From: Planctomycetaceae bacterium
GTDB lineage: Bacteria; Planctomycetota; Planctomycetia; Pirellulales; Pirellulaceae
Reading direction: 5' to 3'
DNA length: 64,000 bases
Assembly (NCBI GenBank): GCA_005778405.1
Contig: SXOA01000096.1
Span: 1 to 64,000, forward strand
Shown here in pieces: positions 1 through 64,000 of this stretch. The translations under genes were made by a program, and so were the position numbers. Numbering within the stretch: the first letter of the stretch is position 1; every line of letters begins with the position of its first letter. A model generated the notes under the pieces. That model had not been told where the DNA came from. It saw only the letters and a program-made list of their open reading frames with translations, and made no database searches.

Positions 1-351
1 CCCGGCATGCCCGAGATGCTGACGCCGACTTCGGCCCTGATGGGTGCCGGCCTGGGGAGCGCCGTGGCCCTCATCACCGACGGCCGCTTCAGTGGCGGTT
101 CGCACGGCTTTCTCGTTGGCCACGTCACGCCGGAGGCGCAGGAAGGAGGCCCGATTGCGCTCGTCAAAACTGGCGACAAGGTCACCATCGACGCCACGAC
201 CCAGCGGCTCGAAATGGACGTTTCCGAACCTGAGCTTGCCCGCCGGAGATCAAGCTGGAAAGCCCCGCCGTACAAAGCGACCCGCGGCACGCTCTACAAG
301 TACATCAAGAATGTGAAGAGCGCGAGCGAGGGATGCGTGACGGATGAGTAG
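1..351 (+). CDS. ilvD: Dihydroxy-acid dehydratase, C-terminal part (5' end outside window)
   Basis: This is the last 116 codons of an IlvD/Edd-family dehydratase; the reading frame is open from base 1. The visible part carries the conserved C-terminal signature ITDGRFSGG followed by [15 protein letters not shown], and the SDEELA-like stretch (SEPELARRR) then a WKAPP motif and an SASEG-type tail, all typical of the valine/isoleucine pathway enzyme. IlvD converts 2,3-dihydroxy-isovalerate or -methylvalerate to the 2-keto acid in the cytoplasm using an iron-sulfur cluster; the cluster cysteines lie in the missing N-terminal part. A second, distinct IlvD-superfamily protein (YjhG type) is encoded at 30215-32167. 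The gene faces a DinB-like gene convergently across an inverted repeat at 363-409. Confidence 0.93.
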
Positions 352-362
352 GGCAGAAGTTG

Positions 363-409
363 CTCACACAGAAGCACGTAGGCACAGAGTGAGATTATCT
401 CTGTGTGAG
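363..409. terminator. Inverted repeat between convergent ilvD and DinB genes
   Basis: CTCACACAGA at 363-372 is the exact reverse complement of 400-409, and CACAGAG at 383-389 can pair with CTCTGTG at 399-405, so two nested or alternative hairpins are possible. It lies 12 bases after the ilvD stop and 12 bases before the end of the convergent gene, a position that suits a bidirectional terminator. There is no T-tract, so intrinsic termination is an inference from position and stem only. Confidence 0.5.
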
Positions 410-420
410 GTTTCTGGAGT

Positions 421-912
421 TCACCCATTCGCCGCCTTGTACAAGTTCAGTGTGATGTGGCACTGCCCCTGATGATGGGCTTCATGCCAGGGAAGGATGT
501 GCAAGCAGTCGAGGAGCGTGAGCTTCCGTTCCTTGAGCGCTTCGGGAATATGGCCGAGGTCGATGTCCTTGAAGGTCGAGAGAGTTTCCAGCAGGTGCTG
601 GCGTGACTCGCTGAGGATCTTGCGGATTTCGTCAATCGTGGGAATGTTCTCGTCCGGCGTGCTCCCCCCTTTGAACCGGGGCACCAGGTCGCTCCAGGCC
701 GGTTTTTTCGGCGGAGCCAGCCGCTCGGTGGCGAACAGCTCTTCGGTGATGCCGATATGCATGAGTTGCCAAGCAACATGGGCTCGGCCGGGGCCGGGAC
801 GCCAGGCGAGGACTTTCATCGGGTCTTTTTCCTGCGCGACGCGGTCGAGGGTCAGGAGCGTGCGGGGGCGAAAAAAGCCCATCGCATCGATCATGCTGTG
901 GATGCTGCTCAT
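421..912 (-). CDS. DinB-like (DinB_2 superfamily) protein
   Basis: 163 aa soluble protein. The pattern is of a four-helix DinB/YfiT-like bundle: an early helix ending in WRPGPGRAHVAWQLMHIGITE, with the first metal-ligand His in the HVAWQLMHI segment, and a late helix LPWHEAHHQGQCHI, where the HxxxHxxQ pattern gives the other ligands. Family members bind a divalent metal and include thiol-dependent transferases and damage-inducible proteins; the substrate cannot be predicted. A second DinB-type gene lies at 22596-23093. The gene is convergent with ilvD and there is no evident operon partner. The start ATG at 912 has an AGAAA stretch but no strong Shine-Dalgarno. Confidence 0.75.
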   Translation of the reverse strand: MSSIHSMIDAMGFFRPRTLLTLDRVAQEKDPMKVLAWRPGPGRAHVAWQLMHIGITEELFATERLAPPKKPAWSDLVPRFKGGSTPDENIPTIDEIRKILSESRQHLLETLSTFKDIDLGHIPEALKERKLTLLDCLHILPWHEAHHQGQCHITLNLYKAANG

Positions 913-1069
913 TTTCTCGGGGCCTTCACGGTTTCTTCAAGAAAGTTCTCAAAATGGCGGTCTGCCGACAGCCGGTCATCATAAAAAGTTACCCCATGGC
1001 TGAACAGGAGCACGAACCAGTCGCGGGCAGGCTCCGCAGTGGATTCGGCAAGATGCAACTGAGTTGCAA

Positions 1070-1098
1070 TTGACCCTCGCGAGTTGATTGCTTAGAAT
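1070..1098 (+). promoter_or_regulatory. Sigma-70-like promoter giving a nearly leaderless transcript
   Basis: TTGACC at 1070-1075, a 17-base spacer and TAGAAT at 1093-1098 match the housekeeping -35/-10 pattern (5 of 6 in each box). The predicted start of transcription would be about 1105, only a few bases before the ATG at 1108. No Shine-Dalgarno is present before that ATG, which agrees with leaderless translation. Prediction by eye only. Confidence 0.5.
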
Positions 1099-1107
1099 CA
1101 AAACCAG

Positions 1108-1527
1108 ATGTCAGGCAGGTACTTCAAAATCGTCGCCCTCGGTGCAATTCTTTTGCACCTGGGGGATGGTCTGCTGGCGTCCTGGGCCCATTCGCATGGG
1201 CCCCACGGTGAACACCTGACTTGCCACCAGGCGGCGGAGCATGCTGGCCATCACCATCATGGCGGGTGCGCGGGGCACAGGCACAATCACAAACATGCTG
1301 AGTGTGCCGAGCCGGTTGAAGGGGAACCTTCTCTGCCCGGGCATGATGACTCCGACCACTGCGCCGCCTGCCGCCATTTAGCCCAGGCCGCCGCGCACCA
1401 GTTTGTATTGACCGAGTTGCCGACCGCCCACAAGGTCGTGCCGCTTTGTTCCCCTATTGAGCTGGCCGAACCCAGCTTGCCGGCTCATGCCTATCAGTCT
1501 CGGGGTCCCCCAGCGATTGCTCTTTAA
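1108..1527 (+). CDS. Histidine-rich secreted or membrane-anchored protein
   Basis: 139 aa. Residues about 6-26 form a hydrophobic N-terminal segment (IVALGAILLHLGDGLLASW), a signal peptide or anchor. The middle is extremely rich in His (about 21 in the protein), with clusters AHSHGPHGEH and GHHHHGGC, and several Cys, including a CAAC pair near residue 90. This composition suggests binding of a transition metal such as Zn, Ni, Co or Cu outside the cytoplasm; that function is inference. It could be a small accessory protein of a metal efflux system, but no transporter is adjacent. It stands alone between a DinB gene on the other strand and a DUF1559 gene. No family is recognised with confidence. 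The opposite-strand frame is judged a shadow because the His clusters and hydrophobic leader make sense only in this frame. Confidence 0.6.
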   Translation: MSGRYFKIVALGAILLHLGDGLLASWAHSHGPHGEHLTCHQAAEHAGHHHHGGCAGHRHNHKHAECAEPVEGEPSLPGHDDSDHCAACRHLAQAAAHQFVLTELPTAHKVVPLCSPIELAEPSLPAHAYQSRGPPAIAL

Positions 1528-1615
1528 CTGCCGCTAGAGCTTTCGTTTCTCTCCTGGTCGTTCGCGCATGGCTGCCGCCGCTTGCGCGAGTGAGCCCCAT
1601 TCAAGGGACCCTCTC

Positions 1616-2476
1616 ATGTTTCGCCGCAAATCCGGCTTCACGCTGGTGGAGCTGCTGGTGGTGATTGCCATCATTGGCATTCTCGTTGGCTTGCTCCTTC
1701 CCGCGGTGCAATACGCCCGCGAATCGGCCCGCGCCGCCAGTTGCTGGAATAACCAAAAGCAGCTCGGTGTCGCCCTGCATCTGTTTAACGATACCCACCG
1801 CCGCCTTCCCGCCGGCTGGAATGGGAGCGATCCCGAGGAAGGCTGGGGCTGGTGCAGTGAAATCCTGCCGCAACTCGAACAGAACGACTTGTGGACAAAA
1901 ATCCGCCGCGACCTGCCGATTGACGATCCGCTCAACAAGCAGGTCCGCGAGACGCCGCTGGCCATCCTGCTCTGCCCGTCCGACGGCGTGAAGTCCACCT
2001 TCACCATTCACGGCGGCCTGGGGGCCGTGGAATTCGGCAACATGGACGTCGGCACACCGCTGTTCGATGTCGGCCGGACTAACTACGTTGGCGTCTTTGG
2101 CACCGACGAAATCGAAGATGCTCCCGCCGCCGGCAACGGCACCTTCTACTTCAACAGCCAACTGAGTCTCGCGGACATGCACGACGGCCTTTCCAACACG
2201 CTCCTCGTGGGAGAGCGGCAAAGCCGGCTGGGGGGCTCGACCTGGACCGGAGTCATTGCCGCCGCGAACAACGGCAAGGCCCGAATTGTCGGCATTGGCG
2301 ACCACGCCCCCAACCACAAGGACCACCACTTCGACGACTTCACCAGCAAACACCCCGCTGGCGTCCACTTCCTGCTCGGCGACGGCTCCGTCAAGCGGCT
2401 CAGCGACACCATCGACAGCGAAGTCTACAAAGCCCTCATCACCCGGGATGGCAACGAGGCGGCCCAGTTGCCGTAG
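1616..2476 (+). CDS. DUF1559 pseudopilin-like protein
   Basis: 286 aa. The N-terminus RRKSGFTLVELLVVIAII is a type IV prepilin/pseudopilin cleavage and methylation motif (cut after G, Phe at +1, Glu at +5) followed by the single N-terminal membrane helix. The body is the DUF1559 (SBP_bac_10-like) domain that is greatly expanded in Planctomycetota, and the C-terminus has the HxxxxxxxxxDG-type motif (HPAGVHFLLGDGSV). The protein is likely exported by a type II-like pseudopilus system; its precise role is unknown. The ATG at 1616 is preferred over one 16 codons upstream because AAGGGA at 1603-1608 is a good Shine-Dalgarno and the prepilin leader begins there. Confidence 0.9.
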   Translation: MFRRKSGFTLVELLVVIAIIGILVGLLLPAVQYARESARAASCWNNQKQLGVALHLFNDTHRRLPAGWNGSDPEEGWGWCSEILPQLEQNDLWTKIRRDLPIDDPLNKQVRETPLAILLCPSDGVKSTFTIHGGLGAVEFGNMDVGTPLFDVGRTNYVGVFGTDEIEDAPAAGNGTFYFNSQLSLADMHDGLSNTLLVGERQSRLGGSTWTGVIAAANNGKARIVGIGDHAPNHKDHHFDDFTSKHPAGVHFLLGDGSVKRLSDTIDSEVYKALITRDGNEAAQLP

Positions 2477-2533
2477 GCCGCCGATTCTCGCAGACCGCTC
2501 CCCGGCTGGGACGAAGTTCAAGAATTTGGCCCA

Positions 2534-3505
2534 CTACTGCGAGTTCGAGCGGCTTCCTTCGGGGCTGGCGGCGATCGGTTCGTCGAATTGCTTGGGGCGG
2601 GCAGCCGTAAGGAAGCCGAGCTTGTAGAGCTCGGTCTTGAGCTGGCGGAAGTGATCGAAGCTGTCCGGATAGACCCAGATGGTGACGGTGGTCCGTTTGG
2701 GGTCGCGCCCGCTGAGGCGGCTGCGGAACAGAGAGTTGCTCTTCAGCGATTGCTCGGAAGGCTCGCCGAGATTGTCTTCCGCATCCACGAGATAGATTTC
2801 TTCAAAGACCACGCTGTTCCCTTCGCGCCGCAAGCTATAGCGGGCTCCAAAACCGTCCAGCACCGACAGGGACTCTTCGATCCGAGGCTGGCTGCGGAGC
2901 TTGTCGACTTTGCGGGGTGCGTCCTTTTGCATGGAGTCGATCATCTCCATCATCGGGACGTAGGTCAGCCGCCCGCCGAGGAGCCGGAAATGGACCTCCT
3001 GCCCAAAGACTGTTTTGGCCATCGGCGTGGGCAAGTGCTGCAGCACGGTGGGGGATTGCTTGATCGTGGCGGTCAACGTCTGCCCCAGCCGCTGCAGCTC
3101 CCCCTTGGACTGAATGAGATCCTGGGCCAGGTCGTACTGGACACGGTCTTCCGTCGTCATCGCCTCGCGGCTCTTGGCAAGCTCTTGCTCGGCCAGGGCG
3201 ACGACGAGCTGCAACTGGTTCCGCTCATCTTCGCGAAAGCCGTGCTCGAGCGCCTGCCGGTTAATCTTTCCTTCCAACTCCGCCATGCTCCGCTCCACGT
3301 CGTCGGCGGCCGCTTCGGCAGCAGCGACATCCACCTTGGGCGCCGCCACGGGAGGCGGAGGCAACTTCCCGACGATGAAGGCGTTCTTAGCATGAGCGCC
3401 GACGACCATGACGAGGATGATGAGGATCCCCACCAGGTTGGCCGCCACATCCAGGAAGGAATCCTGGCCGGGCATTGCGGCATGTGGGTTGCTTGTTCGT
3501 CTCAC
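2534..3505 (-). CDS. ExbD/TolR-like membrane protein B (second partner of the ExbB operon)
   Basis: 323 aa from a GTG start at 3505-3503. The start overlaps the stop of the upstream gene by four bases (GTGA), and AAAGGA lies eight bases before it, so translational coupling is likely. Residues about 14-36 form one membrane helix beginning SFLDVAANLVGILIILV; Asp19 sits where ExbD/TolR carry their proton-binding Asp. A predicted coiled coil follows (about 55-150), then a small alpha/beta region and a C-terminal stretch (TVTIWVYPDSFDHFRQLKTE) that resembles the C-terminus of the neighbouring protein (SVDVQPGAEDRFAELKSN). The two proteins therefore look like diverged paralogues. It is longer than ordinary ExbD (about 140 aa). 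The periplasmic part probably reaches into the envelope; the process driven is unknown. Confidence 0.72.
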   Translation of the reverse strand: MRRTSNPHAAMPGQDSFLDVAANLVGILIILVMVVGAHAKNAFIVGKLPPPPVAAPKVDVAAAEAAADDVERSMAELEGKINRQALEHGFREDERNQLQLVVALAEQELAKSREAMTTEDRVQYDLAQDLIQSKGELQRLGQTLTATIKQSPTVLQHLPTPMAKTVFGQEVHFRLLGGRLTYVPMMEMIDSMQKDAPRKVDKLRSQPRIEESLSVLDGFGARYSLRREGNSVVFEEIYLVDAEDNLGEPSEQSLKSNSLFRSRLSGRDPKRTTVTIWVYPDSFDHFRQLKTELYKLGFLTAARPKQFDEPIAASPEGSRSNSQ

Positions 3506-5538
3506 CGTAGTTTCCTTTGGATCTCGATGCCGCTGCCGGTGAGATTCGACTTCAGCTCCGCGAAGCGGTCTTCCGCCCCCGGCTGCACGTCCACGGAAAG
3601 CGCCGGCCTCCAATATCCGCCGTCGACGGCGATTCCCCAGGAACGCATCTGCCGCTGCACTCCGGCGACGAGAACGTCGAGCTCCTGGGAAGTCATTTCG
3701 GGCGAGAGGCCAATCTCCTGCGGGCGGCGGTCCTCGCGCTCGGGTAGCAGGATGAGCTTATCTTTCTGCACGGTGACGCGGATGGGACGAGTGACGCCAG
3801 TCACGTGCCGCTGGGCTTCGGGAAGGCCCCAGTTCTTTCCCTTGGCGCTGGTGCCGGCTCCACCGCGCCCCTTAGCCGTCTTCTGCGAAGTGGCAGGAGG
3901 GGATTGGTCTGCTGCGCCCAGGTTCACGCCAATGTTGGGCATCGCTTGTCCGCCCGACGGAGAAGCGCTGGGGGAGCCAAACGAACCTGCGCCTGCCGCG
4001 GCTCCGCCACTTGCGCCGCCACTGGAACCGCCGGATGTGCCGGAAGCTGTTCCGGAACTGCCGCTGGGGTTGTTGCTTGGGCTGGAGTTGTTAGTGGAAC
4101 CCGCGTTCCCTGGACTCGATGTGCTTCCACTCTCTGAAGTGCCGCCTGGCTTTCCACCGGCAATTGAGCCAGCGCCTGCGGAAGATGCACCTTGGTTCGG
4201 CTGGGCAATACGAAGTCTATTGGGACTTGCCGAGCCGGAATTGCTTCCACTGACGCCATTGGTGTTGCCGCTGCCGGAACCGCCGGTTCCTGTGCCAATA
4301 TTACTTGTTCCGGCGAGTCCGACGGGATTGGGTGGATTATGATTGCCATCACCAGACCCATAGGGACCGCTCGCCGAGCCTGGGCCTATGAGCGGGCCGC
4401 CGCCAGCCTCTCGTTCAGGCGTCGCACTTGCGCCGCTGCCGCCGTCGCCGGTTCCAAAACCCCCGACGCCGCTGCGACCTCGCGCTGCCCCAATTCCATT
4501 TCCGCTGCCGCCGCCAGTCCCAGCGCCGCTACCTGCCGCAGCAACCCTTTGCCGTTGTCCTTCGGGATCATCCTCGGGCGCAAAGGCGCGGGGGACTCGT
4601 TCCCGGATGTATTTGCGAGGCATGTCCCTGGCGAGCACCGTCTGGCGTTTGCGGGCCTGGGCAATTTCCCGGTTCATTACCAGGTCGAGATTCGGATCTC
4701 GCGGGCCAAAGTCCAGTTTCCTTTCCTCGGAGATGAGCTCGTAGCCGAACTCGTCCTCCCAGAACTTCATATAGCTGCGGGCAGCGCCGTAGGCGACCAC
4801 ACCGCTGGGCCGGACGACGAGCAGCGGATAGGGCTCCGCCGCCTTTCCGCCGGTCACTTTCATGATGTACTCCCGTTTGACCCGCAGGGCGGCATCGAGC
4901 GGGTTACCTGGTCCTGGTTCTCCCCGAAAATCGTCCAGCGTCAGCAGCACACCTTCGGGCTGAATGACGACACCCTCGGCGACACACTCCACGTAGATGG
5001 GCATTCGCCGCGTCCCGTTGGGTCCGTCGTAGGGGATCAAGGCGTACCATTTTTCGGTGTTGGCTGCTTCCTGCTGCTTCTTCTTCTCCAGTTCGTCCTT
5101 CTTTTTGGCGAGCTCGTCCTTCACTTTCGCAAGTTCGTTCCTGGCCAGATTCAGGTCTTCCTCTTTGGCCTGTTTGCCAGTTTTCACCTGCTCGAGGAGT
5201 TCCATCAACTCCTTTCCCTTGGCGTTGAGCCGGCGGATGTGGTCTTCGAGATGGCTGAGGGCGAGGCGCGAGTTTTGCAGCTCTTCCTGCCGCTCTTTGC
5301 GGGAGTTTTCCAGTTGCTCCTGCCGCCAGCGGGCTTCCTCCAGGGCTTGCTCTTGCTGCTTCAGCACTTCCGCCGAAGGGACCGACTGCCGGGCATGCTC
5401 TTCGCGGGCCTGGGCGCGGGCGCGGTGGATGACGATGGTCAAAATGATAATCAGCGCCCCGATGGTGCAGAGCAGCACATCGAGGAACGAGAAGAGCTGA
5501 AAGGCGATCTCACCTTTGTGACTGCGTCGGCGACTCAT
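3502..5538 (-). CDS. ExbD/TolR-like membrane protein A with coiled coil and Gly/Ser-rich linker
   Basis: 678 aa. The ATG at 5538 is chosen over a GTG six bases upstream because GGGAG lies nine bases before it. A short basic N-terminus is followed by one membrane helix (about 13-35) starting FQLFSFLDVLLCTIGALII, with Asp20 in the ExbD proton-site position. Next come a long charged coiled coil (about 40-150), a folded region (about 155-300), a strikingly Gly/Ser/Asn-rich low-complexity stretch (about 325-560), and a C-terminal domain (about 575-678) shared with the downstream protein. It is much larger than classical ExbD. It lies between the ExbB gene and the second ExbD-like gene on the same strand. 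The linker is probably an extended periplasmic spacer; that is inference. Confidence 0.72.
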   Translation of the reverse strand: MSRRRSHKGEIAFQLFSFLDVLLCTIGALIIILTIVIHRARAQAREEHARQSVPSAEVLKQQEQALEEARWRQEQLENSRKERQEELQNSRLALSHLEDHIRRLNAKGKELMELLEQVKTGKQAKEEDLNLARNELAKVKDELAKKKDELEKKKQQEAANTEKWYALIPYDGPNGTRRMPIYVECVAEGVVIQPEGVLLTLDDFRGEPGPGNPLDAALRVKREYIMKVTGGKAAEPYPLLVVRPSGVVAYGAARSYMKFWEDEFGYELISEERKLDFGPRDPNLDLVMNREIAQARKRQTVLARDMPRKYIRERVPRAFAPEDDPEGQRQRVAAAGSGAGTGGGSGNGIGAARGRSGVGGFGTGDGGSGASATPEREAGGGPLIGPGSASGPYGSGDGNHNPPNPVGLAGTSNIGTGTGGSGSGNTNGVSGSNSGSASPNRLRIAQPNQGASSAGAGSIAGGKPGGTSESGSTSSPGNAGSTNNSSPSNNPSGSSGTASGTSGGSSGGASGGAAAGAGSFGSPSASPSGGQAMPNIGVNLGAADQSPPATSQKTAKGRGGAGTSAKGKNWGLPEAQRHVTGVTRPIRVTVQKDKLILLPEREDRRPQEIGLSPEMTSQELDVLVAGVQRQMRSWGIAVDGGYWRPALSVDVQPGAEDRFAELKSNLTGSGIEIQRKLR

Positions 5539-5568
5539 GTCCACAAACTCCCGGCTTCGAGTCTTGGA

Positions 5569-6663
5569 TCACGCAGCCTTGGCGAGTTGCGAATGGCGGG
5601 CGGTCAGCATGTGAATCGCCGCCGTCAAGCCATGCACGGCCTGATCGAACTCCTGGGACTCGCGGAGCAGCTCCAGGTTATCCGCCAGCCGCGCCTGGAG
5701 TTCGAGCAACCGCTCGTCCGCCGTGAAGAGCTTGGCCATCTGGGCATTCGCCTGGTTTATTCTGTCGAGACGCTCCACGGTCACCTCCATCTGGGAGGCG
5801 TGTCCCGCGATGGTGTTGGACCACAGGTCCAACTGACTCTGCTCACGCTGCTGCATCGACGCCAACGTGGCCTGCTGCGCGGATTTGACGGCGTCCAGGA
5901 AGGGGGTGATTCGGATATCGGTCGTGGCGAACCGATTGAGCAGCTCGTTTTCGAGGAGCGAATTGACATCGCGGACAATGTTGTCTTCGTGACGTTCGAC
6001 CAGGAACAGAAAGAGCATGGTTGTGATCGACGCCGAAAGGGCCACACACGTGGTGTTAAAGGCAGTGCCCATCCCCGTCACCATCGTCGGCAACTGGGCC
6101 ATGAGCTGATCCGACGCCAGACCATTCAGCGCGCCGCCAAAGTGAACGACCGTTCCGAGGAGTCCCAGAACCGGGGTCACGCCAGCCACGAATCGAGGAA
6201 ACGAATAGCTGGCATGCGTCTCGTTGCTGTCCCGCTCGGCGAGCTCCAGCAAGTACTCTCGAATGCCGTCGGCCGAAGCCCGTTCACTGACATATTTGAG
6301 CGCCAGCCGCAGTCGTTTGCCAAGTAGCGTCCCTTGCAGCCAGCCGGGAGATTCGTCGAGTCGCTGGCAAAGTTCGCGGGCATTCGTAGCTGGTTCCAGC
6401 CCTTCGATAGGGGGCAGGAGATCCTGGCCGAACGCCTCTCGTTCGCGCCCCAGGCCCAGAAACCGGATGATCAGATGCGCCGATGACCAGAAGAACAACA
6501 GGACGATCACATATTCCGTGACATGCTCCGTTGTGTACTTGTGGATCATCGTCCCCTGGAACTTGGGCTGATGAATGAGGGCGTAGAACGCCACGCTGAC
6601 CAGCGTCGCCCACAGCAGGGGCGTCTTGAGGAACCGCGAGACCATGTTGTTCCAGGACGTCAT
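5569..6663 (-). CDS. MotA/TolQ/ExbB proton-channel family protein
   Basis: 364 aa. The ATG at 6663 is preceded by a near-perfect Shine-Dalgarno (GGAGGAAGGAA), so the in-frame extension upstream is rejected. Two N-terminal membrane helices (about 11-30 and 45-68) are followed by a cytoplasmic loop. The conserved ExbB/TolQ core pair is RFVAGVTPVLGLLGTVVHF and GMGTAFNTTCVALSASITT, with the Pro-x-x-Gly-LLGTV and T-x-x-G pattern of the pore helices. The C-terminal 120 residues are helical, probably coiled coil. Such proteins form the pentameric proton channel that powers ExbD/TolR-type partners. Two such partners follow directly (31-base gap, then a 4-base overlap). A 7-bp stem hairpin (6690-6707) lies in the leader just ahead of the ribosome-binding site. 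Confidence 0.88.
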   Translation of the reverse strand: MTSWNNMVSRFLKTPLLWATLVSVAFYALIHQPKFQGTMIHKYTTEHVTEYVIVLLFFWSSAHLIIRFLGLGREREAFGQDLLPPIEGLEPATNARELCQRLDESPGWLQGTLLGKRLRLALKYVSERASADGIREYLLELAERDSNETHASYSFPRFVAGVTPVLGLLGTVVHFGGALNGLASDQLMAQLPTMVTGMGTAFNTTCVALSASITTMLFLFLVERHEDNIVRDVNSLLENELLNRFATTDIRITPFLDAVKSAQQATLASMQQREQSQLDLWSNTIAGHASQMEVTVERLDRINQANAQMAKLFTADERLLELQARLADNLELLRESQEFDQAVHGLTAAIHMLTARHSQLAKAA

Positions 6664-7203
6664 TACGATTCCTTCCTCCACGGAAATATCGAGGGGAAAA
6701 GTCCCCTCATCACCTGCGGCATTTACCAAACCGGCAACGAGCAGCCAAGAGCAGTGCCCTTACGATGGGGATAATCGGCAAAGATTGCCAAAGTCAAAAG
6801 GCAAATGCTGCCGATGTAACCATTGTCACCCAGCCGCCTTGCAACGCGGTTGCTGACAACGAACACGACCGGCGACGGTTCATCCCGGGGGGGAATGATT
6901 GTCCGGGCACTTCACTAGAAGTCGCCCGGACTTTCTTTTGCTAGCGTGGCGTTGCCCCAGTCGGCCGCGAAGTTCATCGCGGCCAATCCGCACATGCAGA
7001 AGTGCGACCGCCTCTTTGCGGTGTTTCGCCTCGCTGGCATTTTCGGCTCTGATAGAAATAGCCTGCCCCGATTCTGCTCGCCGCGGCTATTGGTTAGTTT
7101 TCAGCGGCAAGACTGGGTACAATCTACAGGGAGGAATCTAATCTCCCGCCCGCCTGCGCCCTGCATTCCCCGCCGAATCTCCCCCTTCTCGAAGCTGCAA
7201 CTC
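6664..7203. other. 540-bp gene-free region with divergent promoters
   Basis: This region separates the divergently transcribed ExbB operon and the DUF1549/DUF1553 gene. No open frame here has recognisable protein features; a frame continuous with the downstream gene is its non-coding 5' extension. It contains the hairpin at 6690-6707, a second small stem around GCAACGCGGTTGC (about 6840-6853), and the strong terminator-like hairpin at 6901-6940. A small RNA ending at 6940 on the plus strand is possible. Confidence 0.4.
6901..6940 (+). terminator. Orphan intrinsic-terminator-like hairpin
   Basis: GTCCGGGC plus ACTTC at 6901-6913 pairs with GAAGT and GCCCGGAC at 6918-6931 (13 bp, one bulged C, loop ACTA). 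It is followed directly by TTTCTTTTG. Stem plus U-rich tail is the form of a Rho-independent terminator on the plus strand, yet no annotated plus-strand gene ends upstream; the nearest upstream genes run away on the minus strand. Confidence 0.55.
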
Positions 7204-10125
7204 ATGAATCGCCAGGTGATGCTGCTGCTATTGGTGCTAGGTCTTTTCTCCGCTTGGGGAAGTCCGCTGCGGGCCGATGAGCCGGCAAAGGGGGAAACAG
7301 CCGAGGGGATTCAGTTCTTTGAGAACAAAGTCCGCCCCATTTTGGTGCAGAACTGCCAAAAATGTCACAGTGACAAAAAGCAGGAAGGAATGCTGCGGCT
7401 GGACGCAAAAGGGGCAATGCTGGCAGGCGGGGAAAGCGGGCCAGCGATTGTGCCAGGGAAGCCCGAAGAGAGCCTGCTGGTGGAGGCTATCAACTACAAG
7501 TCGCTGGAGATGCCCCCCGACCGTCGTCTGAAGGCTGACGAAATCGCGACGCTCACCGAGTGGATCAAGATGGGAGCGCCGTGGCCGCAAGGAGGCGAAG
7601 TCGCCCTTCAACCGCGGAAGACGGCTCTCGTTGTGACCGAAGCTGACCGCCAGCACTGGTCATTTCGGAGCGTGAAGCGGCCGGAGATTCCGGGGACGCA
7701 AGTTGCCAGTCAAGCCTCCTTCATTCGCAGTCCGGTCGATGCCTTTGTTCTCCACGGACTCGCCGCCAAGGGGCTCGCTTCGTCGCCGGAAGCTCAAAAA
7801 CGCGAGCTCATCCGCCGCGCCTATTTCGACGTTACCGGCTTGCCGCCCAATGCGGAAGAGATTGTCACCTTTTCCACTGACGAAGCCCCAGACGCCTACG
7901 AGCGCCTAGTGGACCGGCTGATTGCCAGTCCTCGCTATGGCGAGCGCTGGAGCCGCCACTGGCTCGATGTGGTTCGGTTTGCTCAAACCAATGGTCTGGA
8001 ACGGGATGACGAAAAGCCCAACGCCTGGCGCTACCGCGACTACCTCATCCGCTCGCTCAATCGCGACAAGCCGTATGACCAGTTTTTGAAGGAGCAGCTC
8101 GCCGGCGATGAGATGATGCCGCTCACCGATGATGCCATCACCGCCACCGCCTACTATCGACTCGGCGTTTGGGACGATGAGCCGGACGACGGCAAGCAAG
8201 CGAAGGCGGATGAGCTCGACGACATTGTGGCGACGACCAGCACGGCCATGCTGGGCCTGACCGTCGGCTGTGCTCGCTGCCACGACCACAAGTTCGACCC
8301 GATTGCACAGGAGGACTATTACAGCCTCACCGCTTTTTTTCAGAACATCGAGCTGTACGGCAAAACGCCCGACGTCGTCGCGGGCGGCGTCCCCGTGAAC
8401 AAGGAAGGAGTGTTTCGCGACTTGCAATCCGGTGGGCAAACGCTGGCCGTGGCCGAAAAAAGAGACCCGCCGCCGAAGTCCCATATCCTCGTTCGCGGCA
8501 GTGCCCTCACGCCCGGCAAAGAGGTCCGCCCGCGATTCGTCGAAGTCCTCTGCTCATCCAAGGAGTCCATGCTCCCGACTCTGCCCGAGGAGAAATTCGA
8601 CGTGGACCTCAGCGGCAAGCCCGTCATCTCCTCCAAAGGCCGCCGCACCGTCATCGCTAATTGGATTGCCAATTCCGAAAACCCACTTACCGCGCGCGTC
8701 ATTGTCAATCGTCTCTGGAGCCAGCACTTTGCCCGCGGCATCGTCCCGACTCCCAGCGACTTCGGCCACACCGGCCAGCCGCCAAGCCATCCCGAGCTGC
8801 TCGACTATCTCGCCAGCGAATTAACCCGCGGCAACTGGGAACTGAAGCGCCTGCACCGGATGATGTTGACCTCCGCCACGTATCGCCAGTCCAGCCGCGT
8901 GGCGAATGAGAAGGGAGTGATGCTCGACCCGGATAACACGCTTCTTTGGCGGCAGAACCTGCGGCGGCTGGAAGCGGAAGCGATTCGGGACACGATCTTG
9001 GCCACGAGCGGCTCGCTCAATTTACAGATGGGGGGCCGCGGCATTTTCCCCACGATCCCCCCCGAAGTCCTCTCCGGCCAATCCCGCCCCGGCAACGGCT
9101 GGGAGAACAAGACTACTCTGGCGGAACAGTCCCGTCGAAGCGTTTACATTTTTGCCAAGCGGACCCTCGGAGTCCCGCTGCTCGAATCGCTCGATGCGGC
9201 TAGTGCGGATACATCGACCTCCAAACGGAATGTCACCACCGTCGCTCCGCAGGCGCTCATCCTGCTCAACAGCGATTTCATGGAGCAGCAATCCGCCGCC
9301 ATGGCAGACCGCGTCATACGCGAAGCGGGCAACGACCAGGCCGCACAAATCTCAGCCGCCTATCGCATGGCCCTGGGCCGCGCGCCGACCGCCGGCGAGT
9401 TCCAGGTCGCCACAGCATTCCTGGAGCGGGAAGTTGTCCGCTGGCAGGAAATGTCGAGAGAACATCCGGAATTGGTGAAGGCTCCCGAGGAACAAACCAG
9501 CTTGCGGATCCTTGGCTGGACGGCGTACGACGGAACCTGGTCGCTGCGGGAAGACGGAGGCGTTCAGGTGGAAGCTGCTCCCGGTGCGAAAATCGTGCAG
9601 GATGACATCAAACTCGGCGACGGCACGGTGGAGGCCCAGGTGATGCTGATGAAGGGGGGAGGCGATGCGGGTTTGCTTCTTCGCGCGGACAATCCGACCA
9701 GCGGAACCGACTCCGTCACCGCGTACAACGTCAATTTTCGCAAGGACTCCATCCGCCTGGGAAAGCACGAAAACAACTGGCAGGCGATCAAAGTGATGCC
9801 GCTCGAGCTGGCGGAAAACAAGTGGCACGATGTGAAAGTCGAACTGGAAGCCGGCCGCATCCGCATCTATGTGAACGGCGCAAGAGAACCCCAAATCGAC
9901 TTCACCGATCCTCGGCCGCTTCAGATGGGAAAAGTCGGCTTCCGCACCTATCAAATTCAAACGGCCGTGCGGAACATCGTGTTGACGCAAAAGAACCGAG
10001 TGACCAAGCTGGAAATGAAAGTCGACAAATCCACCCCCATCGTCCTCGAAGGCCCGCAGCAGAGGGCGCTGGCGGGGCTGTGCAAGCTCGTGATGAATTT
10101 GAATGAGTTTGTGTACGTCGATTGA
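7204..10125 (+). CDS. Planctomycete cytochrome C / DUF1549 / DUF1553 protein with inserted LamG-like domain
   Basis: 973 aa. The ATG at 7204 starts a clear signal peptide (MLLLLVLGLFSAWGSPLRA); the in-frame upstream extension lacks sense. A class I cytochrome-like domain carries a haem motif CQKCH (51-55) in ENKVRPILVQN...SGPAIVPG context. DUF1549 (about 165-370) has the second CARCH motif before DHKFDP. DUF1553 (about 480-745) begins with the SENPLTARVIVNRLW motif. About 180 residues (760-945) with a LamG/3-keto-disaccharide-hydrolase-like beta pattern separate the bulk of DUF1553 from its usual terminal peptide (ALAGLCKLVMNLNEFVYVD). These proteins are periplasmic and usually paired with a DUF1501 protein, as here (10878-12392), although a mobile element now lies between them. 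Role unproven, probably electron transfer linked to polymer degradation. Confidence 0.88.
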   Translation: MNRQVMLLLLVLGLFSAWGSPLRADEPAKGETAEGIQFFENKVRPILVQNCQKCHSDKKQEGMLRLDAKGAMLAGGESGPAIVPGKPEESLLVEAINYKSLEMPPDRRLKADEIATLTEWIKMGAPWPQGGEVALQPRKTALVVTEADRQHWSFRSVKRPEIPGTQVASQASFIRSPVDAFVLHGLAAKGLASSPEAQKRELIRRAYFDVTGLPPNAEEIVTFSTDEAPDAYERLVDRLIASPRYGERWSRHWLDVVRFAQTNGLERDDEKPNAWRYRDYLIRSLNRDKPYDQFLKEQLAGDEMMPLTDDAITATAYYRLGVWDDEPDDGKQAKADELDDIVATTSTAMLGLTVGCARCHDHKFDPIAQEDYYSLTAFFQNIELYGKTPDVVAGGVPVNKEGVFRDLQSGGQTLAVAEKRDPPPKSHILVRGSALTPGKEVRPRFVEVLCSSKESMLPTLPEEKFDVDLSGKPVISSKGRRTVIANWIANSENPLTARVIVNRLWSQHFARGIVPTPSDFGHTGQPPSHPELLDYLASELTRGNWELKRLHRMMLTSATYRQSSRVANEKGVMLDPDNTLLWRQNLRRLEAEAIRDTILATSGSLNLQMGGRGIFPTIPPEVLSGQSRPGNGWENKTTLAEQSRRSVYIFAKRTLGVPLLESLDAASADTSTSKRNVTTVAPQALILLNSDFMEQQSAAMADRVIREAGNDQAAQISAAYRMALGRAPTAGEFQVATAFLEREVVRWQEMSREHPELVKAPEEQTSLRILGWTAYDGTWSLREDGGVQVEAAPGAKIVQDDIKLGDGTVEAQVMLMKGGGDAGLLLRADNPTSGTDSVTAYNVNFRKDSIRLGKHENNWQAIKVMPLELAENKWHDVKVELEAGRIRIYVNGAREPQIDFTDPRPLQMGKVGFRTYQIQTAVRNIVLTQKNRVTKLEMKVDKSTPIVLEGPQQRALAGLCKLVMNLNEFVYVD

Positions 10126-10130
10126 AGCAG

Positions 10131-10864
10131 TCCGCGAGCCCCAAGCGTAAGCGCGGGGAGTTTTCGACTTAGCTTAGCGGCGCGAAGGGCTCGCTTTTCA
10201 TTAAGCTATTCTCTCATGGCTTGGTGGCTCCTCACCAATACGACGTACGGCACCTGGCTTCCCGGGGACCCGCGCGGCTCGATCACTTCGGTGCGGGACG
10301 AGCGGAAGGATGATCCACCGAGCAAGGTCCGGTTCGAGCACGATCTTCCCGGCCAGGAACCCGAACCGTACATCCCCGGCCTCTACCGGGCGTCCCTGGA
10401 GCAGTTGAAGGGGCCTCCCACTTACCTGGACCTGCCGCAGGCGAAGCTGGTCCTGGCCCAATTCCAGGAGACGGCCGCTTTTCGCGGTTGGCTCCTGCGA
10501 GCCGCGGCAATCATGGGCAATCACTTTCATCTGGTGGTCCGGGGGCCCGATGAAGTCGATCCGGCGAAGATGCTCGCCGACTTCAAGGCCTATGCCACGC
10601 GGAGCCTGAATCGCCGTTACGGCGTCCCGCCGTCCGAAACGTGGTGGACTACGCGAGGCTCGAAGCGGAAGCTCAATACCGACGATTAATTCACCACGGC
10701 GATCCGGTACGTCCTGGAGAAGCAAGAGTCGCCGCTAGTGATCTTCGATCGCGAAAAAAGCGAGCCCCCTTCGCTTAGCGAGCCCCAAACGTAAGCGAGG
10801 GGAGCTTTCTTCTCTAAGCTAAGCAGCGCGAAGACTCCCCGCGCTTACGCTTGGGGCTCACGGA
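10131..10864 (+). mobile_element. RAYT/REP element with 30-bp terminal inverted repeats
   Basis: The left end 10131-10160 and the reverse complement of the right end 10835-10864 match at 29 of 30 positions (core GAGCCCCAAGCGTAAGCG). A further, direct-orientation copy of the core with a few changes is at 10778-10804. Subterminal parts containing TTAGCTTAG at 10171-10179 and CTAAGCTAA at 10814-10822 are also inverted. The element carries one tyrosine (Y1) transposase-type gene. It begins five bases after the stop codon of the cytochrome/DUF1553 gene and ends 13 bases before the DUF1501 start, so it fills the junction of a normally adjacent pair. Confidence 0.8.
10216..10794 (+). pseudogene. REP-associated tyrosine transposase with in-frame stop
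   Basis: The open part (10216-10689, 157 aa) has the N-terminal WWLLTNTTYGTWLPGDPRGS block, the HUH-type metal motif NHFHLVV (about residues 102-108) and the catalytic Tyr in FKAYATRSLN, typical of the Y1/TnpA_REP family that binds and cuts single-stranded REP hairpins. The TAA at 10687-10689 falls inside the conserved C-terminal helix. Translation past it continues TTAIRYVLEKQESPLVIFD, the standard family C-terminus, up to a TAA at 10794 inside the flanking repeat. The gene is therefore probably inactivated or C-terminally truncated by one nonsense change; suppression or a sequencing error are alternatives. It is flanked by the REP-like repeats it would act on. Confidence 0.75.
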
Positions 10865-10877
10865 CATTGAGGGTAGA

Positions 10878-12392
10878 ATGTATGGGAACATGAAAAGCCG
10901 CTCCACCTACAATCCGCAATCTCCCTGCTCCGGCTCCCGCCGCCAGTTCCTCTGGGAAATGGGTGCCGGCTTCACGGGGCTGGCGCTGACGGGAATGCTG
11001 GAGCAGGACGGTTTCTTTGCAAAGCATGTTTATGGAGCGGAAAGTAGCGCGGCGACCGGCTACCTCAATCCGCTGGCTCCCAAGCTGCCGCATTTTGCGG
11101 CCAAGGCGAAGCACGTCATTTTTCTGTTCATGTACGGCGGGCCGTCCAGCATGGACACCTGGGACTATAAGCCGGAGTTGCAGAAGCGGGACGGGCAGTC
11201 GGTGGAGATTGAGATCCGCCGCCGGAGCATCCAGAAGCAGACGCTGCTGGCGTCGAAGCGGAAATTCAAGCAGCATGGCCAGTCGGGGCTGTGGGGGAGC
11301 GACGCCTTCCCGCACATCAACGAGCACCTCGACAAGATGTGCGTCCTCAAGAGCCTCTACGCGGACACGTTCGCCCACGGCTCGGCGATGATCCAGATGA
11401 ACAGCGGGCGGATCATCCAGGGGTATCCGAGCATGGGGTCGTGGCTGGGGTATGGCCTGGGGAGCGAGAACCGGAATTTGCCCGGCTATGTCGTGATGCT
11501 CGACCCCCGCGGTGGGCCGATCAGTGGGGCGGCGAACTGGTCGAGCGGCTTCATGCCCGCGGCTTTTCAGGGGACGCACCTGCGTTCGAAAGGAGATCCC
11601 ATTCTGGACCTCTCGGCCAAGGGAGGCCAGACTCGTGAAATGCAGAGGGACCAGATTGACACGCTCGCCGCTCTCAATGCCGAGCACATGCAAGACCGCC
11701 CAGGCTACAGCGAGCTTCCCGCCCGCGTCGCCACGTATGAGCTGGCCTTTCAGCTTCAGTCAGCCGCCCCGGAGGTGCTCGACTTCTCGCAGGAAGATGC
11801 GAAGACCTTGGAAATGTACGGGATCAACGAGCCAAAGCCGACGAACCACAAACTGGCGCAAGGGCCGGCGCACGTAGGGCGGCAGTGCCTGACCGCCCGG
11901 CGGCTCGTCGAGCGCGGCGTGCGGTTCGTGCAAATCTACTCCGGCGGCGGCCATCAGCAGGAGAACTGGGACGCCCATCAAGGGCAGGAAGAGAACCTGC
12001 TCATCCACGCCCCGGAAATCGACAAGCCGATCGCCGCTCTGATGACCGACCTCGCCCAGCGCGGACTGCTCGATGAAACGCTCATCGTTTGGGGCGGCGA
12101 ATTCGGCCGCCAGCCCGTTTCTCAAGGAACCAATGGCGGGAGGGATCATAACCCGAAGGGCTTTCTCTACTGGATGGCCGGCGGCGGCGTGAAGGGGGGC
12201 GTCTCCCACGGCGAGCTCGACGAGCTCGGCCACGAAGCCCAGGTCGACCGCCACCACATCCGCGACCTACACGCCACCATCCTCCACCTGATGGGGCTCG
12301 ACCACACTCGGCTCACCTACTTTTACGGCGGCCTGAACCACAAGCTGACCAGCGTGCAAGAGGCGCATGTGATCCAGCAAGTGCTGGCGTGA
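10878..12392 (+). CDS. DUF1501 domain protein (Tat-exported, partner of DUF1549/DUF1553)
   Basis: 504 aa. A twin-arginine signal (SRRQFLWEMGAGFTGLALTG) starts near residue 22, so export of a folded protein is likely. The body has the DUF1501 sulfatase-like fold signatures: VIFLFMYGGPSSMDTWDYKP, then MCVLKSLYADTFAHGSAM, YSGGGHQQENWDAHQG and TLIVWGGEFGR, ending GLDHTRLTYFYGG. DUF1501 proteins belong to the alkaline-phosphatase superfamily and are nearly always next to a DUF1549/DUF1553 cytochrome gene; substrate unknown. The ATG at 10878 has GAGGG four bases upstream; a second ATG at 10890 is possible. The RAYT element ends immediately upstream and may have replaced the original spacer, promoter or coupling. 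Confidence 0.88.
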   Translation: MYGNMKSRSTYNPQSPCSGSRRQFLWEMGAGFTGLALTGMLEQDGFFAKHVYGAESSAATGYLNPLAPKLPHFAAKAKHVIFLFMYGGPSSMDTWDYKPELQKRDGQSVEIEIRRRSIQKQTLLASKRKFKQHGQSGLWGSDAFPHINEHLDKMCVLKSLYADTFAHGSAMIQMNSGRIIQGYPSMGSWLGYGLGSENRNLPGYVVMLDPRGGPISGAANWSSGFMPAAFQGTHLRSKGDPILDLSAKGGQTREMQRDQIDTLAALNAEHMQDRPGYSELPARVATYELAFQLQSAAPEVLDFSQEDAKTLEMYGINEPKPTNHKLAQGPAHVGRQCLTARRLVERGVRFVQIYSGGGHQQENWDAHQGQEENLLIHAPEIDKPIAALMTDLAQRGLLDETLIVWGGEFGRQPVSQGTNGGRDHNPKGFLYWMAGGGVKGGVSHGELDELGHEAQVDRHHIRDLHATILHLMGLDHTRLTYFYGGLNHKLTSVQEAHVIQQVLA

Positions 12393-12414
12393 TGAGGCGA
12401 GATTGCAACGCGAT

Positions 12415-12771
12415 CTAACCCGCCCCGCCCGCAATGGCCCCCATGATCATCACCCCGTAGAAGCACATCCCTCCGAGTCCGCAAAACAGGGCGACCGATA
12501 CCGCAATGGTCAGCCAGAGCTTGGCGTTCTTTGACGCTTCGACCGCGCCGTGATAGTCCCCTTGGGCCAGTTTCCCATCCACTTGCGACGCGAACACAAT
12601 GGCCGGTATGGCCAAGAGGCCGCCGCAAAATACCAGTGACAGAATTGACTCAAGCAGATAGTTCTTGACCGTGCCCGGTGGATAGTACTGCTTGTTTGGC
12701 TGGCCGTAGCTGGAGGGCTGGTAAGGGTTTTGTCCTGGCTGATCACCAAACGGGTTCTGGCCGTAGCTCAT
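12415..12771 (-). CDS. CD225/dispanin-like small membrane protein
   Basis: 118 aa. The N-terminal 33 residues are Gln/Asn/Pro/Tyr-rich and probably disordered (YGQNPFGDQPGQNPYQPSS). Two hydrophobic segments follow: LLESILSLVFCGGLLAIPAIVF and LWLTIAVSVALFCGLGGMCF. Between them is a polar stretch (QVDGKLAQGDYHGAVEASKNAK) that matches the CD225 pattern of short bacterial membrane proteins. An AAAGGAAG Shine-Dalgarno precedes the ATG at 12771. Function is unknown. It is convergent with the DUF1501 gene and lies downstream of an alpha/beta hydrolase on the same strand (34-base gap), so the two could be co-transcribed. Confidence 0.75.
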   Translation of the reverse strand: MSYGQNPFGDQPGQNPYQPSSYGQPNKQYYPPGTVKNYLLESILSLVFCGGLLAIPAIVFASQVDGKLAQGDYHGAVEASKNAKLWLTIAVSVALFCGLGGMCFYGVMIMGAIAGGAG

Positions 12772-12805
12772 GACCGATTCTTCCTTTGTACCGCCCTTGC
12801 GCGGA

Positions 12806-13606
12806 TTAAGAGCCCAAGAACTTTCGAATCGCCCGGTTCACGGTCCGCGGGTCTTCCAGCGGCGACATGTGCCCGGCAGCCGGGACTTCGCAATATTCTG
12901 CGCCGGGAATGGCCGCCGCGATAGAGCGCATTTCCGCGGGCGGTGTAATTACGTCTTCCCCTCCGCACAGGACCAGCGTGGGAACACGGATGGCGCTGAG
13001 CCCTCCGGTGAAGTCCTCTCGCTCCGCCATGCCCCTGAGCGCGGCAGCAATTGACTGCGGTCTGGTACGCAAAATGACTTGCCGCGTCTCCTCCACATAG
13101 GGAGCCTGCGACTTCAGGGACCGTTGGGAGAAGAGCTTGGGGAGCATGGCATCCGCCGCCACATGCGAGCCTTCCGCCAGTACCTTGGCGGCCAGCTTGT
13201 TGCGATTCTCGGCGGCTTCCTGGGAGTCGGCGGCGGCTTTGGTGTCGCAGAGGATGAGGCGAGCGAGCTTGTCCGGATGCCGGGCGGCAAATTGCCAGGC
13301 GATGTAGCCCCCCATCGAAAGGCCGCAGAAAGTCACCGGCTCGCTTTCTTGCAATGCGACAAGCAGGGCGGCAAGTTCATCGGCGAACTGAGCCATCGTG
13401 ACGACTGCATCGTTTGCCGTAATCGGGCTGCTTCGGCCAAATCCGCGCAGATCCGGCGCAATCACCCGAAAGCCCCTCGACAGCTCGCTCACCTGCCCCG
13501 ACCACATCGAGTGGTCCAGCGGAAAGCCATGCACCAGCAGCAGCGGCTGACCGCGTCCCTGGTCGAAGACCTGGAAAGACGCCGAGCCGATGGAAATGGT
13601 GGGCAT
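12806..13606 (-). CDS. Alpha/beta hydrolase
   Basis: 266 aa, cytoplasmic (no signal peptide). The fold is recognisable by LLLVHGFPLDHSMW (oxyanion-hole HG), DLRGFGRSSP, the nucleophile elbow GLSMGG with the catalytic Ser, an acid in CGGEDVITP and the catalytic His in AAGHMSPLE near the end, so the triad is complete. Closest by pattern to 3-oxoadipate enol-lactonase or esterase-like hydrolases, but no pathway neighbours support a specific substrate. No good Shine-Dalgarno precedes the ATG at 13606. Confidence 0.85.
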   Translation of the reverse strand: MPTISIGSASFQVFDQGRGQPLLLVHGFPLDHSMWSGQVSELSRGFRVIAPDLRGFGRSSPITANDAVVTMAQFADELAALLVALQESEPVTFCGLSMGGYIAWQFAARHPDKLARLILCDTKAAADSQEAAENRNKLAAKVLAEGSHVAADAMLPKLFSQRSLKSQAPYVEETRQVILRTRPQSIAAALRGMAEREDFTGGLSAIRVPTLVLCGGEDVITPPAEMRSIAAAIPGAEYCEVPAAGHMSPLEDPRTVNRAIRKFLGS

Positions 13607-13687
13607 CAGAGCAGTGTAACGAACGAACGATTAGAGGTTAGAAATGGCCGCACCGTTTTTCTCAACTCAAACGACCAACCTCTCCGC

Positions 13688-15139
13688 CTACATCAGCCCC
13701 GCGATCGGCTCCGCCTCATAGATGTGGTGCGGGCGGTCCTGGTGATCGAGCCAAGCGGCCGTGGCGGGGATGCCGAGAGAGGAGTAGATGGTGGCGGCCA
13801 TGTGCTCCGGGGTTTGCGGCAGGTTGGCCGGGTAGCCGCCGATTCTGTCAGAGGAGCCGACGACGTTGCCCCCCTTCACACCGCCGCCGGCGAAGAAGAC
13901 CGTCTGCACGGCTCCCCAGTGGTCCCGACCGGGGAGCTTGTAGTGTTGCGGCAGGTGTGTAATGCGGGGGGTGCGTCCGAACTCGCCGGCCATGACGATG
14001 AGGGTGCTGTCCAAGAGGCCGCTTTCCTTCAAATCGTCGAGCAGGGCGGAAAGAGCCCGGTCGGTTGGGGGCAGCAGTTTTTCCTTAAGGTGCGGGAACG
14101 CCTCGCCATGCGTGTCCCAAGATTCGTTGTTGCCAAGATTCACCTGCACCAGGTTGACCCCCGTCTCCACGAGCCGCCGGGCCATGAGGAGCGACCAGCC
14201 GAAGGAGTTTTTGCCGTAGCGCTCCTGTGTTTTCTCGTCGGCTTTGGTCACATCAAAGGCGTGCTGTACCTTCGTGTCGGTGAGGAGCGAGATGACCCCC
14301 TGGCGGAAGCGGTCGAAGTTTTCCGTTTGAGCAAAGCCATCGAGCTCCTGCCGCTGTTGGGCCAGGTTCGAGAGGAGTCCGGTGCGGCTGGAGAAGCGGC
14401 TGGTGTCCATTCCTTGGGGGAGCGAGATGTTGGGGGCTTGGAAATTTCGGTTGTCCTCTTTTCCCCGCTCTTGATGGTCGAACTGGTACTGCGGGAAGGC
14501 CCCGTAGGAAGTGTTGTGAAACGGCGAGGCCTCGATGAACCAGGGATTTCGGTGCGAGCCCATCTGTCCGGCAAACTGCCCCGGCAGCACGCGGCCGCTG
14601 TAATGGACCAGGCGATCCGGCAGGACGACGGCGGGGGGAATGTTGTTCCGCACGCGAGTGGCGTCTCCAGCCACGGACGCGATGCTGGGCCAATCGGTTG
14701 GCTGCGGCGTACCGGGATTGAAGCCGGGCGGCGCCGGAGTCCGCCCCGTGAGCATGATATGATGGCCGAGCGAATGGTCGTTTGACGGGTGCGTGAGAGA
14801 GCGGCACAGGGCCCATAAGTGGCTTCGCTCCGCCAGCATCGGCAGGTGCTCGCAGATCTGGATGCCCGGCGTTTTCGTCGCGATGGGCTTGAATTCCCCC
14901 CGCACGTTGTCCGGTGCGGACGGCTTCATGTCAAAGCTGTCCTGTTGCGCCAGGCCGCCCGACAGAAAGATATAGATGCAGGTCTTGGCTTTTTCCAGCG
15001 GTGCCGCGGTCCCCGCAGCAGGAGCAGCTTCCGCTCGCAGGGCCTGCAAGTGGTTCATCCCGAGGCCGAGCAAGCCGACCGCTCCGGCCTGGATCATGGT
15101 CCGGCGGGAATGACGTGGGTGAGTGAAGGAACGGCTCAT
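13688..15139 (-). CDS. DUF1501 domain protein (second copy)
   Basis: 483 aa. The ATG at 15139 begins a Tat-like leader (HSRRTMIQAGAVGLLGLG); the 33-codon upstream extension is rejected because it would bury that leader, although no clear Shine-Dalgarno precedes either start. DUF1501 signatures are present: CIYIFLSGGLAQQDSFDMKP, GIQICEHLPMLAERSHLWAL, a histidine-containing SLGHHIMLTG block, VQVNLGNNESWDTHGEAF and VMAGEFGRTPR. It has no DUF1549/DUF1553 partner next to it. The C-terminus GRDHWGAVQTVFFAGGGVKGG is conserved in the family. A probable exported alkaline-phosphatase-superfamily protein of unknown substrate. Confidence 0.85.
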   Translation of the reverse strand: MSRSFTHPRHSRRTMIQAGAVGLLGLGMNHLQALRAEAAPAAGTAAPLEKAKTCIYIFLSGGLAQQDSFDMKPSAPDNVRGEFKPIATKTPGIQICEHLPMLAERSHLWALCRSLTHPSNDHSLGHHIMLTGRTPAPPGFNPGTPQPTDWPSIASVAGDATRVRNNIPPAVVLPDRLVHYSGRVLPGQFAGQMGSHRNPWFIEASPFHNTSYGAFPQYQFDHQERGKEDNRNFQAPNISLPQGMDTSRFSSRTGLLSNLAQQRQELDGFAQTENFDRFRQGVISLLTDTKVQHAFDVTKADEKTQERYGKNSFGWSLLMARRLVETGVNLVQVNLGNNESWDTHGEAFPHLKEKLLPPTDRALSALLDDLKESGLLDSTLIVMAGEFGRTPRITHLPQHYKLPGRDHWGAVQTVFFAGGGVKGGNVVGSSDRIGGYPANLPQTPEHMAATIYSSLGIPATAAWLDHQDRPHHIYEAEPIAGLM

Positions 15140-15261
15140 GGCAGGAGGGGAATGCGGTTGGGGCCGAAGCAGGAGCCAGTTCAAAGTATCGTCAATTCTG
15201 GGGCGTGGGTCAAATGGCAATGGGTTTGGGTGCAACAAGTTTGGCCGGCGTGCCTAAGGAT

Positions 15262-15545
15262 TTAGGGATTAGGCGGGTTTGGGGCCGGTGCTGAAGGAAT
15301 GGGCAGCCCGAGCGTTAGTCGCTTGCAGTTTTGGATTACGCCAGTCACGCCTTCGCGCCCGAATTCCAACTCGATTCCATAGTTACCAAGTTCGTTCACC
15401 CACTCTTCCATCTCGCGCACCGCCTGCTCGTAAACGATACTGTGCTCCTCGCAGTTGGCAACTTGTCGCCAATGGTCAACCAGCCAGCCCAAGGCCATGG
15501 CTACACACACGACCACAAAAACAAGTCGCGGATTGTGAATTTCAA
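15262..15545 (-). pseudogene. Small membrane protein gene with a one-base frameshift
   Basis: The open part encodes a helix ending VVVCVAMALGWLVDH followed by a soluble tail. Read in another frame, the bases just upstream give TTG-AAA then FTIRDLF, which is the usual start of short planctomycete proteins of the FTIRDLF...ALGWW type. The two frames join at a run of five A on the plus strand (15517-15521); one extra base there would restore a single protein of about 94 aa. The TTG start (15545-15543) overlaps the stop of the upstream small gene by four bases (TTGA). A real mutation, sequencing error or slippage cannot be told apart here. The stop codon lies in a heptamer-like repeat (15254-15281). 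Confidence 0.6.
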
Positions 15546-15727
15546 AAGCGGTTGAAAAGGAGTATCCAGACTGCGGACAGCGCTACAACCGCCACTACGA
15601 AGAAGACGGTAGCGAACGCCATATCCGCCACTTTTTCGGGCAGGCTTTGGAGAATGAAGTATGCGGCGGCCACTAGTGGTGGCAGCACCAGGACTGCAAT
15701 CATCAAGCTCCGCAGGCTGTACTTCAT
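15542..15727 (-). CDS. 61-aa two-helix membrane protein
   Basis: The ATG at 15727 begins MKYSLRSLMIAVLVLPPLVA, a start shared by many short planctomycete membrane proteins. Two hydrophobic helices (about 8-26 and 37-57) are separated by SLPEKVADM. The longer in-frame extension to 16015 overlaps the HTH gene antiparallel-free and has no protein-like pattern, so it is excluded. Its stop overlaps the start of the next small membrane protein, indicating a two-gene unit. The function is unknown. Confidence 0.55.
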   Translation of the reverse strand: MKYSLRSLMIAVLVLPPLVAAAYFILQSLPEKVADMAFATVFFVVAVVALSAVWILLFNRF

Positions 15728-15752
15728 AAGGGCATTATAGCGGACGGCGCTG

Positions 15753-16832
15753 CTAGCCTTCCGCCGCAGCGTAGCGCTCGCGAATGGTGTCGGCCACCGT
15801 CGCAGGAGGCTCCTGGCCGGAAAGGAAGGATTGGCGCTGCAGGAATTTGTCGCCGTTGCGAGGATCGTGCTCGCGAATTGGCCGTTTCGAGCGACTCGCG
15901 AACTCGACTCTCCGGCCATTAGCGGGCTCTGCCTCGACCGGCAGTTCCAGGGGAAGATCTGATAAGGCCTTTCGCAATTTGCGTTCTTGCACTTCCAACT
16001 CTCGGATTTGGGCATTCTGCGCGGCGCAAGTTGCTCTCAGGTCAGCGATTACGGGATCGTCGTGGGCTGCGGCATTTGGACTGGACTCATCCATTTCAGC
16101 AACTCTTGATAAGTGCTGTTCCGTGTCCCCTGTCTCCTGTTCCCTCCCTTCTGCCTCCTGACCCCCGTCCCCTGACTCCCGCTCGGCCTCCCGAGCCTCT
16201 CTCGCCTCCTCTTCCGCCGCCAGTTGCCAGTAGGGACTGTCCTGCGGAGCGGGGGATACGTCCGGCGGCGGGGTCATGCCGGCCTTCCGCATCTGCAGGG
16301 CCAGGCGGGAGGCCTCCCGCAGGTAGCGGATTTCGCCATAGTTCCACCGCTTGACCTCGGTCTTGTGCGGCCCCGTTTCCTTGGTGCTCACCCTGGTCGT
16401 CACGTGGTTGCCAATGGAGTTCCGCCAGGCTTCCATCAGGCATTCGTGGTGATGCTCGAGTTGCCGCGTGGAGTTGTAGTGCACCAGCCTGAGCTGCTGC
16501 TCTTGGGTGAGGCTGGCGGCGAGGCCGGGCGTATTGTCCGCCACCCAGGCCGACATTTCCTGCAAAATCTGATGGACCCGCGGCTGGGAAAGCTCACTCT
16601 CTTCCGCCACCTCGTACTGCGACATCTTGTAAATGACCACTTGCTCATAGATCCACAAATCCCGCTCCGAGGGGATCTTGAGCCGGGGTGGGAGAGGGGG
16701 CGGATTCGGCGGCGAATTCGCATCGTGGGATGGGACTTCCGCGGCGTCCGTGTTTTGAGGAGGAAGGACGGGACTGGAGTCCCATCCTACGGAGATATCG
16801 GCGGCAGGGGGCGCAACGCAGGTAGTGTTCAT
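15753..16832 (-). CDS. HTH-containing protein of unknown function with repeat-derived linkers
   Basis: 359 aa. The ATG at 16832 has GGAG six bases upstream; a 196-codon upstream extension runs across the divergent promoter and is rejected. Residues about 50-85 (ERDLWIYEQVVIYKMSQYEV then EESELSQPRVHQILQEM) look like a sigma-like or resolvase-like helix-turn-helix. A helical region follows (TQEQQLRLVHYNSTRQLEHH). The Glu/Gly-rich stretch around 215-240 is encoded by a heptamer array (16115-16184), and an early peptide VGWDSSPVL is encoded by a palindromic repeat (16766-16790). The C-terminal third is helical and basic. It may be a DNA-binding protein or a terminase-small-subunit-like relic; no phage genes are adjacent. 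Divergent from the NtrC-like gene. Confidence 0.6.
   Translation of the reverse strand: MNTTCVAPPAADISVGWDSSPVLPPQNTDAAEVPSHDANSPPNPPPLPPRLKIPSERDLWIYEQVVIYKMSQYEVAEESELSQPRVHQILQEMSAWVADNTPGLAASLTQEQQLRLVHYNSTRQLEHHHECLMEAWRNSIGNHVTTRVSTKETGPHKTEVKRWNYGEIRYLREASRLALQMRKAGMTPPPDVSPAPQDSPYWQLAAEEEAREAREAERESGDGGQEAEGREQETGDTEQHLSRVAEMDESSPNAAAHDDPVIADLRATCAAQNAQIRELEVQERKLRKALSDLPLELPVEAEPANGRRVEFASRSKRPIREHDPRNGDKFLQRQSFLSGQEPPATVADTIRERYAAAEG
16115..16184. repeat. Heptamer array inside the HTH gene (10 units)
   Basis: Ten consecutive 7-base units with consensus CCTGNCT or similar (for example CCTGTCT, CCTGTTC, CCTGACC, CCTGACT) run without a phase change. Translated on the minus strand they give the Glu/Gly/Thr-rich linker of the HTH protein. 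The same unit (complement AGTCAGG) recurs at 24013-24040 and 35701-35735. Confidence 0.75.
16766..16790. repeat. Palindromic REP-like element translated in the HTH gene
   Basis: Contains GGGACTGGAGTCCC (16770-16783) within a 25-base unit running from GGACGG to CCTAC. Its architecture (6-base stems round a GG centre, ending GTAGG when read on the minus strand) resembles the elements at 24046-24065 and 35674-35693. In the gene it is read as VGWDSSPV. Confidence 0.55.
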
Positions 16833-16871
16833 GGCGAGCTCCGGAAAAGGACGGTGTGAACGGATGTGAGT

Positions 16872-16901
16872 ATTGTAACTATTGTACACTATATTTGTCA
16901 A
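16872..16901 (-). promoter_or_regulatory. Sigma-70-type promoter of the HTH gene
   Basis: On the minus strand TTGACA (16901-16896) is a perfect -35 box, then an 18-base spacer, then TACAAT (16877-16872), five of six for the -10 box. The predicted start is near 16865, leaving a leader of about 33 bases to the ATG at 16832. The patch is conspicuously AT-rich and contains a 9-base direct repeat (ATTGTAACT then ATTGTACAC at 16872-16889) that could be an operator; the HTH protein itself is a candidate regulator (inference). Confidence 0.6.
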
Positions 16902-17077
16902 GCATTGAGGTGGGCCCTGAAGCGGGACGGGTCGGTTCACGCCAGCGGGAAGTCCATTTTGCCAAGATTGGGCCGCCAAACTCCGGGGTGCCCCGCTCTG
17001 TCCTCCCCGCGTGGTCGCGGGGGCTAAGCTGGGTCGTTCTGGATTCCCGCGCCTCAATCGTCGGCTATGATAGGCCC

Positions 17078-18523
17078 GTGCCCCGCAAAATCTCCATTCT
17101 GAAGGCCCTCTCCAAGCTGCTGGATGCTGCGCCGCAGCCGGTATATGTATTGGATGGAGAGCACCGGTTTGTGTACGGAAACGCTGCGTTTTCCGCCTGG
17201 GTGGGACGAAACGCGGAAGAGTTGGCGGGGCTGAAGTGCCTCTATTCGGCGAGCGGCGAATTGACAGGGGCAACGGAGCTGGCGGCGGCGCTTGCTCCGC
17301 CCCCCGAGGCATTTTCGCAAGGGTCTTTGGAAGGACGAGTAGCCGCGATTGGAGAAGGGGGGAAGCTGATTTCTCGTCCCGCGTGGTTTGGGCGACTGTC
17401 GGAAGCGGATGGAGAGTCAACAGGTGTGCTCATCGTTGTGGGAGCGTCCATCGAGCATGTAGAGCAACAAAATCCCGCCGAAGCATCTCCCGCCGATCTT
17501 CATCAAGAGTTGCAGTCGCTCCGCGGCGAGCTTGGGCGGCGATATCACATCGGGCAGCTCATTGGTCAATCACCCCCCATGCGGCGTGTGCGGGAACAAG
17601 TGCGAGTGGCCTCGCAAGTCGGCGGGAGGATCCTGGTGCTGGGGCCGGAAGGAAGCGGACGGGAACTGGTCGCACGGATTATTCACTACGGCCCGCGCGG
17701 CGGCGGGGCGGCTGTTGGTCCGCTGGTGCCTGTGGACGGGGCGCTCATGGACGCCGAGCTGATGCAGTCCACGCTAACGGCATTTCTCAAGCGACAAAAG
17801 GAATGGCAAGGAGAGCGGCCACCGGCCATCTTGCTTAAGGATGCCGACCGGCTGCCGGCCGACGCTCAGCAGGAGATCGCCGGCTTCCTGCGGCTGCCAG
17901 GGGTGGAGCTGCCGTTGATTGCGACAGCGACGCGGTCGCTCTCCAGACTAGCCAAACGTGGAAAGTTCCGCAGGGACCTGGCGTACAGCCTCAGTACATT
18001 CACCATTCAGTTGCCGCCGCTCTTGGAGCGAGAGGGAGATCTACCGCTGCTCGCGCAGTTCTTCTTGGAGGAGTTCAACACGGGTGGCAGCAAACAGCTC
18101 ACGGGCTTCTCGCCCGAAGCGGTCGACCTGTTGCTTGCCTACTCCTGGCCAGGGAATGTGGAAGAGCTCGCCGAGACAATTCGCCAGGCTTGCGGGCACG
18201 CATCCGGCCTGTTGGTGCAGGCCACCGACCTGCCAGCAACACTGCACCATTCTGCCGAAAAAGAAGCGCGATCGGTCGCAGAACCCGAGCGGATTGATCT
18301 CGACACCTATTTGGCAACGATTGAAACCGAGCTCCTCCGCCGCGCCATGGCCCAGTCTCGCGGCAACAAGACCAAAGCCGCCGAGCTGCTGGGAATCCAT
18401 CGCGCCCGGCTGATCCGCAGGCTGGTGCAACTAGGCCTGGCCCCAGCCGCGAGCGCCGAGGAGCCGGTGGTCTTTGAGCCTGTAGAGGAGAACGTTGCGA
18501 AACGTCCGCCCGAAGGCAATTGA
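17078..18523 (+). CDS. PAS plus degenerate sigma-54-activator AAA+ plus Fis-type HTH protein
   Basis: 481 aa from GTG 17078; an earlier in-frame ATG at 16856 would overlap the divergent promoter, so the shorter form is preferred, with some doubt. The N-terminus is PAS-like (AAPQPVYVLDGEHRFVYGN). The centre (about 165-390) is an NtrC-type AAA+ module: IGQSPPMRRVREQVRVAS, FRRDLAYSLS, PPLLEREGDLPLLAQFFL, YSWPGNVEEL. The C-terminus (about 425-460) is a Fis-like HTH (GNKTKAAELLGIHRARLIRR). Two hallmarks are altered: the Walker A Lys is Arg (GPEGSGRE) and the GAFTGA loop that contacts sigma-54 is absent. ATP hydrolysis and sigma-54 activation are therefore doubtful; it may regulate as a non-hydrolysing factor. 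Divergent from the HTH gene; its targets are unknown. Confidence 0.78.
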   Translation: MPRKISILKALSKLLDAAPQPVYVLDGEHRFVYGNAAFSAWVGRNAEELAGLKCLYSASGELTGATELAAALAPPPEAFSQGSLEGRVAAIGEGGKLISRPAWFGRLSEADGESTGVLIVVGASIEHVEQQNPAEASPADLHQELQSLRGELGRRYHIGQLIGQSPPMRRVREQVRVASQVGGRILVLGPEGSGRELVARIIHYGPRGGGAAVGPLVPVDGALMDAELMQSTLTAFLKRQKEWQGERPPAILLKDADRLPADAQQEIAGFLRLPGVELPLIATATRSLSRLAKRGKFRRDLAYSLSTFTIQLPPLLEREGDLPLLAQFFLEEFNTGGSKQLTGFSPEAVDLLLAYSWPGNVEELAETIRQACGHASGLLVQATDLPATLHHSAEKEARSVAEPERIDLDTYLATIETELLRRAMAQSRGNKTKAAELLGIHRARLIRRLVQLGLAPAASAEEPVVFEPVEENVAKRPPEGN

Positions 18524-18546
18524 GAAACGACAGCCGCTTGCACGCA

Positions 18547-20481
18547 CTACTGGAGCGGCAGAAGTCGTACTCGCCTTAGGTCCATCACCAGGTTGCCCGG
18601 CTTTGATCGCGGTTTGATGGCAAGGTAGTGGCGGCCGGTCTGTTTCAGTTCCACACTGCCAATAACGGCTGGCTCGAACTTCTGGTCCCCTGTTACCTGA
18701 ACAAGCTGAGTAAGCTTTTGGCCGCCAATTGAAACGTCGACTTTGCTTCCCGCATCCTTTTTCGGACAACAATACAACAGCTCGACGTCGAATTTTCCCG
18801 TCTTCGTCAATTCGAATTCAAAGCTGACCCAGTCCTGCTGCTTTCCCCAATGACCGAGCGAATCGAGATGGGGAGGGGACTGAAACCGGAGCATGGAGCC
18901 GTGAATGTCCGCCGTGCGGGCATGTAGAGAGACGATGCCATCCATTTGCTGAGGATTGGGACGGTAAAACGGATTGGGCTTCATCAACTGCGCGTCTACG
19001 GAGCGCCGCCAGACGGAAAATCTGGCTGCCAAGTCGCCGACATGCTGCAGTTCTTGCTCGGCCAGGTTGGTTGTTTCTCCCGGGTCGCTATTCAGGTTAT
19101 AAAGCTCGCGCCGAGAATCCTCATAGAAGATAATCAGTTTGTAATCCCCTAATCGAATCGCGCCGCTTGGACGGCCGTACTGCGGGGAGTAGTGCGGATA
19201 GTGCCAGTACAACGCGTCCCGGTGGATGGCCCCTGTTTGTTTGAGAAGGGGCACGAATGAGACGCCGTCAAACTGCGGACGAGGCCCAAAAGCGGCCGCA
19301 ATAGTCGGGGCGTCATCCTCCGATTGCTTCTTCGTTTCCAATTCTGTTTTGTTGACGAACAGATCCTGGGCATAAGCAGCTTTGCCAACTCCGCACAATT
19401 CCAAGATCGTGGGCAGAAAGTCCACGCTCGTCACGGGAGTTTCGCAGAGAGTCCCAGGTGTGATTTGTCCCGGCCAGCGGACAATCAACGGAACGCGAAT
19501 ACCCCCTTCATAGAGATGCCCCTTCCCTTCGCGGAGCGTACCGTTGACGGTCGGCGGCGTTAAGGGCCAATCCGCGGTCGCAACGCCGCCGTTGTCGGAA
19601 GTGAAGATGACGATGGTCTTCTCGCTGAGCTTCAACTTCTCCAACTCTTTGACGATTTTTCCAATTCCTTCGTCCACACTTTCAATCATGGCGGCGTAGA
19701 CAGGATTCGACTGCTGACCGAGCTGCTTGGATTTCAACCGGTACTTGGAAACGATTTCCGGCTTGGCATGCAGCGGGGTGTGGACCGCAAAATGGGGAAG
19801 GTACAGGAAGAACGGCTTTTCACGATGTTCGCGGATAAATCGGATGGCGGCCTCGTTAACGATATCGGTCAAATACGAGCCGGGAGGGGCCCAATCCAGG
19901 TGCGGCACATCCGCTCCATTCTTTTCACAGAAGGGAGCAAAGTATCCCTTGGGCGTCCCTTTTTCGTCTCCGCCGATGTTGAAATCAAAGCCGTGGTTCT
20001 TGGGCCCAAAGCCCTTGCCCCCCAGATGCCACTTGCCGACGTGTCCTGTGGTGTAACCCGCCGCATGAAGGCGCTCGGCTAAGGTGGTTTCCGAGAGCGG
20101 CAGTGCACACTCCGTCTTTGGTTTGGCAAACCGGTGGCACGGCATGTCCCAGACCGTACCGGGGAGCCAGTCGGTGATGTGCAGTCGGGCCGGACATTTG
20201 CCCGTCATCAGTGCTGCTCTTGTCGGGGAACAGACGGGTGCCGCTGCATAGGCCTGCGTGAACCGCATCCCCTGCCTGGCCAGTTGGTCGATCTGTGGCG
20301 ACTTATGAAATCGGCTGCCGTAGCAACTGAGGTCTGCCCAACCCAGGTCATCGAGCATGATCAAGACCACGTTGGGGCGTGGGTCCGGCCGGGCTGCTCG
20401 AACCTCTACAAAGCAGGCCCCCAGAACTGCGAGCGCGCACGATGCCATTACCAGCGTTTGCCGCAACAGTGCTTTTTCCAT
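18547..20481 (-). CDS. Sulfatase (type I, formylglycine-dependent), secreted
   Basis: 644 aa. The ATG at 20481 has GGAGAG upstream and opens a signal peptide (LVMASCALAVLGACFVEVRA). Metal-site Asp pair in LIMLDDLGWAD (44-45). The formylglycine motif CSPTR with Cys84 is intact, followed by AALMTGKCPARLHITDW. Further family blocks are GKWHLGG, FFLYLPHFAVHTPLHAKPE, VIFTSDNGG and IRVPLIVRWPG. The C-terminal 130 residues (after about 505) form an extra beta-rich region that may be a carbohydrate-binding module. Probably removes sulfate esters from polysaccharides in the periplasm; planctomycetes carry many such enzymes. Convergent with the NtrC-like gene. Confidence 0.93.
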   Translation of the reverse strand: MEKALLRQTLVMASCALAVLGACFVEVRAARPDPRPNVVLIMLDDLGWADLSCYGSRFHKSPQIDQLARQGMRFTQAYAAAPVCSPTRAALMTGKCPARLHITDWLPGTVWDMPCHRFAKPKTECALPLSETTLAERLHAAGYTTGHVGKWHLGGKGFGPKNHGFDFNIGGDEKGTPKGYFAPFCEKNGADVPHLDWAPPGSYLTDIVNEAAIRFIREHREKPFFLYLPHFAVHTPLHAKPEIVSKYRLKSKQLGQQSNPVYAAMIESVDEGIGKIVKELEKLKLSEKTIVIFTSDNGGVATADWPLTPPTVNGTLREGKGHLYEGGIRVPLIVRWPGQITPGTLCETPVTSVDFLPTILELCGVGKAAYAQDLFVNKTELETKKQSEDDAPTIAAAFGPRPQFDGVSFVPLLKQTGAIHRDALYWHYPHYSPQYGRPSGAIRLGDYKLIIFYEDSRRELYNLNSDPGETTNLAEQELQHVGDLAARFSVWRRSVDAQLMKPNPFYRPNPQQMDGIVSLHARTADIHGSMLRFQSPPHLDSLGHWGKQQDWVSFEFELTKTGKFDVELLYCCPKKDAGSKVDVSIGGQKLTQLVQVTGDQKFEPAVIGSVELKQTGRHYLAIKPRSKPGNLVMDLRRVRLLPLQ

Positions 20482-20719
20482 CTCTCCACGCCGCTTGCAT
20501 ATATCATCGAACAACTAACCGCACTCGCGAGAATACGCGTGCGAGTTTCGGTTACGCTGGCAGATTTGCCGGCGCGCCTCCCCGCTGTTGTTCGGCTTTC
20601 GCCTACCGATTGCCATCGGCAAACTACCTCGCTCTGTACGAAGCATTTGACGCCAGCAATCGCCCGGCACTTCCACGAGAAGCCGTGGGCGTGCCCCCAA
20701 GTATTGATACAATCAAGGC

Positions 20720-21361
20720 ATGAAACACCTTGTTTTGGTCCGACATGGCGAGTCCAATCTTAATGTTATCAACAAGAAAAAGCGAGTCTATTGCGGACAA
20801 ATTGATACTCACCTTACAGACTTTGGGAGGGTTCAAGCCGTTGATGCGGGGGGGCTAATTAATGCTCTGGCTTATTTGCGACTACAGCGAGCCATTTCCT
20901 CCCCTTTGCAGCGAGCCCATGTCACGCTGTCGATCCTGCTGGCGGAGCTCGGCGGCAATGTTTTGCAATTGCCCCCCAGATCGGAGTTGATGGAGCGCTC
21001 TCACGGCGAATTTGAAGGACTTTCGGATGAGGAAGTGTTTCAGAAATTCCCCCACTTGCGCAATGATCCGAATCACGCCAAGTTCATGAACAGCTATGAC
21101 CGGTGTGCCCCCGGCGGAGAGACGTTGGCAATGGTCAGCGCGCGGGCCTGGCCGGTGATCGACAAGATGATGTCCGAGCATTCGGATGGCGATCTGCTGG
21201 TCGTCTCCCACTACAACACCATCCGCTGCATCATCGGCCAGGCGCTGAAATTGGCTCCCGAGCAGATCGTCAAAATCAGCATCCCCAACGCCGTGCCCAT
21301 TGTGCTGCGGCTGAAAGAACAGTACGAGCTGGTGGAAGGGCTGGAAGTCAATTGGGAGTAG
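20720..21361 (+). CDS. Histidine phosphatase (phosphoglycerate mutase-like) family protein
   Basis: 213 aa cytoplasmic protein. The N-terminal LVLVRHGESNLN contains the phospho-acceptor RHG His; Arg and Glu partners lie in SSPLQRAHVTLS and LMERSHGEFEGL, and the second catalytic His is in LLVVSHYNTIRCI. The order and spacing match broad-specificity phosphatases of the cofactor-dependent mutase superfamily (CobC/GpmB-like); the exact substrate is not predictable. The first 40 codons are AT-rich compared with neighbours. The stop codon TAG (21359-21361) lies in the first unit of an inverted heptamer array. Confidence 0.85.
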   Translation: MKHLVLVRHGESNLNVINKKKRVYCGQIDTHLTDFGRVQAVDAGGLINALAYLRLQRAISSPLQRAHVTLSILLAELGGNVLQLPPRSELMERSHGEFEGLSDEEVFQKFPHLRNDPNHAKFMNSYDRCAPGGETLAMVSARAWPVIDKMMSEHSDGDLLVVSHYNTIRCIIGQALKLAPEQIVKISIPNAVPIVLRLKEQYELVEGLEVNWE

Positions 21362-21424
21362 CCGGTAAGCAGTCGGCAAGAGCCGTTTTCTACCGACCGC
21401 CTACTGCCGACCGCCTACCCACTC
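21358..21424. repeat. Inverted heptamer array, possible terminator
   Basis: Left arm 21358-21385 has units GTAGCCG, GTAAGCA, GTCGGCA, AGAGCCG. Right arm 21390-21424 has CTACCGA, CCGCCTA, CTGCCGA, CCGCCTA, CCCACTC. The arms are approximate reverse complements of one another (GTAGGCG/GTCGGCA family) around TTTT. The upstream gene's stop codon lies in the first unit. A hairpin here could end transcription before the SMP-30-like gene. Confidence 0.6.
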
Positions 21425-21485
21425 ACAGTATCATGTTCGCTGACCCTTGGACCTTGCTCGCCCTCTCTCTCAGGAGACCTTCACC

Positions 21486-22541
21486 ATGCTGCGCTTCGGC
21501 TTCAGTTTATTCTTCGGCTTGCTGGCACTCACTCTTAACACCACCACTTACGGCCAAGGCCCCATCGTTTCGGAAGGAACGAAGGTGGAGCTGTTGTTTG
21601 AATCGCGTGGGCTGACGGAGGGCTGCACGATTGCGCCGGATGGAATGGTCTACTTCAGTGAAATCACGTTTTCCCATATCTCGAAGGACGACAAGGGAGC
21701 CATTGAGGCCGGGCACATCTGGAAGTTTGATCCTACCACCAGCAAAACCACCATCTTTCGCTCCCCCAGCGGCATGTCCAACGGCATCAAGTTCGATGCG
21801 GCTGGGAACATGATCGTGGCGGAAGGAGCCGACTACGGCGGCCGGCGCGTGACAAGGACCGATATGAAGACCGGCAAGAGCTTCATCATTGCCGCCATGT
21901 TCGACGGCCGCCCCTTCAACGCCCCCAACGACATTACCATCGATGAGAAAGGCCGCATCTATTTCAGCGACCCCCGCTATCTCGGCTGGGAACCCATCGA
22001 CCAGCCGGTGATGGGAGTCTATCGCATCGACACCGACGGCACCGTCCATCGCATCATCACCGACGGCGGCAAGCCGAATGGCGTGGCAGTATCGCCCGAT
22101 CAGAAGTCGTTCTACCTCGTCAGCAACGACAACGGAGCCACCGGATTCGAGCGGCTGACCAAGGGGGACACGGCCTTTCCCGACAAAGTCGCCACTCCCC
22201 TGCGGAAGGGACACATGGCTCTGATGGCCTATGACCTCGCCGCCGACGGCACTGCCAAGTTTCGCAAGGTGCTCAAGGATTACTCCCCGGAAGACGGCCC
22301 CGACGGCTGTGTCTGCGACAAAGACGGCAACATCTACGCCGCCGTCCGCGCCGAAAGCCGCCCCGGCATCTGCGTCTATTCCCCGGAGGGGAAAGAACTC
22401 GCCTACATCAAAACCGAAGTCCCCACGAACGTCGGCTTCGGCCGCGGCAAAGAGGCGAAGACTCTTTACATCACCGCGGGCAAGGGCTTGTACCGCATCA
22501 AGCTAAACCGCGAAGGGTATCAGTTGCCGGAGAAGAAGTAG
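21486..22541 (+). CDS. SMP-30/gluconolactonase/LRE-like beta-propeller protein, secreted
   Basis: 351 aa. AGGAGA at 21474-21479 supports the ATG at 21486, which opens a signal peptide (LFFGLLALTLNTTTYGQG). The mature part shows the six-bladed propeller pattern with GLTEGCTIAPDGMVYFSE, MSNGIKFDAAGNMIVAEG, NAPNDITIDEKGRIYFSDP and KPNGVAVSPDQKSFYLV, where Glu, Asn and Asp residues form the metal site of the family. Probable lactonase or related hydrolase in the periplasm; substrate not known. It is followed by a DinB-like gene on the same strand, 54 bases downstream. Confidence 0.87.
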   Translation: MLRFGFSLFFGLLALTLNTTTYGQGPIVSEGTKVELLFESRGLTEGCTIAPDGMVYFSEITFSHISKDDKGAIEAGHIWKFDPTTSKTTIFRSPSGMSNGIKFDAAGNMIVAEGADYGGRRVTRTDMKTGKSFIIAAMFDGRPFNAPNDITIDEKGRIYFSDPRYLGWEPIDQPVMGVYRIDTDGTVHRIITDGGKPNGVAVSPDQKSFYLVSNDNGATGFERLTKGDTAFPDKVATPLRKGHMALMAYDLAADGTAKFRKVLKDYSPEDGPDGCVCDKDGNIYAAVRAESRPGICVYSPEGKELAYIKTEVPTNVGFGRGKEAKTLYITAGKGLYRIKLNREGYQLPEKK

Positions 22542-22595
22542 GCGCGAGGCGTTCGCTTTGAAACATGCCGGTCGTTCTCTGGAGTGAAAGTGTCC

Positions 22596-23093
22596 ATGTC
22601 CCTCGAACTGGCCATTAAGCAGATTGAGTTTGCCCGCTCGTATACGCTCACGCTTTTGGCGGATATCGCGACGGAGGAGTGGTTCACGATGCCAGCGGGC
22701 TGCGCTACGCACGTCGGCTGGCAAGTGGGGCATCTGGCGATGGCGGAGTATGGGCTCTGCCTGTATCGGCAACGAGGGCGGGCGGAGATCGATACCTCCC
22801 TGATGACGAGTTCCTTTCGCAAAGCCTTCAGCCGCGGCACAATTCCCGAGCCGGACCCAGCGAAGAATCCTTCGCCAGAAGAAATCCGCGGCGTGTTCGA
22901 TAAGGTCCACGCCCAGGTACTGCTGGAGGCTCCGAGTTTCACGGCCGAATCGCTCGCGGAGCCGGTGGATATGCCCTACGCCGCCTACGCCACCAGGCTC
23001 GGCTCGCTCCTCTTCTGCTCGCACCACGAGATGCTCCACGCCGGCCAACTCGGCCTGCTCCGCCGGCTGCTGGGAAAACAGCCGGTAAGATGA
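22596..23093 (+). CDS. DinB-like metal-binding protein
   Basis: 165 aa from the ATG at 22596. GGAG (22581-22584) is 11 bases upstream; a GTG at 22590 is closer to it and is an alternative start. The helical-bundle pattern is clear: an early helix with THVGWQVGHLAMAEYG (metal His in GHL), and a late CSHHEMLHAGQLGLLRRLLG with the HxxxHxxQ ligand set. Cytoplasmic. Same superfamily as the product of 421-912 but only distantly similar. Role unknown; possibly co-transcribed with the SMP-30-like gene. Confidence 0.78.
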   Translation: MSLELAIKQIEFARSYTLTLLADIATEEWFTMPAGCATHVGWQVGHLAMAEYGLCLYRQRGRAEIDTSLMTSSFRKAFSRGTIPEPDPAKNPSPEEIRGVFDKVHAQVLLEAPSFTAESLAEPVDMPYAAYATRLGSLLFCSHHEMLHAGQLGLLRRLLGKQPVR

Positions 23094-23111
23094 GCCAATC
23101 GCGATTGCTGG

Positions 23112-23993
23112 CTATTCATCCGCATCCAGCGTCTCATCCTCATGAATGTTCCGCCGCCGGGGGCGTTTGAAGTTGACGGGGATGTCTTTCGCGGGCGAGT
23201 TGGACTCGGTGTCTTCTTCCGGGTCGGGTTCATCCACATCGGTTCGCATGTGCGGGGCCGGCGGGCCGACGGAGCCAATGTCGACGTTGTTGCCGAAGTA
23301 CCGCTCTTTGGCTTCAGGATGGTTACGAACTTCCTCCGGTGTGCCATGGCAGAGGACGGTCCCCTTGGTAATGATATAGCTGCGGTCGGTGATTTGCAGA
23401 GTCTCGCGATATTGATGATCGGTAATCAAGATGGAAATGCCGCGGCTCTTGAGCTCGCGGATGATTCCCTGAATGCTCTCGATAGTTTTGGGGTCGATGC
23501 CGGTGAAGGGTTCGTCGAGCAGGATGATTTCCGGATCGGAAACCAGGCAGCGGGCAATCTCCAGCCGCCGCCGCTCGCCGCCGGAGATGTTGACGGCTTT
23601 GCTGTGGCGGATGTGGGTGATTTTGAACTGGTCGAGCAGGTCGTCACAGACACGCTTGCGGGTCTTCCAGTCCTTCCCCAGTAGCTCCATCACGCCGAGC
23701 AGATTCTGCTCGACCGTGAGCTTCTTGAAGACGCTCGATTCCTGAGCGAGGTAGCCCATCCCTGCCTTGGCCCGTTGATACATGGGCCAATTCGTCACGT
23801 CCTGGCCGGCGAGCAGCACCTGCCCCTGGTCCGGCTCCACCATGCCGCAGGTCATGCGAAAGCTGGTGGTCTTGCCCGCCCCGTTGGGGCCGAGCAGCCC
23901 GACAATCTCCGCCCGCTCCACGGAAAAACTGACGCCGTCCACCACGCGGCGGCCGTACGATTTAACAAGTCCAATGGCTTCCAGCAGTGGCAT
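23112..23993 (-). CDS. lptB: LPS export ABC transporter ATP-binding protein LptB
   Basis: 293 aa. ABC ATPase with Walker A GPNGAGKTTSFRM, Q-loop AQESSVFKKLTVEQNLL, signature NISGGERRRLEIAR (the GGERRR form is characteristic of LptB), Walker B IILLDEPFTGID and switch His in LITDHQYRE. Core length about 245 matches LptB; the extra 48 C-terminal residues are acidic and probably disordered (DVDEPDPEEDTESN...). LptB drives extraction of lipopolysaccharide from the inner membrane with LptF/G/C, none of which is adjacent. Its presence supports a Gram-negative type envelope. The next gene upstream on the same strand is signal peptidase I, separated by a heptamer/palindrome repeat. Confidence 0.92.
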   Translation of the reverse strand: MPLLEAIGLVKSYGRRVVDGVSFSVERAEIVGLLGPNGAGKTTSFRMTCGMVEPDQGQVLLAGQDVTNWPMYQRAKAGMGYLAQESSVFKKLTVEQNLLGVMELLGKDWKTRKRVCDDLLDQFKITHIRHSKAVNISGGERRRLEIARCLVSDPEIILLDEPFTGIDPKTIESIQGIIRELKSRGISILITDHQYRETLQITDRSYIITKGTVLCHGTPEEVRNHPEAKERYFGNNVDIGSVGPPAPHMRTDVDEPDPEEDTESNSPAKDIPVNFKRPRRRNIHEDETLDADE

Positions 23994-24012
23994 ATGGTCC
24001 TCCGTGACGAAA

Positions 24013-24065
24013 CGTGACCCCTGACTCCTATGTTCCTGTTTCTGGGCAGGCTGGAAGCCTACCCC
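24013..24065. repeat. Composite palindrome-plus-heptamer element
   Basis: Units CGTGACC, CCTGACT, CCTATGT, TCCTGTT and TCTGGGC (24013-24047) run directly into a palindrome GGCTGGAAGCC flanked by AGGC and TACCCC (to 24065). The reverse complement matches 35668-35735 in the tex gene both in the palindrome (about 22 identical bases) and in the following AGTCAGG-type heptamers. Here it is intergenic, between lptB and lepB. Confidence 0.7.
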
Positions 24066-24066
24066 G

Positions 24067-25917
24067 CTATCGAATCCGCCGCATCTGTCCTGGGTTGGGG
24101 GTGAAAGGGATGGGAGTGTTCCAGGTGTGCGGCCAATAGACGCACATCGCGCGGCCGATCATCAGGTCGCGGTCGACGTAGTCTTCAATCCTTCTTCCCC
24201 CCGGTCCGCTCCAGATGCGGGCATCGGAACTGTGCGAGCTGTTGTCTCCCATGGGGAAGAACTGGTCCTGGTCTAGTTTGAACGTGGCATCGCGCCGCGT
24301 TGTGAAGAAAGCGGTATTCTTCTCCCACAATTCCGGCTGGGAAAACAACTGGTTAATAGTGTTGTTTCCGCTGATCTCATTCAAAATCGGCGACTGGGTG
24401 TAATCATCCTGGGCGTTGGAGTCGTGGTCGGCGGCAATGTAGTAAATGTCGCGGTGGATCTTCAGCGACGAAACTTGCACTTTGCACCCCTTGGCGGCGA
24501 TGCCGGCGGGAGCGAGGTCGAGTGGGTCGCTCGCCGTCCAGAATGGCGTCAGGTTCCGATTGCACTCATACGTCGTCGGCAGGTCGAACGGCACCACGGA
24601 GCCATTCACCCACAACAATACCTGGCGGTCGATATTGGAGAGCCGCAGCCGATAGGTTCCCGCTCCGCGGACGTTGGTATGAGCGGTGGGCGTACCCGAC
24701 TTTGCTTCGGGGGCATCGAAGGGAACCACTTCACCCGTGGGATCGGTCATGTGAAGCGTTGCGGTCCCATCCGCCAGGTTGATTTGGCAGCGGTGATGTA
24801 CGCCGGCTTGAACGAGGTCGAGGGTTAACTCTCCTGCGGCGCTCTCGAGCTGCACGGTGCAGTCCACCGCCAAATCATCCGCCCAGTGCTGACCGAACGA
24901 CTCCCGGGCCGGGGGCTCGCCGGGACCAGGTAAGGTTAGGTCATACTCTTTGAGCGGAAACTTTCCGCGAATGAGGTTGGCGGACATTTGCCTGCCGCCC
25001 CGATCGGGGTCGATGTCGTCTTGATCGATGTTTCCCGGTGCGTTGTAGGCGGAAAAATCAATGATCAGCGAACCACGCCTGGACTGGGCATCCTCCGGCA
25101 GTTTCCCCGCAATCATCTCTTGCCAATCCTGATGCGAAGGAACGATATGCCGATAGCGCAGCCAAACGTCCGCATCCTTCGCGTCGATCGCGTAGCTCTT
25201 GCCGCCATCCTCCGTCGTCCAAGCCGGACCAGCCCCGGCAGCCGGCCACTGTTGCCAGCGGGTCGGCCAGCCGAGCTTGGTGAGGCGTGGAGGAATGTGG
25301 TCGGTATCATCCACCAGTTGCAGCATCGAGTTCAATCGGCCCGGAGGCTTGCGGGCAATGCGGAAGTCCTGGTCTTCCCCTTTTTTCGTGTAAATGTTGC
25401 CGCCGCCAATCAGCACCGTCTCCCCCGGCAAGCCGATAAGCCGCTTGATGTAGTTGATGGTCGCCTCTCCGGGAAACTTGAAGACGATGACGTCCCAGCG
25501 CTCCGGCTCGCCGATCTCGTAGGCGAACTTGCTGACGATGATGCGGTCGCCGCTGTAGGAGAGATCGCCCGGCTTGTCGAAGAGGTCGAGCCGCTGCGTG
25601 TAGCGGCAGACGGAGCAGGTGGTGGTGGTGACGAACTGTCCGGTCAGGCCGCCGTCCGAGGTTCGCTCGTTGCTCGCTCCCGTCTTGTACCACTGTCCGC
25701 ATTCCGGGCACTTCACGTCCTTGTGCCGGCCCATCAGCGTGGGGGCCATCGAGCCGGTGGGAATGACAAAGGCCTCGGCCACGAACCCGCGAAATAGCAA
25801 GGCCAGGATAATGGCCATCGCGATCGATTCCACGGTCTCCCGCCAGCCTCCATCCTGCGGCTTGTCCTTTTTGGAATCCTTGTCTTTGGGATCGGGGGTG
25901 GCAGTGGCTTTAGGCAT
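24067..25917 (-). CDS. lepB: Signal peptidase I with zinc-ribbon and large insertion
   Basis: 616 aa from the ATG at 25917; a TTG 16 codons upstream is less likely. A charged cytoplasmic tail is followed by one membrane helix (about 29-50) and the catalytic block AFVIPTGSMAPTLMG with Ser56. Residues 70-104 add a C-x2-C...C-x2-C zinc ribbon (CPEC and CSVC). The general-base Lys158 is in INYIKRLIGLPGE. The box MGDNSSHSSDAR near the C-terminus completes the S26 family. Between about residues 185 and 545 lies an insertion of some 350 residues with a LamG-like beta pattern, so the protein is about twice the usual length. It cleaves signal peptides of exported proteins at the outer face of the inner membrane. 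Confidence 0.9.
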   Translation of the reverse strand: MPKATATPDPKDKDSKKDKPQDGGWRETVESIAMAIILALLFRGFVAEAFVIPTGSMAPTLMGRHKDVKCPECGQWYKTGASNERTSDGGLTGQFVTTTTCSVCRYTQRLDLFDKPGDLSYSGDRIIVSKFAYEIGEPERWDVIVFKFPGEATINYIKRLIGLPGETVLIGGGNIYTKKGEDQDFRIARKPPGRLNSMLQLVDDTDHIPPRLTKLGWPTRWQQWPAAGAGPAWTTEDGGKSYAIDAKDADVWLRYRHIVPSHQDWQEMIAGKLPEDAQSRRGSLIIDFSAYNAPGNIDQDDIDPDRGGRQMSANLIRGKFPLKEYDLTLPGPGEPPARESFGQHWADDLAVDCTVQLESAAGELTLDLVQAGVHHRCQINLADGTATLHMTDPTGEVVPFDAPEAKSGTPTAHTNVRGAGTYRLRLSNIDRQVLLWVNGSVVPFDLPTTYECNRNLTPFWTASDPLDLAPAGIAAKGCKVQVSSLKIHRDIYYIAADHDSNAQDDYTQSPILNEISGNNTINQLFSQPELWEKNTAFFTTRRDATFKLDQDQFFPMGDNSSHSSDARIWSGPGGRRIEDYVDRDLMIGRAMCVYWPHTWNTPIPFTPNPGQMRRIR

Positions 25918-26582
25918 GGCGGCTGAGTTGCTGACTGGAGGTTGACAATCGACAGGAACGGACAATCGGTATTCGCCGCCGAGCTGCAGAATATAGCGGA
26001 ATTGGATTCTGGAGGGAACTTGAAAGGGGTCGCCCGAATCGCGAAGGGCCTTGGGGTGCGTCTTCGCTGCTATAAGGGTTTTTTCAAACAGAAAATCGTC
26101 GTTAAGTATTGATTATTAAAGGGGTTAGGGAGAAATCACTGTGTTTTTTCATAAGGGTTTCAAATGGGTTTTTCCGGATGCTTCAGTCGCGATGATAACC
26201 ACTTCTCACATAGTCCTGGCGCCAAAGTCTCCAGCGCAACCACCTGCTGAGAAGCCACTTACGGCAAGCGAGTCTCCAAAGATCCCGCCGGCGCGATAAC
26301 CGGCGACAAGTCGAGACTCATCTCCGACCCTGTTCTTCAAAACGGCACTCTATTCCGGAGGGGAGACCTGACGTGGACCTTATGAAGTCCTGTAACTCCG
26401 CGCACACCGTCTCCCAACAAGTAAGATGCTCGAAACATCACTTTTGTTCACTAAACAAAAGAAATATTTTTTTCCTTGGCGCTCGACTCTCTGCGCCCTC
26501 CGCGCCTCCACGTGATGCTCCTGCCGAAAGAGGAGGGCATCACGCGGAGGCGCAAAGAACGCGAAGGAGAACAGGGCTCGCC
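25918..26582. other. 665-bp intergenic region, partly AT-rich
   Basis: Lies downstream of the PD40-repeat gene (minus) and upstream of lepB (minus). 26070-26180 is AT-rich with several GGGTTT/TTTTTC patches; 26220-26360 contains a small CCGG stem (about 26288-26306) and GTCTCC repeats; 26487-26570 is a long inverted repeat. No frame here resembles a protein. It could hold the lepB promoter and a small RNA, but nothing is recognised. Confidence 0.4.
26487..26570. repeat. Long inverted repeat downstream of the PD40 gene
   Basis: The left arm (26487-26518) with CTCCGCGCCTCC and GTGATGC pairs with the right arm (26538-26570), which reads GCATCACGCGGAGGCGC, giving a stem of about 17 bp near the loop plus weaker outer pairing. 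It begins 13 bases after the stop of the minus-strand PD40 gene, so a role as terminator or mRNA 3'-end structure is plausible. Confidence 0.55.
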
Positions 26583-29500
26583 TCAGTCCTGAATCGTCTC
26601 CTCCACGAGCAACAACTCGTTGCCTCGCGCGGCGAGATAATGAAAAGCAGTACCGCCGCTGGAGCCGGGAGTGGCTGCATCGAATCGGATCTCGCCACCG
26701 GCGAGAGTGAGGACCATGTCGTAGCGGTTTCCTTCGAGCCCGTCGACCAGGACCATTTCCTTGTCGCCGTCATAGACGAGCGTGGCCAGGTGGCGGCTAT
26801 CGGCGCTGAAATAGAGCTCGTCATGGATGCCGTCGTACAGCTTTTGCTCCTTGCCCGAATCGACGATCAGCCACTTGTCGCCGGCTTTCGCTAGGTAGAC
26901 GAGCCGGCTGCCGTCGGGACTGAAGCGTGGCGCCCCTGTCTTTTCGTAACCCTTCTGCGCGATGCCGTTGATTTGCGGCTGGCCGTCGAGCAGGATGAAC
27001 TCGCGTTTTCCGAGCTTGGCGGTAATCACGACGGACTTGCTATCGGGGCTGAATCCTGGAGTGCCCAGCCCGTCGTAACCGGAGCCTTCTTGGCCGTCAA
27101 TGACCGCGATCCACTTGTCCGCGACAGCCGTGTAGGCGACCCGCTTGCTGTCGGGACTGAAGACGATTCCGAGCACGCCGCGATACTCCTTGCTCTCCTG
27201 GCCGTCAATCACCGCTTTGAATTTGCCGAAATTCCGCGTCGCGTAACCGATGCGTTGGCCGTCCGGGCTGAGGGCCAGGCTGCGGTCGGCGACGTTGCTG
27301 TCGATTTCTGTGCCCGGCTTGCCGTCATGCACCACGACGTACTTGAAAACCCCAGACTCCGCGACATAGGCGATGTGCTTGCCATCGCCGCTGACGACTA
27401 CGTTGCGGATCTCGATCTCTCGAAACCGGTTCGCGTCTTCCTTCCCGTCATACACAACTAGAAACTGATTTTCGCCGCCGTGCCCGATGTAGCCCAACTC
27501 GCCGGCGGGGCCATAAAAGAAATTGCGGTGCAGAGTCGCCGGACCGAAAGTGCTGTCCACCGGCTCTACGCTGCCGTCGATCGTTTGCACGCGCATGATG
27601 GCGCGGTCCCGCCCGGCGACATCAACCCCGTACACCAGCTTTTTGCTGTCCGGCGTGAACGCCATCTCCCAGGCAAATCCCTTTTGCGGCGGCCCCTCTT
27701 TGCCGTCGATCACCACAAAGTCTTCGTAATCTTTCGCCGTGAATCGGTCGCCGAAAAAGACGACGCGTTTGCTGTCGGGGCTGAAGACCGGGCCGGGACC
27801 GATACCGTGATAGGACTGTTCCGCTTCCTTGCCGTCCAGGACCAGGATGTAGTTGGTATCGCTCTTGGGACGCGTCACATGCGCCGCGTATGCCGTGCGT
27901 TTGCTGTCGGGGCTGAAAGCGAAGGACTCGGGTTTCACGCCGTAGTCGTACTCCTTGGCTTCGCCGTCGATTACGATTCCCTTCTCCGTCAGATAGGCCA
28001 CGCGCCGCCCGTCCGGACTGATCCAGAGCGTCGGCTTCTTGGGGTCGAACTTCGACAGGTCGTATGTTCCCAATGGCTTCTCCGTCGTCTTGCGTCTGGG
28101 AGAAATGCCCTCTTGCGTCGCCGGCCTGCGCGCCGCTGCAACTCGGGGAGTTGCGTTGTTCTCCTGGCCCTCCTCCTTCGGCTCGGCCTTCTTTGGTGCG
28201 GGCTTCTTCGCTGGCGCGGGCTTCTTTGCGGGACCCGGCTTTTCGTCTCCGGATTCCTCCAAGGCCTTCTTCAGCAGGTCCTTGACCTCGTCGGGGAGTT
28301 CGACGCTGGGGGGCAATTCCGGCAGGCCCGGGATAGCGGGAGTCTTGGGCTTTTTTCCTTTCTTCGGTTCTTCTGCTGGAGTTGAGTCCTTTTTCTCGCC
28401 TCCGGGTCCCTCCAAAGCCTGCTTGAGCAGGTCTTTGACTTCATCGGGAAGTTCAATGCCTTCCGGCAGCCCGGGAAGCGCTGGCTTTTTCTTGACAGGT
28501 TTCAGCGGCTCATCCGTCGGCTCGTCGGCGGCCGGTTTGTCCGCCGCCAGTTTGTCCTTGGAGAAAGCCGGCTCCAGCACGACGTTCTTCGTACCCTCGA
28601 CCTTGATGTCAACACCGCCGCTAACGCCGAGGGACCAATAGCTCAAGGTGAGCCTCGCAAAGCCCTTCTTGAGAATCACGATACCGCTCGTTTCGTCGAA
28701 TTCTCTTCCCTTATCTTCGGTCCACCCCTCCTTGAGAAAATGCGTGCGGAGCGCTGTCAGCTCCTTGGGTCCGCTGCCGGTGGCTAGCCTGAACTCAACC
28801 ATGTGCTCCCCTTCCTCATCGACTTTCTTGGCCAAGGAAGGGAACGGCACGACAACGTTGACCTTTTTGTTGATCGCGGCCAGTCTTTGCTTTTCGACCT
28901 CCGCCTGCGCCTTCGCCAGGCGCTCCGCTTCGGCGACTTCGGCTGCGGTTTGATGCCGGAGCGTAACTCCCACTTTGCCGGAGTATCGGATCGTATCGAG
29001 TGAAATCATGTCTTTCTGCGGATTGCGGTAGACCAGGAACTTTGTCTTTTTCCCGTCGTCCGCGATCGGCTTCTCGGTCGTCGCCTTCCAACCTTGTTTC
29101 GGCAGCCGCTCCTGGTAGAACGCGAAGATGGCGTCGGTTTGATCTTCCGGCGACTCGAACCAGAGCCTCTTCTGAGAATCGTCGTAGCGCGGATCGGCCG
29201 CATCGGGCGGAGCTGGCAAGTCCGCGGAGAGCAGCTCCGCGTTGTAGCGGATCAGCGTCTTGCCGTCGTTCTCCATGGTCATCACCCACGACAGCAGCTT
29301 CATGTTGTTTCGCTTGAAATACTGCATCGTCATACCCGGGCTACTCTTCTGGGGGGCCATCTCGCCATACGGTTCCCAGCCGGCGGCCAGCAGCAGTTTG
29401 CGGCAGGCGGCCGCGGTCTCGGCGGGCTTAGCATCCGTGGTGTAGGAGGCTTCATCCGCTCTCGGATGGAAGGGCTTGACCCCCGGCGGCACCGGCAGCT

Positions 29501-30038
29501 TGTCCAGGGCCACGTTACCACCGTTGACGAGCGTCACGCTCGACCAGCCGGCCTTGGTCGGATCGCCGCTGACCTCGTAGGCGCTGAGTCGCGCCAGGAA
29601 GCCGTCCTTGGTGAAGTCGCCGGAGGCGGTGGTCTTGTCGTTGTAGCCCCCCGGCAGTTCCTTGAAGCCGAGCTTCACCAATTGCTGGCGATGAAACTCA
29701 AACGCCGCTTTGGCTGTCCCCTTGGCCTCATACATCAACATGCCAAGCGTCCGCTGGCTGCTGATCCTGGCACCTTCCATCAAGGGAGTCGCGCGGAGGT
29801 CCAGGACTTTCGCCGCTGCTTCCGCAGTCGCCGGCTCGGCCAGCTTCGCGGTAGACTTCACCGCCAACTTTTCGGCAGGTTTGGGCGTCGCCGGTTTCTC
29901 CGTTGCCGCGGATTTTTTGCCCGTCGATTTGGAAGGTGCTTGGGCGCTGACCGGTGGTGGCAACAACAAAGCCAACAGCAGTGCAAGCGAGACGGCGGAA
30001 ATGATCGAGAAACTACGCCGCATTTGCAATTGAGTCAT
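26583..30038 (-). CDS. Large secreted PD40/WD40-like repeat protein with four N-terminal modules
   Basis: 1151 aa. A signal peptide ([22 protein letters not shown]) is followed by a Lys/Ala/Pro-rich linker. Residues about 80-480 contain four divergent modules of about 90-100 aa, each with a helix ending in F/W ([39 protein letters not shown]) then beta strands. A linker (about 510-640) carries a duplicated motif [15 protein letters not shown] / [15 protein letters not shown]. The C-terminal half (about 670-1140) is made of PD40-type propeller repeats with [10 protein letters not shown] and VVIDGKEG signatures, about ten blades, suggesting one or two propellers as in TolB-like proteins. Envelope protein of unknown function. 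ATG 30038 or the one at 30023 may be the start. Confidence 0.75.
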
Positions 30039-30165
30039 GGCGATTGCCCTCCAAGAGATTGAGCGGGGAAGCCGAATTATCGCTGAGCGGCCCAGTTACA
30101 ACCAGTGGTTGCCTCTACGCGCAGCCGATTTCTCGCGGTAAGGTGCAAGCAACCGCAAAAGTCAG

Positions 30166-30205
30166 CTTTCGCTCCGCGAAAGATCGTACTTTCGCGGAGC
30201 GAAAG
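30166..30205. repeat. Perfect 17-bp inverted repeat before the dehydratase start
   Basis: CTTTCGCTCCGCGAAAG (30166-30182), loop ATCGTA, then the exact reverse complement (30189-30205). It ends nine bases before the ATG at 30215, so if transcribed the stem would enclose part of the purine-rich ribosome-binding region (AAAGG at 30202-30206). REP-like element or 5'-leader regulatory hairpin. Confidence 0.75.
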
Positions 30206-30214
30206 GCGACTATC

Positions 30215-32167
30215 ATGCAGCTTGCCGATTTGCTCGAAACCGATGCTGGCGTCTACGAGATCCAGACGAGCGCCCAGGGTCCGCAAGGCGAGCTGCCGCT
30301 GACGGATGAGATTCTCAAAACCTGGTCCAGCGGCGATTTGTTTGGCCTCACGCAAGCGGCTGGCATGGGCTGGAAGCCGGAGGATTTGCTGGGGGAGCAG
30401 TTCTTGATCGTTAGCACGCAGGGAGGTGTGCGGGCACCGGATGGAACTCCCATCGCCCTGGGCTATCACACTGGGCACTGGGAAGTGGGGCTGCTGGTGC
30501 AAGCGGCGGCGAATGAGATCAAGTCGGCTGGCGGAGTGCCGTTTGCCGCGTTCGTCAGCGACCCTTGCGACGGGCGAACGCAGGGGACGACCGGCATGTT
30601 CGATAGTCTGCCCTACCGCAACGATGCCGCCATCGTCATGCGGCGGCTGATTCGCTCGCTGCCGCAGCGGTCGGGAGTCGTCGGTATTGCCACGTGCGAC
30701 AAGGGCTTGCCCGCAATGATGCTGGCGCTGGCCGGCTGCTCAAACCTGCCGTCCGTCATTGTGCCCGGCGGCGTGACGCTCCCACCGACGGAAGGAGAGG
30801 ACGCCGGCAAGGTGCAGACCATCGGCGCTCGCTACGCACATGGAGAAATCACGCTGCACGATGCGGCCGTCGCCGGCTGCGCGGCTTGTGCATCTCCCGG
30901 CGGCGGCTGCCAATTCTTGGGAACGGCGGCAACTTCACAATTGGTGGCGGAAGCGCTCGGCATGGCATTGCCGCATTCCGCCCTGGCTCCCAGCGGCCAG
31001 CCGATCTGGCTGGACATCGCCAGTCGCAGCGCCCGGGCGGTGAGAGAGTTGTCTAACCAAGGATTGAAGCTCAAGGACATCCTCACTTCCGCCGCGATTC
31101 GCAACGCGATGGTCGTGCATGCTGCCTGCGGTGGCTCCACGAATCTGCTGCTGCACATTCCGGCCATCGCCTTCGCCGCCGGTCTTCCGCGGCCGACGGT
31201 TGCCGACTGGACCGAGGTCAATCGTCAGGTCCCCCGTTTCGTCAGCGTGCTGCCGAACGGCCCAACGAACCATCCCACGGTGCGGCTGTTTCTCGCAGGA
31301 GGCGTGCCGGAAGTGATGTTGCATCTGCGCGAGCTTGGGAAGCTCGATTTGTCCGTCCTCACCGTCACCGGCCAGCCGCTGGGAAAAGTTCTCGAGTGGT
31401 GGGAAAAGTCAGAGCGGCGGCAGCGGGTGAAAGCGATCTTGAAAGAGCGGGACGGCGTGGATTCCGAAGAGGTCATCATGCCACCGAAGGTGGCTCGGCA
31501 GCGCGGCTTGACCAGCACGGTTTGCTTTCCAATGGGCAATCTCTGCCCGGAAGGGGCCGTCATCAAAGCGACCAGCATTGACCCCTCTGTCGTCGATGCG
31601 GACGGCGTTTATCGCAAGCTCGGCCCGGCCCGCGTCTTCACCAGCGAACGAGCCGCCATCGCCGCCATCAAGAGCCACGGCCCCGACGCCGTCAAACCGG
31701 GAGACATCCTCTGCCTCATCGGCCGCGGCCCGATGGGTTCGGGAATGGAAGAGACGTATCAACTCACGTCGGCACTCAAGTTTCTCAAATGGGGGAAGGA
31801 AGTCGCGGTCGTCACCGACGCCCGCTTTTCCGGAGTCAGCACCGGGGCCTGCATCGGCCACGTGGGGCCGGAAGCTCTCGCCGGTGGCCCGATTGGCAAA
31901 CTGCGGGACGGGGACAAATTGCAAATCGTTATCGATCGGAACAAGCTCGTCGGCAGCGTGGACTTTGTGGGCGAAGGAGACATGACCTACACACCAAGTG
32001 AAGGAGCCAAAGTCCTCGACGCCCGCCAGATGCACCTCGAGTTGCATCCCGATAAAGACCTGCCCGACGACACGCGGCTCTGGGCGGCGCTGCAGCGAGT
32101 GGGAGGAGGGACTTGGGGCGGGTGTGTTTACGATGTGGAGAAGATTATGTCGATGCTTCAGAAATGA
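30215..32167 (+). CDS. YjhG/YagF-type dehydratase (IlvD/Edd superfamily)
   Basis: 650 aa from the ATG at 30215, the size of YjhG/YagF D-xylonate dehydratases; the 57-codon in-frame extension upstream runs through the hairpin and is rejected. Iron-sulfur cysteines are visible in [22 protein letters not shown] and [17 protein letters not shown], and the superfamily blocks [31 protein letters not shown] and [20 protein letters not shown] are intact. It dehydrates a sugar acid to a 2-keto-3-deoxy acid in the cytoplasm. Substrate is inferred from family only. It lies just downstream of a long inverted-repeat hairpin and is followed by mtnA after another inverted repeat. Confidence 0.88.
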
Positions 32168-32171
32168 GTTC

Positions 32172-32291
32172 GGCCACGGATGAAACACGGATTGAACACG
32201 GATAAGCCAGAGGATTGGGACCCCGATATCGCTTGCAGTGTTATTGGCATTGGTCTTCAATCCGTGTTTCATCCGTGTTCAATCCGTGGCC
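32172..32291. repeat. Inverted arrays of the CACGGAT repeat between dehydratase and mtnA
   Basis: The left arm (32172-32203) contains three CACGGAT units spaced 10-12 bases; the right arm (32258-32291) contains three ATCCGTG units in inverse order, so the arms can form an extended imperfect stem around a 54-base loop. Similar CACGGAT/ATCCGTG arrays are common gene-end repeats in planctomycetes and related phyla. The right arm ends 20 bases before the mtnA ATG. Confidence 0.7.
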
Positions 32292-32310
32292 CCTTGATTG
32301 CTTTCTATTA

Positions 32311-33315
32311 ATGTCAAAAAAAGTCGAAACCCTCCGCTGGATCGGTGACGAAAGCGGCCATCTCGTTTTGATTGACCAGACCCGCCTGCCAACCGAACTG
32401 GTTGAAATTGAATGCCGCACGGTCGAGGCGGTGTGGGAAGCGATCAAGCAGCTCCGCGTTCGCGGCGCGCCGGCGATTGGGATTTCCGCGGCGTATGGCG
32501 TCGTCGTTGGTTTGCAGACGGGCCGACCGCTGGAAGAAGTCATCGCCTACCTCGCCTCGAGCCGGCCGACGGCGGTGAATTTGTTTTGGGCCTTGGAGCG
32601 GATGAAGAACGCCGCACTCCAAAAGAGGAATCTGCTCGCGGAAGCCCGGGCGATTCACGAAGAGGACCGGGCGATGTGCCACGCCATCGGGCGGTATGGC
32701 GCCGATCTTCTCAAAAGCAACAGCGGCGTCCTGACCCACTGCAATGCCGGCGGCCTGGCGACCGCGGAGTACGGCACGGCGCTTTCCGTGTTCTTTACCG
32801 CGCAAGACCAGGGGAAGCGGCTGCACGTTTTCGTCGACGAAACTCGCCCGCTGCTGCAAGGAGCGAGATTGACCGCTTGGGAGCTGGCCCAGCGGGGAAT
32901 CCAGGCGACGCTCATATGCGACAACATGGCCGCCCAGGTGATGCGCGAAGGGAAAGTCCAAGCCGTCGTTGTCGGAGCGGACCGCATCACCGCCAACGGA
33001 GACACCGCTAACAAGATTGGCACGTACTCGGTCGCCGTCCTTGCCCACGCTCATCTGATCCCGTTTTATGTCGCCGCCCCCACCAGCACCTTCGATCTCA
33101 GCCTCCCCAGCGGCGACTTGATTCCCATTGAGCAGCGCAGCTCCACCGAAATCACGCACAGCTTTGGGAAGCAGACCGCGCCGGAAGGGATCGACGTTTA
33201 CAACCCGGCTTTTGATGTCACTCCAGCCCGCCTCATCACAGCCATCATCACGGAGCGGGGCATCATTGAACCGGTTTGCGAGCAGACAATTGCCGCGATG
33301 ATGAAATCATCGTAA
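32311..33315 (+). CDS. mtnA: S-methyl-5-thioribose-1-phosphate isomerase
   Basis: 334 aa, standard family length. The blocks match MtnA of the eIF2B-like superfamily: LIDQTRLPTELVEIECR, QLRVRGAPAIGISAAYG, the catalytic Cys in VLTHCNAGGLATAEYGTA, VDETRPLLQGARLTAWEL, the catalytic Asp in VVVGADRITANGDTANKIGT and YNPAFDVTPARLITAIITERG. It converts 5-methylthioribose-1-phosphate to the ribulose form in methionine salvage. No other salvage gene is adjacent. The ATG at 32311 is chosen because the core begins there; the in-frame extension runs into the inverted repeat. Confidence 0.95.
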   Translation: MSKKVETLRWIGDESGHLVLIDQTRLPTELVEIECRTVEAVWEAIKQLRVRGAPAIGISAAYGVVVGLQTGRPLEEVIAYLASSRPTAVNLFWALERMKNAALQKRNLLAEARAIHEEDRAMCHAIGRYGADLLKSNSGVLTHCNAGGLATAEYGTALSVFFTAQDQGKRLHVFVDETRPLLQGARLTAWELAQRGIQATLICDNMAAQVMREGKVQAVVVGADRITANGDTANKIGTYSVAVLAHAHLIPFYVAAPTSTFDLSLPSGDLIPIEQRSSTEITHSFGKQTAPEGIDVYNPAFDVTPARLITAIITERGIIEPVCEQTIAAMMKSS

Positions 33316-33318
33316 TCC

Positions 33319-33347
33319 TTGACAACTCACGGATTTAGCGCTAGATT
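33319..33347 (+). promoter_or_regulatory. Sigma-70-like promoter upstream of tex
   Basis: TTGACA at 33319-33324, a 17-base spacer and TAGATT at 33342-33347 (four of six). It starts four bases after the mtnA stop and would give a leader of about 68 bases to the tex ATG at 33422. Confidence 0.5.
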
Positions 33348-33421
33348 GCGCCGGCTCATATTTTGTACCAGTATCGTCTTTGCGTGGCCTCGCTCTTGGC
33401 GGGGCTGCCATGGTTTGACCG

Positions 33422-36400
33422 ATGAACTCGATCCGTATTGACCTGGGGCATGTCGCCCGTGATTTGAACTTGCCGACCCCCAGCGTGGAACGGACCGTCG
33501 AATTGCTCGACGAGGGGAACACCGTTCCCTTCATCACACGCTATCGCAAGGACCACACTGGCGGGCTCGACGAAGAGCAAATCCGCAGCATTCAGTTTGT
33601 CGTGGCCAAGCTACGCCAGTTGGCGGACCGGAAGCAGACGATTCTCAAGTCGATTGAATTGCAGGGGAAGCTTACCCCCGAGCTGGCCAACCAGATTCAG
33701 AACGCCACCACACCCAAGCGGCTGGAAGATCTCTATCTGCCATTCAAGCTGAAAAAGCAGACGCTGGCGACCAAGGCCCGCGAACAAGGTTTGGAGCCTT
33801 TGGCGGTGGAAATCCTGGAAGCCAGCCCCGCGGCTGCTGATTTGGAAGCCCGGCTGACGGCGCTCATTGATCCGGCCAAGGAATTGGCGAATTCAACCGA
33901 CGTGCTGCAGGGTGTAGGCTATTTGATCGCCGAGCGGTTTGGCGAAAACGCCGAGCTCCGCGGCCGGCTGCGGCGGATTTTTCACCGCAGCGGAAGATTG
34001 GTTTGCACGAAGGTGGAAGCGCCACCGCCGCCGAGTCAGGAAGCGGGGGAAAGCGGTGAGCGGAAAGCGGAAAGCGGAGAGGCTGTTGCAGTAGCGACGG
34101 AAGAACCGCTAGCTGAAGTTGCTCCCGTTCCTGCCGAAGTTTTCGCCACCGGGGCAGCGCCTCCGGCAAATGCAGCTCCGATTGCCGAATCTGCAATTTC
34201 GCCAACGCTTGCTGCTGTAGAAACACCGGCCGCGGAACCGGTTGCCGACTCGTCCCAGTCTGCAATCTCAAATCCGCAATCTGAAATCTCTTCTTCCCCC
34301 AACCCCGAGCCCGCAGCCCCAAGCCCCGAGGCCTCCCTCGTCCCTATCGGCCGCTTGTTCGACAAGCCGCAGGAAGGGACCAAATCTCCCGACGTTCAGC
34401 AGGCCTTAAAGAAGGCCAAGAAGAAGAAAAAGAAAAAGATCATCGGCGAGCACGCCTTCAAAGACTATTACGATTTTCAAGAGCCGTTGCACAAGGTTCC
34501 ACCGCACCGGGTGCTGGCCATCAATCGGGGCGAGCGGGCCCGGGCCATCCGCGTGAAAATTGACGCGGACGTGGAAGCGATGCAGCGGGAGGCGGAGCAA
34601 CTGCTCGTGCCGCCGGGGCATCCCCATGTGGAGTTTCTCAAACAGTGCGTGCGAGATGCATTAACGCGCCTGCTTATCCCCAGCTTGGAGCGGGAGATCC
34701 GCCGTGAGCAGACTGACAAGGCGGAAGAACATGCCGTCGAAGTCTTCATCCGCAACCTCCGCAAGCTGCTGCTGCAGCAACCGACCCGCGGCCAGCGGGT
34801 GCTGGCGATCGACCCCGGTTTCAAGAGCGGCTGCAAAATGGTGGCGCTCGATGAATTCGGCAATGTGCTCGCCCACAGCGTGGTCTATGTCATCGGCAAG
34901 GAAGACCGCCGGACCAAAGCCCGCGAACGTCTGGCCAACTTCGCCAAACAAAACAAAGCCCAGCTCGTCGCCATCGGCAACGGCACCGGCTGCCGCGAGA
35001 CCGAGCAACTTGTGGCCGACGTCCTTGCGGAGGAACTCAAAGACCGGGACATGGCTTATGCGGTCGTCAACGAGGCGGGGGCCAGCATCTATAGCACTAG
35101 CCCCCTCGGTCGCGAAGAGCTGCCGCAGTTTGACGCCTTGCAGCGCGGTGCCATTTCCATCGGCCGCCGCCTGCTCGACCCGCTCTCGGAAATGGTGAAG
35201 ATCAATCCGGCCAATCTCGGCGTCGGCCTCTATCAGCACGACGTGAAGGCCAAGCACTTGCAGGAGTCGCTCGACAACGTCGTCGAATCGTGCGTGAACT
35301 TCGTCGGTGTGGACGTGAACAGCGCCAGCCCGGCGTTGCTGCGTTATGTCTCCGGTATGAACGCCCTCACCGCCCGTCGCGTTTATGAATACCGCCGGGA
35401 GCATGGCCCGTTCAAGAACCGGGACGAGCTGAAAAAAGTCACCGGTTTTGGGGACCAGACCTTCGTGCAGTCAGCCGGCTTTCTCAAGATCATTGGTGGC
35501 GAGAATCCGCTGGACGCCACCTGGATTCACCCCGAAAGCTACGAAATCGCCCAGCGGGTCTTGGGAAAACTAGGTGTCGAGCTCGACGAGCTGGCCAAAC
35601 ACGTTCCCGCGCCGCGAAAAGCGCCCGAGAAGCCGGCTTTTGCGGCGGCGCTAGTTCAGGAGTCAGCGAGTGGGGTAGGCTTCCAGCCTGCCCAAGCAGA
35701 GGAGACAGGAGTCAGGGATCAGGAGTCAGGGACCACTGCCGAGGTGCCGGCAGCGGAGACAGCGGCAAGTCCCGTTGCGGAGGTGGCCGCTGTGGAAGTG
35801 ACGGTCGTAGAATTGAATCCTGCTGTTGCCGACAATTCCAAATCTCCAATCTCAAATCTCAAATCCGAAATCTCTCCTCCCGAGCCCCCAGCCCCAAGCC
35901 CCGAACCCCCCGCTCCCAACCCCATCGCCGAGCGGGCGTCTGGCGTTGACATCACCAAACTGGCCGAGGAGTTGGCAGTCGGCACACTGTTGCTGCAAGA
36001 CATCCTGAACTCCCTCACCCGCCCCGGCCTCGACCCGCGCGATAATGTTCAGGCTCCGGTGTTCCGCCGCGGGATCATGAAACTGGAAGATTTGCAAGCG
36101 GGGATGGAGTTGCAGGGGACGGTTTTGAACGTGGTGGACTTCGGCGTGTTCGTGGACATTGGCCTCTCCGACAGCGGCCTCGTTCACATCAGCCGACTGG
36201 CGGATCGGTTCATCAAGGATCCGCACGAAGTGGTCGGCGTGGGGGACGTGCTCAAGGTTTGGGTGGTCGAAGTCGACAAGACCCGCCGCCGCGTCTCGCT
36301 CACCGCCATAGCCCCCGGCACTCAGCGTCCGCCGCGACCAGCCCGTGAAGAACGGCCGCAACGGGACCAGCGTCCACCGCGGCAGCCGCGGCCCGAAGGG

Positions 36401-36784
36401 GACCGCCGTCCCCAGGGTCAGCGGGGCGGCCAGCCCGCCCAGCAAGGAGCGGGCACTAGCGCCCAAAGTGGGCAGCAAACGGCTCGTCCACCGCATAGCC
36501 GTCCACCTGCGCCGCATGGTGACCGTCCGCCTCGCCAAGGCGGCGGCGGAGGCCGGCGCGACCAGCGCGGCGGCAACCGGGAGCAATATCCCAAGGTGAT
36601 CGAGCGGCCCCCCACCAAGCCCAAAGTATTCAAGCCGCTCACCAAGGCGATGGAAGAAGGGAAGGCTCCCATGCGGTCGTTCTCCGACCTGAAGCAATTG
36701 ATGGAGAAGAAGAAGGAAAAGGACTCGCCGCCGCCTCCGCCGCCCACTGAAGGTGAGGCACCTCCGGCGGCGAATTCCGAATGA
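33422..36784 (+). CDS. tex: Tex-family RNA-binding transcription accessory protein, enlarged
   Basis: 1120 aa against about 770-790 in most Tex proteins. The order is N-terminal HTH region (ERTVELLDEGNTVPFITRYR), the YqgF/RNase-H-like core (RVLAIDPGFKSGCKMVALDE), helix-hairpin-helix (VGVDVNSASPALLRYVSGM, TGFGDQTFVQSAGFL) and an S1 domain near residues 895-965 (GTVLNVVDFGVFVDIGLSDS). Two insertions account for the extra length: about 199-333, and about 740-838, both Pro/Ala/Ser/Glu-rich and largely encoded by heptamer arrays. A Pro/Arg/Gly/Gln-rich tail follows the S1 domain. The conserved core is otherwise intact, so the protein is probably functional. Its stop codon lies in a further heptamer array. 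Tex binds nucleic acids and elongating polymerase. Confidence 0.92.
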   Translation: MNSIRIDLGHVARDLNLPTPSVERTVELLDEGNTVPFITRYRKDHTGGLDEEQIRSIQFVVAKLRQLADRKQTILKSIELQGKLTPELANQIQNATTPKRLEDLYLPFKLKKQTLATKAREQGLEPLAVEILEASPAAADLEARLTALIDPAKELANSTDVLQGVGYLIAERFGENAELRGRLRRIFHRSGRLVCTKVEAPPPPSQEAGESGERKAESGEAVAVATEEPLAEVAPVPAEVFATGAAPPANAAPIAESAISPTLAAVETPAAEPVADSSQSAISNPQSEISSSPNPEPAAPSPEASLVPIGRLFDKPQEGTKSPDVQQALKKAKKKKKKKIIGEHAFKDYYDFQEPLHKVPPHRVLAINRGERARAIRVKIDADVEAMQREAEQLLVPPGHPHVEFLKQCVRDALTRLLIPSLEREIRREQTDKAEEHAVEVFIRNLRKLLLQQPTRGQRVLAIDPGFKSGCKMVALDEFGNVLAHSVVYVIGKEDRRTKARERLANFAKQNKAQLVAIGNGTGCRETEQLVADVLAEELKDRDMAYAVVNEAGASIYSTSPLGREELPQFDALQRGAISIGRRLLDPLSEMVKINPANLGVGLYQHDVKAKHLQESLDNVVESCVNFVGVDVNSASPALLRYVSGMNALTARRVYEYRREHGPFKNRDELKKVTGFGDQTFVQSAGFLKIIGGENPLDATWIHPESYEIAQRVLGKLGVELDELAKHVPAPRKAPEKPAFAAALVQESASGVGFQPAQAEETGVRDQESGTTAEVPAAETAASPVAEVAAVEVTVVELNPAVADNSKSPISNLKSEISPPEPPAPSPEPPAPNPIAERASGVDITKLAEELAVGTLLLQDILNSLTRPGLDPRDNVQAPVFRRGIMKLEDLQAGMELQGTVLNVVDFGVFVDIGLSDSGLVHISRLADRFIKDPHEVVGVGDVLKVWVVEVDKTRRRVSLTAIAPGTQRPPRPAREERPQRDQRPPRQPRPEGDRRPQGQRGGQPAQQGAGTSAQSGQQTARPPHSRPPAPHGDRPPRQGGGGGRRDQRGGNREQYPKVIERPPTKPKVFKPLTKAMEEGKAPMRSFSDLKQLMEKKKEKDSPPPPPPTEGEAPPAANSE
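34035..34083 (+). repeat. Heptamer array in tex insertion 1 (GAAAGCG family, 7 units)
   Basis: Units GTCAGGA, AGCGGGG, GAAAGCG, GTGAGCG, GAAAGCG, GAAAGCG, GAGAGGC run in one 7-base phase. They are translated as a Ser/Glu/Gly/Lys/Ala linker. Confidence 0.75.
34259..34335 (+). repeat. Heptamer array in tex insertion 1 (TCTCAAA then AGCCCCA families, 11 units)
   Basis: Units TCTGCAA, TCTCAAA, TCCGCAA, TCTGAAA, TCTCTTC, TTCCCCC, AACCCCG, AGCCCGC, AGCCCCA, AGCCCCG, AGGCCTC share one phase across two different sequence families. The same two families in the same order recur at 35833-35923. Confidence 0.8.
35674..35735 (+). repeat. Composite palindrome plus heptamer array in tex insertion 2
   Basis: GTAGGCTTCCAGCCTGCCC (35675-35693) is followed by AAGCAGA and the units GGAGACA, GGAGTCA, GGGATCA, GGAGTCA, GGGACCA (35701-35735). 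The reverse complement of 24013-24065 matches this arrangement. In tex the palindrome is read as VGFQPAQ. Confidence 0.78.
35833..35923 (+). repeat. Heptamer array in tex insertion 2 (13 units)
   Basis: Units CAATTCC, AAATCTC, CAATCTC, AAATCTC, AAATCCG, AAATCTC, TCCTCCC, GAGCCCC, CAGCCCC, AAGCCCC, GAACCCC, CCGCTCC, CAACCCC are in one uninterrupted phase. The total of 91 bases is not a multiple of three, yet the gene frame is kept by the flanks. Confidence 0.82.
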
Positions 36785-36855
36785 CGAATTCCGAATGACG
36801 AATGTAAGTCCTCTGGATTCAATTCGTCATTCGTCATTCGAATTTCGTCATTCCG
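36771..36855. repeat. Inverted heptamer arrays covering both stop codons of a convergent pair
   Basis: The left arm has CGAATTC, CGAATGA, CGAATTC, CGAATGA, CGAATGT (36771-36805). The right arm has AATTCGT, CATTCGT, CATTCGA, ATTTCGT, CATTCCG (36821-36855). The arms are near reverse complements. The tex stop TGA (36782-36784) and the sulfatase stop (36848-36850 on the minus strand) both lie inside CGAATGA-type units. The stem would serve as a bidirectional transcription end. Confidence 0.78.
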
Positions 36856-38254
36856 CCAGTTTCCCTGCCGCCCGCCGATTCATCCCCATCTTCTTCTGAT
36901 GGGCATCGCCCAAGTCCTCCCTCGCTGCTTCGGCTAGCTTTTGCAGCCGGGCGACAACATCCGGGTGCTCGGCAGCGACGTTCTTGGACTCGCCGACATC
37001 GGCGTCCAAGTCGAACAGGGCCAGCTCGGTCGTGGCCTGCGTGTAGCCGCCGGGTTGGCCGTCCTTGCCGGCGGGGCCGGTGAGGCTGGGGACTGGGTGG
37101 GGGAAGACGAGCTTCCACTTTCCGGCGCGGACGCCGTCGAGGCCATAGTTCCAGTAGTAATAGAAATGGTCGGTCGGTGACTTGGCTTCTTTCACTCCAG
37201 AGAGGAGCGGCCAGATGTCGTGGCCGTCGATGAGGCGGTCCTTGGGGGCGGAACTGCCGGCGAGTTTGGCGAATGTCGGGAGCACGTCCATCGTGCTGGC
37301 GATTTCGTCGCACACAGAACCGGCGGGAATCTTCTCCGGCCAGCGGGCGACGCAGGAGACGCGGTGGCCACCTTCCCAGGTCGTCCCTTTTCCTTCCCGC
37401 AACTTCCCCGCGGAGCCGGCGTGGTTGCCGTAGCTGAGCCAGGGGCCGTTGTCGCTGGTGAAGAGAACGAGCGTGTTGTCGTCCAGGCCATGTTCCTTGA
37501 GAGCCGTCAGGATCTGGCCGACGCTCCAGTCGATTTCCATGATCACATCGCCGTACAGCCCCTGCTTACTCTTCCCCTTGAACTTCTCGGAGACATGCAG
37601 CGGCACGTGCGGCATGGAGTGAGGCACGTAGAGAAAGAACGGCTTGGCTTTGTTCGCCGTAATGAACTTCACCGCCCGCTCCGTGTACCACGTCGTGAGC
37701 TGCGTCTGATCGGGCATCGTCTCGATGTTTTTCTCCTGCTCAATCAGCGGCAATGGAGGGAAAGTCTTGTTGGTCGGGTGCTTGGGCCACATGTCATTGG
37801 AATACGGCAGGCCGAAATACTGGTCAAAGCCGTGCCGCGTCGGCAGGAACTGCGGAGCATCCCCCAGGTGCCACTTCCCGAAGATTGCCGTGGCGTACCC
37901 CTTCTCCTTCAGAATCTCCGGCAGCAGGACTTCGTTCTCGTGGATCCCGGTCTTCGCCTTCGGCCCGAGCGCCCCCAGAATCCCCACCCGCTGCGGATAA
38001 CACCCCGTCAAGAGCGCCGCCCGCGACGCGCTGCATACCGCCGCTGCCGTATGAAAATCCGTCAGCCGCAATCCCTCTTTGGCCAACCGGTTTAAGTTTG
38101 GCGTCTCCCAGTCGTGCGTGCCGAACGAATCGATGTCCGCGTAACCGAGATCGTCGCAGTAGATGATTACGAAGTTGGGGGGAGGCTCGGTGCCTACCGT
38201 AATGGGCGCGATGATTCCCCAAAATAGAAGTACAAGCGGCAAGAAACGGATCAT
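36848..38254 (-). CDS. Sulfatase (arylsulfatase A-like), secreted
   Basis: 468 aa. GAGGAAAA upstream supports the ATG at 38254, which starts a signal peptide ([18 protein letters not shown]). Metal-site Asp pair in [11 protein letters not shown]; formylglycine motif CSASR with Cys74, the accepted C-x-A-x-R variant, followed by [51 protein letters not shown] and [14 protein letters not shown] complete the fold. Likely periplasmic sulfate-ester hydrolase. The last residues and stop lie in a heptamer repeat shared with the convergent tex gene, so the extreme C-terminus may have been overwritten. Divergent from fabI across about 300 bases. Confidence 0.92.
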
Positions 38255-38552
38255 TGACGTTTTCCTCACGAAAGTGCGGCACCGAATCCTGCCAGGATTC
38301 CGATGGCCACGCATAAGATTAAGGTTAGCAGTGGAATTAGAAACAAGAAGAAAGCACATGCCAAAGGCTCGTCCGAGCACCTGGAGGAGACTCTCTATTT
38401 GGCTCAGAATGAACGCGGGGCGATTCGTACGGGTTCGGCTCCATCCCCATATGGTACACAGCGTTTTATCCGCCGTGGCTCAAACGGGCCGAAGGCGTTA
38501 TTCTGTGGGTTCACACAACAGCTATGTTCCACAGGCACGAGAGGAATATGCG

Positions 38553-39374
38553 ATGGGACTCTTCACCGGCAAAAGAGGTTTGATACTCGGCGTTGCGAAC
38601 GACTGGTCGATTGCTTGGTATATCGCCAAGGCGATTATGGACGAAGGAGGTGTGTGCGGGTTTTCGCATCTGCCGGATAAGCCGGAGGATGAGCGGAAGA
38701 AGAACCGGGGGCGGGTGGCAAAATGCACCGACCAGTATCCGCAGACGACGAAGTTCCTGCTGCCGCTGGATGTGCAGAAGGATGCGGACATTGCCGCGTT
38801 CATGGCCAAGGCCAAGGAGGAGTTCGGGCAGATTGATTTCCTGCTCCACAGCATTGCCTTCGCTACGCTCGACGACATTAAGAAAGACACGATCGCTTGC
38901 AGCCGCGAGGGGTTCAAACTGGCGATGGACATTAGCGCCTACAGCCTGCTGGCGGTTTGCAACGCGGCCAAGGAGATTATGTCGCCGCAGAGCTCGATCC
39001 TGACGCTGACCTATTTCGGCGGCGAGCGGATTGTGGCCGGCTATAACATTATGGGAGTCTGCAAGGCGACGCTGGATGCCTGTATGAAGTATGCCGCCTA
39101 TGAACTGGGGCCGCGCGGGATTCGGGTGAATGCCCTCTCCGCCGGGCCGCTCAAGACGCTGGCCAGCAGTGCCGTGGGAGCGAAGGGGATGGAAGGACTG
39201 TACGCTGCCGTCGCTCCGCTCGGCCGTAACGTCACGCATGAAGAAGTCGGCCGCGTCGGGGCCTTCTTGCTCTCAGATGCTTCCAACGGCATCAGTGCCG
39301 AGATCCTACACGTCGACGGCGGCTATAACGCGATGGGAAGTCCGGGGCGAATGCTGGATCAAATAGGGAAGTAA
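38553..39374 (+). CDS. fabI: Enoyl-[acyl-carrier-protein] reductase (NADH)
   Basis: 273 aa. GAGGA at 38541-38545 lies seven bases before the ATG at 38553. It is an atypical short-chain reductase with LILGVANDWSIAWYIAKA (the FabI-type G-x5-S-I-A nucleotide loop), LLHSIAFA, the catalytic Tyr-x6-Lys in YNIMGVCKATLDA, GIRVNALSAGPLKTLA and a GVGRVGAFLLSD-like C-terminal block. It reduces trans-2-enoyl-ACP in the last step of each fatty-acid elongation cycle in the cytoplasm. The 298-base region upstream (38255-38552), shared with the divergent sulfatase, has no gene and must hold both promoters; no consensus promoter is obvious. Confidence 0.93.
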   Translation: MGLFTGKRGLILGVANDWSIAWYIAKAIMDEGGVCGFSHLPDKPEDERKKNRGRVAKCTDQYPQTTKFLLPLDVQKDADIAAFMAKAKEEFGQIDFLLHSIAFATLDDIKKDTIACSREGFKLAMDISAYSLLAVCNAAKEIMSPQSSILTLTYFGGERIVAGYNIMGVCKATLDACMKYAAYELGPRGIRVNALSAGPLKTLASSAVGAKGMEGLYAAVAPLGRNVTHEEVGRVGAFLLSDASNGISAEILHVDGGYNAMGSPGRMLDQIGK

Positions 39375-39377
39375 GGG

Positions 39378-39414
39378 GTCGGGAGGAGTTTTCGCGGCGA
39401 AAACCCCTCCCGAC
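39378..39414. terminator. 18-bp palindrome between fabI and the Nudix gene
   Basis: 39378-39395 and 39397-39414 are reverse complements at 17 of 18 positions around one central base (core GTTTTCGCGGCGAAAAC). It begins three bases after the fabI stop and ends ten bases before the next start. A terminator or REP-like element; the inner TTTTCGC/GCGAAAA resembles the inner part of the repeat at 30166-30205. Confidence 0.65.
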
Positions 39415-39424
39415 GCCGTCCATA

Positions 39425-39802
39425 ATGACCAAGCAAATTGCCATTGCCGTGGTCGAGCATGAGGGCTGCTTCCTGATCGGCCAGCGGCCTCCGGGTGTGC
39501 CGCTAGCGGGGTTGTGGGAGTTTCCCGGCGGCAAGATGGAACCGAACGAGACTGCCAAGGAAGCGGCTGTGCGGGAATGTCGCGAGGAAACGGGACTGAC
39601 CGTGGAAGCCGTGGGGACGTGGCTAGTTCAAGAAGAAGAATACCCGCACGGGCGAGTCCGCTTGCATTTCATCGCTTGCCGTCTGGCGAGTAAGGAGACT
39701 GGCCTTCCGCATGAACCGTTTCTCTGGGCGGCGCGTGGAAAGCTGTTGGAATATGAATTCCCGTCGGGGAATCGCGAGCTGCTGAGGAGGCTGACAGCGT
39801 AG
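39425..39802 (+). CDS. Nudix hydrolase, MutT/NudG-like
   Basis: 125 aa, usual MutT length. The Nudix box is intact (GGKMEPNETAKEAAVRECREE then TG), with the Gly, the REXXEE metal-binding glutamates and the following Leu. The N-terminus IAIAVVEHEGCFLIGQRPPG and the preceding GLWEFPGG are typical of 8-oxo-dGTPase or (d)CTP pyrophosphohydrolases. It hydrolyses nucleoside triphosphates with damaged or alternative bases in the cytoplasm. Possibly transcribed with fabI, although an 18-bp palindrome separates them. The stop codon region merges with a long inverted repeat (39796-39890). Confidence 0.9.
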   Translation: MTKQIAIAVVEHEGCFLIGQRPPGVPLAGLWEFPGGKMEPNETAKEAAVRECREETGLTVEAVGTWLVQEEEYPHGRVRLHFIACRLASKETGLPHEPFLWAARGKLLEYEFPSGNRELLRRLTA

Positions 39803-39890
39803 CGACACGCGGCCCGCGTGTCGGCTTGCATCCTGAGAAGCGCAAGCATCTTTCCGGCGGAAGCCAGCACGCGGGCCGCGTGCGGCTACG
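39796..39890. repeat. Nested palindromes flanking a short loop after the Nudix gene
   Basis: 39796-39824 and the reverse complement of 39862-39890 agree at about 24 of 29 positions; each contains a near-palindrome ACGCGGCCCGCGT or CGCGGGCCGCG. An inner stem (GCTTGC at 39823-39828 with GCAAGC at 39841-39846) lies between them. The Nudix stop codon overlaps the left edge. The rest of the 39803-40091 interval contains no gene. Confidence 0.65.
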
Positions 39891-40091
39891 CGAACTGCTC
39901 TTGGAGATTCCGCCTCGATTGGATTAGTCTTTGTAAGCGTTACAAAAGGGGGGCAGCAAAAATGGCCTGTTTCGGCCCGTTTTTGCCGCCACAACCCCGC
40001 GGCCCGCCATTTGCTTTCCCGCAGCATCGGCAGCCACGAGGCCTGGAAGGATTCAGGCCGAACCGACCCGCTCATCTAAGGACCTAAGAGC

Positions 40092-41297
40092 ATGGAAGCT
40101 CGACTCTTGTCAGTCGCCCTGGTGGCGGCTGCGCTGCTCTCCTGCGGCGCGAATTACCGGTCGCAAAACTTCATCGTCCATTCGTCGTCGTCGGACCAAA
40201 TCGCTAGCGAAGTCTGCGTCGCCGCCGAGACCTATCGCCGCGACCTGGCGATCCAGTGGCTCGGCCATGAATTGCCTCCGTGGCGCGAGCCCTGCCCCAT
40301 CAACCTCAGCCGCGTCCGCCCGCAAGAACCCGCCAGCGGCAAGACCAGCTTCTATTTCCGCGGCAGCGAGCCCTTCGGCTGGGACATGGAAGTAAACGGA
40401 ACGCGGGAGCGAGTGCTCGATTCGGTCCTGCCACATGAGATCACGCACACGATCTTCGCCACTCACTTTGGCGCTCCATTGCCGCGGTGGGCGGACGAAG
40501 GAGGATGCACCACGGTGGAACACGCCAGCGAGAAAGCCAAACAGGACGCCAACCTGATCCGCTTTCTCAAAGGGAACAAGGGAATCTCCTTCAATAAAAT
40601 GTTTGCCATGAAGGAATATCCGCGCGAAATGCTGCCGCTATATGCCCAAGGCCATTCGCTAACCCGCTTTCTGATCATGCTGGGAGGAGAGAAGGGAAGG
40701 CCAAAATTCGTGAACTACGTCGCCGACGGGATGCGGCAGAACAACTGGACCAGGGCAACCAGTGAGCACTACGGATACCGGAGCCTGTCCGACTTACAAG
40801 TTGCCTGGCTGGAGTGGGTGAAGCAAGGGAGCCCGGCGATCGAGACCACTCCCAGTCGCGATTCGCTCGCGGAGAATGGCATCAAAGACTTGGGCCCGGC
40901 TCAGAACTACCAGATTCCACCACGCCCCGACACCTTCGGCGGTCAGCCCGAGCGGCAGCAAATTCAGCAGCTGGGCGGAGAGCAGAACGTCGCCCGGCCG
41001 ACGACCAGTGGCTGGTATTCGCGGCAGAAGGACCGCCCCCGGAGCGAGACATTACCAGCGGCGACATCGCCATCGGCCTTTCCGCCCGAGGATGTCTTGC
41101 AGCCCGTGCGCAGGCACCCGGCGAATTCCGCGAAGGAGCCCAGCCGCAACCGCGAGGACACCCGTCCGCCCCTTCCCGGTCGCAAACTGCTGATGGAATG
41201 GTCCCGTACGCCGCGCGACGTGAGAGAACCCGCTCCCGTCTACGCTGCCGACGAAAGAAACTCGGCCCTGGTAGCCAGCGAGACCCAAGTGCGGTAA
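40092..41297 (+). CDS. Putative secreted zinc metallopeptidase (gluzincin type)
   Basis: 401 aa. A hydrophobic N-terminus ending LLSC (Cys18) could be a lipoprotein signal. The HEITH motif (115-119) and the downstream WADEG (Glu136) give the HExxH...E zinc site of gluzincins such as the peptidase MA-like group. The fold core ends at about residue 245. The C-terminal 150 residues are Pro/Arg/Gln-rich and probably disordered. Similar proteins are annotated in planctomycetes as hypothetical or peptidase MA-like. It likely acts outside the cytoplasm; substrate unknown. The ATG at 40092 has only a weak AAGGACC upstream. The next gene follows after a heptamer array. Confidence 0.68.
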   Translation: MEARLLSVALVAAALLSCGANYRSQNFIVHSSSSDQIASEVCVAAETYRRDLAIQWLGHELPPWREPCPINLSRVRPQEPASGKTSFYFRGSEPFGWDMEVNGTRERVLDSVLPHEITHTIFATHFGAPLPRWADEGGCTTVEHASEKAKQDANLIRFLKGNKGISFNKMFAMKEYPREMLPLYAQGHSLTRFLIMLGGEKGRPKFVNYVADGMRQNNWTRATSEHYGYRSLSDLQVAWLEWVKQGSPAIETTPSRDSLAENGIKDLGPAQNYQIPPRPDTFGGQPERQQIQQLGGEQNVARPTTSGWYSRQKDRPRSETLPAATSPSAFPPEDVLQPVRRHPANSAKEPSRNREDTRPPLPGRKLLMEWSRTPRDVREPAPVYAADERNSALVASETQVR

Positions 41298-41315
41298 GTA
41301 AGGTCTATCGACCTC

Positions 41316-41350
41316 CGTCATTAGACATTAGTGCTTCGTCATTCGCTTCC
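41316..41350 (+). repeat. Heptamer array directly before a GTG start
   Basis: Units CGTCATT, AGACATT, AGTGCTT, CGTCATT, CGCTTCC occupy 41316-41350 in one phase, leaving two bases before the GTG at 41353. The array therefore occupies the place where a ribosome-binding site would be expected, and none is visible. Confidence 0.65.
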
Positions 41351-41352
41351 CC

Positions 41353-42564
41353 GTGCTCCCCAGCGCCATCATTCTCGTCCTCGACCGCCTCGGTGCCGGC
41401 TTTCTCGGCCCGTATGGCAATACGTGGGTCGATACACAAAGTTGCAATCGGCTGGCAAGCGCAGGGTTGCTCTGCGAGTTTGCCATGAGCGATTCGCCAG
41501 TTCTGGAGACGGTCTATCGCTCCTATTGGACGGGGCGGCATGCGATGGATTGCCGCCCGGCTGAGGAGACGTTGTCAGAAGCAGCCGGTAAGGCGGGACT
41601 GAAAACCATCCTGCTGACTGACGAACCGCGAGTGGCTGAGCATCCGTTGGCGGCCCCCTTTGCGGAGAAGATTCTGTTGCCGGCGGAAGTGGCAACGATA
41701 GCGGCAAAGGAAATTGATGAGACGCAAATTGCCCGCTTGATCCAGGCCGCGATGGAGGTGATTACCCGCCAGCGGGAGCCATACTTGCTCTGGATTCATT
41801 CCCGCGGCATGTCCGGTGCGTGGGACGCGCCGGTGGAATATCGCAATGCCTTTCGCGACGAAGACGACCCTCACCCGGGCGAGTTCACCGCGCCGCCGCT
41901 GCTCAAAAGGGCAAGTGGCTTCGATCCCGATGAGCTGCTGCGATACGTTCATGCATTCGCCGGCCAGGTGACCGTGATGGACCTCTGCCTCGGCGCGCTT
42001 CTGGATGCGGCTGATGACCATCGTCTGGCCAAGGACACACTGTTCGCCTTTACCTCGCCGCGCGGCTATCCGCTGGGTGAGCACGGTCAGGTCGGGCCGG
42101 TGGAGGACGCGCTGTATGGCGAAGTCCTCAACGTCCCGCTCCTCCTTCGGCTGCCGGGAGGAAGCGGGGCACTGATGCGAACGCAAGAGCTCATCCAGCC
42201 GGGCGATCTCTATGACTTGCTCCGCGGGCAATTCGTCGCCGGCAGTCCTGCGCTGCTGTTGGATATCGCCCTAGGGAGAGACCATTTGCCGCGGGACATC
42301 GCCTGCTCGGTGGCACATGGCGAAAGGGCGATTCGCACCCCGGCCTGGTTCCTGCGAGAAGTGCGCGAGAGTGACGATGAGCCCAGGGTCGAGCTCTTCG
42401 CCAAGTCCGATGATCGCTGGGAAGTGAACGAAGTTGCCAGCCGAGCCGCCGAAGTGGCAAAGGATCTCCTGGGTGCCCTCAACACTTTCGAACTGGCGGC
42501 GCGCGCTGGAAATTTGGCCGAACTATCGCCACTTGCCGATACGCTCTCGGACCAGTGGCGCTAA
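41353..42564 (+). CDS. Sulfatase-fold protein lacking the formylglycine Cys motif
   Basis: 403 aa from GTG 41353. The alkaline-phosphatase/sulfatase fold is recognisable from ILVLDRLGAGFLGPYGN (compare LDDLG...GxYG), TLFAFTSPRGYPLGEHGQ (compare FTSDNG...GEHG) and LNVPLLLRLPGG. Where active sulfatases have C-x-P/A-x-R before the TGR helix, this protein reads DSPVLETVYRSYWTGRHA, so the modifiable Cys or Ser in the motif and the metal-site DD pair are altered (DR). There is no signal peptide, so it is probably cytoplasmic. Hence a non-sulfatase member or a pseudoenzyme. A heptamer array abuts the start and no Shine-Dalgarno is seen, which leaves the start uncertain. Confidence 0.68.
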   Translation: MLPSAIILVLDRLGAGFLGPYGNTWVDTQSCNRLASAGLLCEFAMSDSPVLETVYRSYWTGRHAMDCRPAEETLSEAAGKAGLKTILLTDEPRVAEHPLAAPFAEKILLPAEVATIAAKEIDETQIARLIQAAMEVITRQREPYLLWIHSRGMSGAWDAPVEYRNAFRDEDDPHPGEFTAPPLLKRASGFDPDELLRYVHAFAGQVTVMDLCLGALLDAADDHRLAKDTLFAFTSPRGYPLGEHGQVGPVEDALYGEVLNVPLLLRLPGGSGALMRTQELIQPGDLYDLLRGQFVAGSPALLLDIALGRDHLPRDIACSVAHGERAIRTPAWFLREVRESDDEPRVELFAKSDDRWEVNEVASRAAEVAKDLLGALNTFELAARAGNLAELSPLADTLSDQWR

Positions 42565-42743
42565 ATGAGGCAGCCTACCCCACGAGCTGCTAGCACCCTC
42601 CGATACTTCACAAAACCGCTGTAGGGACATTGCCCCACTCCACCCTATAATCCCGGTCCCAAAGTCACTTTTCATCGGCCTTCGTCCCGGCCAGGATGGC
42701 GGGAGGAGAGTCGCTTAACCGCTCCGCAGAATTCGCAGACCTC

Positions 42744-45700
42744 ATGGCCGGACAAGGAAGTCCCCTGCCGCTGCAGTGCTCGCGCTGGCTTGCCGCGCTT
42801 GTCTGGCTAAGTCTTTGCCTACTCTCCATCCCTACCCTTGCTCAGGAGGAAGCACAGGAGCGGGTTCAGGGAGCCCTCTCCGAAGTCCGCCAGGAAAGTG
42901 TTCTGCGATTGCGTTTGGCCTGGGGTGGGGGCGAGAGTCGAGCCTGGCAGGGAATAATCCGGCTGAGCGAGGGACGGATTTTGGAATTCTCCCCGCTCGG
43001 TCTGGAAGCCGATACGCCCGGTTCGATGTGGCTCACGGAGCAAGGGGACTTGCGGGTCGCTTCGCGCTCGCCGCGCAGCTACGACGGCTGCGACATTACC
43101 ATCGACGCCCCCACGCAGGGACGCATCCTTGTCGAGTTCAATGGATCGGATGGCCAGCCTCTCTCCGTGGTCGAAGTTCAGATTGCCAAAGCCGCCAAAA
43201 CCTTGCAACAGAAAAGCCTCGACGAACAGAAGAACCGCGTCCTCATCCAGCGCCAGCCGGGGGACCAACTGCCCGTGTCGTACGCGCGTGACAATCTGGT
43301 CTTTTCGACCGGCGAGAAGTTCGAATTGTCTGTCACGCCTCGTCCGCTGGAACTCGCCCCCAGCACCAAGTATGTGCTGACCGCGTCCGTTAATTATGCC
43401 CGCACCACGGATGAAGTCTCCGCGGACGAGCGCGAGTTGCGGACGAATGTGGCGGGGGAGCCCGAAGGAGAAACGACTTTCACCATTCCGATGCCGCAGA
43501 GCGAAGGGGTCTATGACATTCGCCTCGCGCTCTATCCCAAGCGGATTACCTCGCCACTGGTGAAAGGCAACGCCCTGGCCGAGCGGCGGGTGCAAGTGGT
43601 GGTGCTGGAGCAGGTGAAAACCGCCCGCAAGACCGACTTTCTGCTCAACCCTTTTGGCTCGCTAACCGGCGAGCCAACGAGTTGGGAGAGCGTGGTGGAA
43701 TTCGACCCTGCCAACCCCCGCTGGTGGGAGAAGATGCCCCGCATCCCGTCGGTCGCCGTGGTTCCCGGCATCACCCTTCCCGGCCTGGGCCAGCAGACTT
43801 ACGGCAGCGGGCAGCCAAGAATTCGAGCCCATCTGGATCAGTCGCTGGTCGAGCTCGTCGGTGGAGCCTGGCAGGCCTATCCGCTGTCCCTCACCAGCAT
43901 TGGCATGCCGCACATCTTGGAAGTGACGTATCCCAGTGACTTGCCGCAAACCTTGCAAATCAGCATTGTCGAACCCAACAGCGCCGGCGAAGTCACCCCC
44001 ATCAGCGTGGATACCGGCATCGACGTCCCGCGGCTGACGACCGATGCCCGCGGCGAATTGCGCAGACACAAAGTCACCTTCTGGCCGCAGACCAAATCTC
44101 CGCTGGTGCTGATGGCCAACCGGCGCGAAGACACTTCCGCGTTCTTCGGCAAGATTCGAGTCCTCGCCGGACCACGCGAGCTCGAATCCGCCCGCATCAC
44201 GCCGGCTGCTCCGCCGCGACTGCTGGCGGCTTCGCTGGACCGGCCGCTGCTTTGCGAAACTTTCTCCGCACCCGAGGCAGTCGACGAAGCCACCGGACGC
44301 AGCCGCCGGGACTGGCTGACGTTTTATCTGGCGGGCAAGCGGCTCATCGAATATTTGGAGCACACTGGCCGTAATGGCGTGGTCCTTTCCGTGGCGGGAG
44401 AAGGGAGCTCTCTTTATCCCAGCGCTCTCTTGCAGCCGACACCACAGTTCGACGGCGGCACTTTCTTTGAAACCGGTCAGGATCCCGCTCGCAAGGACGT
44501 CGTGGAGGTGCTGATGCGGATGTGCGACCGGGCGGGCATTCAGTTCATTCCCGCGATACGCTTCACCACGCCGCTGCCAGAGCTCGAAGAGCTGCTTCGC
44601 GACGAGAGCGCCGATGGAACGGGCATCATTCCCCTCGGACCCGACGGCCGCCCGCTCGCACCGCGGCCCAAGTCGCGCCCTGGTGAAGGCCGGCATTACA
44701 ACCCGCTCGACCCCCGCGTGCAGAAAGCGATGCGCAACGTCGTGCAGGAGATCGCCCAGCGGTATGGTCATCATCCGTCGTTTGGCGGCATTTCCGTTCA
44801 ATTATCCACCGAGGGGTACAGCGTCTTACCCGATGATACAGCCAGTCTGGATGATGCGACTTTTGGCCGCTTCCTCGATGACTCCAGCCTGAGTCTGGGC
44901 GACGAAGGAGAGCGGCGGTTCAGCGCTCGTCTGCGACTGGTGCGCTCGAAAGACGGAATGCGCCCCTGGCAAGATTGGCGGGCCGAGCAATTGGCGACTT
45001 TGTATCGCGAGATGGAGGCTGATATCGCCCGCACTCATGCGGGAGCTAAGCTCTATCTGAACACCAGCGAGCTCTTGGTCACACGTCAACTGGAGCAGAT
45101 GCTCCGGCCAACGTTGCCGCAAGCGGCCGAAGTGCGCGACCCACTCCTGCTGTTCGGCCTCGACCCCCAGCGCTTTGTGGTCAAACAACCCAACATCATC
45201 ATCCCGCGGCCGCAGCACCTGGATGCCAGCTCGGCGGCCGGGCACAACCTGCATGTTCAGTGGAATAAGATGGCCGAGCTCGACGAACTTTTCACCCGCC
45301 CGTCAGCCGCGGCGATTCATTACTACGCCCCCGCGCCCCTCAGGTTGCCGGGCTTTGACAAACAGAGTCCGTTTGGCCCTGATAAGACGCATACTCTGTT
45401 TCTGCCTTCCATCGCCCCCGCCGGCGAACTCGCTCGCCAACCGCTCGTACACAGCCTCGCCACTGCGGACGTGCATACGCTGCTATCCGGCGGTTGGACG
45501 CTGCCGATGGGGCAGGAAGCCGCGGTCGCCGGCATCACGGGCGTTTATCGTCGCCTTCCGGCGGAGACTTTTCGCACCCTGGCACTTCCCGCCGGAGAAG
45601 CCTCCGGCGAACCGCTCGTTGTGCGGGCGTTCACCCGCGGCAACAAGACCTGGTTTTATCTGGTCAACGATTCTCCCTGGCCCCTCAAGGTAGAACTGGA

Positions 45701-46826
45701 GATGGAGTGCCCAGAAATCTTTCAACTTGAGTCCTACGTCGCCGACCGTCCAGGAAAACTGAAGCGCCAGGCGTCGCGCAGCGTCTGGTCCGTGGAGATG
45801 CAGCCGTACGACCTGGTGGGGGGCGAACTTTCCAGCGGCAAGGTAAAGCTGGCGACCTGGCGTGTCACACTCTCGGAACCCGCCGAGCCCGCGCTCCGCG
45901 ATCGCATTCGCGAAGCCTTCATCCGGGCGAGCGCCCTCCGCGAGCCGCAACCGCGGGAAGTGCTGACTAATCCTTCCTTTGAAGTCATCCAGAAGGCGGG
46001 CGGCATTTCCGGTTGGAGTCACGCCACCGGACCGGGGATCGACGTGCGCCTTGAGCCCTCGCAGGGATACAAGAGCGATTACGCCCTCCATTTGGTCAGT
46101 ACGGGCGGGATCAGCAAGGCCGGACATGCGTCGACCGCGCCGGTGATCTGGGTGCGCAGTAATCCGTTCACGGCCACCAAGACCGGACGACTCTCCGTGC
46201 TGGCGTGGGTCCGCGTGGACGACCCGAGCAAACAGCCCAAGCTCCGCCTTGCGGTGGAAGGAAAACTGGACGGCAAGAGTTTCTATCGCCGGGCCAACAT
46301 CGGCGCCAGCGAAGACGGCCATCCGGTCCGCCCGATCCAGAAGGAATGGTCCCCGTACCGTTTCCCTCTCACGGACTTGCCGCTAGATGGGCTGACCGAC
46401 ATTCAGATTGGTTTTGACCTAATGGGAGAGGGGGATGTCTACATCGATCAAGTCAGCGTCTATGACCTCTGGTTCGCCGACAACGAGCGGGACGAGTTAC
46501 TCAAAAACATTGCCACCGCCGACGATCAGCTTTCCAGTGGCCAGGTCGCGGACTGCGAGCGGTTCCTCAGCAGTTATTGGAGCCACTTTCTGCAAGATCA
46601 CGTTCCGCTGTCCGCGCCGCGCGTTGCCACCGCTCCCCCCAATCGGCCAACATCGCCGGCCGATGTCTCGCCACTGGTCGCCCCACCCCCTCGCCGCGGT
46701 CCTTTTGCCAAGCGGCCTGCTGACGGACCACCCGATCCTGCCGAGGCCGAAGTCGCCGAAAAGCCCGACAAACCGGGCATGATGGAACGCATGAAGGGCT
46801 GGCTACCGAAGAACCCATTCCGGTAA
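42744..46826 (+). CDS. Large secreted protein with a glycoside-hydrolase-like central barrel
   Basis: 1360 aa from the ATG at 42744, which opens a good signal peptide (WLAALVWLSLCLLSIPTLAQ); an ATG at 42696 is an alternative. The N-terminal 480 residues are beta-rich. The middle (about 500-850) has the alternating pattern of a TIM barrel similar to family-10-like hypothetical hydrolases (GNGVVLSVAGEGSSLYPS, MCDRAGIQFIPAIRFTTPL, AQRYGHHPSFGGISVQLSTE, GAKLYLNTSELLV). A beta-sandwich region (about 1100-1250) reads like a carbohydrate-binding module (EVLTNPSFEVIQKAGGISGW, VYIDQVSVYDLW). The last 70 residues are Pro-rich and basic. Probably an envelope or extracellular polysaccharide-acting protein; catalytic residues cannot be fixed by eye. 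Confidence 0.65.
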   Translation: MAGQGSPLPLQCSRWLAALVWLSLCLLSIPTLAQEEAQERVQGALSEVRQESVLRLRLAWGGGESRAWQGIIRLSEGRILEFSPLGLEADTPGSMWLTEQGDLRVASRSPRSYDGCDITIDAPTQGRILVEFNGSDGQPLSVVEVQIAKAAKTLQQKSLDEQKNRVLIQRQPGDQLPVSYARDNLVFSTGEKFELSVTPRPLELAPSTKYVLTASVNYARTTDEVSADERELRTNVAGEPEGETTFTIPMPQSEGVYDIRLALYPKRITSPLVKGNALAERRVQVVVLEQVKTARKTDFLLNPFGSLTGEPTSWESVVEFDPANPRWWEKMPRIPSVAVVPGITLPGLGQQTYGSGQPRIRAHLDQSLVELVGGAWQAYPLSLTSIGMPHILEVTYPSDLPQTLQISIVEPNSAGEVTPISVDTGIDVPRLTTDARGELRRHKVTFWPQTKSPLVLMANRREDTSAFFGKIRVLAGPRELESARITPAAPPRLLAASLDRPLLCETFSAPEAVDEATGRSRRDWLTFYLAGKRLIEYLEHTGRNGVVLSVAGEGSSLYPSALLQPTPQFDGGTFFETGQDPARKDVVEVLMRMCDRAGIQFIPAIRFTTPLPELEELLRDESADGTGIIPLGPDGRPLAPRPKSRPGEGRHYNPLDPRVQKAMRNVVQEIAQRYGHHPSFGGISVQLSTEGYSVLPDDTASLDDATFGRFLDDSSLSLGDEGERRFSARLRLVRSKDGMRPWQDWRAEQLATLYREMEADIARTHAGAKLYLNTSELLVTRQLEQMLRPTLPQAAEVRDPLLLFGLDPQRFVVKQPNIIIPRPQHLDASSAAGHNLHVQWNKMAELDELFTRPSAAAIHYYAPAPLRLPGFDKQSPFGPDKTHTLFLPSIAPAGELARQPLVHSLATADVHTLLSGGWTLPMGQEAAVAGITGVYRRLPAETFRTLALPAGEASGEPLVVRAFTRGNKTWFYLVNDSPWPLKVELEMECPEIFQLESYVADRPGKLKRQASRSVWSVEMQPYDLVGGELSSGKVKLATWRVTLSEPAEPALRDRIREAFIRASALREPQPREVLTNPSFEVIQKAGGISGWSHATGPGIDVRLEPSQGYKSDYALHLVSTGGISKAGHASTAPVIWVRSNPFTATKTGRLSVLAWVRVDDPSKQPKLRLAVEGKLDGKSFYRRANIGASEDGHPVRPIQKEWSPYRFPLTDLPLDGLTDIQIGFDLMGEGDVYIDQVSVYDLWFADNERDELLKNIATADDQLSSGQVADCERFLSSYWSHFLQDHVPLSAPRVATAPPNRPTSPADVSPLVAPPPRRGPFAKRPADGPPDPAEAEVAEKPDKPGMMERMKGWLPKNPFR

Positions 46827-46961
46827 GTTAGGCTCCCGATATTCTGTTGACGTGTCGGGTATCATGCTGTTCGGCAGCCTTGGTGCGATTTTTCCAGAAA
46901 TTGCGAGTTGATCGGTGGACAATCAGCTCCGCCAGCCGGTTAGATTCTTATGGGGCCGATT

Positions 46962-47609
46962 ATGCCCGAACCTCCAGACGAGACCGGTGCGTTGGTGCGC
47001 AAAGCAGAACAAGGGGATCTTGCGGCGCTCGCCGAGTTGTTTGAGCAGTATCGCGCGCGGCTCAAGCAGATGGTGCTGTTCCGATTGGACCGCCGGCTGC
47101 AAGGGAGAGTGGATGCTTCGGACGTGTTGCAGGACGCTTATGTCGATGTCTCCCGCCGCTTGCCCGAATACGTGAGCAAGCCCGAGTTGCCCCTCTTTCT
47201 TTGGATGCGGTTCCTGGTGGCGCAGCGGCTGATTGATGTGCATCGCCAGCATTTGGGCGCGGCGATGCGCGACGCCGGCCAGGAAGTTTCCCTCTATCGT
47301 GGGGCGATGCCGCAGGCAACGTCTCTGTCTCTCGCCGCGCAGCTTCTGGGTCGGCTTACGACTGCCAGTCAGGCAGCGATGCGGGCCGAGACGCAGGTGC
47401 AGGTCCAGGAAGCACTGAACAACATGGACCCCATCGATCGCGAAGTGCTGGCCCTTCGCCATTTCGAGATGCTCTCTAATGAGGAAGTGGCTCATGAACT
47501 GGGCATCAAGAAGTCGGCAGCCAGCAACCGCTATATCCGAGCTCTCAAACGCCTCAAGTCCATCTTAACGGCCTACTCAGGAATGGCACCCGACGAGAAA
47601 TCCTCATGA
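46962..47609 (+). CDS. ECF-type RNA polymerase sigma factor
   Basis: 215 aa from the ATG at 46962 (GGGG lies six bases upstream; an ATG at 46950 is possible). Region 2 is DLAALAELFEQYRARLKQMV through RVDASDVLQDAYVDVSRRLPEY, the planctomycete ECF form with DASDVLQD. Region 4 is EALNNMDPIDREVLALRHFE then EEVAHELGIKKSAASNRYIR, a sigma-70 region 4 HTH. No anti-sigma factor is seen. The stop overlaps the start of the kinase gene by four bases (ATGA), so the kinase may control this sigma factor, as proposed for ECF groups linked to Ser/Thr kinases (inference from context). Confidence 0.92.
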   Translation: MPEPPDETGALVRKAEQGDLAALAELFEQYRARLKQMVLFRLDRRLQGRVDASDVLQDAYVDVSRRLPEYVSKPELPLFLWMRFLVAQRLIDVHRQHLGAAMRDAGQEVSLYRGAMPQATSLSLAAQLLGRLTTASQAAMRAETQVQVQEALNNMDPIDREVLALRHFEMLSNEEVAHELGIKKSAASNRYIRALKRLKSILTAYSGMAPDEKSS

Positions 47610-50600
47610 GCGACGAAAGCTTGAACGAAGATCCGTTGGGCGCGCTCGCCGAGGAATTCGTGGAGCGCTTTCGTCGCGGTGAGCGGCCGGCGCTGACGGA
47701 GTTCACCACCCGCCATCCGGAACTTGCCGCGGACATCCGTGAGCTGTTTCCGGCCCTCGTCATGATGGAGGAGGTCCGTCCCGAACATGCCGAATCGACC
47801 GACGCCTTCGATCGGAGCGGTCCCCGCACTTCCACTGGCCAGCGCATCGAGCGCCTGGGCGACTATCGCATTCTTCGCGAAGTGGGTCGCGGCGGTATGG
47901 GCATCGTCTACGAAGCGGAACAAGAATCCCTCGGCCGCCACGTCGCCCTCAAGGTGCTGCCGGTGCACGCCATGCTCGACCTTCGCCGTGTCCAAAGGTT
48001 TCAGCGCGAGGCCCGCGCGGCAGCCCGCCTGCACCACACCAACATCGTCCCGGTCTTCGGCGTCGGCGCGCAGGACGGGCTGCACTATTTCGTCATGCAG
48101 TTCATTCATGGGCTCGGACTTGACGGCGTGCTCGTGGAACTCAAGCGGCTGCGAAAGGCCAAAAGCGAGACGGTCAGTGGGCCGGTTCGGCAGGGGTCTG
48201 ACGCCGGCGGAGTATCGCAGGTCACCGCGACTCTTCTGAGTGGTAAAGCTCGGCCGGCGACGGGCCAGAACTCCGCTTCCCGTGGAAAATTCGCCGACGA
48301 GTTGACCACTGCTACCATCTCGCCGCGCCCCGCGCCATCAACAGCCGCACCCGCGGCCCACGCCCCCTTCTCTCCCGCCGACAGTTCGACGGCTCATCTG
48401 CCGGGACGGCAGGAAAATGCCTCGCTGTCGAATACAGGTCATCTGTACTGGCTGAGCGTGGCGCGGATTGGCGCGCAGGTGGCCGACGCCTTGGCGTATG
48501 CCAATGGCCAGGGTGTGCTGCATCGCGACATCAAGCCGGCGAACCTGCTGCTCGATACCCAGGGGATTGTGTGGGTGGCCGATTTCGGCCTCGCGAAAGA
48601 CCTCGACAGTGCCGACCTGACGCACACCGGCGACATTGTGGGAACGCTCCGCTATCTGGCCCCCGAGCGACTCAAGGGAGAATCCGACGCGCGGAGTGAC
48701 ATCTACAGCCTGGGAGCGACACTGTACGAAATGCTCACGCTCCGCCCCTGCTTCGAAGAAACCGACCGCAACCAGCTAGTGTCCAAAGTCGCGCAAGCGG
48801 AACCCGCTTTGCCGCGGTCGATCGACCCCACGATTCCGCTCGATCTGGAAACTATCGTGCTCAAGGCCATCTCCAAGGCTCCAACGGATCGCTATGCCAC
48901 TGCCGAAGAACTGGCGGCCGATCTGCGGCGGTTTCTCGAGGACAAGCCGATCCGGGCGCGGCGAATGGGAGCGGTCGAGAGGCTATGGCGCTGGCGACGG
49001 CGTAATCCTGTTGTGGCCGGATTGACGATCACGGTGGCTCTGGTGCTCGTGGGGGCCGTAGTCCTGCTGTCGATTGCCAATTCTCGGATTCGCGGCGAAA
49101 CCGCCCTGAAAGTAGTCGCCCTGGATCAGGCTCGTCAGCAGGAGGGGCTGGCAAAGCGAACTGCGGCCGAACGCGAAGAGCAGCGGCGCATCGCCGTAGA
49201 GAACGAACTACTGGCGCGGCGGCGGTTCTATGCGGCCCAAATGAACCTGGCGGATCAGGCCCATTTGCGCGGCCAGTTGGCCCGCGTACTCGACCTGCTC
49301 GAGAGCCAGCGGCCACCGCCGGAGGGGCCCGACCTGCGCGGTTTCGAATGGCATTACCTGTGGCGAGAAATCCACCGCGGACTGCATGCTTCGTTTCGCC
49401 AATCCGATGGGGAAATCTGGTGCCTGGAGTTCTCTCCCGCCGGCGACACGCTGGCGGTCGGCAGCAAAGCCGGCGGAGACGACGGCAGATATGGGGCCCT
49501 CAAGCTGTGGGATGTGCAGAGCGGCGAACTTCAGGCTGCGCTGCTGGATCCTGGCCTGGATGTTGTTTCGGGGATCGACTTCTCGCCTGATGGAAAGCTT
49601 TTGGCCAGTGGCTCGGCAGATGAAGAAATCCGCATCTGGGACGTCGCGAAACGGAAAGTGATCACCCACCTCAACGTAGGAGATGTCATTCGTTCGCTCC
49701 GCTGGTCGCGGGACGGCGATCTCATCGCGGTGGGCTGCGAGCAGGGCTCGGTGCAAGTCTATGACACCAAAACCTGGAAGCAGAAGGCCTTGATCCACGA
49801 GCTCAAAAGTCCTGTGCTGGGGCTCGCCTTTCTGTCCGATGGCAAGCGTCTGGCTTCCGCCGTCGCCTGGTCCGGGCCACGCGAAAGGACCGTCATCCAT
49901 GACCTCACCCAATCGCCGCCGCAGCTTGTGCACAGTTTTCCAAACAATTTCGTCACCGCTGCGTCTCCGCTGGACGATTCGATTGCCGCTTATGACCGCA
50001 ATGGCGTGGTCGAAATCTGGATACCGGGTGCCAAGGACGAACGCCAGAAGATTGCCACCCCGGCCGGTTGGCTCAACAACTTGCGGTTCTCTGCCGACGG
50101 CAATCGAATTGCCACCGCAGGATTTGAGGATCGTGTGGCCTCGATCTGGGACCGCAAATCGGCCCAGGCAGTGATGCGAGGCCCACACTCCTTTGCGGTT
50201 CAGGCCGTGGCCATTGATCCCAAGGGGCGCTACTGGGCATCGGCCAGCATCGACGGCGAGGTCAAGATCTGGCACTATGAACGGCCCGCGGAGCCCTCCT
50301 TCATCCGCCGAGAACCGGACATTCTACGGGTCTTCACTCTGCCCGATGGAACGCTCATTCTCGGCAGCGATGCTCCGGCGGAAGGCCGCGATGTGCAATC
50401 CGGCGCTGCGCGTGTCGTTGCCCCCGTGCCATATCTCCGCCGCGTTTCCGCGGAAGGCAATGTGCTGGTTGCCGCCCTGCCAGCCTTCGAGGGCAAACCG
50501 GCTGAAACCATCCAGGTCTGGAATCGGGATTCGGGCAAGATGCAGCATGTCTGGCAACTGCCGGATCCGAAGGCCCTGTATTACGGCTGCATCGCCGTTT

Positions 50601-51193
50601 CCAAGACCGGCCGGCTGCTGGCGACCCGCTCGGAGGATCATCCGATCCGCATCTGGGATTTGTCGGGCCCCAAGCCGCGCCAACTCCCCACGCAAACCGC
50701 CTTTTGCATGACGATGGCCTTTTCGCCCGACGAGCGGCTGCTCGCGGCGGCTTGCCAGTTCGGCCGCGTCAAAATGTGGGACGTGGAAAAGGGACAGGAG
50801 ATGCCGGAGCTGCAAGGCTACGAATCGGGTTCCGACTGGGCACACGCAGTTTGCTTTTCCAGCGATGGCAAACTCGTCGCGGCCGGTAACAGCTCCGGCA
50901 TGGTGCAAGTTTGGGATGTCGCCACCAGCCGGCTCAAGTCCAAACTCAAGGGGCACCTGGGGGAAATCCGCGATTTGGCGTTCTTTCCCGGCTCCCGCCG
51001 CCTGGCCGTCGCCAGCGTGGATTCCATCCAGCTTTGGGACGCCGAACTGGGCCAGGAGTTGATCTCCCTCAGCGCTGCAGGAGACAGAATCACCCAGCTC
51101 GCCATCACGCCCGATGGCCAAAACCTGGTCTCGCATCACAACAGCGGCAGTGTGCGGATTTGGCGATCAAGCGGTCAAGCAACCGGGCCCTAG
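47606..51193 (+). CDS. Transmembrane Ser/Thr protein kinase with C-terminal WD40 repeats
   Basis: 1195 aa. An acidic N-terminal 85 residues is followed by a Hanks-type kinase: GRGGMGIVYEAE, Lys116 in VALKVL, HRDIKPANLL (Asp308), DFGLAKD, then GTLRYLAPERLKGESDARSDIYSLG. An unusual 95-residue Ala/Ser/Thr/Pro-rich insertion (about 182-277) lies between the hinge and the HRD loop. One membrane helix (about 472-492, AGLTITVALVLVGAVVLLSI) precedes a coiled coil and a WD40 region (about 575-1195) with FSPDGKLLASGSADEEIRIWD-type blades, enough for two propellers. The kinase domain is cytoplasmic and the WD40 part is probably periplasmic. Translationally coupled to the ECF sigma factor upstream. Confidence 0.93.
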   Translation: MSDESLNEDPLGALAEEFVERFRRGERPALTEFTTRHPELAADIRELFPALVMMEEVRPEHAESTDAFDRSGPRTSTGQRIERLGDYRILREVGRGGMGIVYEAEQESLGRHVALKVLPVHAMLDLRRVQRFQREARAAARLHHTNIVPVFGVGAQDGLHYFVMQFIHGLGLDGVLVELKRLRKAKSETVSGPVRQGSDAGGVSQVTATLLSGKARPATGQNSASRGKFADELTTATISPRPAPSTAAPAAHAPFSPADSSTAHLPGRQENASLSNTGHLYWLSVARIGAQVADALAYANGQGVLHRDIKPANLLLDTQGIVWVADFGLAKDLDSADLTHTGDIVGTLRYLAPERLKGESDARSDIYSLGATLYEMLTLRPCFEETDRNQLVSKVAQAEPALPRSIDPTIPLDLETIVLKAISKAPTDRYATAEELAADLRRFLEDKPIRARRMGAVERLWRWRRRNPVVAGLTITVALVLVGAVVLLSIANSRIRGETALKVVALDQARQQEGLAKRTAAEREEQRRIAVENELLARRRFYAAQMNLADQAHLRGQLARVLDLLESQRPPPEGPDLRGFEWHYLWREIHRGLHASFRQSDGEIWCLEFSPAGDTLAVGSKAGGDDGRYGALKLWDVQSGELQAALLDPGLDVVSGIDFSPDGKLLASGSADEEIRIWDVAKRKVITHLNVGDVIRSLRWSRDGDLIAVGCEQGSVQVYDTKTWKQKALIHELKSPVLGLAFLSDGKRLASAVAWSGPRERTVIHDLTQSPPQLVHSFPNNFVTAASPLDDSIAAYDRNGVVEIWIPGAKDERQKIATPAGWLNNLRFSADGNRIATAGFEDRVASIWDRKSAQAVMRGPHSFAVQAVAIDPKGRYWASASIDGEVKIWHYERPAEPSFIRREPDILRVFTLPDGTLILGSDAPAEGRDVQSGAARVVAPVPYLRRVSAEGNVLVAALPAFEGKPAETIQVWNRDSGKMQHVWQLPDPKALYYGCIAVSKTGRLLATRSEDHPIRIWDLSGPKPRQLPTQTAFCMTMAFSPDERLLAAACQFGRVKMWDVEKGQEMPELQGYESGSDWAHAVCFSSDGKLVAAGNSSGMVQVWDVATSRLKSKLKGHLGEIRDLAFFPGSRRLAVASVDSIQLWDAELGQELISLSAAGDRITQLAITPDGQNLVSHHNSGSVRIWRSSGQATGP

Positions 51194-51211
51194 CTCCCGG
51201 GTGCTGATCAC

Positions 51212-52906
51212 TCACGGCGAATCCCAGCCGGTGCTGGTGGTCTTCCCTTTCTTAGCGGAGCCAGCCATTTCGGCTTCGACGGCGTGATGGGCCGCCAGGA
51301 CGTGGGTGATGATGGATTGCATCCGGTTTTCGTCCACGTAGGGAGAGAGTACGTAAGACTTGAGAGCCACGATGGGCTCGCCGTAGTTACTGTGGCGATA
51401 ACTTTCGGTAAACCCAATCGCGACCCCCTGACCAGTGAGGGCCTCGTGATGGACCCGGTCGTAGATCCGGCGGTTGAGGTCGTTGTGGGCCCGCAACTGG
51501 GTGACGAAGGCGGGATCGCTCCGCTCTCGCTCCTTGACCCGAAAGGTATCGACGCCGGTGGGATAGGCGCGGAACAGTGTCACAGGGCCGTAGTTCTCCT
51601 CGTTGAGAATGGACAGCTCGGGGCGGGAAATGATCAGCTCGCGAAGGATCTCCTCCATCTCCACCGCGTGGCCGATGAGCGTTTGAAAGCCTTCCTTCCC
51701 CAGCAGCAGCAGGTTGGCTAGCGCCGCCATCACGCCTCCCGCTCCGCGGCTGGTTTCCAGCGAGAACATGCCGGGGTGATATTGGCCGGAGTGGTAGAGG
51801 TAAGGCATCGTCTCTTTTTGCCGCGCCACGAGCCGAAGCTCGTCTCGATTCTTCAGCAGAAAGAGCGACGAGATGTAGGGGGCGAAGCCCGTTTTGTGGA
51901 AGTCGGCTCCAAAGGAGTCGGCCAGGCTCAGATGGCGGATACGGTTGGTGGCGGCAGCGAGAGCCCGCACTGTGCGGCCGCGAAAGCCCAGCGGATTCGC
52001 GGCGAAATCGTAGTCGTCGAAGACTGACCAAGCCCAGCCGATGACGGCGTCCGCGTGGATGTGCGGCGAATAGTCGAGGGCCAGTTCCCGCACGAGTCGC
52101 TCGCGGACTTCATGGATCGCGGCCAGGTCGTCAACGCCGAAGGCGTCTGTGGTTCCCATGGTGGCGATGATGGCGGCGATCCGCTTTCCCTGGCCAATGG
52201 CGTCTCTCATCGTCTGTTCCAGGGCGGCGACGTCCATCGAGTTGTCTTCGTGCGTGCGAACCTTGAGGACTTTGCTTTGCCCCATCCCCAGCCAGCCGGC
52301 GATGCTGAGACAAGCGTAGTGGCTTTGCTCGGAAGCGATGAGGACCGCGCTTGGATCGATGCCGTTTTGCAGTGTGTTGGGGCAGGCCTTTTCCAGCCCA
52401 ATTTTCACGCCGTAGAGGAGCGTGCCTGTGCCGCCGAAGGTGAACAGCCCGCCGGAATGCCGCGGGTCGTATCCCACGAGTTGGGCGATCATCGAGGCGA
52501 CGCGGACCTCGGCCTCGGAGAAGCCGCGGCCGCTTTCGTCGGTGCAGAGGTTGGGGTTGTAAATGGAAGGGAGGACCACGCCGATGATGCTGGCGATGGA
52601 GGGATGCGCGACGACGTTCACCTGGCTGCGGGGATGACCGAATATCAGCAGGCCATCGAGACAGTGCACCAGTTCGGGGATGACTTCTTCCAGCGAGCGG
52701 CCGGAGTGGCGGAGGCGGGCTTCGGCTGCCGCGGCATAGTCCGGCTCGCGAGGTGTGCCGAGAATGGGTGCCTGGGACTTGAGGGCGTCGACCCGGTCGA
52801 GGGCCTTGACCAGCGAAAAGACAACGTAGCCGTCGTGGACCGGATCGGAGACCGGCGCGGGAAACGCCTGGCGCAGGGACACCAGCAGGTCGTGGTAGCG
52901 TGACAT
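51212..52906 (-). CDS. Group II pyridoxal-dependent decarboxylase family protein
   Basis: 564 aa. A fold-type I PLP enzyme: FGHPRSQVNVVAHPSIAS, the phosphate-binding FTFGGTGTLLYGVK, HADAVIGWAWSVFDDYDF with the His284 and Asp286 cofactor contacts, and the Schiff-base Lys338 in SFGADFHKTGFAPYISS. The pattern is that of glutamate/aromatic-amino-acid/diaminobutyrate decarboxylase relatives; the substrate specificity loop is not recognisable. Cytoplasmic. GAAGG lies about eight bases before the ATG at 52906, and the upstream RG-rich gene ends only 24 bases before, so the two are probably co-transcribed. Convergent with the kinase gene, with 18 bases between stops. Confidence 0.85.
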   Translation of the reverse strand: MSRYHDLLVSLRQAFPAPVSDPVHDGYVVFSLVKALDRVDALKSQAPILGTPREPDYAAAAEARLRHSGRSLEEVIPELVHCLDGLLIFGHPRSQVNVVAHPSIASIIGVVLPSIYNPNLCTDESGRGFSEAEVRVASMIAQLVGYDPRHSGGLFTFGGTGTLLYGVKIGLEKACPNTLQNGIDPSAVLIASEQSHYACLSIAGWLGMGQSKVLKVRTHEDNSMDVAALEQTMRDAIGQGKRIAAIIATMGTTDAFGVDDLAAIHEVRERLVRELALDYSPHIHADAVIGWAWSVFDDYDFAANPLGFRGRTVRALAAATNRIRHLSLADSFGADFHKTGFAPYISSLFLLKNRDELRLVARQKETMPYLYHSGQYHPGMFSLETSRGAGGVMAALANLLLLGKEGFQTLIGHAVEMEEILRELIISRPELSILNEENYGPVTLFRAYPTGVDTFRVKERERSDPAFVTQLRAHNDLNRRIYDRVHHEALTGQGVAIGFTESYRHSNYGEPIVALKSYVLSPYVDENRMQSIITHVLAAHHAVEAEMAGSAKKGKTTSTGWDSP

Positions 52907-52930
52907 GTCTGAAGCCTTCGCCGCCGGCTG

Positions 52931-54460
52931 CTATCTGCCCCGACCGCGTCCTCGGCCGCGGCCACTTTGGCCGCCATGACCACCGTGTCCTCGGTCGCGG
53001 GATCGCGACGCCATGTTGGCTTCGATCAGCATGCCGACCGTTTCCTGCCACGTCGGAATCTTCGTGTGGCCCTGCTCGTCGTCATGGTCCTCGTCGTGCT
53101 CGTCGAGGTCACTCACGTCCTCGTCGTTCTCTTCCAGCCGCTGCCGGGCGCGGGCGGCAATTCGGTCCTCTTCTTCCTCGTCGATTTCGGGCGCAGGAGC
53201 CGCCGAACCGGAGGGACGATTGTCGCCGGCTTGGCGATCTCCACGGCCTCGGCCACGGCGGCGTCCGCGACGGCGGCGGCGGGAATCCCGCTCTTCACCT
53301 CCCGCATCTTCGACGCCGCGGGCCCGTGCCGGACGATCGGAGGCTTCTGTCGGGGGAGCTTCGTCCAAGTCGATGTCGTCGATCCGCGGCAGAATGTCAT
53401 CCTGCTCCAAATCGGCATCGAGGTCCAAATCGCGATCGAATTCACTGGGCCGCGGCTCCTCTCGGCGAACTTCATCGCGTCGCGAAGCTTCGCGCCGAGG
53501 TGGTGGGCGGTCATCGCGCCTTGGAGTCGGCGGGCGGGCTTCGCGGCGGCGCGAGTCTTCGCGCCGAGGCTCTTCACGGCGAGACTCTTCGCGGCGTGGG
53601 GGAGGAGCGTCATCACGGCGCGGCGCAACTTCGTCACGTCGCGGTGGGGCTACGTCGCGGCGGGGGGGAGGGGGAGCTTCATCGCGACGCCCCTCGGGCC
53701 GCCGAACCTGCTCGCTCCGCTCGTGGCCGCGTCCTCCACGCTGATCATTGCGGCCTCGTTCGCGTCCTCGGCCCCGATCGGCAGCGCGCGGGCGCTCTTC
53801 ATCGCGAGGGCGAGGACGCTCGTCTCTGCGGGATTCGGCAATTGGCGATGCGGGTTCTTCCTTTTCGAGAATGTCCACCTCATCGAGATCAGGTTCGTCG
53901 AGATCCGGTTTCATGATCTCCGAGCGTTCTTCAAAGTCGTCATCCAAGGAAAGGCTCGCGTCGTCCTCGAAGCTCCACGTCGGTGATCGTGGCGGCTTGG
54001 GTTCCAAGGGCATGCGGGGCTTAAATTCATCGAGCGGATTCGACAAGCGAGCCGGCTTCTCCACTTCGGGTCGGAGGGGAGCGACTGGCCTTTCCGCAAC
54101 CGGCTCCGGCGCGGGACGCGGCGCGGCAGCAGGTCGGGGTGGAACAGGCTTGGGTGGTGGCGGCGGGGGCTCTTCCGCCTTGGGAGCCGGAGGTGCCACT
54201 GGTGCCGGCTCTTCCGGCGCTGCTAGGCCCAGGATGGAGAGGACGCTCGACCACTGGCTCTTCGGCTTGGCGGCGGGAGGGGGGGACTTCGCCTGCGGCT
54301 TGGCGCGAGGAGGAGGTGGCGGAGCCGGTTTGGGGGGAGGGGGCGGCGTGCTATCACTGGTCGCCGAGTCAGGAGTAGAGGCGGTGGGCGCTTCGCTCGC
54401 GGGAATGCCAATCTGATCGAGCAGCGAATTCCAGTGAGTGGACTTGGACGGATCGGGCAT
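52931..54460 (-). CDS. Disordered Pro/Arg/Asp-rich protein with RG-repeat C-terminus
   Basis: 509 aa, almost entirely low complexity. Two related short motifs occur in the N-terminal part: HWNSLLDQIGIPASEAP and QWSSVLSILGLAAPEEP (about residues 9-25 and 68-84). Pro-rich stretches follow, then an acidic region (about 165-205), a long Arg/Glu/Asp/Pro block with many RREE, RRDE and PPRRD repeats (about 210-345), a second acidic stretch (FDRDLDLDADLEQDD), a basic RRRRRGRRRGRGRG run, a short conserved-looking segment (KIPTWQETVGMLIEANMASR) and a terminal GRGRGRGRGR tail. It resembles the disordered tail of RNA-degradosome scaffolds without their catalytic domain. Possible RNA-binding or condensate-forming scaffold; function unknown. 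Upstream of and probably co-transcribed with the decarboxylase gene. Confidence 0.65.
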   Translation of the reverse strand: MPDPSKSTHWNSLLDQIGIPASEAPTASTPDSATSDSTPPPPPKPAPPPPPRAKPQAKSPPPAAKPKSQWSSVLSILGLAAPEEPAPVAPPAPKAEEPPPPPPKPVPPRPAAAPRPAPEPVAERPVAPLRPEVEKPARLSNPLDEFKPRMPLEPKPPRSPTWSFEDDASLSLDDDFEERSEIMKPDLDEPDLDEVDILEKEEPASPIAESRRDERPRPRDEERPRAADRGRGRERGRNDQRGGRGHERSEQVRRPEGRRDEAPPPPRRDVAPPRRDEVAPRRDDAPPPRREESRREEPRREDSRRREARPPTPRRDDRPPPRREASRRDEVRREEPRPSEFDRDLDLDADLEQDDILPRIDDIDLDEAPPTEASDRPARARGVEDAGGEERDSRRRRRGRRRGRGRGDRQAGDNRPSGSAAPAPEIDEEEEDRIAARARQRLEENDEDVSDLDEHDEDHDDEQGHTKIPTWQETVGMLIEANMASRSRDRGHGGHGGQSGRGRGRGRGR

Positions 54461-54698
54461 AAGGAAAGGGAAGAACGTGTGTTTGGCAGTCGAAAGTACG
54501 AGTCAAACCTCGCATTGTATCCGATTGCTCTGGGCGTGAGAAGTTGTGCTGGCGAAAGGGTTTGAGCGAATTCTTGGCGATCGTTTTTCGGCGGGCTGGT
54601 CTTGAGCGAAACGCCAGCAATTTGGTAGCTTCCACCCCTCGTCTCACGGCAATCGCCGGTTTTCTTCGCTCGGACTCTTCACATTGGAACGGGCTGCC

Positions 54699-55532
54699 AT
54701 GCGGTTCATTCTTTCGCTAATTCTTGCATTGAATGTCGCGCTGCTGGCAAATGGCAGAATCCGGGGGCAGGAAATCGCTCGTCTCCCCGGTGTGGACGAA
54801 AGGCAAGAGGTGGTGGCTCCTCCGACCCCGGAAGCCCTTCCGCCGGATGCTGATTGGGAGTTTTGGTCTCCCACTTTCTGGGATCCGTGGGAAGGCAACG
54901 TCGAGCTCGGGCTCAACGGCACCGATGGAAATACCGAGACATTCAATGTCCGGCTGGGGGCACTTGCCAAGCGGAAGACCGAGTTCCGCTCCGAGCAACT
55001 GCAAATCACCAGCATTCAGAAGCGGGCCAACGGCTTGACGACGGCGAACACGGCCCTCATCGACAGCCGCATCGACTGGCCGATGCCGAGTTCGAAATTC
55101 AATACGTTCATCCACTCGCTCGTGGAGTACGACCAGTTCAAGGCATTTGATTATCGCGTTTCCGGCGACGCCGGTGTCGGTTATGAGTTCCTGCAGAATG
55201 ACATTACGACGCTCATTGGGCGAATCGGTGCGTCGGCTTCGCACGAGATTGGAGGTCCGAACAATCGGACGAATCCCGAAATCCTGCTGGGCGGTGAATA
55301 CAAGCATAAGCTCAATGAGACGCACCTGTTGAGCGCCCAAGTGAACTACTACCCCAATGTCATCGACTTTGCGGACTTTCGCTTCAACAGCCAGGGATCG
55401 TGGCAGATCGTGCTCTCGCACTCGCACAACTTGAGCCTCAAGCTGAGCGTCATCGACCGCTACGACAGCACGCCCGAAGGGGCCAAACCAAACGATCTGG
55501 ACTACAGCACGCTGCTACTGTGGACGTTTTAG
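54699..55532 (+). CDS. DUF481 family outer-membrane beta-barrel-like protein
   Basis: 277 aa. The ATG at 54699 starts a signal peptide (FILSLILALNVALLANGRIRG). The mature protein has alternating amphipathic strands ending in aromatic residues (NVELGLNGTDGNTETFNVRL, STLLLWTF at the terminus), which matches the DUF481 family typified by YdiY and suggests an outer-membrane barrel. Role unknown. Its end is convergent with the decayed surface-protein gene, 148 bases away; that spacer (55533-55680) holds no gene. The upstream interval 54461-54698, shared with the RG-rich gene on the other strand, must contain the promoters. Confidence 0.8.
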   Translation: MRFILSLILALNVALLANGRIRGQEIARLPGVDERQEVVAPPTPEALPPDADWEFWSPTFWDPWEGNVELGLNGTDGNTETFNVRLGALAKRKTEFRSEQLQITSIQKRANGLTTANTALIDSRIDWPMPSSKFNTFIHSLVEYDQFKAFDYRVSGDAGVGYEFLQNDITTLIGRIGASASHEIGGPNNRTNPEILLGGEYKHKLNETHLLSAQVNYYPNVIDFADFRFNSQGSWQIVLSHSHNLSLKLSVIDRYDSTPEGAKPNDLDYSTLLLWTF

Positions 55533-55680
55533 GCAGATCGCCGAAGTGATGCGACCCGCGCGACTAAACTTTCGTAAGGCGGGGAGACTTTCTTCGGCGA
55601 GTTGCGTAAGCCCCGGCGAATCTGGCCCGGCAGCTCTTGCGAGCTCTCCACCAAACATCTCAACGCATCTCGCGGTGCGA

Positions 55681-58600
55681 CTAATTGAGAGTTCGTAACC
55701 AGTTCGCATTCAGCTGTGCGAACACGTCGTCCACGGCTTTCGTGTCGGCGGCGGCTGAATGGTGGGAATCTTTGCGTAATGCCGATCGCTCGTTCGCAGC
55801 GCACTCGGCAATCTGGGCAGCACCATTCCAAGCCGATTGGGGACTCGGAAGAATAGCGATCCGAGGTTGATCGTCGTGGATCGGTTTGTTCTGGGGAGGA
55901 CTGTATCGAGCCTCGGCCAGAACCAGCGATAGAGGTGCCAAAGAGCTCGCGTCCTCCGCCACGGCAGGCCCGTGCGAAGCAACCAGAATAGAGGCTTCTC
56001 CCTCACCTCCAGGATTACCTTCATCGTTTAGGTAATTGATAACAAGTAGCGCATCGATCGGCGACAGATTGTCGTCACCACTGGTGTCCAAGTAGGGATC
56101 ACTGGCAGGATGCACTGCAGGAAGTCGTCCGCTCAAGCCTGCATTCAGTCCATTGATAATCAGCAGGGCATCGATCGGCGATACTTCACGGTCTCGATTA
56201 ACGTCCAGCGTGGTCAATGAGTTTTGCCAGGGGTGCATCTTTGTGATCGTAATCTCAAACGTCTGCGGGCTACTTGAATCGCTCCCGCCATCCGCAGTCC
56301 CACTATCGTCCATGAGCACGACCTCCACCTTGGCCAGGCCGAAGGCGTTTGGCTTGGGTGTAAACGTGAGCTTGCCCGTGGCGTCAATCGTCGGTTGATT
56401 GACAAACAGGCCGTTGTTGTCGTTGGTGACGACGAAATGTAGTATCTGTCCAGCTTCATCAGTCGCGGTGGGCGGCCCTTTGGCAAGATCCGTGGCCCAA
56501 GCGGTTATGGTCTGGGCCGAACTCGCATCCGTTGCCCCTAAATCGGACCCTTTCGTAAAGCTCGGCGCATCGTTGACCTTGGTGATCGTGAAGCTGACCG
56601 TGGCCGTGCTGGTCAGATAGTCGTCCACTCCGGCAGTTGTGCCGTCGTCTTGCAGCGTATAGACAAAGCTGGCCGGGCCGTTGTAGTCTGCGCTGGGGGT
56701 GAAAAGCACGTTGCTGCCGCTGATGCTGATGGTCCCCCCCACGGGGTCGCTGACCGCCGAGATGGTCAGCGTCTGGCCGCCCTCGTTCGGTCCTTTGGTG
56801 TCATTGCCAAGTAGCGTGGCAAACGGGATCGTCCGCAGGCCGGAGTCTTCGGCCACGCTGGCCAGCGGGTCATCCACGCCGGCTGGCGGGTCGTTGACCT
56901 CGGTGATCGTGAAGCTGACCGTGGCCGTGCTGGTTAAGAAATCCGCTCCGCCGTTGGTTGTGCCGTCGTCCCACAGTGTATAGACAAAACTGGCCGGGCC
57001 GTTGTAGTTGGCAGTGGGCGCGAAAAACACGTTGCTGCCGCTGATGCTGACGGTCCCCCCGACGGGGTCGCTGACAGCCGAGATGGTCAGCGTCTGGCCG
57101 CCCTCGTTCGGTCCTTTGGAGTCATTTCCAAGGAGTGTGGCAAACGCCAGCGTCCGCACACCGGAGTCTTCGGCAACACTGGCCAGCGGATCGTCAACGC
57201 CGACTGTCGGGTCGTTCACTTCTGTGATTGTGAAGCTGACCGTGGCTGTGCTGGTTAGAAAGTCGTCCACTCCGTTGGTTGTGCCGTCGTCTCGCAGCGT
57301 ATAGACAAAGCTGGCCGGGCCGTTGTAGTTGGCAGTGGGGGTGAAGAGCACGCTGCTGCCGCTGATGCTGACGGTCCCCCCCACGGCGTCGCTGACGTCG
57401 GTGATGGTGACCGTCTGGCCGTTCTCGTTGGTCGGTCCTCTGGAGTCATTCCCAAGAAGTGTGGCTAACGCCAGCGTCCGCAGGCCGGAGTCTTCGGCCA
57501 CACTGGCCAACGGATCGTTTACGCCAATCGGAGGGTCGTTCACCTCGTTCACCTTCACGCTGAACGTGCGTGTAAACGTGTCGACGCCGCCGTTGGCCGT
57601 TCCGCCATTGTCCGTGATGGTGACGGTGACCACCGCCGTCCCCGATTGATCCGCTACTGGCGTGTAGGTGAGCGTGCCGGAATCGTCCGGACTGGTGTAG
57701 GTGACCGTGGGGTTGGCGATCAGTCCCGTGTTACTTGACGTGGCGGTCACTGTCAGCGTTTGTGATTCGCCAGGACCAGCGGAAATGCCGGTCAAATTGA
57801 TTGTCTGTAATCCCGCATCCTCCAGGATGGCCGCCGGGTCCGAAATCGTCGCCAGCGTGGGCGCGTCATTAGCCGCATTGACGACTTGCGAGAACTCCGA
57901 GGTATTCCCAGCCGCATCGATAGTCGTCGCGGTGATGAAATGCCGATTGCTGAAGTCTCCTGTGAATTCGAGCGTAAAACTCGCGTTCCCATCGGCCCCA
58001 GAAGTGACGGTGATCGATCCCAAGAAGGTCTCGCCATTGCCGTCGCTGCCAGCCACCGCGCTGGCGAAAAACTCAATCGTGAACGGAGCATTGGGGGCGC
58101 TGTTCAGGGTCCCCATCACCGTCAGCGTACTCCCCACGATCAACGTCGAATTCAAGACCGGGAAGTTGAGCAGGTTGTTGGGTCCAGTATCGGGGTCGCC
58201 CAGATCGTTCGGCGTGACGCCATCTAATCCCAAGTCAATTTCAAGACCGCCCTGATGATGGATCGCATTGCCACGGATTGCATTGCCCGTGGAAGCCGCC
58301 CCAATGACCACTACTCCGCTCCCCGCGTTGAACGCGATGATGTTGCCCATGCCGACAGCCGTTCCTCCGATCATGTTGCCGGATGCCCCATCGGACACTG
58401 CAACACCGTCGAATCCGTTGGGCAATGCCGCCGTGCCCGAAACATCAGTCCCCACCTAATTTCCAGCCACCACGTTGTTGCCGGTGGCGCTTCCGGTGAA
58501 TCGAACACCGATACCACCATTCCCCGAAATGGTGTTTCGCTCCAACAGATCGGAGACTCCGTCACCGTTGGTTCCGATCCGGTTGTGGTTCGAACCGTTA

Positions 58601-59688
58601 AGAATATCCACCCCCAGCCCACCATTGGGCAACGCCGCTGTGCCAACCGCATTCAAGCCGATGATATTCCCCGCGATTACGTTGCCCGATGTGTTGGCGT
58701 CGAACAACGGCACTCCCGTATTGGCGTTTCCAGAGATGACATTGCCTTCCGACGCATCGCCCAATCCATCGCCATTGGTTCCCACAAAGTTGTTTTGGGG
58801 GCCATTGGCCATTCCCACGCCAAACAGCAAATTGCCGATGGCAGAATTTCCCGTTACATCGGTACCGATGTAATTTCCCGCGATTCGGTTGAACTCCGTG
58901 CCGGAATCGAACAAATCGACTCCGTCAATCCCATTCCCGGAAATGATGTTCCGCTCCGCCGCATCGTTCACGCCATCGCCGTTGGTGCCGATGATATTTC
59001 GCTTCGTCCCGCGCGCGAGCATTACGCCGCGGCCACCATTACCGATCGCGGCGGTGCCTGCGGCATTCGTGCCAATGAAGTTTCCTGCAACGACGTTGGA
59101 GTCGGCGCCTGAGTCTCCGATGAATACTCCTTCGAGCAGATTGCCGGACACCACATTTCTTTCGGTCGCATCGTTCACTCCATCGCCATTCGTTCCGATC
59201 ACGTTCTGCTTCGCGCCGCTGGTCAGGGCAATGCCCGTGAACCCGTTGCCGAAGGCCGCCGTGCCAGCCGCATTGGTGCCGACATAGTTCCCTTGAACGA
59301 CCACTCCGGTCGCACCTCTGATCCAGATGCCGTTATTGCCGTTGGCCGAAATGACATTGCGGGCCGCGGCCTGGGCTCCGCCAACAGTCGTATTGTTTCC
59401 ATTCACATACACGCCTTGAAAAGCATTTCCCAGGGCGGAAGTTCCCGACGCATCCAGACCGATCACGTTACCGGCGATTTTGGAGCCGGTGGTGGTTAGG
59501 CCATCAATACCAATACCTACCTGGCTGTTCCCCGAGACGACATTCCCCTCGTTCGCGTCATTGACGCCATCGACGTCCGTTCCAATTCGCGAATTGGTGG
59601 AGCCGTTGTACGCTGCGATGCCCCACCAGCCATTGCCGAGGGCCGCCGAGCCGGCCGCATTGACGCCGACATAGTTCCCCTGGACCAC
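55681..59688 (-). pseudogene. Decayed surface protein: beta-helix repeats, cadherin-like repeats, dockerin
   Basis: Two long open frames (58456-59688 and 55681-58455) form one gene. At 58456-58458 the codon is TAG where the repeat consensus (AGN-Tyr/Phe-IGT) needs Tyr or Phe, and reading resumes as VGTDVSGTAAL in the same frame. The 5' end is missing: coding sense starts inside the left end of an IS at 59686. Content in order: about a dozen parallel beta-helix repeats (NVISGN, GNYIGTNAAGT), an Ig-like region, three near-identical cadherin-like (tandem-95) repeats at 56571-57545, and a planctomycete dockerin (DVNRDREVSPIDALLIING, DTSGDDNLSPIDALLVINY). No signal peptide remains. It was probably a secreted adhesin or polysaccharide-active protein; the 924-codon downstream frame could still be translated from an internal start. 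Confidence 0.82.
56571..57545 (-). repeat. Three tandem cadherin-like coding repeats of about 320 bp
   Basis: The boundaries fall at the EVNDP codons near 57540, 57210, 56890 and 56571, so the periods are about 327, 321 and 318 bases. The second and third copies share long identical DNA stretches (for example around 56757-56806 and 57076-57125). The units encode DPLASVAEDSGLRT...LLGND and SASFVYTL-type blocks. Confidence 0.8.
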
Positions 59689-60941
59689 GGCTACTCATTA
59701 ATTGAACCTGTATAGGCCTTGGTTCGTAAGTGCTTCAACGGAGTCTTTTTCCCTTACTCATGGAGGTCTCGTGGTGAACACGGTCGCCGCTGGGGATTTG
59801 CTAGCCATGCTGGCAAGAATCCCCGATCCGCGAGGGCGACAGGGACGACGCTTTGGTCTGTCGGCCATGCTGGCCACGGTGGTGTGCGGAATCCTGACGG
59901 GAGCGCGGGGCTACACCGCGATTGCCGAATGGATTCATCGTCAAGAGGTTCCAGTTTGGCACTGGCTGGGTTACACGCGCAAACCCCCGTGCCCCAATGC
60001 TTTCCGCGATCTGCTCATGGCACTGGACTCCACTGCTTTGGAGTCCGTGCTGCGGGAATGGGCCGAGATATTACTCGGCGAGACAGTGCCGCCCGGCGAG
60101 ACACTGCCGCCCGAGTTACAGGCGGTTGCGATGGACGGTAAGACACTCTGCAGTACGCTGGCCAGCCACGGCCGCAGCGTGCATCTGCTGTCGGTGCTGG
60201 ATCAGCGGACTGGTTTCGTCCTCAGCCAGCAAGAAGTCGATGGCAAGACCAACGAGCACAAAGGGGCGCTGCAACTCCTCAAAACCATCGTCCTCAAGGG
60301 CCGCCTAGTGACTGGCGACGCCATGTTCTGCCAGCGCGACTTGTGCCAGCAAATTGTGGACGATGGCGGACACTACTTCTTCGTGGTGAAGGATAATCAA
60401 CCGAGCCTGAAAGAAGCCATTGCGGCTGATTTTCGGCCCGGATTTTCCCCCCTCCACAGAACGCGAGCGGCAGCAGCAGCTTTCTCAGGCTGAAACCTGC
60501 CACAAGGGACATGGACGCTGGGAGCGGAGGCAACTCTCTGCCAGCACCCGCTTGGCCGGAAATTATGATTGGCCTGGGCTCGCTCAAACCTGCCAGCTCA
60601 CACGCACGACGAAAAGTGGCGTCAAGGAAACCGTCGAGGTGGTCCACGCAATTACCAGCCTCCCGCGTCCTCTGGCGGACGCCGCTGCGCTGCTCCACTT
60701 CAATCGCGAGCACTGGGGCATCGAAACCCTGCACTGGCATCGCGACGTTACCTTCGGCGAAGATCATTGCCTCGTCCGACACCCCGCCGGCGGCCACGCC
60801 CTCGCCTGCTTCCGCAACGCCGCCCTCAAACTCTTGCGGCGAAATCAGGTTAATGGCGTAATCAACGCCGTTAGGGCCTTTGCTTCCAGTCCCGCAAAAC
60901 TGCTCAAATTCCTATGCATCTTGAAACAGTGAGTAGCCGTG
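59686..60941 (+). mobile_element. ISAs1-like insertion sequence (about 1.26 kb)
   Basis: CACGGCTACTCA at 59686-59697 is the exact reverse complement of 60930-60941, giving 12-bp terminal inverted repeats. The transposase runs from near the left end and its stop TGA (60930-60932) lies inside the right repeat. No target-site duplication is visible in the ten bases on each side, and the sequence right of the element shows no resemblance to the interrupted beta-helix gene. A deletion or recombination next to the element is therefore likely. Confidence 0.82.
59774..60932 (+). pseudogene. ISAs1-family transposase with a one-base frameshift
   Basis: The GTG at 59774 has GGAGG seven bases upstream. 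The first frame reads to 60493 and has IPDPRGRQGRRFGLSAML, VAMDGKT (first catalytic Asp), LVTGDAMFCQRDLC (second Asp) and FFVVKDNQPSL. The family sequence continues in another frame up to 60932 with HWGIETLHWHRDVTFGED, which contains the catalytic Glu. The frames join at GATTTTCGG; removing one T from the run 60430-60433 gives a continuous product of about 385 aa. The IS is therefore probably unable to move by itself unless slippage at the T run occurs. Confidence 0.85.
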
Positions 60942-61058
60942 ACCTCATTGGGGACTGCTGCGAATCGCTTTCCTGATATGTTGCAGGACTTCTGATTCGG
61001 CTATACTCGCTTGCTCAACAACCGTTCACTGTTTTAGCGGCTCGAGTGGCCGCCCGTT

Positions 61059-62084
61059 ATGCCCCGCGAACCCATTCTCACCCCCGCCGCCAACCCCGAT
61101 GAGGACGACCGCGAGCTCCGTCCCCAGCGGATGCGGGATATGGTCGGCCAGCGGGAAGTCATGGAGCGGCTGGACATTGCGGTCGATGCGGCCCGGAAGC
61201 GGGGGGAATCGCTGGGGCATATTCTGTTTGATGGGCCCCCGGGACTGGGCAAAACGACATTCGCCACCTGCATCCCCCGCGAGCTCAATGTGGCGCTGGT
61301 CACTTCCAGCGGCCCCGCCCTCAAAGCACCGAAGGACCTGATTCCGTATCTGACGAATATGGAGGAGAACGCGGTCCTGTTCATCGACGAGATTCATCGC
61401 CTTCCTAAACCGGTCGAAGAGTATCTCTATACCGCCATGGAGGACTTTCGGCTGGACATCGTGCTGGGCGAAGGGGTCAATGCCCGCACGATCAACCTCA
61501 AGCTGAAGAAGTTCACGCTCATCGGCGCGACCACCCGCGCGGGAATGCTCTCCGCCCCGCTCAGAGACCGGTTTCACATGCGCGAGCATCTTGGCTTTTA
61601 CGCCTTGCCAGAAATGACGGAAATCCTGCGGCGGAGCGCCAAAAAGCTCAACGTGCGATTGGCCGAAGACGCAGCCCTGGAGATTGCCAAACGGAGCCGG
61701 GCGACTCCCCGGATCGGCAATAATCGGTTGCGGTGGATCCGGGATTACGCGGACAGCAAAGCGGGAGGAAACGCCACGCTCGAAGTTTCTCGCGCTGCGC
61801 TCGAAATGGCGGGCATCGACACGCTCGGCTTGGACAAGCAGGACAGGGGCTATTTGGAGACTCTCATGCGAGTCTTCGGCGGAGGTCCGGCGGGAGTGGA
61901 AGCGATTGCCCACACCATGAACCTGGCGACGGACACGCTTTCCGATGAAGTCGAGCCGTTCCTGCTCCGCAGCGAATTGGTCATCCGTTCGCCGCGCGGA
62001 CGAGTAGCGACCGCCAAGGCGTATGAGCACCTGCAGCTCTCCCCTCCTGCCGACGCAACGGACTCGCAGCGGCCGCTCTTTTAG
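61059..62084 (+). CDS. ruvB: Holliday junction branch-migration DNA helicase RuvB
   Basis: 341 aa, standard length. The AAA+ signature is GPPGLGKTTFA (Walker A, residues 59-69), FIDEIHRLPKPVEEYLY (Walker B and sensor region), IGATTRAGMLSAPLRDRF (sensor 1 and arginine finger) and the C-terminal winged helix (FGGGPAGVEAIAHTM, PFLLRSELVIRSPRGRVAT). RuvB hexamers drive branch migration with RuvA and RuvC in recombinational repair; neither is adjacent. The ATG at 61059 agrees with the usual N-terminus. It is transcribed away from the IS, whose right end is 117 bases upstream. Confidence 0.96.
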   Translation: MPREPILTPAANPDEDDRELRPQRMRDMVGQREVMERLDIAVDAARKRGESLGHILFDGPPGLGKTTFATCIPRELNVALVTSSGPALKAPKDLIPYLTNMEENAVLFIDEIHRLPKPVEEYLYTAMEDFRLDIVLGEGVNARTINLKLKKFTLIGATTRAGMLSAPLRDRFHMREHLGFYALPEMTEILRRSAKKLNVRLAEDAALEIAKRSRATPRIGNNRLRWIRDYADSKAGGNATLEVSRAALEMAGIDTLGLDKQDRGYLETLMRVFGGGPAGVEAIAHTMNLATDTLSDEVEPFLLRSELVIRSPRGRVATAKAYEHLQLSPPADATDSQRPLF

Positions 62085-62143
62085 GGAGAGTCTAGGGTGC
62101 GCATCACCTGGGCATAACTGGACTCAAGTGGTCCAATTGAGTC

Positions 62144-63370
62144 ATGAAGCTCAAGTGCACGCCGGATGATTTTGAAGTCGAGGAGAAAGTCAATCTCTAT
62201 CCGTCCGGCGGGCCTTATGGCCTGTATCGGCTGACGAAGACTTCGCTGGGAACACCCGAGGCGATTGATGCGGTGCTGGCAAAGTGGAACCTGGCTCGCT
62301 GGCAAGTCGCGTATGCGGGGCTGAAAGACAAGCACGCTCTGACGCGGCAATACCTGACGATCAAGGCCGGCCCACGGCAGGGAATGCGGCAGACGAATTT
62401 GGAGATGGAGTATCTTGGGCAAGTGGCCGAACCGATTCACGCCAAGGACATCCGGGCGAATGCCTTTGCCGTCGTCCTGCGGGACATGCCGCCGGCCGAA
62501 GTCGCCTCGGCTGCGGCTGCAATGGAGCAGATCGGTCAGTTCGGATTGCCGAATTACTTTGACGACCAGCGTTTTGGATCTTTGGGCAAGTGCGGAGAGT
62601 TCATCGCCCGTCCCTGGTGTCTGGGGGACTACGAGCGGGCTCTCTGGCTGGCACTGGCCGAACCCAATGTGCATGATTCCCCCGATGAGCAGCAGCAGAA
62701 GGCCATTCTCCGCGACCACTGGGGAAAATGGCCGCAGTGCAAAGCGGCACTGGCTCGCTCACACCGTCGCAGCGTCATCACGTTTCTGGCCGACAAACCG
62801 ATAAAGCCGGATTTCAAAAGAGCCCTGGCTCTCATCCGGCAGGATTTGCGGAGCATCTATCTGGCCGCGTTTCAGAGCGACCTTTGGAACGGCATGTTGG
62901 CCGCCTTGCTGCGAAAGGTATGTCCGGCGGAGAGCCTGGTTGCACAAAAAATCGGCAAGCGGGAATTGCCGTTCTATTCGGCGCTTGACGAGACGGCAAA
63001 GACAACTCTGCGGGACACGCTGTTGCCGCTCCCTTCCGCTCGCTTGCATCTGCAAGTAGGGCCAATCAAGCAGTTAGTCGACGAAGTGCTGGCCGCGGAG
63101 GGAATGGAGCTGCGGCAAGTGCGGCTGAAGTTTCCTCGTGACACTTTCTTTTCCAAAGGGGAGCGGCCAGCGATTTTCTTTCCCTCGGGTGTCGCCCACG
63201 AAGTCGCTGCTGACGATTTCTATCGCGGCAAACAGAAAATGACCCTCCGTTTTGAACTGCCGCGAGGAGCCTACGCGACGATTCTCGTCAAGCGCGTGAC
63301 CGACATCAATTTGGACGCAGAGGACGCGGAAAGCGAGCCGGCTTCACAATCAGCTTCCCCGGTGGATTAG
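62144..63370 (+). CDS. truD: tRNA pseudouridine(13) synthase TruD
   Basis: 408 aa. The N-terminus DDFEVEEKVNLYPSG and the catalytic block VAYAGLKDKHALTRQYLTI with Asp62 define TruD. FGLPNYFDDQRFGSLGKCG is the second conserved block, and the TRUD insertion domain follows. Family members modify U13 of tRNA(Glu). The C-terminal residues after about 385 are acidic and Ser-rich and probably disordered. It starts 59 bases after ruvB on the same strand, so co-transcription is plausible. The start ATG at 62144 has no strong Shine-Dalgarno. Confidence 0.93.
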   Translation: MKLKCTPDDFEVEEKVNLYPSGGPYGLYRLTKTSLGTPEAIDAVLAKWNLARWQVAYAGLKDKHALTRQYLTIKAGPRQGMRQTNLEMEYLGQVAEPIHAKDIRANAFAVVLRDMPPAEVASAAAAMEQIGQFGLPNYFDDQRFGSLGKCGEFIARPWCLGDYERALWLALAEPNVHDSPDEQQQKAILRDHWGKWPQCKAALARSHRRSVITFLADKPIKPDFKRALALIRQDLRSIYLAAFQSDLWNGMLAALLRKVCPAESLVAQKIGKRELPFYSALDETAKTTLRDTLLPLPSARLHLQVGPIKQLVDEVLAAEGMELRQVRLKFPRDTFFSKGERPAIFFPSGVAHEVAADDFYRGKQKMTLRFELPRGAYATILVKRVTDINLDAEDAESEPASQSASPVD

Positions 63371-63438
63371 ACTGGCAGTGCGCGGCATCTGCCGTCCTGC
63401 CCAAAATATCCTGCCGATTGCCCAGGGGGGCCTACCTG

Positions 63439-64000
63439 ATGAGATTGCTGCAATTCGCTTTCGTAATGGCCACATTGCTGCTGGCCAGCCCTGGACTGGC
63501 TCAAGTTCCTGTTGCGCCGCAGTTGCAGTTTCTGGAAGGGCACAAGGGGGCGGTTCGCGATGTGGCCTACACGGTCGATAACAAGTTGCTACTGAGCGTT
63601 GGGCAGGATGGGACGCTGCGTGTGTGGGACCGCACGACCGGGCAGCTCGTGCGGACCATCGCCGCTCACAGCCGGCCCAATCTCTGCTTGACGCTTACTC
63701 CCGACGGACTGCAGGCAATCGTCGGCGGCGTGGATGGCAGCTTGAATTTTTTCGATGTCCCGCGGCCATCCGCCCTGTTCGAAATTGCCGGTATTCCCGG
63801 ACCGCCAACCGCGATTGCCGCTTCCGCTGACGGCAAGTTCGTCCTGACCGGAGACGCTTCCAACTATGTTCGCTTGTTCGATGTGACCACCAAGGCCCAT
63901 GTGCGGGACTACCCGGGAAATGTCGGGGGCGTGACCGGAGTTGCCGCGTTCCCGGAGCAGAAGTTAATTCTCGCGTCTGGGGGGGATGGGGCTTTGCGAG
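63439..64000 (+). CDS. Secreted WD40-repeat protein, N-terminal part (runs off window)
   Basis: 187 codons are visible and open to the window edge. The ATG at 63439 follows a purine-rich CAGGGGGG and opens a signal peptide (FVMATLLLASPGLAQVP). WD40-type blades follow: FLEGHKGAVRDVAYTVDNK, VGQDGTLRVWDRTTGQLV, then further blades ending FFDVPRP and LFDVTTK. Probably a beta-propeller with or without a cytochrome or other domain beyond the window; exported. It lies 68 bases after truD on the same strand. Confidence 0.8.
   Translation, partial: MRLLQFAFVMATLLLASPGLAQVPVAPQLQFLEGHKGAVRDVAYTVDNKLLLSVGQDGTLRVWDRTTGQLVRTIAAHSRPNLCLTLTPDGLQAIVGGVDGSLNFFDVPRPSALFEIAGIPGPPTAIAASADGKFVLTGDASNYVRLFDVTTKAHVRDYPGNVGGVTGVAAFPEQKLILASGGDGALR

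Follow-up and report, generated by a model that had tools for sequence, protein, structure and literature searches.

The window, that is, the whole 64,000-nucleotide stretch of DNA analyzed in this study, encodes an ExbB/TolQ/MotA-type channel subunit together with a long and a short ExbD-like partner, and this trio is a conserved unit and a core operon of the class Planctomycetia. On balance, we favor the interpretation that these three proteins form a proton-driven 5:2 motor, akin to MotAB, ExbBD, and TolQR, whose axle is asymmetric. The window itself, with an Asp in the membrane helix of both partners, is an exception within the family. Motors of the 5:2 type are themselves known (PMC9389320); new here are the trio, its usual single Asp, and the joint switch of ExbB type and long-partner helix, and no paper on any of these was found in the open-access literature.

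Gene layout and protein architecture

An earlier sequence-only reading of this DNA had described an ExbB gene (5569-6663) followed by two overlapping genes, and both the coordinates and the overlap were borne out (Table 1). The best start of the long partner is ATG 5538, giving 678 aa with D20 within LFSFLDVLLC, and that of the short partner is GTG 3505, giving 323 aa with D19 within DSFLDVAANL; this GTG overlaps the long-partner stop as GTGA and was preferred to an upstream TTG start, which was rejected. The same reading had seen an SFLDV membrane Asp at the aligned position of both window partners (D20 in the long, D19 in the short), coiled coils in both, and a Gly/Ser/Asn linker in the long one; the first was confirmed, and the models place predicted coiled coils in both proteins and predicted disorder along the linker. 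Within the short-partner helix, D15, F17, D19, N23, V25, and G26 were invariant in 55 sequences. The channel subunit matched Pfam MotA_ExbB (PF01618; E 3.8e-12, 46.5 bits versus a cutoff of 22.9), and the pore-helix threonines of the MotA/TolQ/ExbB family were present, with T171 and T204-T205 aligning with TolQ and conserved in functional relatives.

TABLE 1 Features of the trio in the window and related loci in other genomic sequences
Feature	Position	Strand	Basis or remark
ExbB/TolQ/MotA-type channel subunit, 364 aa (P0001)	5569-6663	-	PF01618 match; HFG/AFN subtype
ExbB pore-helix motif TVVHFG (T171, H174) of GTVVHFG	6136-6153	-	Alignments; aligned to TolQ GTVWGI
ExbB pore-helix motif AFNTT (N203)	6049-6063	-	Alignments; AFDTT in most Ala-type relatives
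Long ExbD-like partner, 678 aa (P0002)	3502-5538	-	Adjoins short partner, 41/41 fetched neighborhoods
Membrane helix with D20 (codon 5479-5481), long partner	5386-5487	-	Predicted helix 18-51; profile matches short-partner helix
Coiled coil, long partner, residues 56-160	5059-5373	-	Predicted model
First periplasmic domain, long partner, residues about 176-311	4606-5013	-	Predicted model; related to second domain
Gly/Ser/Asn-rich disordered linker, long partner, residues 319-559	3862-4584	-	pLDDT < 50 almost throughout
Distal domain, long partner, residues 563-678, possibly ExbD/TolR-like fold	3505-3852	-	Z scores versus ExbD/TolR
Short ExbD-like partner, 323 aa (P0003)	2534-3505	-	59/60 relatives
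Membrane helix DSFLDVAANLVGIL with D15, D19 (codon 3449-3451), short partner	3374-3463	-	Predicted helix 15-44
Coiled coil, short partner, residues 60-148	3062-3328	-	Predicted model
C-terminal domain, short partner, residues 156-316	2558-3040	-	Possibly ExbD-like fold plus inserted beta element
Displaced ExbBs of genus g247	L300 4610-6214; L301 4253-5842; L302 5045-6580; L303 8863-10623; L304 8303-9835; L309 4890-6419		
Family f96 loci	L230 3766-7136; L232 4101-7345; L233 3488-7167; L247 521-5265		
Two-gene system	L266 3581-6093; L268 2-2216; L270 3859-6031; L271 3454-5653		
Paralogous locus L096	4629-5522; 5538-6860; 6935-7771; 7768-8676		
Second paralogous trio	L100 5435-9008; L248 3101-6881; L249 4704-8374		

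In profile comparisons, the helix and coiled coil of the long partner align with those of the short one (hhalign 96.7%, E 4e-10); the N-terminal halves of the two proteins are, on this kind of evidence, paralogous. The long partner's own two globular domains likewise align with each other (hhalign 87%, E 3.6e-6). The notion of a related C-terminal domain in both partners, put forward from the letters alone, stood in outline: the helices are related, as are the two domains of the long partner, and the C terminus of the short partner shows a weak fold similarity via ExbD only. For this C terminus, the top structural match was ExbD 8PEK (Z 7.5, 86/98 residues, rmsd 2.9), with the next, unrelated domain at 5.7, and it was VIA re-alignment alone that ranked ExbD first; the vWA fold was absent among the structural matches listed, an absence that excludes nothing. 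The distal domain of the long partner matched ExbD 8VGC (Z 6.5) and TolR 5BY4 (Z 5.8) and was tied with unrelated folds near Z 6. Such middling Z scores (7.5 and 6.5) weakly suggest ExbD/TolR-like domains in the short-partner C terminus and at the tip of the long partner. Neither partner matched Pfam ExbD (PF02472) at E 1, a genome search with PF02472 retrieved nothing at the trio locus, Pfam and NCBIfam yielded no domain in either partner except coiled-coil noise, Foldseek against PDB gave no significant match for the partners' domains, and no sequence relation was found when the periplasmic domains were compared with 21 ExbDs by hhalign. An HMM built from five ordinary ExbDs matched one Asp-type long helix, in family f18.

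Among the window neighbors scanned (DinB, DUF1559, PSD1/PSCyt, IS200-like, and DUF1501), no TonB, Pal, or OmpA-like gene was found, in agreement with the sequence-only reading. The window also holds a small open frame rich in His/Cys (1108-1527, plus strand; HGEHLTCHQAAEHAGHHHHGGCAGH), which has no Pfam match and is possibly metal binding, and, directly downstream of the PSD1/PSCyt gene, the open frame of an IS200-like transposase (10216-10689, plus strand).

Conservation of the trio and its usual single Asp

A neighborhood survey, as proposed in the earlier reading, revealed that the trio is kept as a unit; one outcome that this reading had named as refuting it, a trio lacking such conservation, was thus not seen. 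The short partner was present in 59 of 60 sampled relatives, almost always as a single copy, the long-short pair occurred in order in all 41 fetched neighborhoods, and ExbB accompanied it in 40 of these. Within the class, a profile search detected the short partner in 122 of 149 genomes; elsewhere in the phylum it was hardly found, and the named relatives with the trio belong to Pirellulales and other Planctomycetia. No other neighbor was conserved in more than 12/41 neighborhoods, higher counts being antisense frames of the trio, and no conserved neighbor betraying the motor output was found in these 41 neighborhoods. In addition, TonB, TonB-dependent receptor, TolA, TolB, and Pal genes were not detected among the trio neighbors in the 41 neighborhoods and the window.

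The idea that Asp in both partners is the design of the system did not hold for the family, whose members as a rule have Asp in the short partner alone and Ala (or Ser/Thr) in the long one. The short-partner Asp was found in 108 of 109 distinct loci (the remaining one was unread), and Ala occupied the aligned site of the long partner in 97 of 102 readable loci. Because more distant families of the class carry Ala, Ser, or Thr at this site, the neutral residue in the long helix is probably ancestral. In the order, 248 of 297 genomes matched a DNA pattern for the Ala helix; all four Ala codons are used, which indicates that the residue itself is kept. The pattern for the Asp helix gave 11 matches among the order's genomes, 8 of them real, and these counts are lower bounds, as the strict pattern missed some Asp-type helices (genus g247 and G037).

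Paralogous systems were also observed. A distant paralogous locus, L096 (C15), lies in the window's own genome and combines an ExbB-like and a GYF-like gene with two partners whose helices read SLFSFQDIITSVTG and LDLLLDTICNLFGG (Table 1). In other genomes, a second paralogous trio has PFLSVLACVIG, with Ser, in its first partner and DSLLDTMFNV, with Asp, in its second, and its ExbB carries AFDTT or AFNTT.

Joint change of ExbB type and long-partner helix

Asp-type long helices occurred only with a distinct ExbB subtype. This new type is marked by GTV-x-HFG and AFN[T/A/S]T, and most Ala-type ExbBs have GTV-x-GI[TS] and AFDTT. The pairing with one ExbB clade holds even where that ExbB lies elsewhere in the genome; for instance, in families f18 and f19 the new-type ExbB is present on the other strand or elsewhere. 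The window ExbB clusters with the ExbBs of Asp-type lineages (support 100/99), outside the ExbBs of its own family, but the short partner and the long-partner body of the window are sisters of those of L102, an Ala-type member of Pirellulaceae (100/100), which argues that ExbB and the long helix changed together on a vertical background. An assembly chimera in the window is unlikely, since other genomes show the same joint switch.

Mapped by parsimony onto a tree of 51 short partners, the Asp state requires 6 changes, at least 5 of them on supported branches, and the ExbB type, assigned by clade and motif, was concordant each time (L155 was omitted, its ExbB not being on the contig). An independent-pairs sign test over the five supported pairs gave a p value of 0.0625, and the strength of the coupling lies in the pattern, the eroded remnants, and a passed prediction rather than in this value. 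A scan of 241 genomes in the window's family revealed one further real Asp helix, in G671. This genome, found by its Asp helix alone, has a new-type ExbB adjoining the operon divergently, and the old in-operon ExbB has lost its pore motifs (GTV to GGI, with the TT site gone); the relatives of G671 in the same genus are Ala-type with intact ExbB pore motifs. The Asp helix had predicted a new ExbB, and the prediction passed. Independently of G671, genus g247 still has an eroded old ExbB in the operon. These displaced ExbBs of g247 lack the pore motifs yet have full open frames of 509 to 586 aa in six genomes, and they may have a new role.

Conversely, when 297 genomes were searched for new-type ExbBs, 21 proved to have one. 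In these genomes, readable long partners carry Asp (f18, f19, genus g247, and G037), with the exception of G414, a close relative of G671 whose new-type ExbB stands alone, whose long helix has Ala, and whose operon still holds an ExbB with intact motifs and odd substitutions nearby. Read from these features, G414 looks like the step preceding the switch, and the coupling of ExbB type and helix is therefore not instantaneous. No Ala-pattern match was found in G212, G235, G220, G229, and G249, which have the new ExbB, and the two Ala-pattern matches in G228 are unrelated sequence. A real Ala-pattern match thus remained in 1 of the 21 new-ExbB genomes (G414) versus 246 of the 276 others (Fisher p < 1e-14, uncorrected for kinship). 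In at least five lineages, the long helix changes state along with the ExbB type, which is good evidence that this helix contacts ExbB, and we consider that it almost certainly touches the ExbB ring.

The His of the new-type ExbB lies one turn from the pore threonine in the alignment with TolQ, and, judging by this position, the ring's own charges may decide whether one or two axle Asps are wanted. AFD/AFN as a simple reciprocal partner of Ala/Asp was considered and dropped, as the ExbB site is Ala or Gly in a small number of Ala-type ExbBs; the paralogous trio pairing AFN with Ser also contradicts such a rule.

Motor model, alternatives, and known systems

Considering the paralogous helices, the paired coiled coils, the constant co-occurrence, and the ring contact, the simplest model places a long:short heterodimer inside an ExbB pentamer. 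The pentamer would enclose the membrane helix of each of two ExbD-like subunits, one long and one short, and the two subunits would be joined through their coiled coils. The short partner always has the proton Asp and the long partner usually has Ala, which would leave one proton site normally; in the window lineage and at least four others, the other subtype has replaced ExbB and the long helix bears Asp, for a total of two sites. In addition, the long partner probably acts as a TonB or TolA would, its flexible linker of ∼240 residues carrying a second folded domain for which the cell wall or outer membrane could be within reach. The tip domain, being possibly ExbD/TolR-like, hints at a TonB/TolA-like role, and the long partner may combine an axle and a TonB-like arm. 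Stoichiometry, proton use, rotation, linker reach, and target are features that we infer. The heteromeric motor proposed in the sequence-only reading is well supported, the trio being kept as a unit and the long helix co-varying with the ExbB type (at least five lineages), but its two-Asp design is not. For the class as a whole, we see about even chances that the trio is a 5:2-type motor with an obligate heterodimeric axle and one proton site, in which repeated ExbB swaps force or allow the return of the second site.

The strongest alternative, which we regard as unlikely, is that the axle is a short-partner homodimer and that the long partner stands outside the ExbB pentamer like TonB or TolA, attached via an ExbD-derived helix whose Asp or Ala would have no proton role. 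That the long helix usually lacks Asp and that the linker and distal domain look TonB-like both fit such an arrangement, and co-variation with ExbB would be expected of it as well, since TonB and TolA helices also contact the motor (PMC12204202); indeed, similar helices that co-vary with ExbB could nonetheless bind it at different places, pore versus periphery. However, the long and short helices are close paralogues over the whole length of the long one, which regains exactly Asp at the aligned site together with the new ExbB, and the paired coiled coils suggest a heterodimer, against a peripheral long partner.

In family f96, the long and short partners are kept next to no ExbB, and their membrane helices are different and unrelated looking, with no motor helix, which suggests a separate function for the periplasmic pair. 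If extended to the whole family, this would make the partners mainly a periplasmic scaffold or tether, with the ExbB link regulatory or dispensable and no motor formed, a reading that we find improbable: elsewhere ExbB and the short-partner Asp are kept, displaced ExbBs are replaced and not simply lost, and f96 could use another ExbB in trans, which weakens the scaffold reading. The nearest ExbB in f96 belongs to a separate two-gene system, and the proposal that f96 is devoid of any motor is not secure, as another ExbB is present there. The two-gene system itself pairs an ExbB bearing AFDSTLLAL with a single partner, EDSFVAVVVTKLTGALLFIL, that has Ala at the expected Asp site (Table 1). Two separate homodimeric motors with a common ExbB (ExbB5-long2 and ExbB5-short2), as discussed for AglQ/AglS of Myxococcus, for which hetero- or homodimer was undecided in 2022 (PMC9389320), are very improbable, since a long2 axle would be without any Asp in most relatives and the long and short genes are always kept together.

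Under the heterodimeric motor model, several known systems invite comparison. The trio shares with ExbB-ExbD (Ton) and TolQ-TolR a MotA_ExbB pentamer-type subunit, a single-helix Asp partner, and possibly an ExbD/TolR-like periplasmic domain. Unlike these motors, it has two different partners, long coiled coils, and a second domain behind a linker of ∼240 aa; moreover, its partners have no Pfam ExbD match, the Asp is usually in one partner, and no TonB/Tol genes lie nearby. With AglR-AglQ-AglS of Myxococcus gliding, the trio shares one ExbB/MotA-like subunit and two different single-helix partners (PMC9389320). AglQ and AglS both reportedly carry Asp (PMC9389320), and two Asp-bearing partners are true of the window but not of most relatives. 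In further contrast to AglRQS, the trio has no gliding genes nearby, is specific to Planctomycetia, and has a related domain duplicated on a linker.

For helix-vWA partners, heterologous pairs have been predicted into a TolQ-like pentamer with direct force transmission, and an axle and a reach arm have been proposed as one protein (PMC12204202). The trio resembles them in the heterologous pair, and the linker and distal domain of the long partner suggest that here too axle and reach arm are one protein. A further likeness is that PVC loci with two different tolR-like genes occur among the helix-vWA systems (PMC12204202). However, ExbD rather than vWA is the best structural match of the trio, neither TPR nor vWA genes are conserved next to it, and both Asps are reportedly conserved in the helix-vWA pairs, unlike in the trio. 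As for ZorA-ZorB (Zorya), the trio ExbB has weak ZorA matches (E 7e-7), but its partners have no ZorB match, and it is a core gene of a whole class and not part of an island; with no further conserved neighbor, Zorya identity was rejected.

In the 5:2 motor model, two equivalent proton sites alternate, the steps being of 36 degrees and each turn taking ten ions; a turn on five ions would, according to the authors, demand an entirely new model (PMC9389320). If the reading presented here is true, a natural one-site motor and its two-site sister species would offer a test of the 5:2 model without engineered subunit mixtures, and the trio would bear on whether two paralogous partners form one axle, as has been asked for AglQ/AglS. 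The trio also draws attention to a core machine of the Planctomycetia cell envelope that is so far unstudied.
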